From: Coptis chinensis
Taxonomy: Eukaryota; Streptophyta; Magnoliopsida; Ranunculales; Ranunculaceae
Length of the DNA: 64,000 nucleotides
Reading direction: 5' to 3'
NCBI GenBank assembly: GCA_015680905.1
Contig: CM027384.1
Span: 75,425,501 to 75,489,500, forward strand
Below are positions 1 through 64,000 of the stretch, piece after piece. Numbering within the stretch: the first letter of the stretch is position 1; every line of letters begins with the position of its first letter. A program made the position numbers and the translations under genes. The notes below the pieces were generated by a model. That model saw only the letters and a list, made by a program, of their open reading frames with translations, was not told where the DNA came from and did no database searches.

Positions 1-3000
1 AGTCTTACTCCTAGTCCCAAAGACTTGACATCTTCCTCACACTTGGAAGATCAGATGCCGAGCTCAAGAAAATCGAAGTCATTTGCCATTGCAATATTCT
101 GGTAGGTTATTCTTCTAATGACCTTATTGGTATTTGGTGAATGGGACTACTTTATGTTTGTCTCTTCAAGATCTAGTTCTTATCAAACCCAGAGTGAGTT
201 GACAATAGAGAGGTTGGGAAACACCACCAACCCTGGTCATATGAAATGGTCATTCGATCATCACCACTACTTTCAAGCTAGGGGCACGTCTAAGCACTCA
301 TGTGTCTTTGATGGCATTCATGCACTAAACCCAGGATGGAAAGCTGACTTCGTAGGGGGTGTGGCGTACAAATCACATAGCGTCACGAAGTTTGATATGT
401 TGCTCATGGAGAAACCACATCATTCAGAAAACTCATCACTCATGCATGGAGCTACAACATTGGTTGATGGGTTCCGAATCAATTTCTCTCCTATATTTGA
501 TCCCGGTTCGCTGCTTGGCACATATAAGTTTTCTACTCTCAATTAGTTTGTTTTGTTCTTTTATTTGATGAAAAAAAAATAAAAAAAAAAATCAAATATT
601 TCAAAAAAATAAAAAAAAAAAGTTTTCAAAATTCCACATAATATGATTTACTGACTTGCCTTGGTGCAAGATGATTTTGATTTGTGCATGTTATTATGAT
701 CCCCTCTCCCCCGAAAATGATGAAGAAATGGACAATGAAGCTACTGAGTCCATTCTTTGTCACTAGCAATATGAGGATTGACAGACACTAGTCATTATGG
801 AGACAAAGACCATCAACCTTGGCGCCACAGATGAACCACATTATATGTGCATATTGGTATAACCTTGATCCCCTCTGAGCGTTGAAGCCTGATCAAATTA
901 CTGAATGAATCCATAGAAGTGTTGATCATACCTATGACAATCTATTGTCTTAAGGTGGTACATAATTTTCATGGTTCAAAGATGAGAGAATCACTCACCG
1001 AGAAGAAGAAATTAAAGAAGAGGAAAGTTCAGCAGTTATGTTTGAGAATATTTTTCAAATGTCTAAGATCACCAACATCAACATCAGCATTCAGCATTAT
1101 ACATTTACCCTTGTGGAGAGGGCAAAACTCCACAACATCATTTGATCAACTACCCTACTGATTGAAAGGGAATATTTTGCATTCCATCAATCAACGGCTA
1201 CTTAGCCAATCAACCAACCAGCTACCCTACCGTGGAGAGGGTAAATTCCATATTGCATCATTAGCCTCGATCGAAGACATGAGAGCTATCTATCAAAGAA
1301 GTCAACTGACTTGAATCGGACTACATCAAAGAGATGAATGGTGAGAGGAGTTCATTTACGATCAACATTCTTGAGAGCCGAGATATATGAAGGAGGGCAT
1401 TGATTTTCCACTGGGACTTAGATACTAATGGAGACAGATTGTTGCAAGTAAAGCTGAGCAAGCGGATCCAGACTAGAGTGGAATCAATACACCAGAAAGT
1501 TCAAACCCAACAGTGAATGTCCATTCACTATGAAGATTCTACATGGAAAATCCTACCAATGCCGACCAATTAAAGAGGTACTACTTTTTACCTAACTTTG
1601 TTTATTTTAAAACGAAGAGTATAGTGGAAATCTTAGAGAGACGATGGAACAGGCCATCTTTGATCGTTTTGTTTTTAGCCTCATAAGCCCACCTAATATC
1701 ATATATTCCCAATTGAAGCCCATTTGAGCCCTACCCTACTTTTTGTTTTCCCATAATATAAGCTCATATCATTTAGGAAGCCTAATAAATCCTTGGCCTA
1801 CCCATAGATTAACCATACCCACTCTTATAGAACTTGTCATAGTCCAGGGGCATCATTACATCCATCTTTGATCACGAACACAATCACCCCTATGTTATTT
1901 ATCCCAAGAAGGTGTCGGAAAAAGAAAAAAAAAATCCTAGTGCAAGGAAAAAAAAAATCAAAACCCCGTTAGAACTCAAAATGCTTAGAGTTGCACAAAA
2001 TAATCAACACCGGTCCAAAATGGAAAACCTAAACAAGGGGCAGTTTCATTTGAGATTTGGGATCCGTATCATCATCTCACTACCATCATTCTAATTACTC
2101 ATCCTTTTATATGACAAGTTCTACTCCAAAAATAATTTTTTGATCCTATCCCTCCTTTCTGAGCCCATCACCTAAGCCTACATTATAGTCCTATGAAAGT
2201 CCGCTCTTGATCTCTAAGTCCACTATATCTCCTAGTTGAGAAGTACTCGAGGAAAAAAAAATTGAAAAAAAATTGGAAGGCATTGGAGGATTCACTACTA
2301 GTGATTGCGATGTATGAGGAAGTCGTCTCCAGAAGATTGGTCCTATGCTTTATGCTCTATCTATTTTGGAAGAAAGTTTTTGGGCGTCGTTCAGTGCTTT
2401 GTGAAGGTCGAACAATCAAAGGGAAAAGAATATCATCTAATTCATAGGTGCCAAGTTTGATCGTACTTCTATCCTATGGTCGTCCTCATGCTCAGCTCAT
2501 CTTCTTGTCGGTAACTCATTCCCCCACCTTCACTTGTTATGCAATCATTTGTGGTATTTCTTGTTTTGTGGATAAAAAAATATTTTGTTTTACATTGTTT
2601 TCAAAATGAATTTCAAAAAAAAAAAAAAAAAAAAAAAATGATTTGTTTTCAAAAACTTGGTTTGCTTTGGATGGCTTATGATGAAAAATCTAGAATTTCA
2701 AGCATGTAGAAAATTCTGAAGCTAATATTCCTAACTAAACCATGTACTTGTTTTACTAACATAGCATGCATACACCACAATCTTTCTAACTATTCACGCT
2801 AACATAGTTGCATTGTTTTCATGCATACATATTGTATATTTCACTCTATTGTAATGTGTAGAGAGAAATAAATTGTCTAACCTTGGCCAAAGAAGTTTCT
2901 CCTAAGTTCCACAGGTTTCTAAGACATCAGATTCCAAGAGTGAGAGCAAGGCTGCCATTGGTGAATAAGGTAAGTGAGATTCCATTATATGTTGCCCCAA

Positions 3001-3242
3001 AGAGTCACTGTTAGTTCGAAAGAAAAGAAAAAAATGTGTTACCATAGCATGGCGTGTGGTGGACGTGGTGGCACTTCAACGCGATCTGCTATTCTTCCTC
3101 CTGGACGTTTGCAAGGTATGAGTTTTTATTTCCAATCTTATTTATAAGGGCTGCGACATGAGCTTGATTCATGTCTAGACGTCAAGTGAAGTTGCATGTG
3201 ATTGCGATAGTTAAAAAAAAAAGTGGCTTTCATATAAAAAGA
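1..3242. other. AT-rich region with no supported gene
   Basis: I see no conserved protein or RNA here. The longest open frame, at 118-546 on the plus strand (142 codons), has no motif I recognise and no splice context. Stretches around 1480-1760 have the look of degraded repeat sequence but show no ends that would define an element. There are several A-runs, the longest at about 2617-2638. The last 18 bases before the LTR at 3261 belong to the V-ATPase gene described separately, so the part just left of it is probably that gene's 3' untranslated region. Confidence 0.5.
118..546 (+). CDS. Unassigned 142-codon open frame
   Basis: An ATG-initiated frame of 142 codons ending in TAG. The predicted protein has no signal peptide, membrane segment, repeat or family motif that I recognise; it is mildly rich in His and Ser. 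It lies alone in AT-rich sequence with no neighbour in frame and no obvious splice sites. It may be a chance frame or a scrap of a transposon internal region. I list it only because it is the longest frame in the first 3 kb. Confidence 0.12.
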   Translation: MTLLVFGEWDYFMFVSSRSSSYQTQSELTIERLGNTTNPGHMKWSFDHHHYFQARGTSKHSCVFDGIHALNPGWKADFVGGVAYKSHSVTKFDMLLMEKPHHSENSSLMHGATTLVDGFRINFSPIFDPGSLLGTYKFSTLN

Positions 3243-3260
3243 TCAATCTTCTTCATCAGC

Positions 3261-3722
3261 TGTTTCGACCCCACCTACGTGGCAAACGTCCATTGGTAGG
3301 GATCTCCACTTTATCCGTTTAATCGACAGGGTGAAGGCCCAATTTGCAATATCATAGATTGATATACATGCCCATTAACTCATGTGTCTAGGGCTGAACC
3401 CTAGCCACATGGTTTGCCACTTACATACATTAATTTATGTCCAGATTTGTTTCTTAGCAAAGAGATAATCATCAACTAAGAGTCATATTCAATTACAATT
3501 ACTTGTGCTACAAAAAGTCCCTACTCTACACATATAAATACAAAACTATTTTTCATAAAGAACTACGTTCTTGAGATTTGATCACATCAATAATTTGGGT
3601 ACGTAGGCAATCGAAATGTACAGTCTCATCATTCTCTCGATCACCATCGCTTTTTATTATTTTTCTACGTTCTTCATCTCTTTCGTCACCACTTAGTGTT
3701 TTGATCATATTTGGTCAAAACA
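3261..3722 (+). repeat. Left LTR
   Basis: Direct repeat partner of 5381-5838. It begins with TGTTTCGACC and ends with CAAAACA, immediately followed by a primer-binding-like site. Confidence 0.8.
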
Positions 3723-5380
3723 TAATTGGCACCATTTGCGGTTTTTATTCAAAACCATCGATCACGTTCTACAACAGTTCAAGATGCACTTACTAATGAA
3801 CATTCCAAACATGATATTCAAGGTCAACCTGGCGACAACAGCCAAAAAAAATCCCTTTTACTCCTCTTCAGTGCCAAACTCCACGTGACACTACTACTAT
3901 TCCACACGTATACCAATGTGCAAAATTGTTCAGCACAAAGATATTGCCTCTACAAATTCTCCGCAATCTGATACTGATAATATTAGTCCAATGTCTCAAG
4001 AATGAAACACTTCTTCGATAGTTCAAGTGTGTACGGAAAAAAAACAATTACTACAAGCATCATCTACAACGAGCCATTCCTCTCGAAGATTATGTGAAAT
4101 CTATCGCACCACAACATAACACATGCCAACGACACTGTAGCGTGTGGGATTTTTTACGTGGTGAGGATGAGATTCCCGTTGTTCCCAACGTTCGGTCATC
4201 CATGAGTTCTCGAAAATGGTGTTGTATCTATCACACCACAACGTAACACACGCCAACAACATAGTTGTGTAGGAGATCATTTACGTGGTGATGATTAGAT
4301 TCTTGTTATTCACAATGGTTACCCACAAGTTCAAAATGGTAAATATGGACTTGCACTGGTTACTTTTCATGAATCTCTACAAAACATTTCGAATTCATCT
4401 TTGTCCATTGCCATTTGATAGTGTCGATAGTCGTATAATATTCTTTATTAGCAAGACTCTTATATCAGCTGAATCGAGACACTCTTGTATTGAGAAAATT
4501 GCATTGGCCTTGTTTCATATTGCCAGACGTCTTACGCTTATTTCTAGGAATGAATAGTCAAAGTTTATATTGAATATCCAATGCGCACATTTTTTCGCAA
4601 TGTCTACAAATCGAATCGCAGAATGAAAAAGTTACTTTAGCGCTATAACATTGTCTTTGACACTCGTATATTTAAACAGTGACAAACTTTGGTTTCGCTA
4701 ATGGTTAATTTTCTTATTGATGATATTCCTATGTCGAACGCATTACTCAATGAGAAAAATGTCAATCCCTAATTGTCATTCGGTTTTTCAATTTTAGCTT
4801 TCCTTTTGATGGTTTTTCGGTTTTAGCTTTCCTTTTGAGTTAAGCAGGAGACCGTAATCCGATATTTTCACATGGATGCCATTATACACCATTTTGCAGT
4901 TTTGCCCACAAACAACTAAGCGCCAATATATTTTGGATGGACCAAATAGAAAAACAAAGTTATCATGCACCTTAAACCATGATGAACATAGCATATATGA
5001 ATCATCTACTAGCCCAGTCCACGTCAACTTTATTATTTAGTAGTTACTTCGGTACAATTTTCACCATCCATTTCTTTTTCGATTTTTGTGCCACCTATTT
5101 TAAATCTCACTTCAGCCTCTTTCAATTAAGTACATTGCATCCTTAGTTCATATAGATTAGTTTGAAATTATTTAGTTTACATTGATTCTCGCATATTTAT
5201 CGATATTGCATTTTCACATATAATTATTCGTTTAAATTCACACACCCCTGATTATTCATTCCGTTTATTCTTTTCTCATTACTTTTCCTTATTTATTTTC
5301 TTTTATATTACTTTTCCTCATGTATTTTCTTTTATCTTCTTTGCCATATGAACTTTGTTCACATGCCAAAGAAGGGGCGA

Positions 5381-5838
5381 TGTTTCAACCCCCACCTACG
5401 TGGCAAACGTCCATTGGTAGGGATCTCCACTTTATTCGTTTAATCGACAGGGCTAAGACCCAATTTGTAAATCATAGATTGATGATACATGCCCATTAAC
5501 TCATGTGTCTAGGGCTGAACCCTAGCCACATGACTTGCCACTTACGTACATTAATTTATGTCAAGATTTATTTATTAGCAAAGAGATAATCATAAACTAA
5601 GAGTCATATTCAATTACAATTACTTGAGCTACAAAAAGTCTCTAATCTACACATATAAATACAAACTATTTTTCATAAAGAACTATCTTCTTGAGAGATC
5701 CCATCAATAATTTGGGTATGTAGGCAATCGAAAGGTACAGTCTCATCATTCTCTCGATCACCATCGCTTTTTATTACTTTTCTACGTTCTTCATTTCTTT
5801 TGTCACCACTTAATGTTTTGATCATATTTGGTCAAAAC
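5381..5838 (+). repeat. Right LTR
   Basis: Direct repeat partner of 3261-3722. It begins with TGTTTCAACC right after a purine tract and stops where the V-ATPase exon resumes. Confidence 0.8.
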
Positions 5839-6025
5839 GTTATCCAAAGAGGCAAATGAGAAGGGTCTGAACTTGTAACCATCACCATGGTAGAATTTGT
5901 TCCGATATTCCACCCAATGAAGACGCAACGCATGGAGGAAAGCACTTAGGGTCTCCATCATTAGTAATATAAAAGCAGCAGCAAATACTACAAACCCCAC
6001 CAAGCAAATCGCAAAATTATCATAC

Positions 6026-9000
6026 CTGTCACCAACACCATAATCTGTTAATTTTTATCATATCATGCATCTTGCTATGCAATTCAAGCATTCGATCAGT
6101 GGTTTAATTTAGTAGTGTTCTCATCCATTCTTTAGAAAAGTCTGGTTGTAGGTCTCCTTCAAGAATTTTTTATGAAGATGTTTTCATTATTTTGAAGAAA
6201 TTTTGGTGGAAAGACAACAATACGTTTATTTGCCTTTGGCATGGAAGATGAGTGTCAAAAAACAAATTGTGATAGAAATAATTCCTACTGAGCAGTCTGT
6301 TACATGTGATTCATGCCAGTGAAAGATCCCTATTGTGATAATTATTATTCGTCTCAATACTTCAACATTGCAAATGGTGCAATATGGTGTACAAACAAAC
6401 ATTCATTGTCACCTATATCATGATATTCACTTTAATAACTACTATGTATGCCAATATTATTACGATATTTCCTTATATTGAGATAAATGAACTTGCAAAA
6501 AAAAAACACAACATATGAAACTTAAATTAGATAAGGTAAGACACTGTAATTAGGATTTTTTTTTAGACCAACCTGTTTCAAGTATGGAATTAAGTCTTTT
6601 TCCAACCCAAGTAAAATTTTAAATGGAATTAAGCTTATGAATATCAATCCTTGATGCGGCTAAATTTTAAATTGCACTACATAAGTAAAATTTAAACAAA
6701 ACAAAGTAGGGTACATGTCCATCAAAAATAATATAGAATTGCAAGTACTTAAGAATCTCAACTAAGTTTTCAAGACGATAATCAGAAGTCAATTCCCAGA
6801 CTCGCATCAACTAAAGTATTTCTCACATGGCCAACAAAAGGACGCGAACTCAGATTTATTAGAAAAGAAATCCCTAAACATCAATGCAACAACAACCTAC
6901 ATGTAATGGGATGATCTGGGATGATAAAAAACAAATATGAATGTATGTTAAAATCAATTATAGCCAAAGTAATTTTATTATGCCAATTGGACATAACAGA
7001 TAACTAAAAATAAATAAAAAATACATAAATCTCTAGAACTTGTGACCAATCCTTAACACAACTTTTCAAATCACAGGGAACTCAAAGTAAATCACTTCCA
7101 GTATACAATATATGTGATCAAGGGATAATCACGTTTTCCTATCATTGGTAATTTATTAAAATTTCTAACTATTTCAATAGTGGTAAATTTATTCTTTAAT
7201 GACTGATTTGACTGAATGAATCCCAAAACAATTAAAACTTCATGTTGGCTAACTCATCTTCTTCTAAAGAAAGCAAGAGAAGGTTTATCATCATCAACCA
7301 CACTTTTCATTCCCTACGTTGGTAATATGTTCAGTGTATTGAAACCTTCATAGATTGAACTTTTGAATCTTAAAGGAGTTATACTATCCAACTTCGGATC
7401 AGATCCGGAGTTCAAAAAATACACATTGCAGCACTGATATCATACATCAAAGAAACCACAAATTATATTTAGTACGTAAAGATCATCAGCAGTTTTATTT
7501 GGCCATTATATTTCCTTATCCCAAACAGCAATACATCCTAGTCCAGCCTTATACAGAATTCTATCCCCAAATTATCTCACTATCAATGTCTGGCCGGTTT
7601 ATAAAAGGAGTCAAACTATCTCAGTAACCTAAAGTTGGACTGTCAAGGTACCACTTCTAAGAATTTTATTTCTCATATACAACTAGGAAATCTTTAACCA
7701 TTATAAAAAATCTATTAGACAGACACATTTTTTTAATTAATTTGTATCCATAGAAACAAAGGACGAAATTGATTAGTCCATTGGGTTCCTAAGGCATAGA
7801 GCACACTTCCATTAAAATATATGAAGTAGTTTATTTCTTTGTTGCCCAACATTCTGCACCATACATGCCCGAATTACACCTCCACTTCAACCAAGCTCTT
7901 CTTATATGGGTAACATCTGCCCCAGTCTTCCCCATTTAATGAATGATGGACCTATATTGAATATTCGAAGGTGATCACTTTTAAACATTATTTCCCCACA
8001 GTTCTTTTCAAAGCATCGCTTCCCCTAATGTTACACTACATAGTTTGCTTTTTTCTTAAATCGGTTGGACTCTAAAGGATCTGTCTAATCATTGTTTTCT
8101 TTTTCTCGTAAAATCAAGCAATCAACTAATATTGCGCCAACTGCAAATAGCATGCATAAACCAATGGACCTCTTTTTGGGTGGGCAGCTAACTAAGTGTG
8201 TAATGTTTAAGCAATCAACTAATAACATAAACCCCATCGAAGTAAAACTATAGAAATTTTGAAAAAAAATTGTACCTTTAAATTTGATGATTGGATTATT
8301 GTGTTAAAGAATAAAGAGTAATCACTTACGACCATCTCAGTTTAATGATTAGAGAACAGCACCACTATGAGATTTGAGAGAGAGAGAGAGAGAGATCGTG
8401 AGAAGATGATTGGTTTTAGAGTTGTCGTTTGGGGTTTTCTACGTGAAGTAGAAATATGGGTTTTGTGGAGTCGAGCGAGTCGGCATACTCCATTGAGTTC
8501 TAAGATACCAATTACATTTGGTGTCATGTGTGTGGTGTGCAAAACTTAATCTAGACACTCAAGGAAACGAGATGTGGAATGGAGTTTTATTTTTGCTCAT
8601 CATCCTCAAAAACAATTATTAGTGTGACCATTACTAATACCTTCCCAAGACCCTTCTAAGCGTAAAGGCGGAAAATTCAACCTCCAACAGTACTTATCAA
8701 TAAAAAAATTCTCGTTCATCATAGTTACTGATTGAGGGTGTCGACTATATATCATTAGACATCAATGGGGTATTCCAATATTGTTTAGTGTCCAATAAAA
8801 TAATAGAATCTATACACACAATTATCAATAAACTACACAAATCGAAAGAACAATGCAAACCAAAAGAGTAAATAAATTAAAATTAAAATCTTGTACCTTG
8901 AATAGGCTCAGTTGCTTCGGAGGCAATAGCAAAGTGCCAACTTGAAGCGTAGAACAATCACCCCTAGAGGAGGAAACTGATCGAGTCATTAGAGTAGTGA

Positions 9001-9701
9001 TCAGGAACGACAACAGAGCAGAGACACGAACAATCAATACGATGGTTATTGATTTTCATAAATGGTGAAGATAAAATTCGTTTTTTTTTTAATGAGAAAA
9101 AGTTGTTGGGGTTGGGGTTAAAATTATGGAGAACATAGATATTGTTTTTGGATAGTCAAAGATTCTCGACTACATAGAATCACTGAAAAAGCTTTGATTG
9201 TTTCGTTTGCAGTAGAGATATCAATTACAATCGGCAAAGTAGTCGAGCACTCCATGGGAGACGAAAGTCGCTATATGGGTTTTCAAGATTTCAGTTTTTT
9301 TAAGTGAAAAAAAAAATTAAAGAGAGAATTTGGTGGGGTTTTTGTATCGAAGTTTAATCCGGTGAGAAAAAAGGGTTTCGGTCGGTGGAAGAGTATTGTT
9401 CAGGGAGCGACTCTAGAGGACAAATCGGCTGAAAGAGGAACTCCAGAGGACACGTTATTTTTGTAATCACTCACAAGGACTAGGTGGATGAAAGTTCAAG
9501 TTTACCCTTGATGCGAAATAAGAACGGCTCGGGTAGATGAAAGGTCAAGTATACCCCTGAAGAAAAAAAAATGGCCCGACCCAGTTGAAACAACCCGGTT
9601 ATGAACATGGATACGTGTTCATACTTAAAGTAGGTATGAACAATACGTGTTCAACAGTAAAAAATGAACAATCATTGTTTGATTAACATTAAAATTTTAG
9701 A
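6026..9701. other. Non-coding region, no gene seen
   Basis: AT-rich sequence with no conserved protein on either strand. I looked on the minus strand for upstream V-ATPase exons, such as the one carrying the LAHSELS motif, and did not find them. A short GA microsatellite lies at about 8372-8394. A minus-strand frame at 8825-9037 starts with a hydrophobic stretch and reaches a possible GTACAA donor, but I could find no partner exon, so I do not call it a gene. Confidence 0.5.
8366..8396. repeat. GA dinucleotide microsatellite
   Basis: An uninterrupted (GA)n run of about ten units. Such tracts are common in plant promoters and 5' leaders, but no gene start next to it can be supported. Confidence 0.8.
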
Positions 9702-9774
9702 GGATCTTGGTGGAATCGAACCACCATCACCTTTGGATATCTCCAAAGTGCTCGCCTATTTAAGCTAAAGATCC
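9702..9774 (-). tRNA. tRNA-like cloverleaf, possibly tRNA-Ile(GAU) pseudogene
   Basis: The minus strand folds as a 73-nt cloverleaf. The acceptor stem is GGATCTT with AAGATCC (7 of 7 pairs). The D arm is GCTT with GAGC around an AAATAGGC loop. The anticodon stem is CTTTG with CAAAG, and the T arm is GGTGG TTCGATT CCACC, with the expected TTC. The anticodon loop has 8 nt (GAGATATC) rather than 7 and lacks the T that normally precedes the anticodon; the triplet at positions 34-36 is GAT. No CCA is encoded. This looks like a decayed tRNA, perhaps of organelle origin, or a tRNA-derived repeat; it lies 1.1 kb from the plastid insertion but is not part of the colinear plastid segment. Confidence 0.45.
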
Positions 9775-10869
9775 ACCAGGGTTTAATTATTAAAAAAAAA
9801 ATAGATAAAATGATAATGGTGTGATACTTCATCTTCAATGTCTTTGATTTGTTGGATAATGATTGCCATCTTTGTTCAACTTCTTTAAAATAACTGAAGC
9901 TTCGCACAACTTCGTCTATTTCTCAACTTTGGTTTTAGGTTTTTTTTTTCTCATAATTTCGTTTGATTAAAATAGGGAAGGGGTTTTGTGTTTTTTCTCT
10001 CGTAATTTTGTTGATTAAAACAGGGAAGGGATTCGATTTGTAGTTTGATGAGGTGCGTCATGAATCAAAAAGTCAGGTCAGTTGGAGAAGAAAGGGGTTT
10101 TGGGTTTTCTCACTCGTAATTTTGTTTATTTACAGAAAAGAGTAAAAGTGGTATTTAAGAAATATAAAATAAACCGGGCCAACTTATTTTGCCTTTGAGG
10201 GTTATTAAAATAAATAAATTGGGTCTATGAGTTATTTCATTGATGAAAATGGTTTTGTGAGTCATTATCACAAAACACTGTCTTGTGCAGTTGTTTTGAA
10301 TTGAAATTGGGCCTTCGGTCCAATTTCTTGTTGGACTATTGGGGGTTTTCTAAAATCAAGAGGTATAATAGAATACGAAGAGTATTAAACTTTTGGAATT
10401 CGTAAACTTTCCTGTGTTTTTTTTCTCATTACGTGTTTTTTTTCTCTATATTGTCACGAGTAAAAAGTGATGTGGACACTCATAGGTGAGAAAAAAGAAC
10501 TGCTATCTCTTTAGTTTGTGTACACTTACCAGACAACGTAGACAAAATGATGTCAAGCTAAGGACCTTAAATAACTTCATAAAAATAACGAAAACAAATA
10601 AAGCATAGATTTATAGATTGCATAGTTTTGCATGAACAACAAGCAAGCCCATAACGTTTCCGAGTTTCTCATTGTTTCTTTGTTTTTCCTTCTTTCTTCT
10701 TATTATAGCTAAGCCCATAACGTTTTGTTAGGCACCAATGCACTTATGCACCGTTATCACTTAGAATGGAACTTCTGTTGTTTTCACCTCGTAGCCAAAG
10801 CTGAGTAAAAAATAATATAATTATCCGTCAAATTGATTGCCTTCATTAACAATAATGTATCTCTACTAC
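9775..10869. other. Non-coding region before the plastid insert
   Basis: AT-rich, with several near-repeats of a phrase like GGGAAGGG-GTTTTG at about 9975-10110. No coding or RNA gene is supported. The plastid homology starts at roughly 10870. Confidence 0.5.
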
Positions 10870-11340
10870 TAAAATGGAAGAAAAAAATCTGTTGATAAAT
10901 GAATCCCAATTTGTTGACCATTATTTATCAAGTCCTGTTCTATAATCTGGTTTGATCTTGTAGTCCAAATAATCCCCCGCACCATGATGTATCGGGATAG
11001 TAGTAATTAGTGAAAAAAATACTTACACAAACCAGTGAAGTGGCTCCATCTCCAACGGCCCAAAGATGGAAATTTTTGTAATATTCGAACCATTCATGAA
11101 CATCACAAGCAAATACAATTAATACATTTATTGCTCCCACATAAAAATAAGGAGTCGTCGCGGCAGCTACAAAATGGGAGTTCGATGGAATATGGAATAA
11201 GGATGTACAAACAAGAACCAATCCCAATGAAAAGGCAGAAAAAATTGGATTGGTAAGTAATACCACTCCTAGACCTCCCGCTATAAGACCCAATCCCAAA
11301 AATACTAAAAGAAAGTCGTGTATTGGTCGGGTAAATCCAT
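10870..11340 (-). pseudogene. ndhG: ndhG remnant (plastid NADH dehydrogenase-like subunit 6)
   Basis: The ATG at 11340 reads MDLP. The best-preserved frame (11299-10940) contains [37 protein letters not shown] and [12 protein letters not shown], the hallmark of NdhG, a membrane subunit of the chloroplast NDH complex in cyclic electron flow. Several shifts of frame occur around 11150-11340 and after 11030. A further match ([12 protein letters not shown]) lies at about 10890-10920, and then similarity fades, which marks the left edge of the plastid insert. Confidence 0.88.
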
Positions 11341-11805
11341 TCTATGTAAAAAGCGATAAATTAAATCGAAATGCTTCATAACCCTATTGATTGACCAAAC
11401 GGGGAAAAAGAAGTTACCCTTTTTTTTTATCGTTCCTAGTTGAATTAAATCTAATGGGGTTCGGTTGATCTAGATATACTTAATTAATTGAATACCGTTT
11501 CTCTATCCGAAAGGTTCATTTTATATTTTATGTTTTTTAATATATTTATTCAAAATCTAATTATATTATTTTATATAAATATATAATTTCGAAACCATCA
11601 AAGATATATATGAAGAGGTTTTAAATCTAAAGAAAACAAACCATTATTCTCATCACTTCATAGTTAGGATTTTTAGTTATTGACCAAGCAAAATGAAAGA
11701 AGCTTCACTACTTTAGATCAAAACTTAATCTTAGTAATTGGTAATTGTTCTTGAATCAAGTGGGTTACCCGTGGCTTTTTTTATTTGAGTCGAATTCATA
11801 ATTGT

Positions 11806-12273
11806 TCAAATTGTGTAATCTCCAATTACTGATATTGGTAACCGACCCAAAGCAATTTGATTATAATTCAACTCGTGGCGATCATAAGTAGAAAGTTCAT
11901 ACTCTTCAGTCATTGATAAACAATTTGTTGGACAATTCTCAACTTGATTAAAAAAAATATCTGATTCCAAAATCAATACTGTAATTAAGCAATCGTTTCT
12001 TTTCGAATATGGGTTTCCAATTTCCAATCAACAACGGGTAGATCTATAGGGCATACCCGAACACATACTTCACAAGCAATGCATTTATCAAATTCAAAGT
12101 GGATTCCGCACAGAACGCGTTACGATGTGATCAATTTTTCATAAGGGTATTGAATAGTTACTGTAAAAGCGATTCACATGGGATAAGGTAATCATAAAAC
12201 TTTGACCGATATACCTTGCAGCCCGTACCGTTTGTTGGCCATAATTAATGAACCCAGTTACCATGGGGAACAT
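11806..12273 (-). pseudogene. ndhI: ndhI remnant (plastid NDH iron-sulfur subunit)
   Basis: It starts at 12273 with [20 protein letters not shown] and continues through [20 protein letters not shown], the first 4Fe-4S cluster motif. It ends with [34 protein letters not shown] and DYTI. NdhI carries two 4Fe-4S clusters in the chloroplast NDH complex. The reading frame changes more than once between 12180 and 12000, and part of the second cysteine motif is damaged, so this cannot make the protein. Confidence 0.88.
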
Positions 12274-12351
12274 ATCTTGAATATCTATAAATAATTTGAT
12301 GTTTCTTTCTCTTGTTTGAGAGAAGTTATGAATCTAGAATATCCTGTGCCT

Positions 12352-12912
12352 TTACAATGAAAAGAGTTGGGAAGAAGTTGTCAATAATAGATTACCTAAA
12401 GAAATAGGTAAAAGAAATTTCCATCCAAAATTTAATAGTTGATCCATTCTCATCCTAGGTAAAGTCCATCTTGTTGTGATAGGAATGAACAAGAACAAAT
12501 AAGCTTTAGCTAATGTAATAAAGATACCTATTGTCGTTTCAAAGACTCCGCCCATTTCATTTATTCCAAAAAGCCCAGGAATTAATATGTACGGAATAGA
12601 TAGATTCCAACCACCCAAATAATGAAGAAACTAGTAGATTTAGATAGGAAGCAACGTAAAATAAACCAAATTTTATATCGGAATATTCGGTTTGATAACC
12701 TGCTACTAATTCTTCCTCGGCTTCTGATAAATCAAAAGGCAATCTTTTAGCATTCCGCTAAGGAAGAAATTAAAAAAAGCGTAAACCCTATAGGTTGACA
12801 CCACAGATTCCACCCCAAAACCATATTTTTTTGACTCAGCCTCAACTATATCAACTGTACTTGAACTGTTAGATAATTATAGTCGGTGATAACATCACTA
12901 TTCCCATCGCTA
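12352..12912 (-). pseudogene. ndhA: ndhA exon 2 remnant (plastid NDH subunit 1)
   Basis: Two overlapping frames carry the C-terminal half of Ndh[41 protein letters not shown], then [48 protein letters not shown] and [13 protein letters not shown] before the stop. [11 protein letters not shown] phrase nearer 12860 places the exon's 5' part. A frame change near 12600 and others upstream break it. The exon follows a recognisable group II intron end at about 12913-12951. Confidence 0.88.
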
Positions 12913-13505
12913 TTGCAAAACCGTACATGATATTTTCACCTCATACGGCTCCTCCATGGCCACAAATAAATCTAACGACCGGTTCAATATTATCTCAATA
13001 TACTTGTAGGGTAGATAGAGTAAACATCGGAGAGTCACAAATTAGACCAATGCAATTCCATTTGCCATAATAACCAAAAAATGCTTCTGAATTGATCTCA
13101 TTCCTTATAATAATAATATAAATTAAAGGATTACCGTTCGATAGTAATTTGTTTAATAAGTGGGTAAGAGCATACTCACGGATCGGGATCATGGGGAAGT
13201 ACTTGCTTGGTCATTTCTACCAACTTAAGGCCCCATCAGATTCCTTTTATTTTTATGCAGAAATACATCTTTATATAATCTACATTATCTCCATTACTAA
13301 TCCTTTGTGTACCTTGGTATTCCTAACCGTCCACTCATTTTTGTTCGATCCCCGGTATGGTAATCCATACAATAGTAAAAATCCCATACAGTTGATCTTT
13401 TGTACCGCTTCAAACTATGATGACCAATCGACCAATCTTGGGGTAAAAGCGTTTCTATGTTGTTTATGTTTACGTTCTCGTTTAACTCTTGTACCTAGGG
13501 AATGA
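12913..13505 (-). other. Plastid group II intron 3' part plus an unassigned plastid-like stretch
   Basis: At 12918-12951 the minus strand reads as a group II intron domain V (GAGCCGTATGAG, a GAAA-type loop, then CATGTACGGTT), directly before ndhA exon 2, as in the ndhA intron. The stretch from 12952 to 13505 has a plastid look and open frames on both strands, but I could not place it. ndhA exon 1, which should lie here, is not visible, and neither is the 3' third of ndhH. So the insert carries a deletion or rearrangement at this point. Confidence 0.55.
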
Positions 13506-14349
13506 GACTCATTCTTTTTACTGCCAATTTCTAAGATGTTTTGTTTCACTCATATAACGAGCTAATGAATCTCCTTCTTTTTGCCATTGTACTTCCCAAT
13601 CAAACTCGTCATAACATTCATAATGATCAACTTTTACGAAGATCCCATTGAATGGGAGAAGCTTCGTAGCATTGGTCCCGATGAAAACCCCAATTTATTG
13701 CTTCTTCTCCGCCAATAATTCCCACCCCTCAACTCGTTCCAAAATAATTGGATTGCGTAATAAGCTTTTGATATTCAGTAACCCCGTTAAAAATAATCAC
13801 AGAAATCCAAACATTTATCTATCCAGCCATGAGGTAGATCAGCTACTCCTCCGATCACGGAAATAATTATGCATCATTCGCATACATTGTGGCAGATTCT
13901 TTGAATAGATCATATATCAATTCTCTTTCTTGGAAAATATAGAAGAAGGGAGTCTAAAGCACCAATATCTGCCATAAAAGGGCCAAGCCATAACAAATGA
14001 GAAGCTATACGATTTCAGTTCTAGCATAATTACTCGAATATAGCTCGCTCTTTTAGGTACTTGAATATTTCCCAACTGTTACGGTCCATTTACCGTTATT
14101 GCCTCTGTAAACATAGTAGCTAAATAATCCCACCGTGTTACATAAAGAAGATATTGTATAATTGTTCTATTTTCTGCAATTTTTTCCATTCCTCGTGTAA
14201 ATAACCCAATATGGGCTCATAAGGAAGAGTCAATAACATCTTCCCCATCTAGAGTAACGATGAGTCGAAGAACACCATGCATTGATGGGTGGTGAGGACC
14301 CATATTGACTATCATGAGGTCTTTTTTTAGTTGTAGTTGGTACAGTCAT
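13506..14349 (-). pseudogene. ndhH: ndhH remnant (plastid NDH 49-kDa subunit)
   Basis: The start at 14349 reads MTVPTT and is followed in a shifted frame by the conserved [15 protein letters not shown] region. Further matches include the EWDY, RASYIRVI-like and [12 protein letters not shown] parts, and [25 protein letters not shown] near 13540-13630. The match stops at about 13506, roughly two thirds of the way through the normal 393-residue protein. NdhH belongs to the stromal arm of the chloroplast NDH complex. Multiple frameshifts make this copy non-functional. Confidence 0.85.
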
Positions 14350-14464
14350 ATATTTTTTTCCCAATTAATTATTCTATGAATTGCTGAAAACGAAATGAAG
14401 TTCATCAAAATTAAAAATCTAATAACTAATCTAATATAGTATAATATAAATCTTCAAATTAACT

Positions 14465-14720
14465 TAACAGGTTTTGGCCCGAATATCCAATTGACTAATT
14501 AATTCTTTATAACATTACTCTATTTTTCTTTGACAAATAAGCCAATAGCCGTTGGCGTTTTTCCCAGAATTTTCCGTGAGACCTCACATTTGAGATAAAT
14601 AGTCTTTTTTTATTGCAATTCCAAATGGGAAGTAAGTCTCACGATCTTATTGGTGAAACTAAATACTTGAAATTCAACCGACCCTTATTTTTCTTCTTTG
14701 AAATAACTGAAATGAATAAA
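14465..14720 (-). pseudogene. rps15: rps15 remnant (plastid ribosomal protein S15)
   Basis: On the minus strand the phrases [30 protein letters not shown] and RKILGK match plastid S15 in order, ending near a degraded copy of the QLDIR tail. It lies just upstream of ndhH on the same strand, as in plastid genomes. Frameshifts separate the matching pieces. Confidence 0.75.
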
Positions 14721-15154
14721 TTTTTTACCATAAAAATTTTTCCTTTTTTTTTTTTTTTTTACAGATATGGATTTTACTGATCAGTAATAATAATACTAGT
14801 CATTTTAATTTGGTTTTTTTTTTTGTATACACAATAATCTGGATTTATTCATATGTCTTTTTTTTTTATCAAATCTAATTATCAATTTTATTCGGATTAT
14901 GAATACAATGGATATAAAAGGGTAGTACATTTCTCCACCCACAAAAGAGAATACTTTGGACCTAAGATTAAGAAGATTATGATGATTCATTCCTAGATAT
15001 AATTGCTAAGCCTAAGTTAAGATAAAGTCATCGAATCAAGTATCATGTACCGAATGTAATATAACACAAGGCGCATGATATTTGTTTGCCTTCATATACC
15101 ATACCGGATATGCCACTTGATCCATAGGAAATTTATTATCAACTAATTCTTAAT

Positions 15155-16390
15155 CGTGGATACATATGTATCCTTGACATCTTGAAACGGCTACCATTAT
15201 TGCTATCAAACCAATAGCGATTCATACAAGCTAAATCTTCTAATCGATAATTGGGCCAAAAGAATAATTTTAATTTAAAAATTTATTTGTATCTACATCA
15301 AGATGCTTATCCTCATACAAAAATTTACCACAGTTCTTTGCATTATTCCCATTGCAAAAACTTTGGTTCTTTCCCCAACATTGAAATTTATCGAATTTAA
15401 ACAAATTTGAATTCTAAGCTCTCTCTACGCCCTGGGAGATAAAATATTTTCAGGAACAATAAAATCATTATGATTTTCGTCTCTATTCCCAAACAACTTT
15501 TCATGTTGTGCAATGGATTCACTAATACCATTATTATTAATATTTTTTTTGCTTGATATCTTGATTAGTTTGGTGCTTACTCTTATGCACCCTTGAAATA
15601 GCTATGGTTTGGTACATGAGAAATTGTCCATCCCATTTTATGGATAGCCAAACCGTTTCAATAATAAATATTCCCTTTTTATCAATTTTGTAAGAGTTGT
15701 AGTCTTCGAATCAGCATTACATCGATACTCATTTCGTCTCTTTGAATAGAGGATATAGCAACTTCCTTTGGATTTATCAATCTAAGCAAGAGACAATATA
15801 CCTTGATATTTTAGATTATTTTTTGGTTAAAAGAATGTTCCCATCTCGGTTGAAAAATAAAATATCCTTTCGGGGAATAAATCTAGCTCATTGCTATCTT
15901 TGTTCTTAGATTGCTTTTTGTTTCTACGTTTTTGAATGTCCGATACCCCAAAAGCTTCTTTCATTTTTTTTTTCTTGATGAATATGGATCCAATACAATA
16001 TTATTTTGGTTTTGTGCAGTTGATCCAAGATTTCCTGATCGTTATTTGTTTTTTCTTCTTGATTTCTATTCTCTAATCCAAATTCAAGCAATTTTTTTTT
16101 ATTAGATGATACACGAACATTTTTTTTTTTCGTTGATATTTTTACTAAAATTTTGATTTATATTTAATTTTAAAAGAAGTAAATTTATTGGTATGATCCG
16201 TGGTTGAATCTTATATGCATGATAAAGTAACACAAATTCTGGCAAAAACCAAAGTTCTAAATTCAATATGGGCCAATTTAGTATTTCTTCATTCAGTTCC
16301 ATCCAATCAAAAAAATATATGTTTTGATTGGATGAGTTGATTTGTTTATAAATATCGAGATTAAAAATATCCTTATTAGTATAGCCTATA
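15155..16390 (-). pseudogene. ycf1: ycf1 3' remnant (plastid TIC214)
   Basis: The C-terminal end is visible at about 15155-15260 ([17 protein letters not shown], then SNNGSRF and RIHMYPRL). An upstream piece at 16102-16385 reads DWMELNEEILNWPI, NLELWFLPEFVLLY and LLLLKLNIN. Both are typical of Ycf1 (TIC214), a very large plastid envelope protein. Only the last quarter of the gene is present and it is broken many times. Similarity ends at about 16390, the right edge of the plastid insert. Confidence 0.87.
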
Positions 16391-17201
16391 ATGACCTATA
16401 ATGATCGTGGCCTCTTAAATTCATCCGGGATTTTTTCTGACGCATAATACCCTTGATGAATAATAAAATCAGATGTCTAGATATTTATTAATGAGGACTA
16501 CTTTGTCTTTTTATGTCTTTATAAATTTTAAGTACCGATATTGTCCTTAAATAAAAAAATTGTTTAACACCTTTAAATAGAACCAATCAGTCTTTTCATG
16601 TGGTAGTATATTAGAAAACCAAATCCACGCCATTCTCAATTGTACGCCTTACTATTAATGCCATTTAATTAGTAATAATTGGGTTATTTAATAAGAGGTT
16701 CAGCAAAAGAAAAGTCTAATCAGAGAATAGGAACCGACTCTTTTCCATTCTCTCCCACATCCTGGAACTAGAACAGAAGCCTAAAATCGATGCTTACCCC
16801 TTGTTTGTCTCACATAGAATCTCTTAGAAGCCCTCTCCCACCTAAAAAAAATAAAGGAGGTCAACAAGACGGCTAATTGAGCATAGAAACAGAGAAAAAG
16901 AAGGGCGACTAAAAGGCGGATATTCTAAGAGTACCCGAAAAAGAAAAATGAAGCAACTGACTGCTCAACAAAGCTCGACGAAGAGGTTGCAAATTTTGTC
17001 CAAAATCCCCCGTAAGACCAAAGAAAAAAAAAAAGTAACCATCTATCGCTGGTGATCCGAATGGATTAGAAGCATTGAGTTAAATCAGCAGAGCACATGC
17101 GCATTGAAAGGAATGCACTATTTTCTACTTTGTCAAGTTGCATATTCTCTTCCTTACATTTTATCAATCTTTGATTCACAAAGCATAAAGCCAGCAAAAA
17201 G
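16391..17201. other. Non-coding junction between plastid insert and RBP copy
   Basis: No coding sequence is supported. Any promoter or first exon of the RBP45/47 copy would lie here, but I cannot recognise one; the first matching codons start at about 17202. Confidence 0.45.
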
Positions 17202-20200
17202 AATGGACGATGAGTGGAGGAGGAGCATAACAAAGCGACAACATGGTCGATTACCACCAACAAGTAATTACAATCATCATAACTACCAACCAACTACTCT
17301 TGAAGAAATAAGAACTCTTTGGATTGGTGATCTTCAATCTTGGGTGAAGAAAATTACTTCAATACTTGCTTTGCTCACCTTTGGAGAGGTAAAAAGAACT
17401 CAATGCCCATCTTCTTTTATTTCATCTTTTTGTGTTTTAATTAATATTTAGTATGTTGGTAGGTGATGTCAATAAAAATCATACCTAACAAGATTACGCA
17501 ACAGCCTGAGGGTTACGGTTTTGTGGAGTTTGCTTCTCATGGGGCAGCGGAACGAGTTTTGCAAACATATAATGATACACTAATGCCTGGGACTGACCAA
17601 CCATTTAGATTGAATTGGGCATCTTTTGGGATTGGAGAAAGATGTCCTGATGTAGGACCCGAGCATTCTATTTTTGTTGGGGATTTAGCATCGGACGTTA
17701 CGGATTATTTATTACAAAAGACTTTTCGAGCTCAGCATCCGTCTGTTAGATGTGCTAAGGTGGTGACTAATCCTAATACTGGTCGTTCTAAGGGTTATGG
17801 ATTTGTTAAATTTTCTGATGAAATGGAAAGGAACCGTGCTATGAGTGAAATGAATGGGGTGTATTGCTCAAAGCGGGCCAATCGTGCTCCAAAGAAGGCT
17901 CTTGGTTTCCAAGAACCGTTATCTTGCACCGAAAGGTAAGAATCTTTTTCCTAAGAAAGAAACGCTACTAGTGCTATATTGGTGTTTATGTTGTATTGAA
18001 CATTAGAGTTATTGGTGCTAAGTTCTGCTTGAAAATGGTCCTACATAGTTTGCAGATATGCATAGTACTCAACTGTCCGCTGTACCGAAAAAAAAAAAGA
18101 TAAGCATTGTGCACAGCTGTCCATTGCACAGTTTGTGCCTTAGAGATCGTTAGTGGATGGTTTATGGTTGTGGACAGACTTACAAGTAAAATTTATTCTC
18201 TAATTTCTCAATTTGTTTGTGGCAGCAGTATATCCAACACCTGCTTTCAACACTGCGGTAGTGCAGCCATTTCCAGCTATAGACAATGATATTACCAACA
18301 CAACAGTAAGTCAAGGTAAAGATATTCTGAATGAATTTCATTCCCATCTTTAAAAGTTAATGATTGTCTTATTTCTACTGTAGATATTCGTTGGTGGTGC
18401 GGACCGAATGTCACGAGGAGGAGGAACTGAGGCAAATATTTACGCAGTTTGGTGATCTTGTCTATGCAAAAACAATACCAGGTAAAGGATGCGGCTTTGT
18501 ATGGTTTGGAACTAGGTATATTTGAATCCCCCTTTTCATTGTATTACCCGGTTTTATTTTGCTTTAATTTATATTTTCTTATATTTGTTTATTGATTAAT
18601 TTATGTAGTACCTTGTTTTGTTTCGTTTTAGACTTTAGCTATTGTCAATTGCTTGCTTGTGACTTCCAAATTCTAAACATTAGAAGCATGCTACTTTTAG
18701 CACATTATTCTTTTCTTTTTGCTATTAGCAATTTAAGGGTATAATATTGTATTTCTGCATTGGTGATCAGTCAGAATGGTCATTTACATTCATTAATATT
18801 CAATTTCTTTTATCTATTTGTTAGTATTTAAGGTTTTAAATCTATGTTTTTCTGTCTAGGCAATCAAGGAAGTAGCAATACAGAGATTGAATGGAACTAT
18901 GATTGGCCAGCAAACCGTACGCCTTTCATGGGGTAGAAGTATGACAGCTAAACAGGTAAATCTATGATATATGCTTGCTATTGAATAGGGAGGGCCTTGA
19001 ATTAGATTTCTATTTGTGCATATATGGTGTGAGGATGAACTCTATAACGTTTTATTCTTAGATAAACCTGTGAATTTTGTTTACTATAACTATTTCCATA
19101 CTTATGAACATTTTGAGGAGATTGAGGATTTGAAAGATTTATTCCCTGGCGAGTTTCAAAGCAACAAGTGCATGATGTTTTATTGTCACATTCCTCACAA
19201 TTACCCCGACTTCCTTCAAAGTTCTTTTCTTGATTTTTAACTTGCCAAATACTGTTCAAAAATGTTGGAGTTCCATTTTTACATGGCCATTGACCGATGT
19301 TTTACTGTCCAAATTACATGATCAGCCGGGCGTCTGGGCTCAGCCATCAGATCCCCATCAGTGGAATGGTGCTTATTATGGTTATGGGCAAGGCTATGAT
19401 GCATATGGTTATATGCGAGATATGGGCGGTATCCTCAACAGGCAAGATATTGCAAACACTTAATTTGTCAAATAATCCTTATGTTCAACGCTTCTTTAGA
19501 GAATTTTTTTGGCATGTGTTTGATTGGCCTAAAAATTTGATTATTAGTGTTACTTCTTATTTATAGGTTTATGAAACACTCGAGAATTGGTGTGCGTCTA
19601 TATATTATGGACACTCCATATTTTAAAAATAATCCATGTCAGATATGTATCCATGTGTTTGTGTCAAACATGACACACACGTATTGTATGTGATATACCT
19701 AATTTTTGGTTCTTCACCATATCGGACACTTTGTATCGGTGTCGGATTGGTATGTGTACCCGTGTCAATTTAAATTAGGTGTGTGATACTAGATTCAAAC
19801 AAAGGAGGACTAAATGATGGAAGAAATTATCTATTGATTTTTGGACTCTATATATTATTTTTTGCATCTGTACATTTTAATTTTCTTTAAGATGAGCCTT
19901 GTTTCATCCTTTTAAATTTAAATTATGTAAGTCATGAAAGTATAATATACATGAATATAATTCCATTGGTAACCTAACTGTTCTCAAGACATTTTCAGGC
20001 GGAAGGCACACAAGAGATGGTAGCTATGGCAGGTGTTGTCCCATCTGTGGAGCAGAAAGAAGAACTATATGATCCGTTGGCTACACCTAACGTTGACAAG
20101 TCAGTTTTTTCTCCTTTTGTCAGCTTTCATAACTTTATTCAATCAGGTCTACTATTTACTTCATGGTTTGTGTCTAAATCTACACTCATTGTTAACTCCT

Positions 20201-20301
20201 TATATGCCATGTTAAATTATGCATATTTGGCCGTCCATGGAAGTGCTATGGTTGGGCGACCTTTGTGGTTGAAAACTTCAGCACTCTATCAACAAGCTTA
20301 G
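17202..20301 (+). pseudogene. RBP45/47-type RNA-binding protein, decayed copy with introns
   Basis: Eight exon-like blocks follow the order of plant RBP45/47 proteins, nuclear poly(U)/poly(A)-binding proteins with three RRM domains. Blocks: 17202-17388 (EEIRTLWIGDLQ, RRM1 start), 17463-17935 (PEGYGFVEF; GPEHSIFVGDLASDVTDYLL; SKGYGFVKF: rest of RRM1 and RRM2), 18226-18305, 18384-18515 (IFVGG, RRM3), 18860-18955 (GTMIGQQTVRLSWGRS), about 19320-19440 (DQWNGAYYGYGQGYDAYGY-like), 19999-20100 (GVVPSVEQKEELYDPLATPN) and 20211-20301 (AYLAVHGSAM-GRPLWLKTSAL, stop). Frame is lost inside RRM1 and RRM3. The acceptor before the 19320 block and the sites around the last exon do not read AG or GT. Retained introns show it arose by DNA duplication, not reverse transcription. 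A weakly expressed rescued form is possible but unlikely. Confidence 0.85.
19565..19790 (+). repeat. Dispersed repeat, also present inverted at 48.55-48.72 kb
   Basis: The phrase order ATCCATGTGT, ATACCTAATTTTT, GGACACTTTGTATC and GTGTCGGATT in this intron is matched in reverse complement inside intron 1 of the TCP-nitrilase gene. It is a shared interspersed repeat of unknown class; no clean ends are visible in either copy. Confidence 0.6.
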
Positions 20302-20741
20302 CCTACTGATTCTGGTGGTTTTTCTTATTGGCATGGTTGCTAGGAAATCTTGATCTGGTTTCTCTATTAATTGAGAACTTCTTATTTTGATAGAATAAAT
20401 GCTACTTTATTACTTGGTTGTCCATGAAAATGCCATGGTGGGGCAACCTTTATTATAGAAAACACTCTCACTGTCTCACAAGTCACAACAACCTTAACCC
20501 GTGTGCAGTTTGTATTCTGGTTAAATCCTTCTGGTGGTCTTTCTTATTTTGAAGGCAACTTTGGTGTCTTTACAAGGAAATTCTTATCTGGTTTGTCTCA
20601 AATTATTATGAACTTCTAATTTTGATAGGTCAAAATGCTGCTTACTTTGAGGTCCCTGGAAGTGCAATGGTGGGGCAACCATTATAGTTGAAAACCTTGA
20701 CACCCTCATAACAAGCCTAGCCCGTCTGCTTTCTTTATAGG
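20211..20741 (+). repeat. Threefold tandem copy of the RBP terminal exon and 3' tail
   Basis: Copy 1 (20211-20394) carries the real last exon. Copy 2 (20395-20629) and copy 3 (20630-20741) repeat, with decay, the landmarks GTCCATG-AA-TGC, ATGGTGGGGCAACC, GAAAAC, ACAAGCCTAGCC, TTCTGGTGGT-TTTCTTATT and GAACTTCTAATTTTGATAG. The units have drifted a good deal, so the duplications are old. Copies 2 and 3 no longer encode the LAVHGSAM peptide without change. Confidence 0.75.
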
Positions 20742-21229
20742 ATTGTGTTTCCCTTTACCTAAACTTCTGCGAGTAAGATGAATATACATCTTTATGGAGT
20801 TCAAATTATACATCTTCGATGAAGCTTTATGTTTCTTACAATTTGAATAAATGGTGTTAGTTAACTTGCAAAATTCAGGTATACAATATTGAAGAGCAAG
20901 ACGCTTACCTATATCCTTCTTTAAATGTTAAGTTCATTCCCTCAACAAGAAAATTTATCAACTATAAACACAATTTCGAACAGTACATCAATTTCCTCCC
21001 CTCCCCTCCCCTCCCCCCCGAGTTGGTTACCAAATAAGAAAGGTGTTAAGCAAATTATATTTACACTCTTCTTTAAGTTTTGTTTGACATCGTGTGCATA
21101 GCACGTGCATCTTGCTAGTTTGAATAATAAATGTACAATTGGTAATAAAAGAAGGGACCGCCACACAAAATCTTAGAAGCTTATGGTACCGGGTATAAGA
21201 ACGTATACATAGACTATAGAGCAGGGGAT
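20742..21229. other. Short convergent spacer
   Basis: Between the plus-strand RBP copy and the stop of the minus-strand S28 gene. It holds a pyrimidine microsatellite of CTCCC units at about 20996-21020 and probably the S28 gene's 3' untranslated region. Nothing else is seen. Confidence 0.5.
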
Positions 21230-24200
21230 TTACATAGCTAGCTGGGATAGGTCATGATAATATTTTGTTAGCCAATTTGATATTATCTTGATCTCTTTCT
21301 TTCTCACGTCTTTGAGCCATTCTGGATCATCCTTAGTTGAAAATCTTAAGTCTACATGGTGAGCTCCTGTTATAGAGTAACAAGAACGATCATATAATTG
21401 CATGTCACAAAAAGTGCAACACTAACAAATTAAAAGATATTTGTAGGAAGAAATGCTGAGTAGTTATTACCTTCTTTTGCAACTATGGCAATGAGACTCT
21501 TTGAAATACTCTTTAGAACCCTATAAGCAAAGAAAAATTAATAACCAATTGTGTGTGTGCCTGAAATAATGGTGAGACGAAAGAGGTTATATAATATAAA
21601 TACCCTCCACCACTCCAAGGATCTCTTAAGCCATTGAAAAATATGATGTTGCTCCCAAAACGTTTCAGAACCATCTTGATATCCTGACATTTCAACATGC
21701 ACTTACATTTCTAATGTATATGTGAGATTAATTTAAGAGCATAAAACAAAGCATTGCAATTATAATTGAAGGAATTAGAGCCTGGTTCAAACTAATGTAT
21801 ATACGTGTGATCAGAGGGGTTCTTGGGACATATATTTCAAAAACAAGTAAACAAACTTATGATTGTTAGGACATTTCTAAGTTTTAGATTTGACTAATTT
21901 TTTGTACATAAGATCTTCTAACTATTTTAAACATTGTCACAAAAAATTATTCAAATACAAAATTTGTAACCCCATCAAATGTAGCCAACAAATTAAAAAA
22001 TTTGGGGACAGTTCAATTTCACGATTTTTTATATTATATTATGTTTTTTTTTTGTAAAAAAATTAGCCTAATCTAAAACTTATAAATACTTTAACGATTT
22101 TGAGTTTGTTTACGTGTTTTTATAAAATATGCCCATAGAACCCCTCTCATATACATGATACGTGATATGTAAAATTCCTATTTTTTTTGTACATTATTAT
22201 TTTACAATATTTAGTATTTTTGGATTAAATATTTAATGCATGGTCAATGTGCTAAAAAATTTGGTTTGACTTTTATTATAGAATGAGAAAGGAGGGAAAA
22301 CAAGAGAATATTTTTGAAATTTGTATTAAAGAAATTTAGTGTTTTGAATTTTAAGTTTTTGTAGAGATTTTTAATATTTAGAAAGTTTTCAAAAGAGATG
22401 TTAATATAAAGTATATAATAAATAGAGTACTTTTAATAGAGAATAATATTCTATATTTATGAATAGAGATATTTGGTAAAAAGGAAAATTTCTTAAAGTT
22501 AAGCATAAAATATGGTAGAGAATTCTTTGGAATGGAAATAATTTCTCATAAATTTAGGGTTTTAAGAAAATAAGGTTTTTGCTTAGAACTAAACAAATTA
22601 ACTAAAAAAGAAGAAGGAGAAAAGGCAGATTTGTGCATCTCTTAGCTAGCTTTGGATCGGATTTTTGGCGTGATGTAACGTGATTTATATTATACATATT
22701 CTTTTTGTGGATACAAGAGGTGAGTAACCATTATTTTTGTGTGGTAATATATATTAACTTGATATTATAGAAGAAATGATTTATTTGTTGTTGTGCATGG
22801 ATGAACATGATTATAGGATTGATTTTTCTATTTAACACATGCTATTGTATTTGGGTAATCTTTTAATTTCATATATATGCTATTTTTGTATGCGAAACCA
22901 TTTGACTTTTGTCGGCTTACTTAGGTATTAGTTTTAATTTAAGGATATGGATAGACTTTCATTAATGGTTAAGAAATCGATTTGATTTATCCTGGTGTAC
23001 CATGATGCTTGTTAGATGAAATACAACGATTTTTGCTTTTAAGTCAATTATGTTGTTCTTTTTGTTAAATGTTGTATATAAATCTGTGCGTAAGTGTTCT
23101 AATAATTATTGTTTTATGAAAATGTAATTGGTATTCTAATCATTATTGTTTTTATGAAAATGTGATTGAATCTGTCTTGTAGTTATTTTATACTTTGCTG
23201 AATGATATGAATATGCACTGTATTGCATAGTGTAGCACTAGTAAATATAATGTGTACTGTAGCATTGAACTGTAGCGCGTATTGTAACAATAGTAAATAT
23301 ATTGTGTACTGTAACGCATACTGTAGCATTTTTAATGATATGCACTGTTATGTTACTGTAGTATGTAATTCTCTAATTATTAATGAGTAGGGCAGGGAAT
23401 AGGGCTGGGTTTGACCCAAATCCGAATAGTTCGGGTTTGGGTCAATTTTCATATTTGTTTATTTATTTGGGTTAGGTTCGGATATATTTTTTGGCATTTT
23501 TTTTTGAATTTTTAGTGTTATCATATCGGGTCGGTCGGGTTCGATTTGGATTCAAGTCGGGTTCGGATTGAAAATTTTGGTTTGATTCAGATTCAGGTTT
23601 GGATATTGTCAAACTATTTGGGTTCGGATTCGGATATAGCCATATCTGACCCGAACCCGACCCGTCCCTACCCTATTAATGAGGGTGTTGTAGCTCTTCT
23701 GAACCTTAATGTCATTTCTATAAATATTAAAGTTGCTGTAATAAATGTTATATAGTGATCTACAACATTTTTTTATGATTATTCAGGACATTTAAAGGAT
23801 GTTATATTAATTAATTACCAATGTTATGGTGTGTTATAGTGTTATATTGCATTCTTCTAGCCATTCCGACTCCCTTTATTAATAATATAATATTATTGAG
23901 ATTTTAAGATGTGCGTCCTCTATGCAATATTTTTGAGGAATGGTTATGTAAATAAAGTTGACGTTATATTTATGATTGCATTGCTATGAAATAATATGAC
24001 AATGTCTTTGATAAATTTGAAACATGTTTAAATGTGGATACTTAGTTGGACTTTCTGTTGACAAGTTAAAGTGTCACTTAGAAATTTTAGAACGCAAAAT
24101 CCTAGCTCTTAGCTACCACAATTCTTGTGATAAATATAAAAGTTGTCTTTTTAAGATAACGTGAATTTAAGGGAACTTGAAGCCCTTGTAGCCAAATGAT

Positions 24201-25698
24201 GGTTTTGACTATTTCGTCGCCAATTCATAACGAGACACGCGATATATTATGCCTAATAAAGGCTTACTCACATAGTTTTGGTGTCCGTGTGGGGTTACCT
24301 GGTATGCGACATCCCGTTTAGGGTAACTATGCACGGAGTGGTTCCATTATGTGTAAGAGGCATGCGGATGTGCATAGTCGGCTTGATTGAGGGGAACGAT
24401 TGTGGTAGACAGGATACTAGGTAAAACATAGAGACGACGTGATCTTAGGGACACTTAAAATAATAATTATGATGATATGGTAAAGTGTACATTAAATCTA
24501 TAATAAATGGTTGACTATGGTTGCGAAATTTGTTGTGGAGATTGTTTCTCTTTGGTTTGATGAGATGAATGAAATTATGAATATGATATATTTTGTTATA
24601 TAGTATTTTATTTGCAGTCACAATGGTTTTGCAGAATGGCGGGTAGAATTAATTATTTATGCAGGTATAACCCACTATGTGATCAGGCCTACACTAGTGT
24701 AAGTATAAAATAAGTTTTACTTTTTTTGTTATTTAGTTATTGTTAAATGCAATTGATCTAATTTGAAGCTAAGACACTTCGATGGAGGAACTAAATGTTT
24801 TATTATTGTTGAATTGGAGGCTAAAGCGCCTCAATGGAGGAACTATCTGCCTTAAATTATTGTACGTATGGATGTTGTAATATTAATTGGAAGTTAAGAC
24901 GCTTTGATGGAGGAACTAACTGTTTTATTAATTGTGTACATATATGTATAAATATGATTTGTATTTTAGGGCTACTCATACCAGCATTATTTATAATGTT
25001 GATCCGATTTGCATGTTTGTTTATCGGGTGTGTTCATAAAATGAACATAGTCGATAAGTTTTGACATGACTAGTGTTGAAAAAGGTTTATTATTACATGT
25101 GGCTTACATTAACGTTCCAAGAAAGATTGTTGTTTGGTTTTTACTATAATAAGTTGTAATAGAGTCGAGATAAAAGTTGTTTTTGTTGCAATTATATTTG
25201 AGGAGTTGCTTAATCATATTTGTAAATTTTTGTACTGAAAATGACTTTGGTTTATTTTAAATTTTTATTAGTTTCATATTATTGGAATAATTAAACGGAT
25301 AATGTGATATTTTGAAAATTGAGAGTGCATCACACCTCAAAAATCGAAGATTCGGAAACAAATATTGTTTTTTCCGATTTTGTTAAAAATTGAATGTGAC
25401 ATGATACATCTCAATATCTTAGGGTACCTCACAGTCTCACACTCCTCACAATATGCTAACCCCAATACCCAGCTCAAAGGTAGGCATGGCCGCATGGGCA
25501 TTTAGGCTCTATTTGGCCACGTGAAATTCGGTAGTACTTGACCATGTTTAGGGTATGGAAAACAAGTGGTGGATACTCCAAAAGTAATTACTCTAGAAAC
25601 TGTTTGGTCCCTTTTACTTTAGAGGGATTGTCTCGTACTGTTTTTCATTGTTTTTTTTTTCCAACTCTCCCAATGGAATAAAAATCCCCCAAAATTAA

Positions 25699-25774
<76 letters not shown>

Positions 25775-28700
25775 GTATATAAAACCCATACAAATCGACC
25801 AAAGAAAACCCATATCAGTAACTTCAAAAAGAAAAATCAAACTTCAATTCAACATAATTTCATGGAAAAATCAAAACGGTGGTAGGTCGATCAGAATGGA
25901 GACGGTGAAGAAAAAGAAGTCATAGACCGTTTATTTTTTTTTTTTTTTGCTTGCTCCTCCTGTTTCTGATCTCTAATTTTAATTTGGAAAGGTGAAAGAA
26001 AGAATTTGTGAGAGAAGAAAATGAGTGGGTGAAGAAGAAGGTTCGATCTTTTGAGTGTATAACTCGAATGAATAATAAAAGGATGTTTTCTTTCTCCTGT
26101 ATTTCTCTTGTGTATTACGGTATCTCACCTAAACCCAAAGATCCACTATACACGTTTTTTCTAGTTTTACAATCTATCCCGTTTATACCCTACTCATTAG
26201 TTGTGGCCCCAATTCATAAAATGAACCGGGCCAAACACTAGGACCTATTATACAGGGCCTTATTCCTTCTACAGGTTGGGCAATTCATGCTGCCAAACAG
26301 GGCCACATTGTTTAGGTAAAACAGATTCCCACGAAAAGAAATTATAACGGTACTAATGATTCAACTCAAGTCTGGTGGAGTAGTATTGTTCTATAAACCA
26401 TGGCCAAAAACGATATATATCGGATATATTAATATATCGGTAGATATATATTCTTTTGTTGACCGGTCAAAATTTTGTTTTGTAAATCGATATATCAAAA
26501 ATAATTGAAATATCGACAATTATATAGGAAATATCGTTGATATATTAAAAAAATCGGTTAAAGATTGGTCAAAGTCAACGATCTATATTTGATATATCAG
26601 TCAATATATATTGATATATATTGGATACAAAATGTGTCAATATATCCATCCGATATATCACAATATATCCATATCGAGTACCTAAAAAACCGAGATATAT
26701 CGGTGATATTTTGGTCCTGGCTAGAAGCTAGGAAGCCAATATCTAACATGTGTCAGATCCAAAGATTATGGCCTAATGACAAAACCCAATAATAATTTCG
26801 CCATAAGTTCAAAATTGGGCTGACATCATCATACGTAGGGCTGTCAATGGATCGGTTTGGGTCGGGTTCTGAAAAATCCAAACCCAAACCGATAAAAAAA
26901 TTAGAAACCTGAAACCAAACCAATAAGATATATTGCACCCCGAAACCGAACCGACTCTAACCGAAAACTAAAAAATCAATTAAATCATAAATTAAATCGA
27001 TTAATTTTGTCACACAATTGATAAACATATACAAAATTAATCATAAATATTACTAAAATGTCATCTTATCGGTTCGGTAGAGGGCAAACCCAAAACCAAC
27101 CCAATATCTTATTGGTTCGGTGGTGGGGGGCAAACCAAATTACCAAAATCCAACCCATTTTTTATCGGTTTGGTTTGAATCGGTTATCGGGTTATCAAAA
27201 GTCATTGACAACCCCGTCATTATTTTTTACTTATAATTTCGGCTTAAGGACAAACCGAGCTGATGTCATTATATGAAAATTTAAATTTAAATATAAATTT
27301 ACCTATGCAAATTTAAATTTACATTTAAAAATTTAAAATTACATATCTAAAATTAAATTTTTATATGAAAATATAAATTTACATAATATTTTACATATGA
27401 AAATTTAAATTTATATAGTGATGTCAGCCCGTATTTTTAGACTTAAGGGCGAAATTAAAATTCAAGTGGACTTGGGGTGATTTTTTTTTTTGAAAATTAG
27501 GCTCTCAGGTCTCAGCCCAGTTACTTAGGTCCGATATTCAGATTTAATCTAGCCAGGCCGAATAAGACCTTACACCAGGGCCCAATTTTACTTTATAGAG
27601 GCCCAGTATTCAGGATTCTATTCAGGCCAGAAAGAAATGGACCTAGGACAGTAGGACTGATACTTACATGGCCACCGAATTCGGTTGTAATCCAATGCCG
27701 CCTGGGCTCAACCCCATAGTCAGTGTTGCAGTTAGAGGCTCGGTCAGTATAGTTCCACTGAGAGGCAGGAAATATGCTTTCCTCATTGTTACCTTCTGTC
27801 AGTAGAATCATCTCTGTACATGCCTGTATGAACCAAAATCATATGGATCAGAAAATCAGACATGCCTCCTACAAATGATTGGTTTACTACAAGCTATGTC
27901 ACATTTAAGCAATCTCTAAACAGATTTTAGTTGATGTAATGATCAATTCTGTGGTCCATTCAGTGCGGAGCTTGGGCGGCGATGGGCTTTGCCAATGAAC
28001 CTTGGAAGGCAGACTTGGCTCGGCCTGAGGTCCATATCAAAAATTTATTTACATTTATTTATTTGTATATATATAAGCAAGATAATAAATTATATGTGAT
28101 ACCTGCCATTGCCAGCCACCAAGGTCGTGAGGATCAGAATTATCGTTAAGATTAAAACAGGTAGCGTTGCCCGTGTAATTATAATAGATGTTCGCTGCAC
28201 CATACAACTTAGCAAATGTGTTATTTCCTGCCATTGGATCGTCAATCGCGTTGCACATCTGAATCAGATAATTGTCAAAATTCATTAATAGATTTATAGC
28301 TGCCAGTTGTAGTACCTCTGTCAATAATCATCGAAATACTACTATTCTATAATCTTGAGAATGATGACACTTGTATAAATATAATATTATGCCAAAGTTA
28401 ATGTTTCTTTGGCGTATTAGGGCATATCTTGCGCTATAAAACATGCTTTCTTTCTTACACAGTAGAGGTTGACAGGCTTATTGTTCATATCATCATATGA
28501 AAATCACATGTAAATTAGACTTTATTACTGATAGCTTGTGGTCCAGCGTAATGGGTGATAATACATCAAATGGAAATATGATTAAAGTCAGTATTGGGTC
28601 ACTTTTACCAATTTTACCAACTAGACTATTTCGGAAAAGATTTATCTACAATCAAAGGTTAAGTTTAGTTTTTTTTTTTTTTTTTTTTCAAAGGTTAAGT

Positions 28701-30670
28701 TTTGAAAGACAACTAGAAGGATGATGATTAATTAGGTCTTCAATGACATATGTTTAGTATTAGTTTGAAACATCAGTTAATTTCTTGAACGTTGGTCAAC
28801 TATAGTTGACTCCAAGCAGTTTTTAAAGTATTTTTAATTTACTTTTGCATTACAAAGAAAGTTCTTCAAACCTGTTTCACTGGATGAGCTGGTAAGTGAT
28901 TTAGAAAATTTGAAGGAGTTGGATAATCTGTCATGGCTGTGTAAACAAATGCAGTATTTAGCCAACCCTTTAATGAATTCACATCAATGTAGTTCCTGTA
29001 ACAAATGAGGCAAAAATAAGGAAAGCTCATAAATACAGGGAGTCAGAGAACTATATCTAGACTTAGGCAGTGATACGTAAATAAATTTCTTACTTGCATA
29101 TTTTGAATGAATTTCTAAGCGACTCAAGTCCACCTTTTTGTTGTGCTGTATTTTCAATTTCACTCCATGACCCTTTGATCACTTTGTAACAATTTTCGCT
29201 TACGCTCTGAAAGTGGCAACAACAAAATTAATTTATATCACGAACTTAATTTATAATTATAAATGGCATACGAGGAAACTTTTTGAAATTTGTTTAACAG
29301 TCGTGGTTATCGATAGCATTGCTCTTAAGTAAAAAAAGATAGGATTATTGCTCATATATTTTACATATGCCGACGTGCTGTTATTGGCATTCATGCTTTA
29401 CTTTTAGAGCTGTAAATTTTAGTAAAACAAGTATGCAAGCACATACTATTTAGCTAAAATATCTTGAAGCATTGCACATTATGAACAATTGACATATTCA
29501 AAGTTATTAACTGTGGTTGAAAATGCACCTCAGATTAGTGGATGAAATTGATTCAATGGTCTAATTATTGAATTGCATATAACTTAACTGGATTGCAATG
29601 AGCTGTGAAACTCTTTTGATGCATGAATCTGTATAATAATGTTGTAACTGCTAAGTGCTAAGGTTATAGAGTTGTATATCCTCAAGCAATTCAAAAAGAA
29701 GCGAACACATAAAACACAAAATGTACCTTAAAATCCTCTGTGATAATGTTGTTGAAGCTATATGGAGAAACAATGTCATCGAAATTAAGAATTGGAGATG
29801 AAGATGCTAAGGCTCCAATAGCTACATGGGGGTACTTCAACCTAAACCATGCAGCTAACACTGCAAAACCACAATAAATTTAGCAACAAAGAAACCATTA
29901 TTTAAAAGAAAAAAGAATTTCTGTTTGCAAAATGAACACTTACTTCCACCATAAGAACCTCCAAGAACAATCACTGGTGAATCTTCTGCAGTCAAGTTTT
30001 TCTTCAAGTCGATAATCAAACTAGCATAATCGGCTAGTGCTTGCGTCGAGCTCAAATACCCAAGCGTACTTGAATTGCTATAAGCCACTTTTTTGTCACC
30101 ACCAAAAGGAATTGATTTGCCATAAAATCTGTGCTGGATATCAATAAAACAGAATGCCTCTAAAGTTTAAACATCTATATACATTTTCTTTCTATAAAAC
30201 AGGACTTACAAAAGAAAAAAAGTAATCTCCAATAAAACATTGAAATGATACAGTTACATAGCATTAGTTTAACCATATATAATTACCTCAGTAAAGACTA
30301 GAAGAGCTTTGAATTTTGGTGCAGTCTCAAACATGAAGCCAGTATTCTGAGCAAACCATTCTATATCGCCTTCATTCCCAGTATAAACAAATATAGGAGC
30401 CTTCTTTTGAGAACCATCCCAGTACTTGTCATTGATCAAATATCTTTGTTGAAAAGTTTGGTAGCTTTCAGGATGATAATTGAAATGATCAAGTATTTGA
30501 GTGAAGTATTTTGTTTCGTAAAGTTCGTTTTCGGTTAAAACAGATAAGGATTCAGGCCTAATAACTGAATAAGGGAATCTAGGAGTGCTTTCTGCAATGG
30601 AAGGAGAACAAGAATGTAGCATGAAGATACAGAGCCATATTAAAGTAGACCATGTTGTTATTTTCTTCAT
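21230..30670 (-). CDS. Serine carboxypeptidase S28 (lysosomal Pro-X carboxypeptidase-like)
   Basis: Ten exons join in one frame to 507 residues: 30670-30287, 30133-29944, 29860-29727, 29206-29094, 28995-28872, 28258-28103, 27823-27668, 21683-21604, 21520-21471, 21366-21230. All junctions read GT-AG. The protein opens with a signal peptide ([19 protein letters not shown]), then [13 protein letters not shown] and [16 protein letters not shown], typical of family S28, which removes residues linked to a penultimate proline. The catalytic Ser is in GGSYGG (about residue 188), the Asp in [11 protein letters not shown] (about 440) and the His in GAHHVDLR (465 or 466); all are present. Several NxS/T sites fit passage through the secretory route to vacuole or apoplast. 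Intron 7 is 6 kb and filled with transposons, the others are under 1 kb. Nothing looks broken. Confidence 0.93.
21814..22146. mobile_element. MITE with long terminal inverted repeats (S28 intron 7)
   Basis: The left end (GAGGGGTTCT, then a gap, ACA-ATATTT and AAGTAAACAAACTTA) and the reverse complement of the right end (GAGGGGTTCTATGGGCATATTT, AAACACGTAAACAAACT) match for roughly 90 bp. The centre is AT-rich and non-coding. Total length is about 333 bp. I do not see an exact target duplication, so the superfamily is left open (Mutator-like or similar). Confidence 0.75.
22168..25401 (+). mobile_element. Solo LTR (about 3.2 kb) with TGATA target duplication
   Basis: The block starts TGTAAAATTCC and ends AATGTGACA, and is flanked on both sides by TGATA (22163-22167 and 25402-25406). 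It has no partner LTR and no internal domain, so it is a solo LTR. A landmark near its 3' part (CTCATACCAGCA, then GGGTGTGTTC) recurs in the block at 61.1-63.3 kb, so both belong to one LTR family, probably a Ty3-gypsy type with TGTAACACCCC-like ends. Inside lie about three tandem copies of an AAGACGCTTTGATGGAGG-type unit (24770-24930). Age is moderate to old. Confidence 0.75.
24768..24935 (+). repeat. Short tandem repeat inside the solo LTR
   Basis: Three imperfect units of about 55-65 bp, each with an AAG(C/G)(T/C)AA-GC-CTT-GATGGAGGAACTA core followed by TGTTTTATTA-like sequence. Confidence 0.65.
25505..26304. mobile_element. Non-autonomous DNA transposon, 800 bp, with TA microsatellite
   Basis: Ends GGCTCTATTTGGC and GCCAAACAGGGCC are inverted repeats of each other apart from two sites. 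No transposase frame is present. The element contains an A-run followed by a long (TA)n tract at about 25716-25772. Terminal motif GGSCCTGTTTGG is seen in several plant PIF/Harbinger and hAT MITEs; I see no clean target duplication to decide. Confidence 0.6.
25715..25772. repeat. (TA)n microsatellite
   Basis: About 28 uninterrupted TA units directly after an A-run of about 20. The long Tyr-Ile frames on the minus strand here are by-products of the repeat. Confidence 0.9.
26402..26717. mobile_element. AT-rich TIR element built from ATATATCG palindromes
   Basis: The left end GGCCAAAAACGATATATATCGG and the reverse complement of the right end (GGACCAAAATATCACCGATATAT) resemble each other, and the body is made of repeated CGATATAT / ATATATCG words. 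It is short and non-coding, in keeping with a MITE. Confidence 0.5.
26838..27215. mobile_element. MITE with GGGCTGTCAATG ends
   Basis: The left end GGGCTGTCAATGGATCGGTTTGG and right end CATTGACAACCCC are inverted repeats. The interior is rich in AACCGA / TCGGTT words, itself forming inverted repeats. This end type is common in plant intronic and intergenic MITEs of the hAT kind. No open frame of interest. Confidence 0.65.
27231..27460. mobile_element. MITE with TAATTTCG-CTTAAG-GGGCTGACRTCA ends
   Basis: Left end: TATAATTTCGGCTTAAGGAC then GAGCTGATGTCATTATATG. Reverse complement of the right end: TTAATTTCGCCCTTAAGTC then GGGCTGACATCACTATATA. Both run into AAATTTAAATTT. A single end of the same family occurs at about 26785-26825, and related ends bound the large element at 50.7-53.9 kb. 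Confidence 0.65.
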
Positions 30671-31698
30671 GTTGGTGTTTTAATTTGTGGACAAGTACAA
30701 ATGTGGAAGAAGAAGATTTTTCTCCACTTTCTTGAAAGGTTTCTAAACTTTGTTAGTTGAGTTCTAAAGAGAGTGAGGTAAAGATGGAATCTCACAACTT
30801 GGAGGAATAGTTTGATATCTAGCTGAAGTTAGAGAAGAAGAGTTTGTTTCTATCTTTGACTCTATTTGCAAGTAAGTAGGACACTGTACTCCAGGAATTG
30901 AGTAGCATTGACAAACTCCCTCTGAAAAGCTCATTTGATCGGTAACTTCTAGCCATTCGATACAAGGTCGCCTACTTGTACGTTTGTGAATCATGCTTTT
31001 ACCAAGATCAAATCCGTCAATCAAGGCCTACATTTTGTCAGTTTAATGGTCTTATGCACATTCTGCATACGAGACAGAGGCCTGGAATAGGTAAGATTAG
31101 AGCCTTCTGGTGTACAGGATTGAGAATATCATATTGGACTCGATTTGTTAATATTAAAAGTTTCTAGATAGTCTCTATTGTGATAAAACTTGGGGAATTT
31201 CGACATTTTTGGCTACGTGCATATGGCCCCATGTTCATCAGACTTATCGTCTTTCAACAACAAGAAAGGAAAAAGAAGGATTCCCCCCCACTCGATCACC
31301 CTGTGGTAGTACTAGTGGGCCAAAACTTGGGGCAATTTGCATGTGCTGGAATTTTGTCTAGATGAAGTGGGGAAAGAATAATAAAATCATGGTGGTTAGT
31401 TGCCTGTTATATATTCTTCATTCTTGATAGTTGATACGCTAGGAACAGTTCAACAAACAAAATCTTCATATAATAATTTCCTAAACACATGTTTGAGAGC
31501 CCTGAATTTATTGCATATATGTAATCTCAAACAATTAATGTTTGCAAAATAAATAACCAAAGGATACCAAAAAAAATACCCCAAAGGATACCGATATTTT
31601 TAAAGAGGTTGTCGCATATTTGAAATTTTGGTTCAATAATCTAGGCACCATATCTTAAAATCCTCAAAGATGTATGAGCTCAAAATTCATAAGATCAT
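30671..31698. other. Upstream region of the S28 gene
   Basis: The 5' leader and promoter of the S28 gene (read leftward) should lie just right of 30670. I see no second gene and no motif that I would call a core promoter with confidence. Confidence 0.4.
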
Positions 31699-32137
31699 TG
31701 TAAAGGTTTTAATTGGGCAAACTTTAGGTGTGTAGGAAATTTGGGGAGAATGATGTTGTGACTGAGTTCGAATAATCAAACTGCTTACGTATCCAGTTTT
31801 CTGATGAACGGAATCAAGTCGAACGTAGTTCATTATTTGGATTCTTTGATCGAATGATCGATGACGAATGGAGAAGAAGCATAGAATTCTCCTTTTCTTG
31901 TTTGAGTGGAAAGAAAATATATAGAATTATTCTCTCCCCCCTTTGGTGCTCCATTGGTTAATGACATTTAGTATTGCATTGATGCACGTATTAATGTTCA
32001 TTTTGTAACCATTTGGTAACTCATGACTCAACTTTTGAGATGACCAATTATAATGATCCACTAAGTTAGTCTCAAGATATAATCAATGACATTGACATGT
32101 GTCGCAAATATATTGATGACAATATATGTCCTTCACA
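31699..32137 (-). repeat. LTR (3' LTR in minus orientation)
   Basis: Direct repeat partner of 35491-35941. Shared landmarks include GAAATTTGGGGAGAATGATG, AACGTAGTTCATTATTTGG and GATGACAATATATGTCC. Confidence 0.85.
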
Positions 32138-32261
32138 CAGCCCCCTCTCGTTAGGTCGTGCTTTCTTAAGAACGATCTGACGAGAGAAATAGTTTGACAC
32201 GTGTCCAAGTGGAACAGTTGTGTTCTAGTTATATATGTGTCTCGTCTCTTGGAAATGTCCA

Positions 32262-32925
32262 AATGGATTGTAGCTCGAGAGAGCATTGGAGCTCGTGTGA
32301 GCGTTCTACTCTAGTGAGTATTTCACACTTAGTTGGTCCTAAAAGTATAGGTCCTCAACTTAGTAAAAAGTTTAGCTCGAGAGAGCATTTTTGAGCTCGT
32401 GAGAGCGTTCTGCTCAAGTGAGCATAGGTCGAGGGACCACTTAGTGCTTATATAAGTGTTTTGCTCAAGTGAGCGTAGGTCGAGGGACCTTTTATCGCTT
32501 ATGTAAGTATTCTGCTCCAGTAGGTCAAGGGACACTTTAGAGCTTATGGAAGCGTTCTGCTCGAGTGAGCGTAGGTCAAGAGACCTTTTATCGCTTATGT
32601 AAGTGTTCTGCTCCAATAGGTCAAGGGACCTTTTAGCGTGTTCTGCTCAAATGAGCATAGGTCAATAGACCTTTTATAGCTTATGTAAGCGATCTGCTCC
32701 AGTAGGTCAATGGACCTTTTGGCGTTTATGGAAACGTTCTGCTCGAGTAAGTGTAGGTCAAGAGACCTTCTATCGCTTATGTAAGTGATCTGCTCCAGTA
32801 GGTCAAGGGACCTTTTAGCGCTTATGGAAGCATTTTGCTCGAGTGAGCGTAGGTCAAGTGACCCTTCGTGCTTAAGTAAGCATTCTGCACTAAGTCAGTC
32901 CTAAAAGTATAGGTCCCCAACTAGT
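32262..32925. repeat. Minisatellite inside the LTR element
   Basis: Imperfect tandem units of roughly 50-57 bp, each built on GTTCTGCTCGAGTGAGCGTAG, then GGTCAAG-GACCTTTTAGCGCTTATG. There are about a dozen units of two alternating types. A minus-strand frame across it (32616-32329) reads as a 17-residue repeat (LEQNTYISDKRSLDLRS and variants); I take this as a by-product of the DNA repeat. The GCTCGAGTGAGCGT core recurs at the very end of the window. Confidence 0.8.
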
Positions 32926-35490
32926 GAGAAGTGGTGACACTATGTAGCGTTTGAGCTAAAGTGAGCATCGTGACCCGAGTGAGTCTGCCTGCTCGATCTA
33001 GTGAGTGGGCGGCTCTAATAAGTGTCCTGATTTGATAGCTAGCCTTGAATTGGCGTGACTATAGTTGAATCGAACTTGGTTTTAGCAGGGCATCTAACTG
33101 ATTGGTTGTTAGCTAGCCTTTTGGGGGCGTTACTATGGTTGACAGTTAGCCTTGAATTGGCGTGACTGTAGCTTGCCCCAATTTTAGAGCTTGATTGACT
33201 TGTGAAAAATGTGTGCTAACTCCAAATAGTTAGTACAAACTAACAGTAATAATTCTAGAGATGTGCATCGTAATTACTAAATTGAACATGTTTAGATAAC
33301 AATGACTAGCCCCAGTTCAGAGATGGTTGTGGCTATCCCCCAGTTTGGAGATTGATTGACCTGCACTAGATTTACGCTAATCGTTGTAGCTAGTCCCAGC
33401 TCGGAGTACGTGTAATCGACCTATAGTAGGTCGAGTTGTAGATATAGAAATTAGTAGTATAATGCAAGGTTGATAGTTTAGTCGAGCCCTTGCACATTGG
33501 GTGAGGATGTCCTGCAAGGTGGCACTCAAAATGCCAAATGCCAAATGGCAATACTAGTCATTGAAAATGCAAGTTATATAGTCGATCCAGCTCAGAATGA
33601 ATATGTTCAACATGCTAATGTAAGTGACCACATCTATTGTATCCCTCACTTCATATTGTAAGTGACCACAACTATCGTAGCCCCAAATTTGGAGTGGAAT
33701 CAACGAACTGACTATGCCGCCAAAGCTTGCTCCAAAACAACTCCTGCATTTTGTGATAGTCATCTGTATAGAGTCTATGTAACCTCCTTAATTCACCAGT
33801 TCTCAATATCTGAGTACAGTGTTAATTAAGTCGACTGAAAGCTTGAGTTGTTATGTATATCTGCTGCACGTACCAGTTCGAAGTGCAAGCGACCTGCCAA
33901 GGAGGGTGTTGTATGAAAAGTAATTAGTAGTATCGATTTGTATGGGGCGTTAAGCATAAATCTTATATCAATTGGACTTTGCATAGGACATGGCTATAGC
34001 TATCCCCTAGTTCGGAGTTTGATCTCAAATCAAAACGGAGTTGAATTGAGCATCCATGGATGTAGATCGCCTGCAGTTCTTAGCGTAAAAGACATGTACA
34101 AGTAATGCAGCCCCATGTATGTTCAAAGAATAGCCGACCTGCAAAGGATCCAACTATAATAGAAAATTCATTAGTAGCTACGGGTTGATGAGGTTGTAAA
34201 GTGCGAAGATCGAATTTGTATCTCCTATAACAGCTTAGCTACACCAGGAAAAAGCAGTAGTAGTCTCGAATTTTGCGAGGTCACCTTATGTAAGAATGAG
34301 CCAGATTGTTTAATTCCTTTCTTGATTGCTAGAGGACGTCTTGATCGACTTCCTGTATACAAACTTTAATATTGATTGCATAGTTATTAAGTAACCGATG
34401 TAATGGTATGTAGGAACAACATGTGATGAAAATTAGGTGTGAGTAGTGCATAATTTTATGTCATTCTGTTTATATTGCCTTAACCAAAAAGATCATTAGC
34501 ATCACCGAAAGTAGTAGCTAGTACACATATTTGAAGAAGAAGATTCCTTATGCAGCAATTCTCTGTAAACTGAAAGTTTCTTGTCAAAAAAGAAATAAAT
34601 GTGTACAGTACACAACAAGCAAACAAGTGCAGTAACCTGTAATTTCTTGTCGGGACAAACATTTAGGTGGTTCAAAGCCAAGATTGGTCCAGGCCCCATG
34701 GGGTTCTTTTGTCGAGCCCACAACGAACAACTCGAGATCTGATAGATCGACCATGATTAATTAAGTCGATAGATCGATCCTTAAACATAACTAGAATTTT
34801 AACTATGTTAAGGTGTTCATTACCAAATCGGGCATATTGTTTATGAGGTCGACATGCTAATCAAGCTCACGGTGGTTAAAGGTATGGTCATCTCTAACAT
34901 AACATCTTCAATTGTCTATATCAAATGCCAAATGGTACTGGATGCAAGTATGTAATAACTGAAGATGCAAATAAATGAATATATGATATTGGCTCCTCTA
35001 GATTGTTATGTACTGATATAAGTCATAACTAAAACTGAGGCATTAAGAGAAGGGAGTATGTGGTCTCAAAATTTTCATGATTCAATTCCCTTTGAGCCTT
35101 GACAGTGCACAATCATTATTTGAGCATAGAACCTAGGTAGGTAAACAAAGCTTTTGCTTTTTATTAAACACACACAAACTTTCAAGGTTGGGTGACCCCT
35201 CCGTAGTGATTTTTTTGCAGAGATAACCCATGTGACCATTAGGATGGGCCAGTTAAGAAAATATATAGTATATCATACATGTCAGATAATGGGAAAACTT
35301 ATCTTTCATGTACTAGCTGAGTAACTCCATGAGCTAGCTTTTGTTTGATGACTGATCCTCATCAATTCCTTCAGAGTGACTATCACCACGCTTCTTGGGA
35401 TTGGAAATAGAACGTATAGAAATGTAAGTTAAAGAAACAAAAATTATAGTAGTTGAATTTCCAAGAAATTTGACCCACGGACGACGCCAA

Positions 35491-35941
35491 TGTAAATGTT
35501 TTAATTGGGCGAACCTTACGTGTGTAGGAAATTTGGGGAGAATGATGTTGTGACTGAGTTGGAATGATCGAACTGCCTACGTATCCAGTTCTTTGACGAA
35601 CTAAAATCAAGTCGAACGTAGTTCATTATTTGGATTATGTGATTGAATGATCGATGGGCGAATGGAGAAGATGAAGAGTGGAGAAGAAGCATAGAATTCT
35701 CCTCTTCTTGTTTGAGAGTGGAAATGAAATATATATAATTCGCTCCTCCCTTTGGTGCTCCATTGGTTAATGACATTTAGTATTGCATTGATGCACGTAT
35801 TAATGTTCATTTTGTAACAATTTGGTAACTCATGACTCTTGAGATGACCAATTGTAATGATCCACTAAGTTAGTCTTAAGATATGATCAATGACATTGAC
35901 ACGTGTCGCAAATATATTGATGACAATATATGTCCCTCACA
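35491..35941 (-). repeat. LTR (5' LTR in minus orientation)
   Basis: Direct repeat partner of 31699-32137, adjoining the primer-binding-like site. It is 12 bp longer than its partner because of small indels. Confidence 0.85.
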
Positions 35942-36540
35942 AGTATCTGTAAGGAGCAATACCAAAAAAACACCAAAATTTTTAACCGAACCAAACCAAA
36001 CCAAACTTATATTAACCAACTTCAGGAGCGATATCAAAAAGTTGACATCAAATGCCGCGGTTTTGGATAAACTGCGTCATATAGTCCACGCTGTTTTCGC
36101 AAAACCGCGTCATAGACGCCCACCACAGAAGCCCAAGCCCACGAGGTTTCCAGAAGCCGCGCGGTGTGTCGCACACCGCGTACTATCATCTGTTAACCAC
36201 ATGTTTTCTGCGTAGCTCTCTTTATTCTTCATTTTTCATGTTCCCTCTCTCCGTGCAGTTTTCGCAAAACTGCATCATTGAACCCCACACTCTAGCTCAA
36301 TCCCATGCGGTGTTGGAAACACCGCGCGGTTTTTCCAAAACCACGAGAGAGATTTGATACAGCACCAAAGCAAACACCAAATTTTGGCCGATTTGGTATT
36401 TGCTTTGGTGTTTTTATCAAAGTATGTCTGTCCTAAAGATGAAAAAACACCAAATTATTGAAAATTTGGTATTTAATGCTAAGATAGTGCCTCTTTAGAT
36501 ACTTTGTTGGTGCTTCAAAACAATTTCTCGTACATTTACA
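35942..36540. other. Palindrome cluster (8-3-8 hairpins) of unknown class
   Basis: Six 19-bp palindromes with 8-bp arms and 3-bp loops: 36057-36075, 36090-36108, 36161-36179, 36255-36273, 36307-36325 and 36326-36344. Three are perfect (36161: GCGGTGTG and CACACCGC; 36255: GCAGTTTT and AAAACTGC; 36307: GCGGTGTT and AACACCGC). They are followed by a longer hairpin with 20-bp arms and one mismatch (36363-36382 with 36391-36410, 8-bp loop). AACACCAAA words occur on both sides. I cannot assign this to a known transposon family. Confidence 0.7.
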
Positions 36541-36694
36541 AATATACTACGCATCCAACTTCTTAAATTGCAGAGCTAAATTATTAGGGAAATTGTAATT
36601 ATTTTGGCTTTAATTTTATATGGATTCTATTTGCTTCTTCGGTCAAATGGCAAGCTTGCCAACCAGGTTCACAGGACAACATTTTACTCTTTAT

Positions 36695-37168
36695 GGCATT
36701 TCCAATGGGGGGTGTAAATAGTATAAAGTGTAAAATTTACACTTCAAATGCTAAAAAACTCCTTCCAATGGGGGTTGTATATCGTAGGTAATAAGTTATT
36801 AGTTAATAGATGGGGTGGGGAATTCCCCATCCCGCTATTAGTTAATAAAAAAAACCCAAACGTCATTTATAGTAACGTCTGTTTAACTTAAAAACGCGGA
36901 CGTCACTTCAACTCATGTTTGAAGCTTTATTTTTCTGTTTGCGACGGTCTAAGTCCGTCGCTTAGTGATTTACAACTATTACAAAGCACAAGTAGACCAC
37001 TATTTGTTTTAAGCTTTTGCCCGACAGACCAAACCTGTCATTTTTCATTATTTTGAATGGACTACAAATAGTAAATATACACTTTATGTATTTGAGATTT
37101 AGATAGAGTGTATAATCCTTATGGCACCTATGTGGAGGTGGATTTTTACACTCTCTATTAGATATGGC
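36695..37168. mobile_element. MITE-like element, about 475 bp
   Basis: The left end GGCATTTCCAATGGGGGGTG and the reverse complement of the right end (GGCCATATCTAATAGAGAGTG) match in outline, both followed by TAAA. A second GCTAA...CCAATGGGGG phrase lies 50 bp in. The centre holds an inverted repeat (GCGACGG-CTAAG-CCGTCGC at about 36943-36962). No transposase. Confidence 0.55.
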
Positions 37169-37993
37169 CGTTACAATCTTAGTTTTAACCAGGTTCCAAC
37201 CCGAATTGAACGTGGTGAAGAGTGCCCTCCAACCTCCTGACAAAAGAAACACCCACTTGGATTTCCGAGTGCCACGCTCCTCCAACCTCCCGTGAAAAGA
37301 AACACCCACTTGGATTTCCCTGTAATATACTTGTAACTATCACCCTTCAGATCTGGATCTACTATCTGACATGCAGTGGGTACTGTAAGATGGGCTAAAC
37401 CTAAAACCTAGTCAAATACTTTATCCCGTATACCTTACTGTCCCATGCATGGTGGATAGGTCATAGGTGATCTTGGTCATGGTCCAGGTCTACCTCGAGA
37501 GTATGGTTGTATCTAGATACAAAATATTGTTCTATATGATATTGAATCAGATGGATTATCGAAAAAGAAAATAAAAAATCAGATGTATATGTTCCACTTG
37601 AAACTTCAAAGTCTTGCTTCCACACCCTCAATGATGAGCACGCCTACACTAAGCCCAGGGCAACAGAACAAGAATGATGGGCTTACCGTTTTTATCCCAG
37701 ACCTTGGGCTTCCAAAATTACCCGCTTCGATCTGTCTCCAATCTATTGGTCGAAATGGTGAACAAACCCTCAAGTCCTCCCTTTGTGCTTAGTCAACAAA
37801 TTAAACAAAAAGATTCAAAGTAGGCCCCAACGACACACCAGAAAGAGCGGGGTTATTACACAAAAACAGACCTAATAATCTTTTTCTCCAAGGCAAGCCT
37901 CCATAATATATCAATATCATTTCTTTCACAACAAGCTCGGAAAATATCGAAATTACTTATAATTTCATGTTTTGAAAAAGGAAAAAAAAGACC
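37169..37993. other. Upstream region of the coiled-coil protein gene
   Basis: No coding sequence is supported here; the open frame at 37583-37792 has no homology that I recognise. The 5' leader of the gene starting at 37994 is expected in the right-hand part. Confidence 0.4.
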
Positions 37994-40291
37994 ATGCCTA
38001 CAACATTCACATCATTATCACTAGACAGATTTCTCCAGCCCAAATCAGCATCCCTTAGTAGTAGTAATATGCAAACCATTTCCTCAAAATCTCCGGGGGA
38101 GGAAGTTATTAGAAATGAAATAGGAGATTACGAGGACTTTTTTGACCCACAAGAATCAATGAGTGTAGTTGGCAGTGTTGAAGGGGAGAGTGACCGGTTC
38201 TTTGACCTGAGTGTTGAAGATGTTAATAATGCTGGGAGTGAGTCTTATGGTTCTCTGAAGTTTGTCGATGCTATTGAAGGTCAGTATTTATGTGTATATG
38301 TATCAATTTCAAGGTTATGCTCAAAATATTATGTTAAAGCATTCTACTTTAGTGTTTACCATTAGGCGGTTTGGTTAGCTTATAAATTGCTTGACCAGGA
38401 AATTTCCCATACAATATTTTTAAGGTCTAAGGTTAGAGTGAATACTAGAAGGGAAATGTAAGTGTAGTGTTCTTTAAAAGAAAAGGGAACAACATGAATT
38501 TTAGTCTTCAAGTGGCATATGAATTTGTTGGAGTTATGCTACCTTTTTACTCAGACTGTTTTTATTTAGTTGACCAAGCAAGTTCTGAATTTCTCCGTTG
38601 AGTTTCTGCAAATTGATTTAATCATAAAGCGTGTGTTACTCCCTTCTTATTCTAGAAATACTAATAGTTAGAGACTAGTAAGTGTTACACTAAATCATTT
38701 TAAGGATTGTTATAGATATGGTTAGCTAATGTAAAATATTTGAGGGTAAGGCTTTGTTATTGTTGTTTCTGTGGCTTACTCGAGTTCTTTCTTGGTGTAG
38801 AACTTTCAAGTGAATGTAGCCCACATGTTCTTCATCGTGATGTTACGGCTGAGCTGCGTAAAATAAGACGGAGTTTGTTGATGGAGATAGATAGTCGTAA
38901 GCAAGCAGAGGAAGCCCGTGATATAGTTCAAACACAGTGGGAGAGGCTTGCACAGAGGCTATCCCTTGAGGGTTTGACACTTCCTACACCTTCAACTAAC
39001 GCAACAGAGGATGAAAAGTCAGAAGCTGATCCTGTAGAAGAGCTATGCCAACAAATCATTCTTGTACGTGCTGTTTCTACTTCGGTCGGGAGGGAGACTG
39101 CAAAGGCTGAGGCTGAGATAGAACTGGAATCCGAGATCAATTCTAAGAACTTTGAGATTACTCGACTATCCCAGCGATTACATTATTATGAAGTTGTTAA
39201 CAGCGAGATGTCTCTGAGAAACCAAGAAACTGTTGGTGAGTTTTTCTTTTTGATACTTTTATTCGTCTAAATACTATTGGTCAGAGTTGCTTGTTAGCAT
39301 TCTCTGTGTTGAATCTTTCATTTATGATTTCATTCTTTGGTTGCCTGAACCTTTAATTTGGTTTAGTTGTTCAATCATATTTATGGTCTTTTATCTTAGT
39401 TTAAATTGTCTGCTCTGCATTTGATTGAACAAAATGATTTATATTATTCAAATCTACAGCTTGCCTTGGGGAGACAATGGGAAGTCACAAACAAAATTCC
39501 TTTAAACCTTTGAGGAGGCTCTTCCCCCTCACAGCACATGGTTTAATACTTTATCAAAGAGAAGTAAACCTTACATGCCCTAATAAGACAACTGTCCTTT
39601 TTGTGCTTTCTGACCAGTGCTACAAGTTTATTTCAAAAGGAAAATGCATTGATTTTTGTTTGTGTCAAACGTTCTTTTGTTACCTTCTTTGCAGAATCAT
39701 GTGAACTTGATCAAAGTGTTATGCTAAACGTAATAACACAGTGCCCAACTTGGCTCAGTAATGCTGCCATTTTGGGCACGCTTAATAATCTATCAGATTA
39801 AGCACCTTCATAGCTGTTCATGTCTGAGGGCTTAGAATGTTCAAGCTTGCAACAATAATTTTAGGCGCATGGTCATAAAGCACTGACTTTGATTTCTCTG
39901 TGTTCGTCAACCAAGGGAAGAGTCTCACACACAATATATGAATATGCCAAAATTCATTATTCATAATTTGGTTTGGTGTTAGTGTTGCTGTCAAATGAAA
40001 GTTTTTGGCCCAGTATATGTCAGGCATTTTAGCCAAGTTTGCTTCCATTGTCTCTGATTCATGTGATTTTGATCTGTGGAGACATTGTTTTTGTTGCTTT
40101 ATGCAGAGATAGAACGCACTCGAAGGCAAAAAAGGAAAAGAAGGCAAAGGTGGCTTTGGAGTTCAGTTGGTGTTTCTCTTGTGCTTGGCTCAATGGCCTT
40201 AGCATGGTCTTTTATTCCTACTGATGGAGTATCATTTCCAACTGATACTTCTCATGCTCCAGAGGTTGAAGGTGCAGCCAATGAGCTTTGA
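37994..40291 (+). CDS. Coiled-coil protein with one C-terminal membrane segment, unknown function
   Basis: Three exons (37994-38279, 38801-39235, 40107-40291) with GT-AG borders join in frame to 301 residues ending at TGA. Residues 1-95 are Ser- and acid-rich (YEDFFDP, SVVGSVEGESDRFFDLS). About 105-240 is charged and helical (ELRKIRRSLLMEIDSRKQAEEA; EIELESEINSKNFEITRL) and should form a coiled coil. Then comes a very basic stretch (RTRRQKRKRRQRW, 244-256), a hydrophobic segment (about 257-277) and a short polar tail. That layout suggests a membrane-anchored protein with the long N-terminal part in the cytosol. I do not recognise the family and assign no function. The continuous frame over three exons and the clean splice sites argue that it is a real gene. 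Confidence 0.82.
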
Positions 40292-42470
40292 CTTGTTGTA
40301 ATAGGATGATGCGGTCTCACATAAAATGCGAGAAGGAAAAGGAAGGTTCAACTGCATTGTGATGTGAATATTTAATCATGTTTTGCTGTATTACAGCTTC
40401 TTTTGTAAAACATTGTCTAAGCCCCCAAATCTCCTTCTCGAATACAATTTATATGGGTAAGTAACTGGGAAAATTGTTGTGCCCTTGTTTGAAAGTTTTA
40501 ATTGCAAGGTATGGATGCCGTTTTTGAGTAGGATATGAGTACTACACTGTTCTCTTCCATAGATCCAATATTTGCTACATGTACCTGGCGTGTTTTAACT
40601 TTAATTGTAGCACCAGCTTACCTCATGTATATTGCGGCTGATTTGAAAGTTCCAGGATGTTATCTGCCCTTGATTTGTTTTTCTTGTGATAACTTGTAAA
40701 CGTAATTCAGTTGCACCGAATGTTATGAAGTCACACGTCAGACCACTGGGTTCCATGGGGCTGCGGTTGTACCCTGCTGTAGTTGGTACTTGGTACAAGC
40801 CTACTTGCAGAACAAATAAGAGATTTCATTTGTAAATTCTGTTCTGAAAGCAGGGAAAAAAATTCTGTGGAGGAAGAATATCAGTTCCATTAGAACTTGG
40901 CTTTCAGCAATGGAGTAACGAGCAAACTCCTTTCCTTCATTATGCCAATTCAGTTATAGTGGATAAAATTGAAGACATTTTTCTTCCCTGAGATATATGA
41001 ATCTGTTTGTGTTGGCCCTTTTGAGATGCTAGGTATACATGTCATCTGCCTTCCTACCCCATTGAATGGTTATATGCCAGCTTAAAATATTTCATCTGAT
41101 TGTGAAATAGAATGACAGAATCCTGAGTTTAATAAAGAGGGAAATAGAATCAAAGGGCTGATTAGAGTCGTAAATGTCAAAATGAAAAAGTCGTAAATGG
41201 CTAAATGCCCATATTCCAAGCTCGTTTTTCTGACCTCTAGACAACATCTGAATGGATACCCAAAAGAATGACATTCCTGACCTTTCAAATTACTTATTTC
41301 AAAGTAGTTCTAGAACTCATTTAATAACACTACTAATTATTCAATAATCCCATTTGACTAGGTTCTTAACTTCTTAGGGTGAGGAATTGTTCTACCAACA
41401 CAAAAAATTCAGATCCGAAGAAAGATCACACTTTTTTCGTCCAATTGTCCCCAGCGGTTTGATACCAACTAACAGACGGTGATACAGTAAAAGAAGGAAA
41501 AAAAAAAAAAAAAACACGATCAATCATGAAATTCATTTAACAGTCGAGCAAACTGCATCACTAATTAATCAGTAAGCCAACATTATGCAACCAAACAAAT
41601 ATACGTGACAATGTAATATCTGACATTATGGCCTGGCATATTAAAATTTAAAATATTGCAAGCTGAAAAAGGTAGTTGTTGTTATCAGGCCTTTGAGGCC
41701 ATGACAGAACATAACCCAAGGAAGAGGGAAGGATAGAAGGATGGAGGTGCATGACTTCTACATAATGTGCACAAGGGAACACTGATGGATGCAGGTCTAT
41801 GGTCTTCAGCACAATTTACAGCATGGATCTTTTCTAAATTCCACCAAGATCATGACTCGAGCTGCATTACCCTCTCTTACGATGCAAGGATTTTGAAACA
41901 TTATTCTCATCCAACCCAGATTACAGACTACAATACACTACTTAGCTGCTGCCTTCTGCCCTTTTCCATTTTACTGCCTGCGGACTGTCAGAAAACCTTT
42001 GTCCCTGTGCTAACGTCACAACTGAATAAAGCAGCTGAACAGTTTCTCTTGGTTCATACGGCGATAGATTCAATCAAGGGCTACGGTTCAATATCAATTA
42101 CAGGCGGGGGGGACTATATGTCTTATTCCAAAATACACGAGTTATACGAGTTGAAATCTACAGAGGTTCAGAGTTTCTTAAAACAAAAAGTACACTGGTA
42201 ACCTTACCACATTTTTGGTAACCTGAAAGTTGACATTCAACTATATCTCGTATCTACAATATTCTTAAACCCCATTGCATCATGTTATTTATATCTAATC
42301 TCTAACCACAATCTATAAAACTCACTTGCTGGAACCAACAAAACCCAGCTTCAATATCTAAATTATAGTTGACAAGGAAGAAGTCTGTCAATAAAGGACA
42401 ACGAGATCACTATGATGACCAATAAATAATTTGGTGGGACTCTTGATTTGCCATTAGAGTTCAACAACAG
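40292..42470. other. Convergent intergenic region
   Basis: Lies between the 3' ends of the coiled-coil gene and the TCP-nitrilase gene, and should include both 3' untranslated regions. A 144-codon plus-strand frame at 41767-42201 has no motif I recognise and lies antisense to the nitrilase 3' flank. An A-run is found at about 41490-41514. No element with clear ends is seen. Confidence 0.45.
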
Positions 42471-45400
42471 TTAACCTTCGTTTTTAACAAAAGATACCGA
42501 GGAGACTAGTTTACGATTCAAACCAAGGGAAGCCGCATGCCTCACTACATCATACTCAAGCTTCGCTTGGGTGATTTCGTCAAGATCTGCAAGTTTTAGA
42601 GAATTAAATATAGGTGATCAGTATCAGTGTGCACTTGAAACACAGGATTATTCACATAGCTGCAATACTTCAGAATTAGACCCAGTCCAACTAGTTGAAT
42701 TGTGAGCCAGTGAGAAAGTGCATTAGCATTTTGTTAATTTCCTAATAAATGTTTCTTGACCACCCATTGAGCAGGTAAATAAGTGCTCTTAATAAAGAAT
42801 TTGCATTGGTTATTGGCTATGTACCAAGACACCAGGACGTAAATCTTATACTGCAATTTCCTCTTTTGCATGCTTAGGGCAAACATGCCAGAAAATGACA
42901 GTGAAGAGGAAGGAGGGATGGCCCTACCAGACACCTAATTAATCTAGCAGATGATCTATTCCAATGGTGAAAATTAAATGAATGACACCATACCTACAAA
43001 CTGGGCATGTCTTGGATATCTCATTTCAGTTGATGAAGATACATATGCTCTACTGACCATAGATTTGATGGTTTAACAGTCTACTAATGACCAGTTTTTA
43101 ATTCTTAATGCATTTTAAAGAAGAAAATCTTCCATACCTAGATCAGCTGAAATGAGGGACTCCCCTTGGCAATTTGGTCCTGCCAAAACAGCTCCTGATG
43201 GTGAAATAATGACACTGCCTCCAGAACAAACAACTGAGTCTGGCGAGAGATCTCCATTTGTATCTCTGGAGTCATTTACTGGTCGTAGAGGATAATCTTT
43301 CCTTTGACAGAACTGATTTGCAGATAGCACAAAGCATCCACCTTCAACAGCGATATGGGTCATCGATGCTTTCCACGCATCCCTCGCATCTGCTGTGGGT
43401 GCACAATATATTTCGACTCCTGCAGAAAATAACAAAAAGTTTGTTAATGTCATTGTTTATAGGTGTTATTTCTTGATAGGTATGCCTAAAAGAGTACAGG
43501 GCAATATGGGCTTGAATGATCATGCATGAAATGACAGTCTAAATATCTGTGATAATATGTTTTTCTGATTTTTCCAGTTATGACTTTTGAGATTTTGTCT
43601 ATATTGGATAGTCATCTTATGCATCATATACTAACAGCTGCGTAAAAGCCATGTGGATATAAAGTTCAGAATTAGATATTCCACAATAGCTCATTACACA
43701 GAGTTTCAAAGCACAATATAATCTTTCACAATGCAGTGTGAAAGATAGATATTCCATAATAGCTCTTTCACAATATGTCTTTCACAATATAATTTGAAGT
43801 CTGTAACTTCAAATTATAACTCGGTTATTTCAGGAATATTTAATATTAATAAATGTATCTCTACAAATAGACGATCTATACTGTTGATTGATACAATGGC
43901 CCTTAGTATGTATCCAATTTCTTTAAGGCGTCATGAGTAAAGGCTTTTATCATATTCAACCATAAAAATTCTATGTAACTGATGATGCTTCAGCTAACAA
44001 GGTCCTATGATTTGGGATAGCCAAAAATATAGACTACTTTCAAGATCTTTGATTCCTCAACCAATTTAGTAGTAATTATAAATGAAAACATCCAATATTT
44101 ACCACCCTTCCACACAAGATAGTCTGCTGAACAACTCTTTTTGACCATGAAGATATTCCTAAATAAGTTAATTGGTTAAAGGAAAATACCAATATCACCA
44201 CACCTTCTCTAGGAATGAGCATGAGCACAGTGTGCACTTATTTCTCCAGTCTAGGAACTTATGTCCTTAGAATTACAATGGCCATACTTTAATGATCACA
44301 AACTCTTAATATCTCCTATGAAAAGACTAAAATAGCCCCCTTCCCATAGTATTGAGGGCTTGGACAACTTCCTTCATGAGTCCCTAACATTGGTTCTGAC
44401 CATGATTGATATTGTCATACAGAATATAGAGTCCAAAAACGGTTGAGATACCGACATCTTAGTCTCTTAGCACAAACGAAATGAGAAATCAACATTATAA
44501 ACAGGTTTTACTTTCGCTCTTCAGCCCACTTCACAGAAACACACTAAGCACTTCGCCATTCTGATCTCGGAAAAGACCTGTGATCCTGGATTCCCCTTCT
44601 CTAGACCACCTCCATGATTTCTTAAACAGCTAATTTCATCCAACCTCAATAATTTCAGAAGCTCCCTTAGTATAGACCAGTGAGGGGATTCTAGGTTGGG
44701 AGATCACCAATTTCTTTGTTGTCCAACGTATGGTCATAATCTCAGCCCTCTAAATAAATCCAAAACCCAATATATGAACAAGTATTTGACTATTTTCTAT
44801 AGTTTATGGACTAGAAGTATGATGTGAATTAAAGGCAGAAGCAACTTTAATCAACACACCATTGATAAACTAAGACTAATTCTAACCCTAAATTGATGGA
44901 AAAAGGGGATTTTAGTCAACCCTAAAATCAACACACTTTTAATCCGAAAATCACTACTATATTCTCAATAAATCAACCAACTAATTTGTGAGACCAAAGG
45001 CCTTATTTATGCAATTCAATCCTTGAGCTCCAAGGACTCCTAAATAGAAACCAACTACTAAAATAGAACCTACTAGAATATTAAATACTAATTAGACTAT
45101 ATTACTAAATACTTAATACTACTAATTCGATCAAAGTATCTCATAACACAGTAAGTGATTTTGATGATGGATCTGTATGACATAGTTTTAAACCATAGTC
45201 AAAGGTCCAGTTTAAATTTTGATAACAAATTTATGTTTAATATCACAAATACAAACCAAAACTCACACTTTAGTGAGATGCTCATCAAGCGTGCACATGA
45301 CTAGTATATATGTAAACACAAAAACTTTTGTAGGTTCCCATGGCTACCAGTCCCATGGTTTCTAAATTGTATTCACAGGTTCAAACACTCTGGTGTGGGA

Positions 45401-48400
45401 TTGCCATTTGGAATCATGCCAAGCATTTAATTTGGTGAACATGTGAAGCATCAATTCTTCCGACCTCATAAAAGAAAGTAATAAAATATCATAATCATAG
45501 AGTTGGAATATTTACCTTCAGAATATAACTCTGTTCTTAAAGGGGGCATTCTATTATCCCAGCATGCGAGACCACCTATCATTCCAACAGATGTCTTATA
45601 TACCGGGGGTGTCGCTTTCTCCCCAGATTGCCATATCATGTGTTCTGATGCAGTTGGAATAAGCTTGCGATTTTTACCAAGACACTGCCCCTGCGAATCA
45701 AAAAAGAGGAGCGTGCTGTAGAGTGTGACTCCTACTCTCTCTACCACTCCCATTACTAAATGGACTTTATATTTTAGGCAGATTGCTGCCAATCGATCAA
45801 CTTCAGGACCTATAAGGTCAAACAACAAACATTAGATTCTAATTAAAACAAGAAACTTATAAAATTTGGCACAAAAAATAACTGATAACAAGCACAAACA
45901 TAAAATACATAGATTTTGTGCATAGTGTTGGCAGCAAATAAACAATTATCAGATGTATATGACAGAAATGCAATAGTGCTTTAAGTGAGGAGGGCAATGG
46001 GCTTATTCGTAGCATTAATAATTCCAATAGGTGATAGTAGACGAGCAAGTTAACACAAATCTAGTTCATCGGAAGCATAGACTAATATGGCAGGACCACA
46101 TAAAATTTAAAAGGAATGAGTGTTCCAGAAAAGCAAAGGGAAGACGGAAGAATACATGAATTATGTGATGAAAGAAGCTATAAAGATAAATGAAGTACCA
46201 GATATTTGGGACCAGGATGCAACTAAAAGGAGGAATAGACTCCCTCAAGCATTTGGGACCAAAAGAGTTGAAAGGAAAGTTTCAAATCTTCAGAATCCCC
46301 GCATTATCAATTCCACGAAGAGAAAATGTCCGCTTCTTTGCCGAAAAAATATATTTAACCCCAATTTATTCATCATATATCAAGATCAGGCATATAAGCA
46401 CGTCTACATCACTGTTAACACACAAAGAAATACAAAAATTGACACAAATAAGGGGAAAAAAAAGGGGAAGGAATACAGGATGTTAGCTCTATATAGACCT
46501 TGACACCACTGGATCTTGGCTATCTATCTATCTAAGAGTAAAAGGGCATTCTGTGAATTGGCTCGGTTTGCCTAAGTTGGGATCTGTAAGAGGCCTTCGG
46601 AGTTGCCATATGTATTTTTTCATTTCGGTCAGAATCAGATTTTCATTTATAACTGTATAAGAAGGAAACGAGATTATAAGACAGAAAAACATACATTACG
46701 ACTTGACTTAATAAACGAGAAAACACAGATGCAGGAATTTCAAGGAAAAGGGCAGATAATGCACAAGTTTGGTTCAAATTCCCCAAACCGCAATTTAAGA
46801 GCAGGAGAGGCTACTACACCCATGACTTAACAAATCCATTACTATATCTAACCGATATTTTAGGACATAGCAAAAATGGAACAGTGCAAATATAAGAAAT
46901 ATCGAATTCCTTTCCCGAATTACCAATATACAATATATATTGTGGGATATTCTCTGCCATGTTTTGAGCAACAATCTATACTGGTTCTTTGGGTCACCCA
47001 AACAGAAGTATAAACTTGATTCAGTTAAAGGAGAACTCGGCACTCACCAGGAACATCAATTGCTGCAGTATGATACTTTCTGAATTCTTCATATTCCTCA
47101 ATTGGATGGTTTGCATCAGTAATATCAAAGTTGATAAAACGGGGATAACCCCCAACAAATGCCTCAGGAAACACAACTAGCTGTGACCCATATGCAGCAG
47201 CACCTGCAATCAGCCTCTCCGCCTTGTCTGCGTAAAAAAAAGCAAAATCTTTGATTATATTACTAGAAAACACAGAATTTGCAGAAGGAAAAAAAATATT
47301 AATCATGTAAAGGAAAGCAAAGCAAAGTTAAGCAACACATGCAGGAGGATTCCTCAGCTAACCAATGTCCAACAGAGTACTCAAAAAAGGAAAACGGAAA
47401 TAAGAATCTTTAGAGGATTCAGACTCTTCTCTGGACAATCTTGTTAAGGGGTTAAGACAGTATAGTTACTTTGTATAAATTAGATAATAGCGTCTCCAAA
47501 CAGGTACATGTAACTGGAACCATAACTGGAACTGTAACGTGTCCATAAAACCACATAAGTGATGATTAAGGCCCACATTGTGTTTGGGTTTGTTCCACGG
47601 CCTATAATTCCCAGATATGGAGTTCCGTACGTAATTTGATATGAAAACTGTGCACAAAACATTATTAAATCTATGACAATATGTTACACAAGCACAAGAC
47701 ATCAAAACAGAAATCTGGTAATAACCAATTCAGATTTCAGATACAATGGAAAACGAAAGAGAAGCTACTACGATCTCCTCTCCCCCTCATTCCATTCTAA
47801 CTTTCTAATACGTGAATAGTAGAATAAAAGGCATTTGATGCTACTACGAAATCTATGGATTGCAATTTATCCCCATCAGCATGCCCATATTCCTATCCAC
47901 ATGCCAGCAATATCACAAACGATTCAACCTCTGCAAACACTTTGCCCCAAGAAGAAAATTCTGACAATCGTCACAATCTCAGCATTTCCAACACAGATAC
48001 CAGTACATCCCTATCCATTCTAAAGTTAAATGAATGAAGGGCCGTCAAAATTTACATGATAATAAATTTAAAAAAAAATTATTTAAAGTAATCTAAAACT
48101 TAGTCTTGTATAAAGAAACTTCTAGCGAGAGATATAACACAAGGACTTTTAGAACATGACCAACCATCTAAACCCACAACTCCTGAGTCCTGATGATAAC
48201 ACAGAACTTTACTCTTGAGAAGGTGATGATCACATTGATTAAGCGTCAAAACACAAGGAATACTGCCAGGGTTTAAATCTGATAAATGATGTAAAATACC
48301 AATGAAATAATAAAAGCTATAAGTATATAAGACAAAAAAGATACGATTAACGTTTATCCTGAGAAAGACAGCTACTGAACTACATCATCTATGAGTTGTA

Positions 48401-48472
48401 CTTGGAAAAAAGGAAGGGAAAACATCTGAGATTACTTGTTGTCCACCTTTGCTCTTCTCACCAACACATCCA

Positions 48473-48510
<38 letters not shown>

Positions 48511-50499
48511 AAAAAATGTCATACTTCCTAAAACTTTAAAAGGAAACATGTGTGAACCTAATTGACACACATATGTGTGACCGTATCCGACACGGATATG
48601 AAGTGTCTGACATGGCGAATTATAAAAAATTGAGGTATATTACATACACTATGTATCCGACAAGGACACGTGGATACGTTTTCAACACAGATTAATTTTA
48701 ATATAGGGCGTGTCCATGTAACCTAAGTGTGAACCATTCACTGAGACCCCCAGAGTTCCACCATCTTCATCTTCTTATCAAACACTTCGTCTTTAAGGCT
48801 TTCCATTTAACAAGGTAATGATTACCCTAGATTGAGACAATACAAGCTCCTAAGGCAGTTGACAATTGAAACAATAACCAAGACCCTACCAAAGGGAACA
48901 GTATATACTAACTTTGTGATCATTTGCGTGAACAAGACACATTCCATGATGGAATCCAGAATTGGAGGTTGACATGGTTGTATGCTTGCACCATGTTTAC
49001 TTTTATATACAACCCCAAAGCATTCAAGTATTCAACCTATCCTCTTAACAAACAGAATAACATATGATCAACTTGTGGATGATTCCCCAAAATAGCAATT
49101 GTTACCCATACCTCAATAGTCAATTCCATTCTCCTTTTCATAGACATCAACAACAAACAATAACATAAAACCTAGTGCAAATATGAAATGTATCTTATAA
49201 AGGCAAAGAAAACCTCTTTGGATAACTACTGTAAGGGAGACTCAAAACTCTCTTATAGCATCACTGGCAAGTAAATTTTTACCTCTGCTCACAATGGTCA
49301 GAAGTCAGAACATTTCCTCATTATTCCAAACTGTCCTCAGTTCTTGTTTACCTCAAATAACCTATATGTGATAGCAACTTAATATATGTAATGCACCAAA
49401 ATTACCCAAAGGTTACTATGACCCAAAACTTAATATCTTGTAGGGATTACTATGACACCCTCCTTAAAAAGCAGTGTAACAATTCAATTTCGTGAGAAAG
49501 TGTCCAGTTTCCACCACAGTTATGAAGTGGCAACAATCTGACCTACATAACTATATAATACACAAATCATATTGTTGAATCTACTTGTCTCTGAAACACG
49601 GGATATGTAGTATCTGACATAATGGGGCCTTCTTTTAAGATAACCTAAATATTATTTTTAGTACAGTGGATAAGTTAATGAAACGTTCATCAAAACACCA
49701 TCACATTTCCTATCAACCGAATACTTATCATACTATGCACTCTAAACGATTCTCATTTCGTACATTTTTCACCTAAAATTCCTTAATCAAATAATTTGGC
49801 ATCCTTGTAAAGTATCAACCTTGACATAACAAAAATGTCAAAAAAAACACCCCAAAACCTCAAACCAACAAACAATGAGAAACAAAATGAAAACAAAACA
49901 ATACCCAATGTCGCAGGCGTATCATAAAACACAGTAGACGCTTGTACAACCGTAGCGCGAACAGTGGGCCTCGGCCCACGACAATGATCACCCATAAATG
50001 CATCCCCTTCCTCCTCCTCCTCCTCAACTTCTTCATCATCATCACCCCCAAGCATAAATTCCCCATCACCACCATTCTCACCCACAGGAATCAAAGCATT
50101 AATCTTTCCATTCCCACCATCTTCAGAATAAGCAAAAGCAACTGGGTTAGGTACCAAAACATTAGTACTATTACTATTACTATTATTATCAGTAGTGTTA
50201 AGTTTCGGTGTAGCAGTTTTTTTGGACCCAACAGGTGGTTTGTTAGGCAATGGAGAAACTAGTTCGGGTCTAGATTGTTGTAATAACCAATGAATTGCTT
50301 CACCATTTGAACGTAAGCCAAGTTCTTGTGTTATTTGTGCAAGTCCAGTTGCACATGATGCTGGTATTCTTATTCTACTGTTGTTGTTTCTTTTGTCTAT
50401 TTTTGTTGTTATTGTTGTTGATGGATCGGAGGGTGTTGATGAGTCCACTCGTTGTCGTTTTCTTTTTTGTGGTTGTTGTTGGGGTTGTGAGTCGTTCAT
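42471..50499 (-). CDS. TCP-domain / NIT4-like nitrilase fusion protein
   Basis: Five exons (50499-49905, 47227-47048, 45809-45516, 43419-43138, 42586-42471), all GT-AG, give one frame of 488 residues. Residues 1-32 are polar with a basic KRKRQR. About 32-81 reads [39 protein letters not shown]: a divergent TCP domain, the plant-specific DNA-binding bHLH. A Ser/Asn linker and an acidic run ([12 protein letters not shown], 153-164) follow. In the same exon it passes without break into [22 protein letters not shown], the start of NIT4-type nitrilases, and the rest covers the whole enzyme domain to about 470. The triad is present: Glu220 ([12 protein letters not shown]), Lys307 (NRKLIPT), Cys341 (ACWDNRMP). 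NIT4 enzymes hydrolyse beta-cyanoalanine in cyanide detoxification and are about 350 residues long. The segment between Lys and Cys departs from NIT4 (the FGDGS phrase is replaced), so substrate or activity may differ. An inner start at Met169 could give a plain nitrilase. Confidence 0.9.
48478..48506. repeat. (CA)n microsatellite in intron 1
   Basis: About fourteen CA units followed by an A-run, within intron 1 of the TCP-nitrilase gene. The Cys-Val frame on the minus strand is a by-product. Confidence 0.9.
48550..48725 (-). repeat. Dispersed repeat, inverted partner of 19.57-19.79 kb
   Basis: Its reverse complement shares TCCACGTGT, ATATACCTCAATTTTT, CAGACACTTCATATC and GTGTCGGATA with the copy in the RBP pseudogene intron. 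It lies in intron 1 of the TCP-nitrilase gene. Confidence 0.6.
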
Positions 50500-50710
50500 G
50501 TTTTAGTGAGTTGAGTTGTTCATGAAATCGGTGTTTATTGGTTTTGATTTCGGTGTTCGTTACTGCAGAGTGTGAGGAGAGAGAGAGTATTTCAGGTTGT
50601 GGATGGATCTGGAAAGGCCCATCTCAAACAGTGGGTTACTCAGCATGGGCCTCTAGAGTATACCACAATTCAAAACATAAATTTAGGCCCAAAACACATA
50701 AATTTACCAA
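50500..50710. promoter_or_regulatory. 5' flank of the TCP-nitrilase gene
   Basis: Only about 210 bp separate the start codon from the large transposon at 50711, so the proximal promoter is short or partly transposon-derived. A GA-rich stretch (GAGGAGAGAGAGAG) lies at about 50575-50588, a common feature of plant 5' leaders. I cannot identify a TATA box with confidence. Confidence 0.35.
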
Positions 50711-50859
50711 TAATTTCGGTTTTATGACAAAACCGGGGCTGACGTCATTTTTGGACAATAATTACAGTTGGCATCTATCATTAATAATTTCGCTATAAAG
50801 ACATTTTCGGGCTGACGTCAACAAGTTATTTTTTATTAATACCAATTATGATATTTTTC

Positions 50860-51022
50860 TGATATACATGCAAACACCACTATGCATATATGATATGCAC
50901 TACATATGTATACCAGTATGCACACATCATTATGCATGTGTATAATACACATGCAAACATTATTATGCATGTGTATACATGTGCATAACAAACATGCAAA
51001 CACTACTATGCATGTGTACACC
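50860..51022. repeat. ATGCATGTG minisatellite, first block
   Basis: Imperfect units of about 30 bp with the pattern ACATGCAAACACTACTATGC then ATGTGTAC. The core ATGCAT is palindromic. The same array continues at 52320-52459 and 53715-53775. Confidence 0.75.
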
Positions 51023-51347
51023 GAGTGGCGGAGCCAGAAAATTGGGTGAGGGTGAGCCACAACTAGTCACTATAAAACAAACTAAAATAAGATAACACCC
51101 AATTTGTCGAATTTTTGTTTTCCTTGTATATTTCTTAAAAGTATAAAAAAAACACAATTCGAATCCCATCACAAAAGACATGTAAATTTTGGAATTACAA
51201 AAGATTGATTGCTTAATAGATTGATTTAGGAGAAAAAAATAAATACATGGACATTTAGCTTTAGAAAATTAAGAACTTAAGAAGAAAGTGCCTAGAAATA
51301 TATGCTTATTACAAATATATATGCTTATGGAAACCATTTTAAAATTC

Positions 51348-51385
<38 letters not shown>

Positions 51386-52319
51386 AATTCTTTGGAACTG
51401 TAAGGAAAATAGTCCAAAAGACATTAGGAAAAAAATAAACACTTAGGCGCAATAAAGAATATTGTACAAATGTTTAGACATTTTTTTTGGCTAAAGGGTA
51501 ATTAATATTAATAGCAAAAAATGGTGTTACAGACTTACAAAACGTTTACAAATTCTATATTGGGAATATAATCCCCATATTTATGCTTTCTCAAAAATCT
51601 ATAGGGTTAGCAAAATTTGGATTTTCAAGCTAGCTTGTTACGCCAACATGGTTTATGATCCCACCATTGTTTTAAATTGTACATGTTTAGACACTAGTAC
51701 ATTTTTTTTGTCGTCACTTTAGCGTTTATTTTAATTGTTTTTATTTTCATTCAATCCCGAAATTCCAATCAATGCCTTAAGTAGATTCAAAAGTAATAAA
51801 TTCACTACAATTGACAATCAAAAAAAATTATACAACAAATTAAAATTGTAATGGACTCGAGTAACCGATAGATCGAATTCATTATATACAAAATTGAATT
51901 ATAATTAATAAAATTTATTAACAAAAAACTAAAAAAATAAGAAATTGGGGAATTAAGGTTTAGAAAACATACCAATAACATACATATGAATTATTGGGAC
52001 TGAGACTTGAGAGTGTTATTACTCTTTTTTTCTCTTTCATCTTTTTTGTTTTTCCAAACAAGGAAAAACACCTGGCAAAAGTGTTGTTTATCAAAATACA
52101 TAAAATTAGAGATCAAGAGCTTTCTCACGTTGGTTATGGGAAAGGAGTTTTTATTTTGGGGGTTAGTTACGGTGAGGGTATAGTAACAAAACCGTTTTCA
52201 TATATATGGTACTTACTTTTTTTGAGTATTATCGAAAAAAATAATAATAGAAAAAAAAAAAATTAAGAAGTTGAGGGTGAGCCAGGGTGTACCCTGGCCC
52301 TCCCCTGGCTCCGCCACTG
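51023..52319. mobile_element. hAT-like non-autonomous transposon, copy 1
   Basis: Ends GAGTGGCGGAGCCAG and CTGGCTCCGCCACTG are inverted repeats (14 of 15). Flanking 8-mers TGTACACC (51015-51022) and TGTATACC (52320-52327) are a target duplication with one difference. End sequence of the CAGTGG type and an 8-bp duplication are hAT features. It is 1,297 bp, contains a 45-base A-run at about 51340-51383, and has no transposase. Confidence 0.8.
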
Positions 52320-52459
52320 TGTATACCACACATGCACACACAATTATGCATGTGTGCAACAAACATAAAATAAATGAAATTTACATGCACACACCATTAT
52401 GCATGTATGTGTGCAACAAACATGCAAACACTACTACCACACATGCACACACTATTATG

Positions 52460-53714
52460 CAGTGCGCGGAGTCAGAGATTTGGATGAGGGTTAGCCATCA
52501 AGACAACCTAACTAACACACACACACACACAAAGTGACACAATTTTGTTTTAACTAATTAATATTACGAATATATGCAATTACCGAAAACAACTAAACCT
52601 CGAATGAAAAATCATATACAGAAAAGACAACAACTTAAAGACAAAGTTAAATAGGGCGGTGTTCAACACCACTATAAACATGATGAAATAATTGCCGAAA
52701 CTGCAAGCTAATTAGCAAATGTATAGTCATACTTCATGAATGTATAAAAGCATGGCGTACGTGTGTGTGTGAAAATCCTCATTGACTTATTAGAAAGTAG
52801 GTGATGTGTTGCAGACAATGCTTCCACAACAATGCCTAGCTTAGGAAATTGGTTTCATCGGTACTGCTAACCGATGGAAGCTTGTTGTTAGTTTTGGAGG
52901 TGGAGATGGTTGGCCAACATTATGTGGAGTAGAACTTATTAGGACGGTTGAATTGTGATATGACAACTTTGCTTGTCTAACAAGATATTTTTATCTACTG
53001 TGTTTTGTATGCATGGTTACTTTGTTTTTGTTGGTCTCAATTAGAGATGCTGCATTAGAAGAAAAAAAAAAGGGTCTAACCGTCTAACACCATACTGAAT
53101 TTTTCCAAGTTAAGATTAAACTATGAAACTATCCAAATCTTTGCCTTTTTATGAACAATTTTAGTGTTCACAGGCTGACATGTTTGCTAAGAGATCATAG
53201 AAATTATAGTTTAAATATAAATATCAGTGGACTATCATATCAAGCAACTGTGGGCATTGTTGCATCGAGAAACAAAGATAAGAAATTTGTTTCAACTCCT
53301 ACAGTAAACCAAAGAATCAATGGAACGAACACTATACATTTGAAGAAAAAAAATCAAGTTTTAATAATAAACTTAGGAGTTACCGTACCAAAAAGGCAAA
53401 ATAAATATAAACATGGATTAGGGAAATAGGGAACTTGATTCGATTAAGAGTTTAGAAACTTAGTAACTTACCTTGAGTGTTGATTCTTTATTTCTCTAGA
53501 GAGTTAATTAGTGAAGCAGATTGAAGAAGATTAGAAAAGTACGTGGAAAGTAGAGGAGGTGAGGGAGTTTTCTTTTCTTTTCTTTTTCTCTTTTTCCACT
53601 AATAAAGGTAATTGGGTAAGGGGGGTTTTTTTTTTTCTTAATGTTTATGAGTAGTATTTGTTTTTTTCCCCGAGAGTTGAGGGTTAGCCAGGGAGTACCC
53701 TGGCTCCACCACTA
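52460..53714. mobile_element. hAT-like non-autonomous transposon, copy 2
   Basis: Ends CAGTGCGCGGAGTCAG and CCTGGCTCCACCACT match copy 1, as do subterminal phrases (GATGAGGGTTAGCCA at the left; GAGGGTTAGCCAGGGAGTAC at the right, against GAGGGTGAGCCAGGGTGTAC in copy 1). It is 1,255 bp and sits in the same minisatellite. Flanking 8-mers agree only partly (CTATTATG and TCAGTATG), so it is older or the repeat array has shifted. No transposase. Confidence 0.7.
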
Positions 53715-54067
53715 TCAGTATGCATGTGTCCAACAAACATGCAAACACCACTATGCATGTGTACAACATAAAATAAATGAAATTTCTCATGTTAGTCCTA
53801 ACATAAAATGTGAGTGTGCTGAGGGTCAAAAAAAAAATTGAAAAGTCACGTGGGATTTTGATTTAATTGATAAAAACTTAAATGAGGGTAATATCGTCTT
53901 TCAACAGTGGTCAACCCCGGTTTGTCCTTAAGCCATAATTATCTGTCAGCCCAAACTAGAAGCTAAATTAATCTCCAATTCTGTCCTGTGGGCTTGTTCT
54001 CTGCGATTCAAAATGGGTATAATCTCGAAAGATGGGTGAAAGAAGCCCGACCAAGGACTAGTCTAGA

Positions 54068-54460
54068 TTTTTTTTGGGAGCAAAAGAGAGTTAGCCCCTA
54101 AAAAGGGGCCGCTCCCTAAGATTACAAAATTACAGACTCAATGACAACTCAATTAAGGACTGTGATGAAACAGGGTCCAGACAAAAGTATGGAGGGGTCG
54201 TCTACCTCTAAAAGCTAAACTATGGGCGACAAAGTTCAGGATAGTAAAGTTTAAACTCAACTAATTTAGATAATAACTAGTATATATTAGGAGCTATATA
54301 TGCTACTCCCTAAGAAATCATTGTTCCTCTACGCTCCAAAACAACAATAAGGGTTTGACAGTCTGGCAATATTGTTATTTTGTTGATTTGCAACCGCTGT
54401 GCTAACTTCAATCCTTCAAGGATAGCTCTGGCTTTGCCACTTATGTGTCCCCTGCCTCTA
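54068..54460 (-). mobile_element. 5'-truncated LINE (L1-type) tail with target duplication
   Basis: The minus strand reads KARAILEGLKLAQRLQINKI, then ILPDCQTLIVVLERR, an RNase H-like segment found at the end of plant LINE reverse transcriptase proteins and their relatives. It is followed by a GC-rich 3' tail and an A-run (T-run at about 54067-54075 on the plus strand). Flanking 11-mers ACTAGTCTAGA (54057-54067) and ACTAGTCTGGA (54461-54471) form a target duplication with one difference. So this is the last 0.4 kb of a LINE inserted by target-primed reverse transcription. The frame ends in a stop soon after ERRGTMIS; only the tail was ever copied. Confidence 0.75.
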
Positions 54461-54631
54461 ACTAGTCTGGAATTCTAAACAACTCTTGCTAGTAGCTACT
54501 ATAATTTTCATTTCAAGTGTAGTGAAAAACAAAGAGAAAAATGGATGCAAAAACGCAAAAGTTGGTGAGAATAACAATAATGGTGGTTTACTCCTCACTG
54601 CTGATTATGTCCCGACACCCAATATGCTTGT

Positions 54632-56990
54632 TGTAAAGGTGTGGTTTAGTTCTACCTTACAAATGTGACAGAGAGGAGAATGGGTTTGGAGATGGGAAAG
54701 ACCGAGTTTGTTTCTGAGCGAACTACCTACGTATCAAGCTCTCACTTCTAGGGGGAGAGTTGAATCAGGTCTGACGTAGTTCATGTAGGGGGTATTTATA
54801 GTTGTTGAATATGAGGATCCATACACCACGTGTACTGATAAGCATAGATGTATGGTTGAGATTGAGAAGGAGTGTGTGAATGGCGTTGGTAGGACTTCTA
54901 TAATGATGGGGAGCGGTTACGGTGGTTCATATTTTGCAGTAATGGAATGTGTAAGTATGGTTTTGGCAATGATTGCTTCTAGAAGATAGGTGATGTCATG
55001 AGATAGAACATTCTGCGTGAGTTCGTCCATGCGATTTGCATCCTTCTGGAGCGAGCTAGTGGGACGAACATCTTAGATCGGGTGATGATGTCATTGCTTG
55101 TAGCATGAGCTGAAGTGGACCACCTACATGAGGCGAGTTACTTATGAAGCGAGCTCGGAAGACAAGGACATGAGGTCGGTAGGATATTTCTGGTTATGTT
55201 GGACGCGCGCCTGATCTTCATTAGATGTGAATTGATAAGAGCCCAAAACTGTAGTTTTAACTCCTTAATAATAATGATTTTAGACCAATTATGTGAATAA
55301 TAAATAAGAGTTAATACTAATTACGTGCTTTTATGTATTTCAGGCATAGAACTCAATTATGTACATAAATGTGCCACTTTAGCGATATAAATGAGCAAAG
55401 GGTTGGTTGCTAAGAAGTTCTAGGATTAAAAGCTAAGACGGGCAGAAACAGCACACAAAAGTCAGCAGAACTTTCAAAGATTGTATCTTTAGACTCAGGC
55501 CTCGGAATTGAATGTACCTTATGTCAAAACGACCGTCTTGGAAAGAACTTTCCAATGGTCCAAACCTTGACCCAATCAGAGGAGCAGAAATGGATGAAAA
55601 TCTTGTTGAAGTCGAAGCTAACTGAAAAGGGCCATGTGGACTGAATAAATTGGGCTTTAGGCTCAATTTTCTGGCCCAAAACATGGACCCTCAGCCCATG
55701 CACGAAAATGTGGATCTGGTCTCCTCCATTTCCACACACAAGACTTAGCTCTTAAGGATCAATTAGTTTAGGTTAGAAGGTAGCCATTAAGGTAGCCATT
55801 AAACCTTAGTTCTAGATCTAGTTTTGATAATTTTAATTAGTTTATTAATTAGTTTCATTCCTTGTTTTAGATTAAGTATTTGAATCATTGTTTATCATTG
55901 ATTAGATAAATAAAATAGTAGTTCTTGTTAAATTCGATTTTGTTATTTAAAATTGTTTAGATCTAATTTCAATTCTTGTTATTCAATGAATTATTAGTTG
56001 TTAATTTAGATTTCAATTATTGTTTAGTTGAATTTAGTAAAGTTAGAATCTTTATATGATGTCTAGTTTTAATTCAATTGGAAATGATAGTTTGATGAAT
56101 CAAGGCTAAACCTCCATTACAGGGGTTTGATGAAGCCTTGGTGAAAACTTGATTGTGTAGTGTAGAATCGTTGTAAGAGTTTATTCCACTCTAGAAAGGA
56201 GTTGATTCACCATGAGAATGGGTGGATTTCCTCACATGCTAGTTATGAATTGGTAGAGATGTCATGTATAATTAGGGATTAGAATGACCAATTCTTACCG
56301 TAAGAACGTAAGAATTGGATTACAACAATATATGCTAGTTCTTAAGTTGGATTCAAAGTGGATTCAATTCCCCCCTAATTCTTATTCTAGATTCAAACCT
56401 TAGTATTCAATAGCATTTCGTAGTATAATTCGTAATTCTCTCATTGACTTTGGTAGGATTGATAGTCGTAGGAAACTTGAGTGCTAAAGAACTAGGAGTG
56501 GAACGAATCTTATATTCCATCTCTACTTCAATAGTATCGAGAGTAGAAATCTTTGATAAGTCTAGTATAAGTTCAGATTGTAGTTTTACTTTCGTTTATA
56601 GTTTCATCGCTTTATTCATTAGTAAAACTATCATTTTTATGATTATCATGAATATTACTCCCTCATATATCCCCATCTCAGTAGGTCGCTTTATACGGAG
56701 AAGTGATCTGTTGAGAAAGAACGATGGAGTGTGTCTAGCATATGTGAGGAGGCGAACGTTTGTACAGAAATATCCACCATTCTAGAGAGATCATTCCATG
56801 TTGTATAACGAACTGGTGCTGGACTGTAGCAGGCACGTGATTGACATGTGGGTGAATCTGAGCAGTTGAGGAGGAAAATGTGCCGCCATTTTTTTCGGGA
56901 TTTTGAAAAGACAGGTCTTTGGTAGATGTGTGGGATATGGCTTAGGTTGTAATCATGAGGTGCATCGGGAACTGGAGGGTCGATCACACA
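54632..56990 (-). mobile_element. LTR-like block interrupted by a second solo LTR
   Basis: The left edge TGTAAAGGTG resembles the edge of the 31.7-35.9 kb LTRs, and the block carries the same leader motif on the minus strand (GAACTACGTCAGACCTGATTC, then TACGTAGGTAG). A primer-binding-like stretch (TTGGGTGTCGGGACA) lies just outside the left edge. The right edge near GATCACACA (56990) is tentative. About 940 bp remain when the inserted solo LTR (55233-56648) is left out. Orientation seems opposite to the gag-like frames to its right, so it may be a separate fossil. Confidence 0.45.
55233..56648 (+). mobile_element. Solo LTR (1.4 kb) with TGAAT target duplication
   Basis: The block begins TGATAAGAGCCC and ends TTTTTATGATTATCA, so its ends form the perfect inverted pair TGATAA / TTATCA. 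It is flanked by TGAAT at 55228-55232 and 56649-56653, a 5-bp target duplication. No internal region or second LTR is present. The end type is that of a Ty3-gypsy element. The exact target duplication suggests it is younger than the block it interrupts. Confidence 0.8.
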
Positions 56991-57180
56991 AAACCAAATT
57001 TGGAGATCTTAAAAGTCATATTTTATTTCTCCTCCAGAAAACACAAGGCTAGGGTTTCTCAGGTTAGTTCTTCTGCCATTGTTGCTGTTCATTTCTTTGC
57101 TTTGTTCTTGCTTTTCTATTGAGTTGTTAGGTCTTATATTTTATTTAGTATTGTGGTAGTTGTGAGTTGTGAGAGGAAGA

Positions 57181-59366
57181 TGTCTGATTCTGACGACACG
57201 CGATCTGATGAGATTCGCTAGGTTTCTCTGGGTTTTGATGATGTTGAAGAAAAGAGAGAAGAATCAATTGGGTTTGAGAGTGAGAGGGAGGAGGTTGAAC
57301 CTGATACTGTTGTGGCTGTAGAAAGTAGCTCTAATAGTAGGGTAGCATCGACCTCTAGTGGTTTACCCCCTAGGATAGTAGATAGACGAGCTGTTAAAGC
57401 TTTTGCCTATATGAGGAAAGTTTATGGTGTAAAAGTGAGCAACCTGGAGATACATGAACTGGCAGAGGATGACGAAGTTTTTAGTGAGACGTTCATGCCA
57501 GCGAACTACGGGATAGTTATCTGCGAAGGGCAGCTGAGGGTGGGGATGAGGATACCACTCTCAAAGCTGGTTTGTGAGTTTCTGAAATTTTGTGAGAAAG
57601 CACCCTGCCAATTCGTTGGCAATACCTGGAGGTTGTTCAGGGTGTTTGACCTGGTGAACGGGAGTGGTGAATATCGCATTGAGGTTAAGGACATTATTGA
57701 GCACTTCTCTGTGAAGCGATCTCGGGCTAATAACTTTAGCTTGCAAACACAGACTAGAAAGTCTAGCGTGTTGGACGGTGTGAGTAACGAGCCTTGGGTG
57801 AGAAGGCCGTTGCTATTAGTTGAGAACTTCTGTGCCAGGGGATTTGGCGTACACACTAGGGTTTGCAACTTTTCTGGTGGGTGTTGGTGTTTTGTCTTGA
57901 TGTTTTGATTGTTGATCTGGTACATGATATGTATCTTTTTTGTTTTTGCAGAGGCGGCGGTTAAATGGCGAACTGAGCGTGGGGTGATAGAAAGGTTTGC
58001 TAAGCTAACTCGAGCTAAGAAAAGGGAGATATTGCCTAAAGTAGCAAACTACTTCGTTGAAAGGGGAGGTCATCAAATCAGGGTGAAAAGAAGGAGGCAA
58101 AAGAAAAGGGATCGGGGCCAAGTTAATCGTGAACTATCTACTAATTCCAGCATGGAGAGGGAGAACAACAACATTAAGACCAGGGAAGATAGGGGAAGGA
58201 ACCGTCCTGGGCATGTGCGACCTGCAGGTGGCACTGGGAGTTCTAGAACTGGAGGTGGGAGGGGGCATGAGAGCGCACCCTATGATCTGGATGACATCTC
58301 TATTGTTCCGCATGAGCGAAGTCGCTTCTTGAAGAGGAAGGGTGATGAGTCTAAGTCGAGGACTGCCAAGGTCGCAAGAGCGGTTGACATCATACTTGGG
58401 GGTAGCTCGGGATTTGGCGGTGATGGACGAACTGGTGGGAAGACAATTCGTAGCTCGAGGTCAAGGTCTGAGGTCGATTTTAGTGTCCTGGGCCATGGGG
58501 GTACTAAGGTTGTGCGGACCAGGGCTGCTGGGGACGCTGCTGGTAAGGTGAAGGGAAAGGCTGCTGCTAGGGAGACTGGCAAGGGTCACTCTGGTAATGG
58601 GAGGGATGATCTGGAGCGTAACCTGGTGTATGTAGATGATGTTTCTGGCAAGAAACGACTTGTTAAGAGGTCGGACTATAGCTACAAGTCCGCACCTGTA
58701 GCGGCCTGTTTACTGGAGGGGATGACACTAGATGATGACAGGAAAGATTTAGATTTGAAGGAGTTGGAAGAGAACTTGAGGGAAATGGATAAGGCGTTAT
58801 GCTTGGTACGTGCTTATTTTGTTGTGGTTGGTTTTTCTTTGCTTTGCTTCATATTACTGTTTGGTAATGATGCTATGTTGTGATCTCACTGGTGTAGGTC
58901 ATTTCAGGGTATCAAAAGCTGAAAACAGCGGCTTAGATTGCTGAAATGGAGAAGACTGAGGTCGAGTCCTTGAAGGATGAATTGTCGACTCTTCGAGAAG
59001 TGCAGCAGTCTGAGAAGAAGGAATTGGACGCTTTGAAGGCACAGCTCACTTCGGTGATTCTGGACAAGACGGTGGCTGACAATGAAGTGGCTAACCTAAA
59101 GAGAAAGTTGACCATGGCGAACGACTTCACTGAGAAGTGCAAAAAGGTCACGCTGCAAGCTAAAGAGGCATATGATGACATGCTCCTTGATTTGCAGGAG
59201 CTGGAGAAAAAAATATGAAGAGTTGCAAGAGGAGCATGAACGTGGGGCTTTGGGTGGTCGAGGGAATGACTCGCTCGAAGATGCTAGTAATGCTCTTGAA
59301 GTAGTGTCATCCTCTACTGTTGCTGTCTCTACTGATTTGCCTCAAGCGAGGGCGACTTGGGGATGA
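57181..59366 (+). mobile_element. Gag-like region of a plant LTR element, broken
   Basis: Plus-strand frames at about 57312-57908, 57909-58883 and 58946-59366 encode, in order, a domain with IPLSKLVCEFLKFCEKAPCQ and NTWRLFRVFDLV, similar in plan to the 'putative gypsy type transposon' domain of plant elements; a basic Gly/Arg-rich middle; and a coiled coil (ESLKDELSTLREVQQSEKKE). This is the usual layout of gag-like proteins in non-autonomous plant LTR elements. It is interrupted a few times. No protease, reverse transcriptase or integrase was seen. A host origin is not excluded. Confidence 0.55.
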
Positions 59367-60286
59367 CCATTGCTGACTCGGCTACGGCGACCTCCATAGA
59401 CCCTGTCTCCCCGCAAGTGCTAAATCCACTTCAAAGTGAAGGTTTTGAACATCTTGTTTAGAAAATTCTTGTGTAGGTAACTGCTTTTGTATGGCCATTG
59501 GCTTGAAACAATAAAGCTGGTTTCCTAGGGTAACCTGGGCAGTTCGCCTTAATTAGTAGGTTTTCTTTATTGTACTTTGAATGACCTGGCTTCCTGGATT
59601 GTTCTGGGGAGTTCATGGAGTGATGAATGGTGGATAACCGAGTTTGATTTCCTAAGTAGACTCAGCAGCTCGGTTAGTAGACAAACTGGGGCCTAAGTTT
59701 GGCCAGGCAGTTCGTTTTTTTACCTTTATGAAATGCATGTTTCTGCTTCTTGTTTATTTTTGTGATATTGCGAATGCGATCTTCTTGATGTTATTGTACC
59801 TGTTTAGCATTGTAGCCTTTCTCTAGTAAGATTTGATGAGGATGATTAGCCTGTGATCCTGATTAAGCGTCTTGCTCTTTAATCGGTCCTAGTGTTGTAG
59901 GTCCATATAGTGATAGGTATTAAGGCCAAGTAACCTAGGAGGTCGGGGGAACGTCTTGTGCATATGCGAGTGTTTGCCATGTCGGAGCGTTCTGCTGAAA
60001 GAGGACCCTAGCACGTGTGAGAATACGAACAGTTGGAGATCCAAAAATGGTAGTTGCCAGGTGGTGTGCCGTTTTACGTTTCGATGTATTTATGATGTGC
60101 CTTGGGAAGGTATGCAATTTGAACATAAAAAGAACTGTTGTAAGAAGTTTAGGGCATTTGTTCTGCATTTTCTTCACGCTGCTTCTCTAAGGTTCTTGTG
60201 CAAGTTCCTTGATCGTTCCAGGTTGGTATCTTCCCTTGTTTGTTCCTTCTTTCTTGTTAACTTACTGAACGTTGGGTTGTCCCTTG
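59367..60286 (+). other. Non-coding tail of the gag-like region with short repeats
   Basis: Contains several imperfect units of the form CTGG-TTCCT, about ten bases, then GGCAGTTCG (59515-59720). The same units occur at 63650-63850 after the second gag-like copy. A CGGTCCTAG-TAGGTCC phrase near 59880 recalls the minisatellite of the 31.7-35.9 kb element. Confidence 0.55.
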
Positions 60287-60405
60287 TTACCGCGATCACA
60301 CCAGTGACGTGGAGATGCGCATGATGATGGAGGGGCGAGAGAAGCCTCTCCCCTTGTGATGGATGATATTGAATTTATGCCACGTCGCCGGTGTGATCGC
60401 GGTAA
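60287..60405. repeat. 26-bp inverted repeat with 67-bp loop
   Basis: Left arm 60287-60312 and right arm 60380-60405 are inverted repeats with two mismatches; the outer 16 bases (TTACCGCGATCACACC) are perfect. It lies at the start of the second gag-like copy. Confidence 0.8.
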
Positions 60406-63400
60406 ACGGAAGGCGGTTGCTTCTGGCTCGAAGAGCAGCAAACGGTCCAAAGCGGAAGGTCGCTTTACTTCCGGTTCGCGCGAGCGAACTGGAGGTATAG
60501 TGTTCAGGTCCCCCAGTCATAGGGATGGTGGCGACCTAAACACGGAGGACCGTGGCGTGCTGGGTCGGGGACAAAGTGATGTTGGTGAGAGCTCTGGGAC
60601 GCGTGTTGGTGACCTGGGAAGCGAGTTCTTCTATATTGGGAAGACAGGGAAGAAACGTATGGTGAAACATTCTGACTGTAGCTTCCACTCAGCACCCATA
60701 GCGACCTGTCTGCTGGAAGGAATTGTGTTGGATGGTGATAAAGAAGAACTTGGAAGTGAAGATTTGGGAACGACTCTGGGGACCATGGACATGGCATGTT
60801 GTTTGGTAGGCTCTTCATATGGTATGGTTTCTTATTGTTTTGTTGTCGAATATAACATTGATGTTCTATTTGTAGTTCCTTGCTAGGTACGATAAGTTAA
60901 TGAATACTGTCCAACGTGTTAACGTGCTGACAATGGCGAAAGCGATGTGAGCAAGGTCAAGGAAGAACTGGTGAGCATATATGCATGTGAGTTGCATGGG
61001 AGGCTGATAAGAAGAAATTGAAGGCTGTGACGAAAAATCATCAGGACGCTTTAGATGAGAGGTCGGTTCTGGTCAGCTCAATGATCGATCTGCGGGAGAA
61101 GCTGGCTACAACACCCCGTCTTTTTATTTTATTTTCCTATAATAATAATAATAATAAGAATAAGAATAATAATAATAATGATAATATGTTAAACTAAATA
61201 TATGATAACTATCAGTTAAGGATAAAATCCCCTTAGGTAAATAGATAAGTTTCATCCTTGTTTTTCAGTGAGGTTTTAAAAACTAAAAAAGGGGATTCTC
61301 ACGTAGAGTTTATGAGGGAAAAACACAGAAAAACTTTTATACATAAAAAAGGGTTTTACTGAAAGAAAAGAAAAGGAAGATTTTTCTGTTAGCTAGCGAA
61401 TAGTCGGAACGCAATACGGATGAGTAGTATGAAGACATTCTTTTAAATTTTCGTTTACTGCTAATCATGTCGGTTATATTGTTTTCCTTACATGATATAT
61501 TGTTATTGAACATATTGTAACTCTGTCAATGGTGGCTGACGTTCATAAAAAAAAAAGTTTGAAGTATTGTATCTACGCAAATTCTTATTTTTTTCGTGAT
61601 TATTATGTTGTGATGATGATGAGCATGTGGTATTAGTAAATACCAAATCATTGTTTGATTGGATTCGAATAGATATGCTATTACAAGGGTTTTGTTTTAC
61701 TGCTACTATTGGTCTATAGGATTTTGTTGGTGGTTGGAAGTGTTTTGTGGTAAGGAGATGATCCATATAGGTTGTGTGGGTTGCCGGGGAATGATTGGTA
61801 GTGGTGGAATCGTGGTATGAGCGTTGTGAAGCTCTGAGCAGCCATTAATGGCGGCAATATCGCGAGTTTTGATAAGGGAGGAAATCGAGAGTTGATGGGA
61901 TCGGTAGATGGGGTTTTTGGTAGGGATTAAAACCGTGTGGTTTAGTAGTGGTGGTGAGTGGTGGTGGAGGCGCTGGGGAAGTGAGGAAGAAAAAGAAGAC
62001 AACGTACTGTTCGTTTCTTTTTATTGGGCTTGGGCTTGGGCCGAGATATGGCATGTGGTCTTAAGTGTTTAGTTGGGCTTGGAAAGGTTAAAGACTATGG
62101 GCCTTAGTTATTAGGTTTTTGGGGTTAGATAAGTTTAGAATGCTTGACTGTTGTTGACCCTTGACTAGTTGACTGCTGTTGACCAGTCAACCCTTTGACC
62201 AGGTTTGACTTTTGACTATTTGCTAGGATTAGGTCCAGTAGGATAAGTCTAGGGCTATTAGGGTGTTGGGCTTTAGGCTAAGTCTAGTTTTTACCTAAGT
62301 GTGTATGTGTATTAACTACTATGTGAATTTCATTTATTATTAAAATTATGTTAGGATATATGGCTTAGGCTGTGAAATATGTGTATGAAAGCCCAGAGAT
62401 GGCTATGATATTGTGGTATTCGGTGGGAGAGAGGCACACAGGAATGTGTGATTTGGCAAATATGTGGAGTGCAAATCGTGGAGTAAGTACTAAAGGGTGG
62501 GTGTATAAGAAAAGTAATCGATTAATTAATAAGAGAAATAAAGTTGATTGTACGGGGTGCTTAGACTTACATTTGAAAACTTATATGATATCTACATATG
62601 TTATATAAAATTTCTAACTTTCGTTTGCAGGAGGGTAGGACTTAATAATATTTTGTGCAGGGACGCGGTCCTACCCTTATACAGCAGTGGATATCGGTAA
62701 GTTTAATTCAATTACTTAGTTATTATAATGAGTAATAAATTGAGAGTTTTGCTTGAGAAGAAACTATGCCGGTTGAAATGACGGAACTACCTGTCTTTCA
62801 AGCTGAGAATGATTAAGATATGGGTACATATAAAGTGTTGGTTGGATAATTAAAGTCTAGAAATGAATTTATATTGTTAGTCTACTCATACCAGCAAATT
62901 CCATTTTGCTGACCCATGTTTGCTTTGTTTTGGCAACGTGGGTGTGTTCGTGGGAACATAGGTGGAAGGCAGTGGAACCGCGGCGGGTGATTTGGATTCT
63001 TGCCTAGAGCAGTCAGTTAGTTCTTTTATTAGGTCCGATTTTTCTTGGAAGGATGTAATAACGTAGTTTATATTTTCAGCATGACATGAGAATAAGATAT
63101 TGAAGACTTTTATTCTTAGAGTTTGTTTGATGTTTTGTTTGGACGGAAGATAGCTTAATAAAGTGATGGTGGAAATTCTTGGGTTTATTCTTTTATGATT
63201 TGGGTTTTAGGTTTTGGCATGTGTTGTACCCCCGTTATAGCCTGGGTTTTAGACAATTGAATATAGTAATGTTTGAGATATTTATGTTTTAAATATTGAC
63301 TTTGTAATTGTTTAGAAATTAGGCCGTGACAATCGGCCGTAGTGGACCGAGTATACCAAGCATTGTCGTATGCCGCATCTAAAGGCCAGGTGTATATGAC

Positions 63401-63571
63401 CGAGTGTGTGGAGAATATGCAGTACTGGAGGAGACGTACTTGCAGCTGAAAAAGGAGTGTGATTGTGGGGCTCTGGGTAGACGTGTTCTTGTCGTACCAG
63501 AAGATGCGAGTAACGCTCCTTCAACCAGTGCCGCTCCTACTGATGATAAACACGTTATTGCTGATGCTTGA
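60356..63571 (+). mobile_element. Second, partial gag-like copy, interrupted by a solo LTR
   Basis: The frame at 60356-60886 repeats the middle part of the first copy (KKRMVKHSDCSFHSAP, then ATCLLEGIVLDGD, against KKRLVKRSDYSYKSAP and AACLLEGMTLDDD). A coiled-coil-like continuation runs to about 61106, and a C-terminal scrap follows at about 63425-63571. A 2.2-kb LTR-like block (61107-63331) lies between. The copy is broken. Together with the repeated tail it shows a tandem duplication of the 3' half of the element. Confidence 0.6.
61107..63331 (+). mobile_element. Solo LTR-like block, same family as 22.2-25.4 kb
   Basis: It starts TACAACACCCCGTC, close to the TGTAACACCCCGTC start of many plant gypsy LTRs, and ends GGCCGTGACA. 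Shared landmarks with the S28 intron LTR include CTCATACCAGCA, GGGTGTGTTC and the closing GTGACA. It contains an (AAT)n tract at about 61140-61185. No target duplication is visible, so both ends have probably decayed. Confidence 0.6.
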
Positions 63572-64000
63572 CTATGGTTGTCGGATATCTTCGTCTTTGT
63601 TGTAAGTTATGAAGTATTTTGAGTACTATGTTTGTTTTCTGTTTCAATAGAACTGGTGTCCTAGGCTTGCATGGGCAGTTCGCCTTTCATTATTGTTACC
63701 AAGATACAGAACGAACTGGTTTCCACGTGAGTGGCAGTTCGATAGCTCCAAAAAACTTGTAATCAGACCGATCTGGATTTCTGGGTAGACCCAGCAGATC
63801 GGTGGATTTATGAACTGGTTTCCTAATTTTGTTCAGGCAGTCCGAATTGTGGATGTTATGGAATGCACTTACTTTGTTTATGTCCAAGTGTTTGTACATA
63901 TTGTTTTGTCATTTCGTTGCTGCAGCCTAAGGTTATAGTTTTACAACAAATGGCTAAGAAGCCTTGGAGCTCGAGTGAGCGTGTTGCTCACGGAGAGCAT
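63572..64000 (+). other. Tail repeats at the right edge of the window
   Basis: Imperfect units of the form GAACTGG-TTCC, then GGCAGTTCG (63645-63850), match those at 59515-59720. The last 35 bases (GAGCTCGAGTGAGCGT and onward) carry the minisatellite core of the 31.7-35.9 kb element. The element continues beyond the window. Confidence 0.55.

Follow-up and report, generated by a model that had tools for sequence, protein, structure and literature searches.

A gene of Coptis chinensis is shown here, by sequence comparison, to belong to a eudicot family in which a class I-like TCP domain is joined to a duplicated nitrilase of the NIT4 type. Growth and the form of organs are governed by TCP factors, and nitrilases process cyanide and nitriles related to auxin. 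If one conserved protein contains both, it would tie nitrile metabolism to growth control directly and physically. The fusion is spread across many flowering-plant families, and poplar members were noted in 2018 in the available text of PMC6196558. Many fused members among the matches listed are named NIT4A or NIT4B, which has consequences for annotation and for surveys of TCP genes in trees and crops.

The fused gene of Coptis chinensis

In the window (the whole stretch of 64,000 nucleotides that was analysed), the fused gene occupies positions 50499-42471 of the minus strand and is formed by five exons and four introns, all of the latter with GT-AG borders. The coding sequence of 1467 nt, stop included, keeps a single frame of 488 codons (488 aa), reproducing the structure given in a preliminary description of this DNA, and the presence of both Pfam domains in that one frame upholds its proposal of a TCP domain joined to a nitrilase. 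The features are as follows.

50499-49905, minus strand: exon 1, with a KRKRQR basic stretch, an eroded TCP basic arm, the TCP strand and two helices; the rest of the exon encodes a linker with an acidic run and then the first nitrilase strand
50406-50260, minus strand: TCP domain (aa 32-80), recognised by Pfam PF03634, by sequence match to TCP15 and in the AlphaFold model
50259-49966, minus strand: variable linker (aa 81-178), with the acidic run and a VAFAY / ISIAYP-like patch
47227-47048, minus strand: exon 2, nitrilase, carrying the catalytic Glu220
45809-45516, minus strand: exon 3, nitrilase, carrying Lys307, Glu314 and Cys341, with WGxGDG changed to WQSGEK and CWE to CWD
43419-43138, minus strand: exon 4, nitrilase
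42586-42471, minus strand: exon 5, end of the nitrilase, a diverged tail with a final FVKNEG, and the stop

The stop-to-stop frame starts at 50502 and, because an in-frame stop lies directly before the ATG at 50499, the N-terminus cannot be extended further. The junction between the TCP and nitrilase parts falls within a single exon, and therefore no splicing is required for the fusion to hold. The canonical NIT4 of the Coptis genome is broken at the same four places as the fused gene. The annotated protein nearest to the fused product, C. chinensis IFM89_004125 (P0001), represents this very gene; since P0001 and the window share one assembly, it does not confirm the fusion independently, and its annotation runs into intron 1. 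Two 'lgn' contigs from relatives, of 1608 and 1690 bases (P0002 and P0008), each contain the entire fused frame, which fits spliced transcripts in those species.

Distribution and origin of the fusion

The preliminary description had proposed a search of relatives for the same fusion, and this found the upstream frame conserved, with at least 62 fused clusters among the matches listed. The relatives were taken as the best 120 of 3759 and the best 120 of 3634 matched proteins, with 8000 candidates scored. When the TCP second-helix motif was used, TCP and nitrilase occurred together in 62 of the 149 proteins listed, a count of clusters including isoforms rather than of genes; the motif missed at least one fused protein (P0137), which has both Pfam domains. 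Pfam applied to a set of 23 members found the TCP domain in 22 (E up to 0.001) and CN_hydrolase in all 23. Among the matches listed, fused proteins come from Ranunculales, Proteales, Liquidambar and many rosids; none from asterids, Caryophyllales, monocots, magnoliids, legumes, cucurbits or Vitis was present among the best 120 of each search.

Two trees show a single origin of the fusion family: the nitrilases of the fused proteins make up one clade, and their TCP halves likewise cluster. The nitrilase tree was built from the window, 32 of the 62 fused clusters and 29 NIT4 rows, with P0001, near-copies, isoforms and some other fused proteins left out. All 33 fused rows fall in one clade (100/100), in a tree whose bootstrap had not settled, in which Nelumbo does not group with the Proteaceae and in which Carica is a long branch. 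The residues of 40 fused rows were tabulated, and 36 of these (four gappy rows being set aside) entered the TCP tree together with 19 unfused TCPs, class II and partial Coptis loci left out, over 54 columns. The 36 all lie on one side of a branch (99/89), with a warning from the program of long branches meeting, Populus having the arm-eroded Ranunculaceae beside it. In the nitrilase tree as drawn, the fused clade falls, weakly supported, among the NIT4 rows, and AU tests of three placements of the clade, which bear on its dating relative to monocots and magnoliids, rejected none (p 0.327, 0.432 and 0.322). These comparisons place the fusion by early eudicot history. Both this age and the wide spread had been missed in the preliminary description, as had the apparently derived condition of the Coptis arm (below).

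In the literature searched, the fusion is described only from poplar. The available text of PMC6196558 reports a TCP-like N-terminus on PtNIT2 and PtNIT3 (Potri.006G207700 and Potri.016G074200), which, like the fusion family, join it to a NIT4-group nitrilase with a catalytic triad; the first of these genes is also PtrTCP37, listed with five exons in the accessible part of PMC8959825. The preliminary description was right about the fusion and its candidate meanings, and wrong in part in taking the fusion for undescribed. A text search of the main text of PMC8959825 found no mention of nitrilase, and the literature search returned no description of the fused family beyond the poplar members. 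The TCP arm is strongly eroded in the two tabulated poplar rows.

Divergence of the two halves

The TCP domain proved divergent yet recognisable, as had been proposed. The suggested PF03634 profile search gave a significant match over residues 32-110 (34.2 bits against a curated cut-off of 23; E 4.7e-8), and a PDB sequence search with the TCP part matched TCP15 over residues 32-82 (E 1.5e-9). In the AlphaFold model helices 47-59 and 65-76 are confidently predicted, with mean pLDDT of 79-91 in the ten-residue blocks of 41-80; the strand (41-47) is not assigned in the monomer model. The arm (32-40) is eroded, and the DRHxKxxGRxRR-like basic arm that contacts DNA is absent from the Coptis protein. 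A fold search with VIA-align 2 returned no TCP chain among the matches listed, residues 1-174 being barely tested by it.

The [DE][RK]H start and basic arm are present in 27 of the 37 fused rows whose sequence extends to this region and lost in 10, namely in Ranunculaceae, Malpighiales and Carica; on a tree over 30 rows the loss, that in Coptis included, needs about three changes, with the helices retained. A near-canonical TCP domain is found in the rows of Papaveraceae and Proteales and in most of those from rosids, and the diverged arm of Coptis therefore looks like a loss derived within Ranunculaceae. Class I TCPs have a short arm that lacks the class II insertion, and Gly at position 11; where the arm of a fused member is intact it is short, and at position 11 the 27 rows carry His (13), Asp (10), Gly (3) or Asn (1). 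Gly or Asp at this position is tied to class I or class II site preference in the available texts of PMC5174091 and PMC8959825.

In these alignments the fused TCP domain appears closest to class I. It shares with the class I TCPs (TCP15, PDB 7vp3/7vp6) the strand-helix-helix arrangement, Cys20 (37 of 38 fused rows) and an ELGxxSxGETIxWLL core, but differs from them in having RP[DE]L rather than AEPA after helix 2, a residue other than Gly at position 11 in 24 of 27 rows and an attached enzyme-fold domain; the Coptis protein differs further in lacking the arm. Among 23 candidates, the only unfused matches were two TCP19-like proteins and a TCP without a name, a weak indication of the nearest unfused TCP.

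The Coptis protein has the CN_hydrolase domain (Pfam, residues 181-459, E 1.6e-54) and fold, and its nitrilase part matches Arabidopsis NIT4 (E 8.3e-126). Catalytic Glu220, Lys307 and Cys341 are all present, as is Glu314, which we take to be the second catalytic Glu. The AlphaFold model of the protein has a mean pLDDT of 57.7, with poor quality in the region of the nucleophile. Compared with NIT4, a beta-cyanoalanine nitrilase/hydratase (PDB 6i00), the fused protein has an added TCP domain and linker, and its WGxG[DN]G, CWE and C-terminal GHYxRP motifs are altered. WGxG[DN]G occurs in none of 33 fused rows and in 29 of 29 NIT4 rows, Arg315 in 1 of 33 as against 29 of 29, and the second residue after the nucleophile is Asp (Asp343) in 33 of 33 fused rows and Glu in 29 of 29 NIT4 rows; this comparison covers 22 columns, two of them in the NIT4 leader, outside the nitrilase domain. 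The nucleophilic Cys is kept in 31 of the 40 tabulated fused rows and missing in 9; it is missing in 23 of the 62 fused clusters among the listed proteins, and on the tree it changed at least three times. In Malvaceae, four rows with Cys replaced by Tyr still have a mean identity of 90% across the nitrilase domain. Evolution seems quicker in the fused nitrilases than in NIT4 (86% versus 93% identity in two Malvaceae pairs that do not quite match each other). The enzyme half is remodelled, with signs of a new function. The NitFhit protein of Caenorhabditis elegans (PDB 1ems) has a different partner, which is not a transcription-factor domain. Its nitrilase presumably belongs to a different branch from that of the fused protein.

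When 7 Ranunculales rows are compared with 14 others, identity averages 61% in TCP residues 46-80, 71% in the nitrilase and 25% in the linker, a contrast that makes both domains look constrained. A VAFAY / ISIAYP-like patch in the linker is common to Ranunculales, Proteales and Liquidambar. The reading as an ordinary NIT4 preceded by a random leader is rejected on the conservation of TCP residues 46-80 across orders.

Possible roles of the fused protein

The best explanation, to which we give an even chance, is that the Coptis gene is a member of a single-origin fusion family encoding a nuclear dimeriser of the TCP type, with the nitrilase fold as a ligand-binding or assembly module. The basic clusters, seen as sequence patterns, suggest that the protein goes to the nucleus, where it would dimerise through the TCP helices, and the nitrilase fold would serve for assembly or ligand binding instead of the usual beta-cyanoalanine nitrilase function. 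DNA binding is probable for the members whose arm is intact, and its specificity may be altered where position 11 is His or Asp; the arm-less Coptis protein would more likely act through pairing with other TCPs of class I, whose activity would then change with a signal that the nitrilase fold reads. More broadly, and quite speculatively, eudicots may hold an old, overlooked class of metabolite-responsive TCPs whose dimerisation or choice of DNA is controlled by a nitrilase pocket and assembly surface put to new use, and in which lineages repeatedly dropped catalysis or DNA contact while the coupling was kept. The repeated changes at the nucleophile and the DNA arm are a natural experiment able to separate the roles of the two halves.

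The rival readings overlap one another. Possibly, the main role of the protein in the arm-less lineages is to dimerise with class I TCPs as a dominant-negative or modulating partner, as suggested by retention of the helices in the 10 rows without an arm and by identity among four Ranunculaceae rows of 83% in residues 48-80 versus 48% in the linker. The arm kept in 27 rows, however, makes this probably not the ancestral role, and the helices of Malpighiales are also less conserved (61%). Somewhat doubtful is a metabolite-gated TCP whose pocket binds a nitrile-type ligand without turning it over and so switches DNA binding or partner choice. The mostly retained catalytic residues amid remodelled neighbours and the near-canonical arm of most rows would suit it, but the ligand is putative and the Tyr at the nucleophile in Malvaceae may fill the pocket.

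A working nitrilase at the nucleus or chromatin, with the TCP domain as an address and cyanide-derived or auxin-related nitriles near its targets as substrates, is unlikely. Coptis retains E220, K307, E314 and C341 and most rows keep the Cys, but WGxG[DN]G is gone and Glu is replaced by Asp after the nucleophile in every fused row compared, and the nucleophile itself changed at least three times in a domain conserved all the same. Very unlikely is a drifting relic of a once functional fusion, possibly translated from Met169 as a plain nitrilase. Arm and Cys were lost lineage by lineage, Carica having neither, and some members may be fading, since PtNIT2 and PtNIT3 have only trace expression in poplar leaves in the available text of PMC6196558; on the other hand, fused frames are open in many orders, TCP residues 46-80 are far better conserved than the linker, and the loss of NIT4 hallmarks means that the product would not be a plain nitrilase either. 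An assembly or gene-model artefact, for which the assembly shared by P0001 and the window could be cited, is rejected as practically negligible in view of the junction inside one exon, the agreeing proteins of many species, the two 1.6-kb contigs with the full fused frame and both trees.

A C-terminal psi-K-x-E is present in 27 of 40 fused rows and 1 of 28 NIT4 rows (shuffled mean 1.3 of 40), in counts where the rows are related and some gene models end early. The reading as a wholly new SUMO-type site is set aside, as NIT4 tails in many species already have KTE or similar; the novelty in the fused tails is therefore the hydrophobic residue before the KxE, which we record as a lead.

Gene structure and relation to NIT4

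The TCP-nitrilase fusion is genuine; it is old and has been retained. The preliminary description had proposed a five-exon gene on the minus strand in which the two parts are joined without an intron, and this model was borne out: the exons keep a single frame of 488 codons, all four introns have GT-AG borders, the junction lies inside exon 1, and an in-frame stop codon is located immediately 5' of the frame.

Exons of the fusion gene (GT-AG gene model)
50499-49905, minus strand, exon 1
47227-47048, minus strand, exon 2
45809-45516, minus strand, exon 3
43419-43138, minus strand, exon 4
42586-42471, minus strand, exon 5

The proposed TCP domain on the nitrilase, residues 32-110 of the window protein, matches its Pfam profile above the cut-off (34.2 vs 23 bits, E 4.7e-8), and residues 181-459 form a CN_hydrolase domain (Pfam, E 1.6e-54). 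A PDB sequence search with the window protein retrieved the beta-cyanoalanine nitrilase/hydratase NIT4 (6i00, E 8.3e-126) and TCP15 (E 1.5e-9). The annotated Coptis chinensis protein IFM89_004125 (P0001) is taken to be the product of this gene, with its first intron misread. About 520 bases upstream of the start codon lies a likely DNA transposon (window 51016-52326) with short inverted ends of the TGGCGGAGCCAG type, the arms of which (51016-51037 and 52305-52326) are 86% complementary.

The 935.6 Mb genome gave 33 matches, the best candidates being scored, and among those listed TCP and nitrilase stretches occur together at the window locus alone. The canonical NIT4 is found on sequence C5 of the genome search, and the four breaks between its tblastn pieces agree to within a few residues with those of the fusion gene, so that the latter appears to be a copy of NIT4 in which a TCP-coding stretch has taken the place of the short leader in exon 1; how this replacement came about is something that we infer. 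More NIT4-like exon matches off C5 (C1:12434485-12435771, C4:97172876-97173184, C7:95703298-95703582 and C2:95357904-95358119) may be decayed copies or additional genes; the stops in some of them may be mere intron edges, since the C5 matches have them too.

Distribution and origin of the fusion

Relatives were collected by a single-protein search and a profile search, the best 120 matches of each giving 149 different proteins, and among the matches listed 62 of the 149 carry the TCP second-helix motif. These fused entries are clusters, including isoforms and near-copies, and a few of them (P0004, P0028 and P0128) start within the TCP domain. The same fusion is found across many named plant sources among the matches listed: Coptis, Aquilegia, Ranunculus, Macleaya and Papaver of the Ranunculales; Nelumbo, Macadamia, Telopea and Protea of the Proteales; Liquidambar of the Saxifragales; and Carica. 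The remaining sources belong to Fagales, Rosales, Malpighiales, Celastrales and Malvales. In alignment A1, all 23 members have a CN_hydrolase domain by Pfam, and 22 also give a TCP match. Three contigs of 1571-1690 bases are labelled 'lgn', which presumably stands for an assembly of public reads; they code for 428-474 residues and are read as spliced transcripts because the gene occupies 8 kb in Coptis. The fused frame is complete in P0002 and P0008, and the third contig is P0004. The Vitis vinifera NIT4B protein P0013 (543 aa) is without a TCP domain, and its model seems to join a piece of one NIT4 copy to a second.

In the nitrilase tree (63 rows), the 33 fused rows form one clade with support of 100/100 from a bootstrap that had not settled; within it Ranunculales, Proteaceae and core eudicots are grouped as expected, and Nelumbo stands apart from Proteaceae. 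The TCP-domain tree (55 rows, 54 columns) splits 36 fused rows from 19 unfused TCPs (99/89, with a long-branch warning). Judged from these trees, the fusion is of single origin. A search with the Liquidambar TCP part, covering only 23 candidates, returned 12 proteins, namely nine fused, two TCP19-like and one unnamed TCP. For the fusion relative to the monocot split, the test of placements rejected no tree placement.

Changes in the two halves

The basic DNA-contacting arm of the TCP domain has a [DE][RK]H start in 27 of the 40 tabulated fused rows, is gone in 10 (Coptis, Aquilegia, Ranunculus, one lgn row, Carica, Ricinus, Manihot, Mercurialis and two Populus), and the other 3 rows are truncated; over 30 rows, the state of the arm needs three changes on the tree. 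Cys20 is present in 37 of the 38 rows long enough to show the position. Among the 27 arm-bearing rows, position 11 is occupied by His (13), Asp (10), Gly (3) or Asn (1); according to two reviews, Gly marks class I and Asp class II site choice (PMC5174091, PMC8959825). TCPs contact DNA through a central strand pair and through two N-terminal basic loops, as a third review states (PMC10049435), so Coptis, having lost its arm, seems to lack one of these contact types, which most tabulated relatives keep. The same review describes class I TCPs as meeting the SUMO enzyme SCE1 in nuclear foci.

On the nitrilase side, the window protein retains E220, K307, E314 (the second catalytic Glu) and C341. 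The catalytic triad is Glu, Lys and Cys, as stated in PMC6196558. Across the 62 fused clusters, the nucleophile position holds Cys (39), Tyr (21) or Gly (2), with three changes needed on the tree. In 22 columns, two of which fall in the leader, the residue is at least 95% fixed in NIT4 but reaches 10% or less in fused rows; the remainder include Tyr and Arg within the C-terminal motif GHYxRP, along with the differences that follow. The motif WGxG[DN]G occurs in 29/29 NIT4 and in bacterial 3wuy vs 0/33 fused rows, Arg315 in 29/29 vs 1/33, and Glu is replaced by Asp two residues past the nucleophile in 33/33 fused rows. This family-wide change suggests that the nitrilase's ordinary reaction changed or disappeared early on, although activity might persist in members with Cys.

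Mean identity between 7 Ranunculales and 14 other fused rows is 42% for TCP residues 32-45, 61% for residues 46-80, 25% for the linker, 71% for the nitrilase and 31% for the tail. Four Malvaceae fused rows, with Tyr as nucleophile, average 90% in the nitrilase, 89% in TCP residues 48-80 and 57% in the linker. Within Malvaceae, two NIT4s share 93% and two fused proteins 86%, the species pairs being different; the fused nitrilase domain may thus evolve faster than NIT4, yet on these values it is far from free of constraint.

Possible role and other features of the window

The most likely role, which we hold with about even confidence, would be that of a nuclear TCP-type dimeriser whose nitrilase fold has been repurposed. 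The preliminary description knew of no such plant protein, a claim that stands only in part: PMC6196558 had noted a TCP-like N-terminus on poplar PtNIT2 (Potri.006G207700) and PtNIT3 (Potri.016G074200), with trace expression and a regulatory role guessed by its authors. Potri.006G207700 was also described as a new five-exon member, PtrTCP37, in PMC8959825, whose main text leaves nitrilase unmentioned; the main text of the Ranunculales TCP survey PMC9752903 is likewise without nitrilase, hydrolase or Coptis. No paper treating the fusion as a family was found in searches of an open-access library.

Elsewhere in the window, an open frame at 17463-17939 encodes RNA recognition motifs in two stretches (Pfam RRM_1, E 8.8e-24) and is perhaps an RBP45/47-type gene. 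Long plus-strand open frames at 57222-60886 gave no Pfam match; since two of them have a common SAPxAxCLLEGxxLD stretch, these frames may be part of a repeated element.
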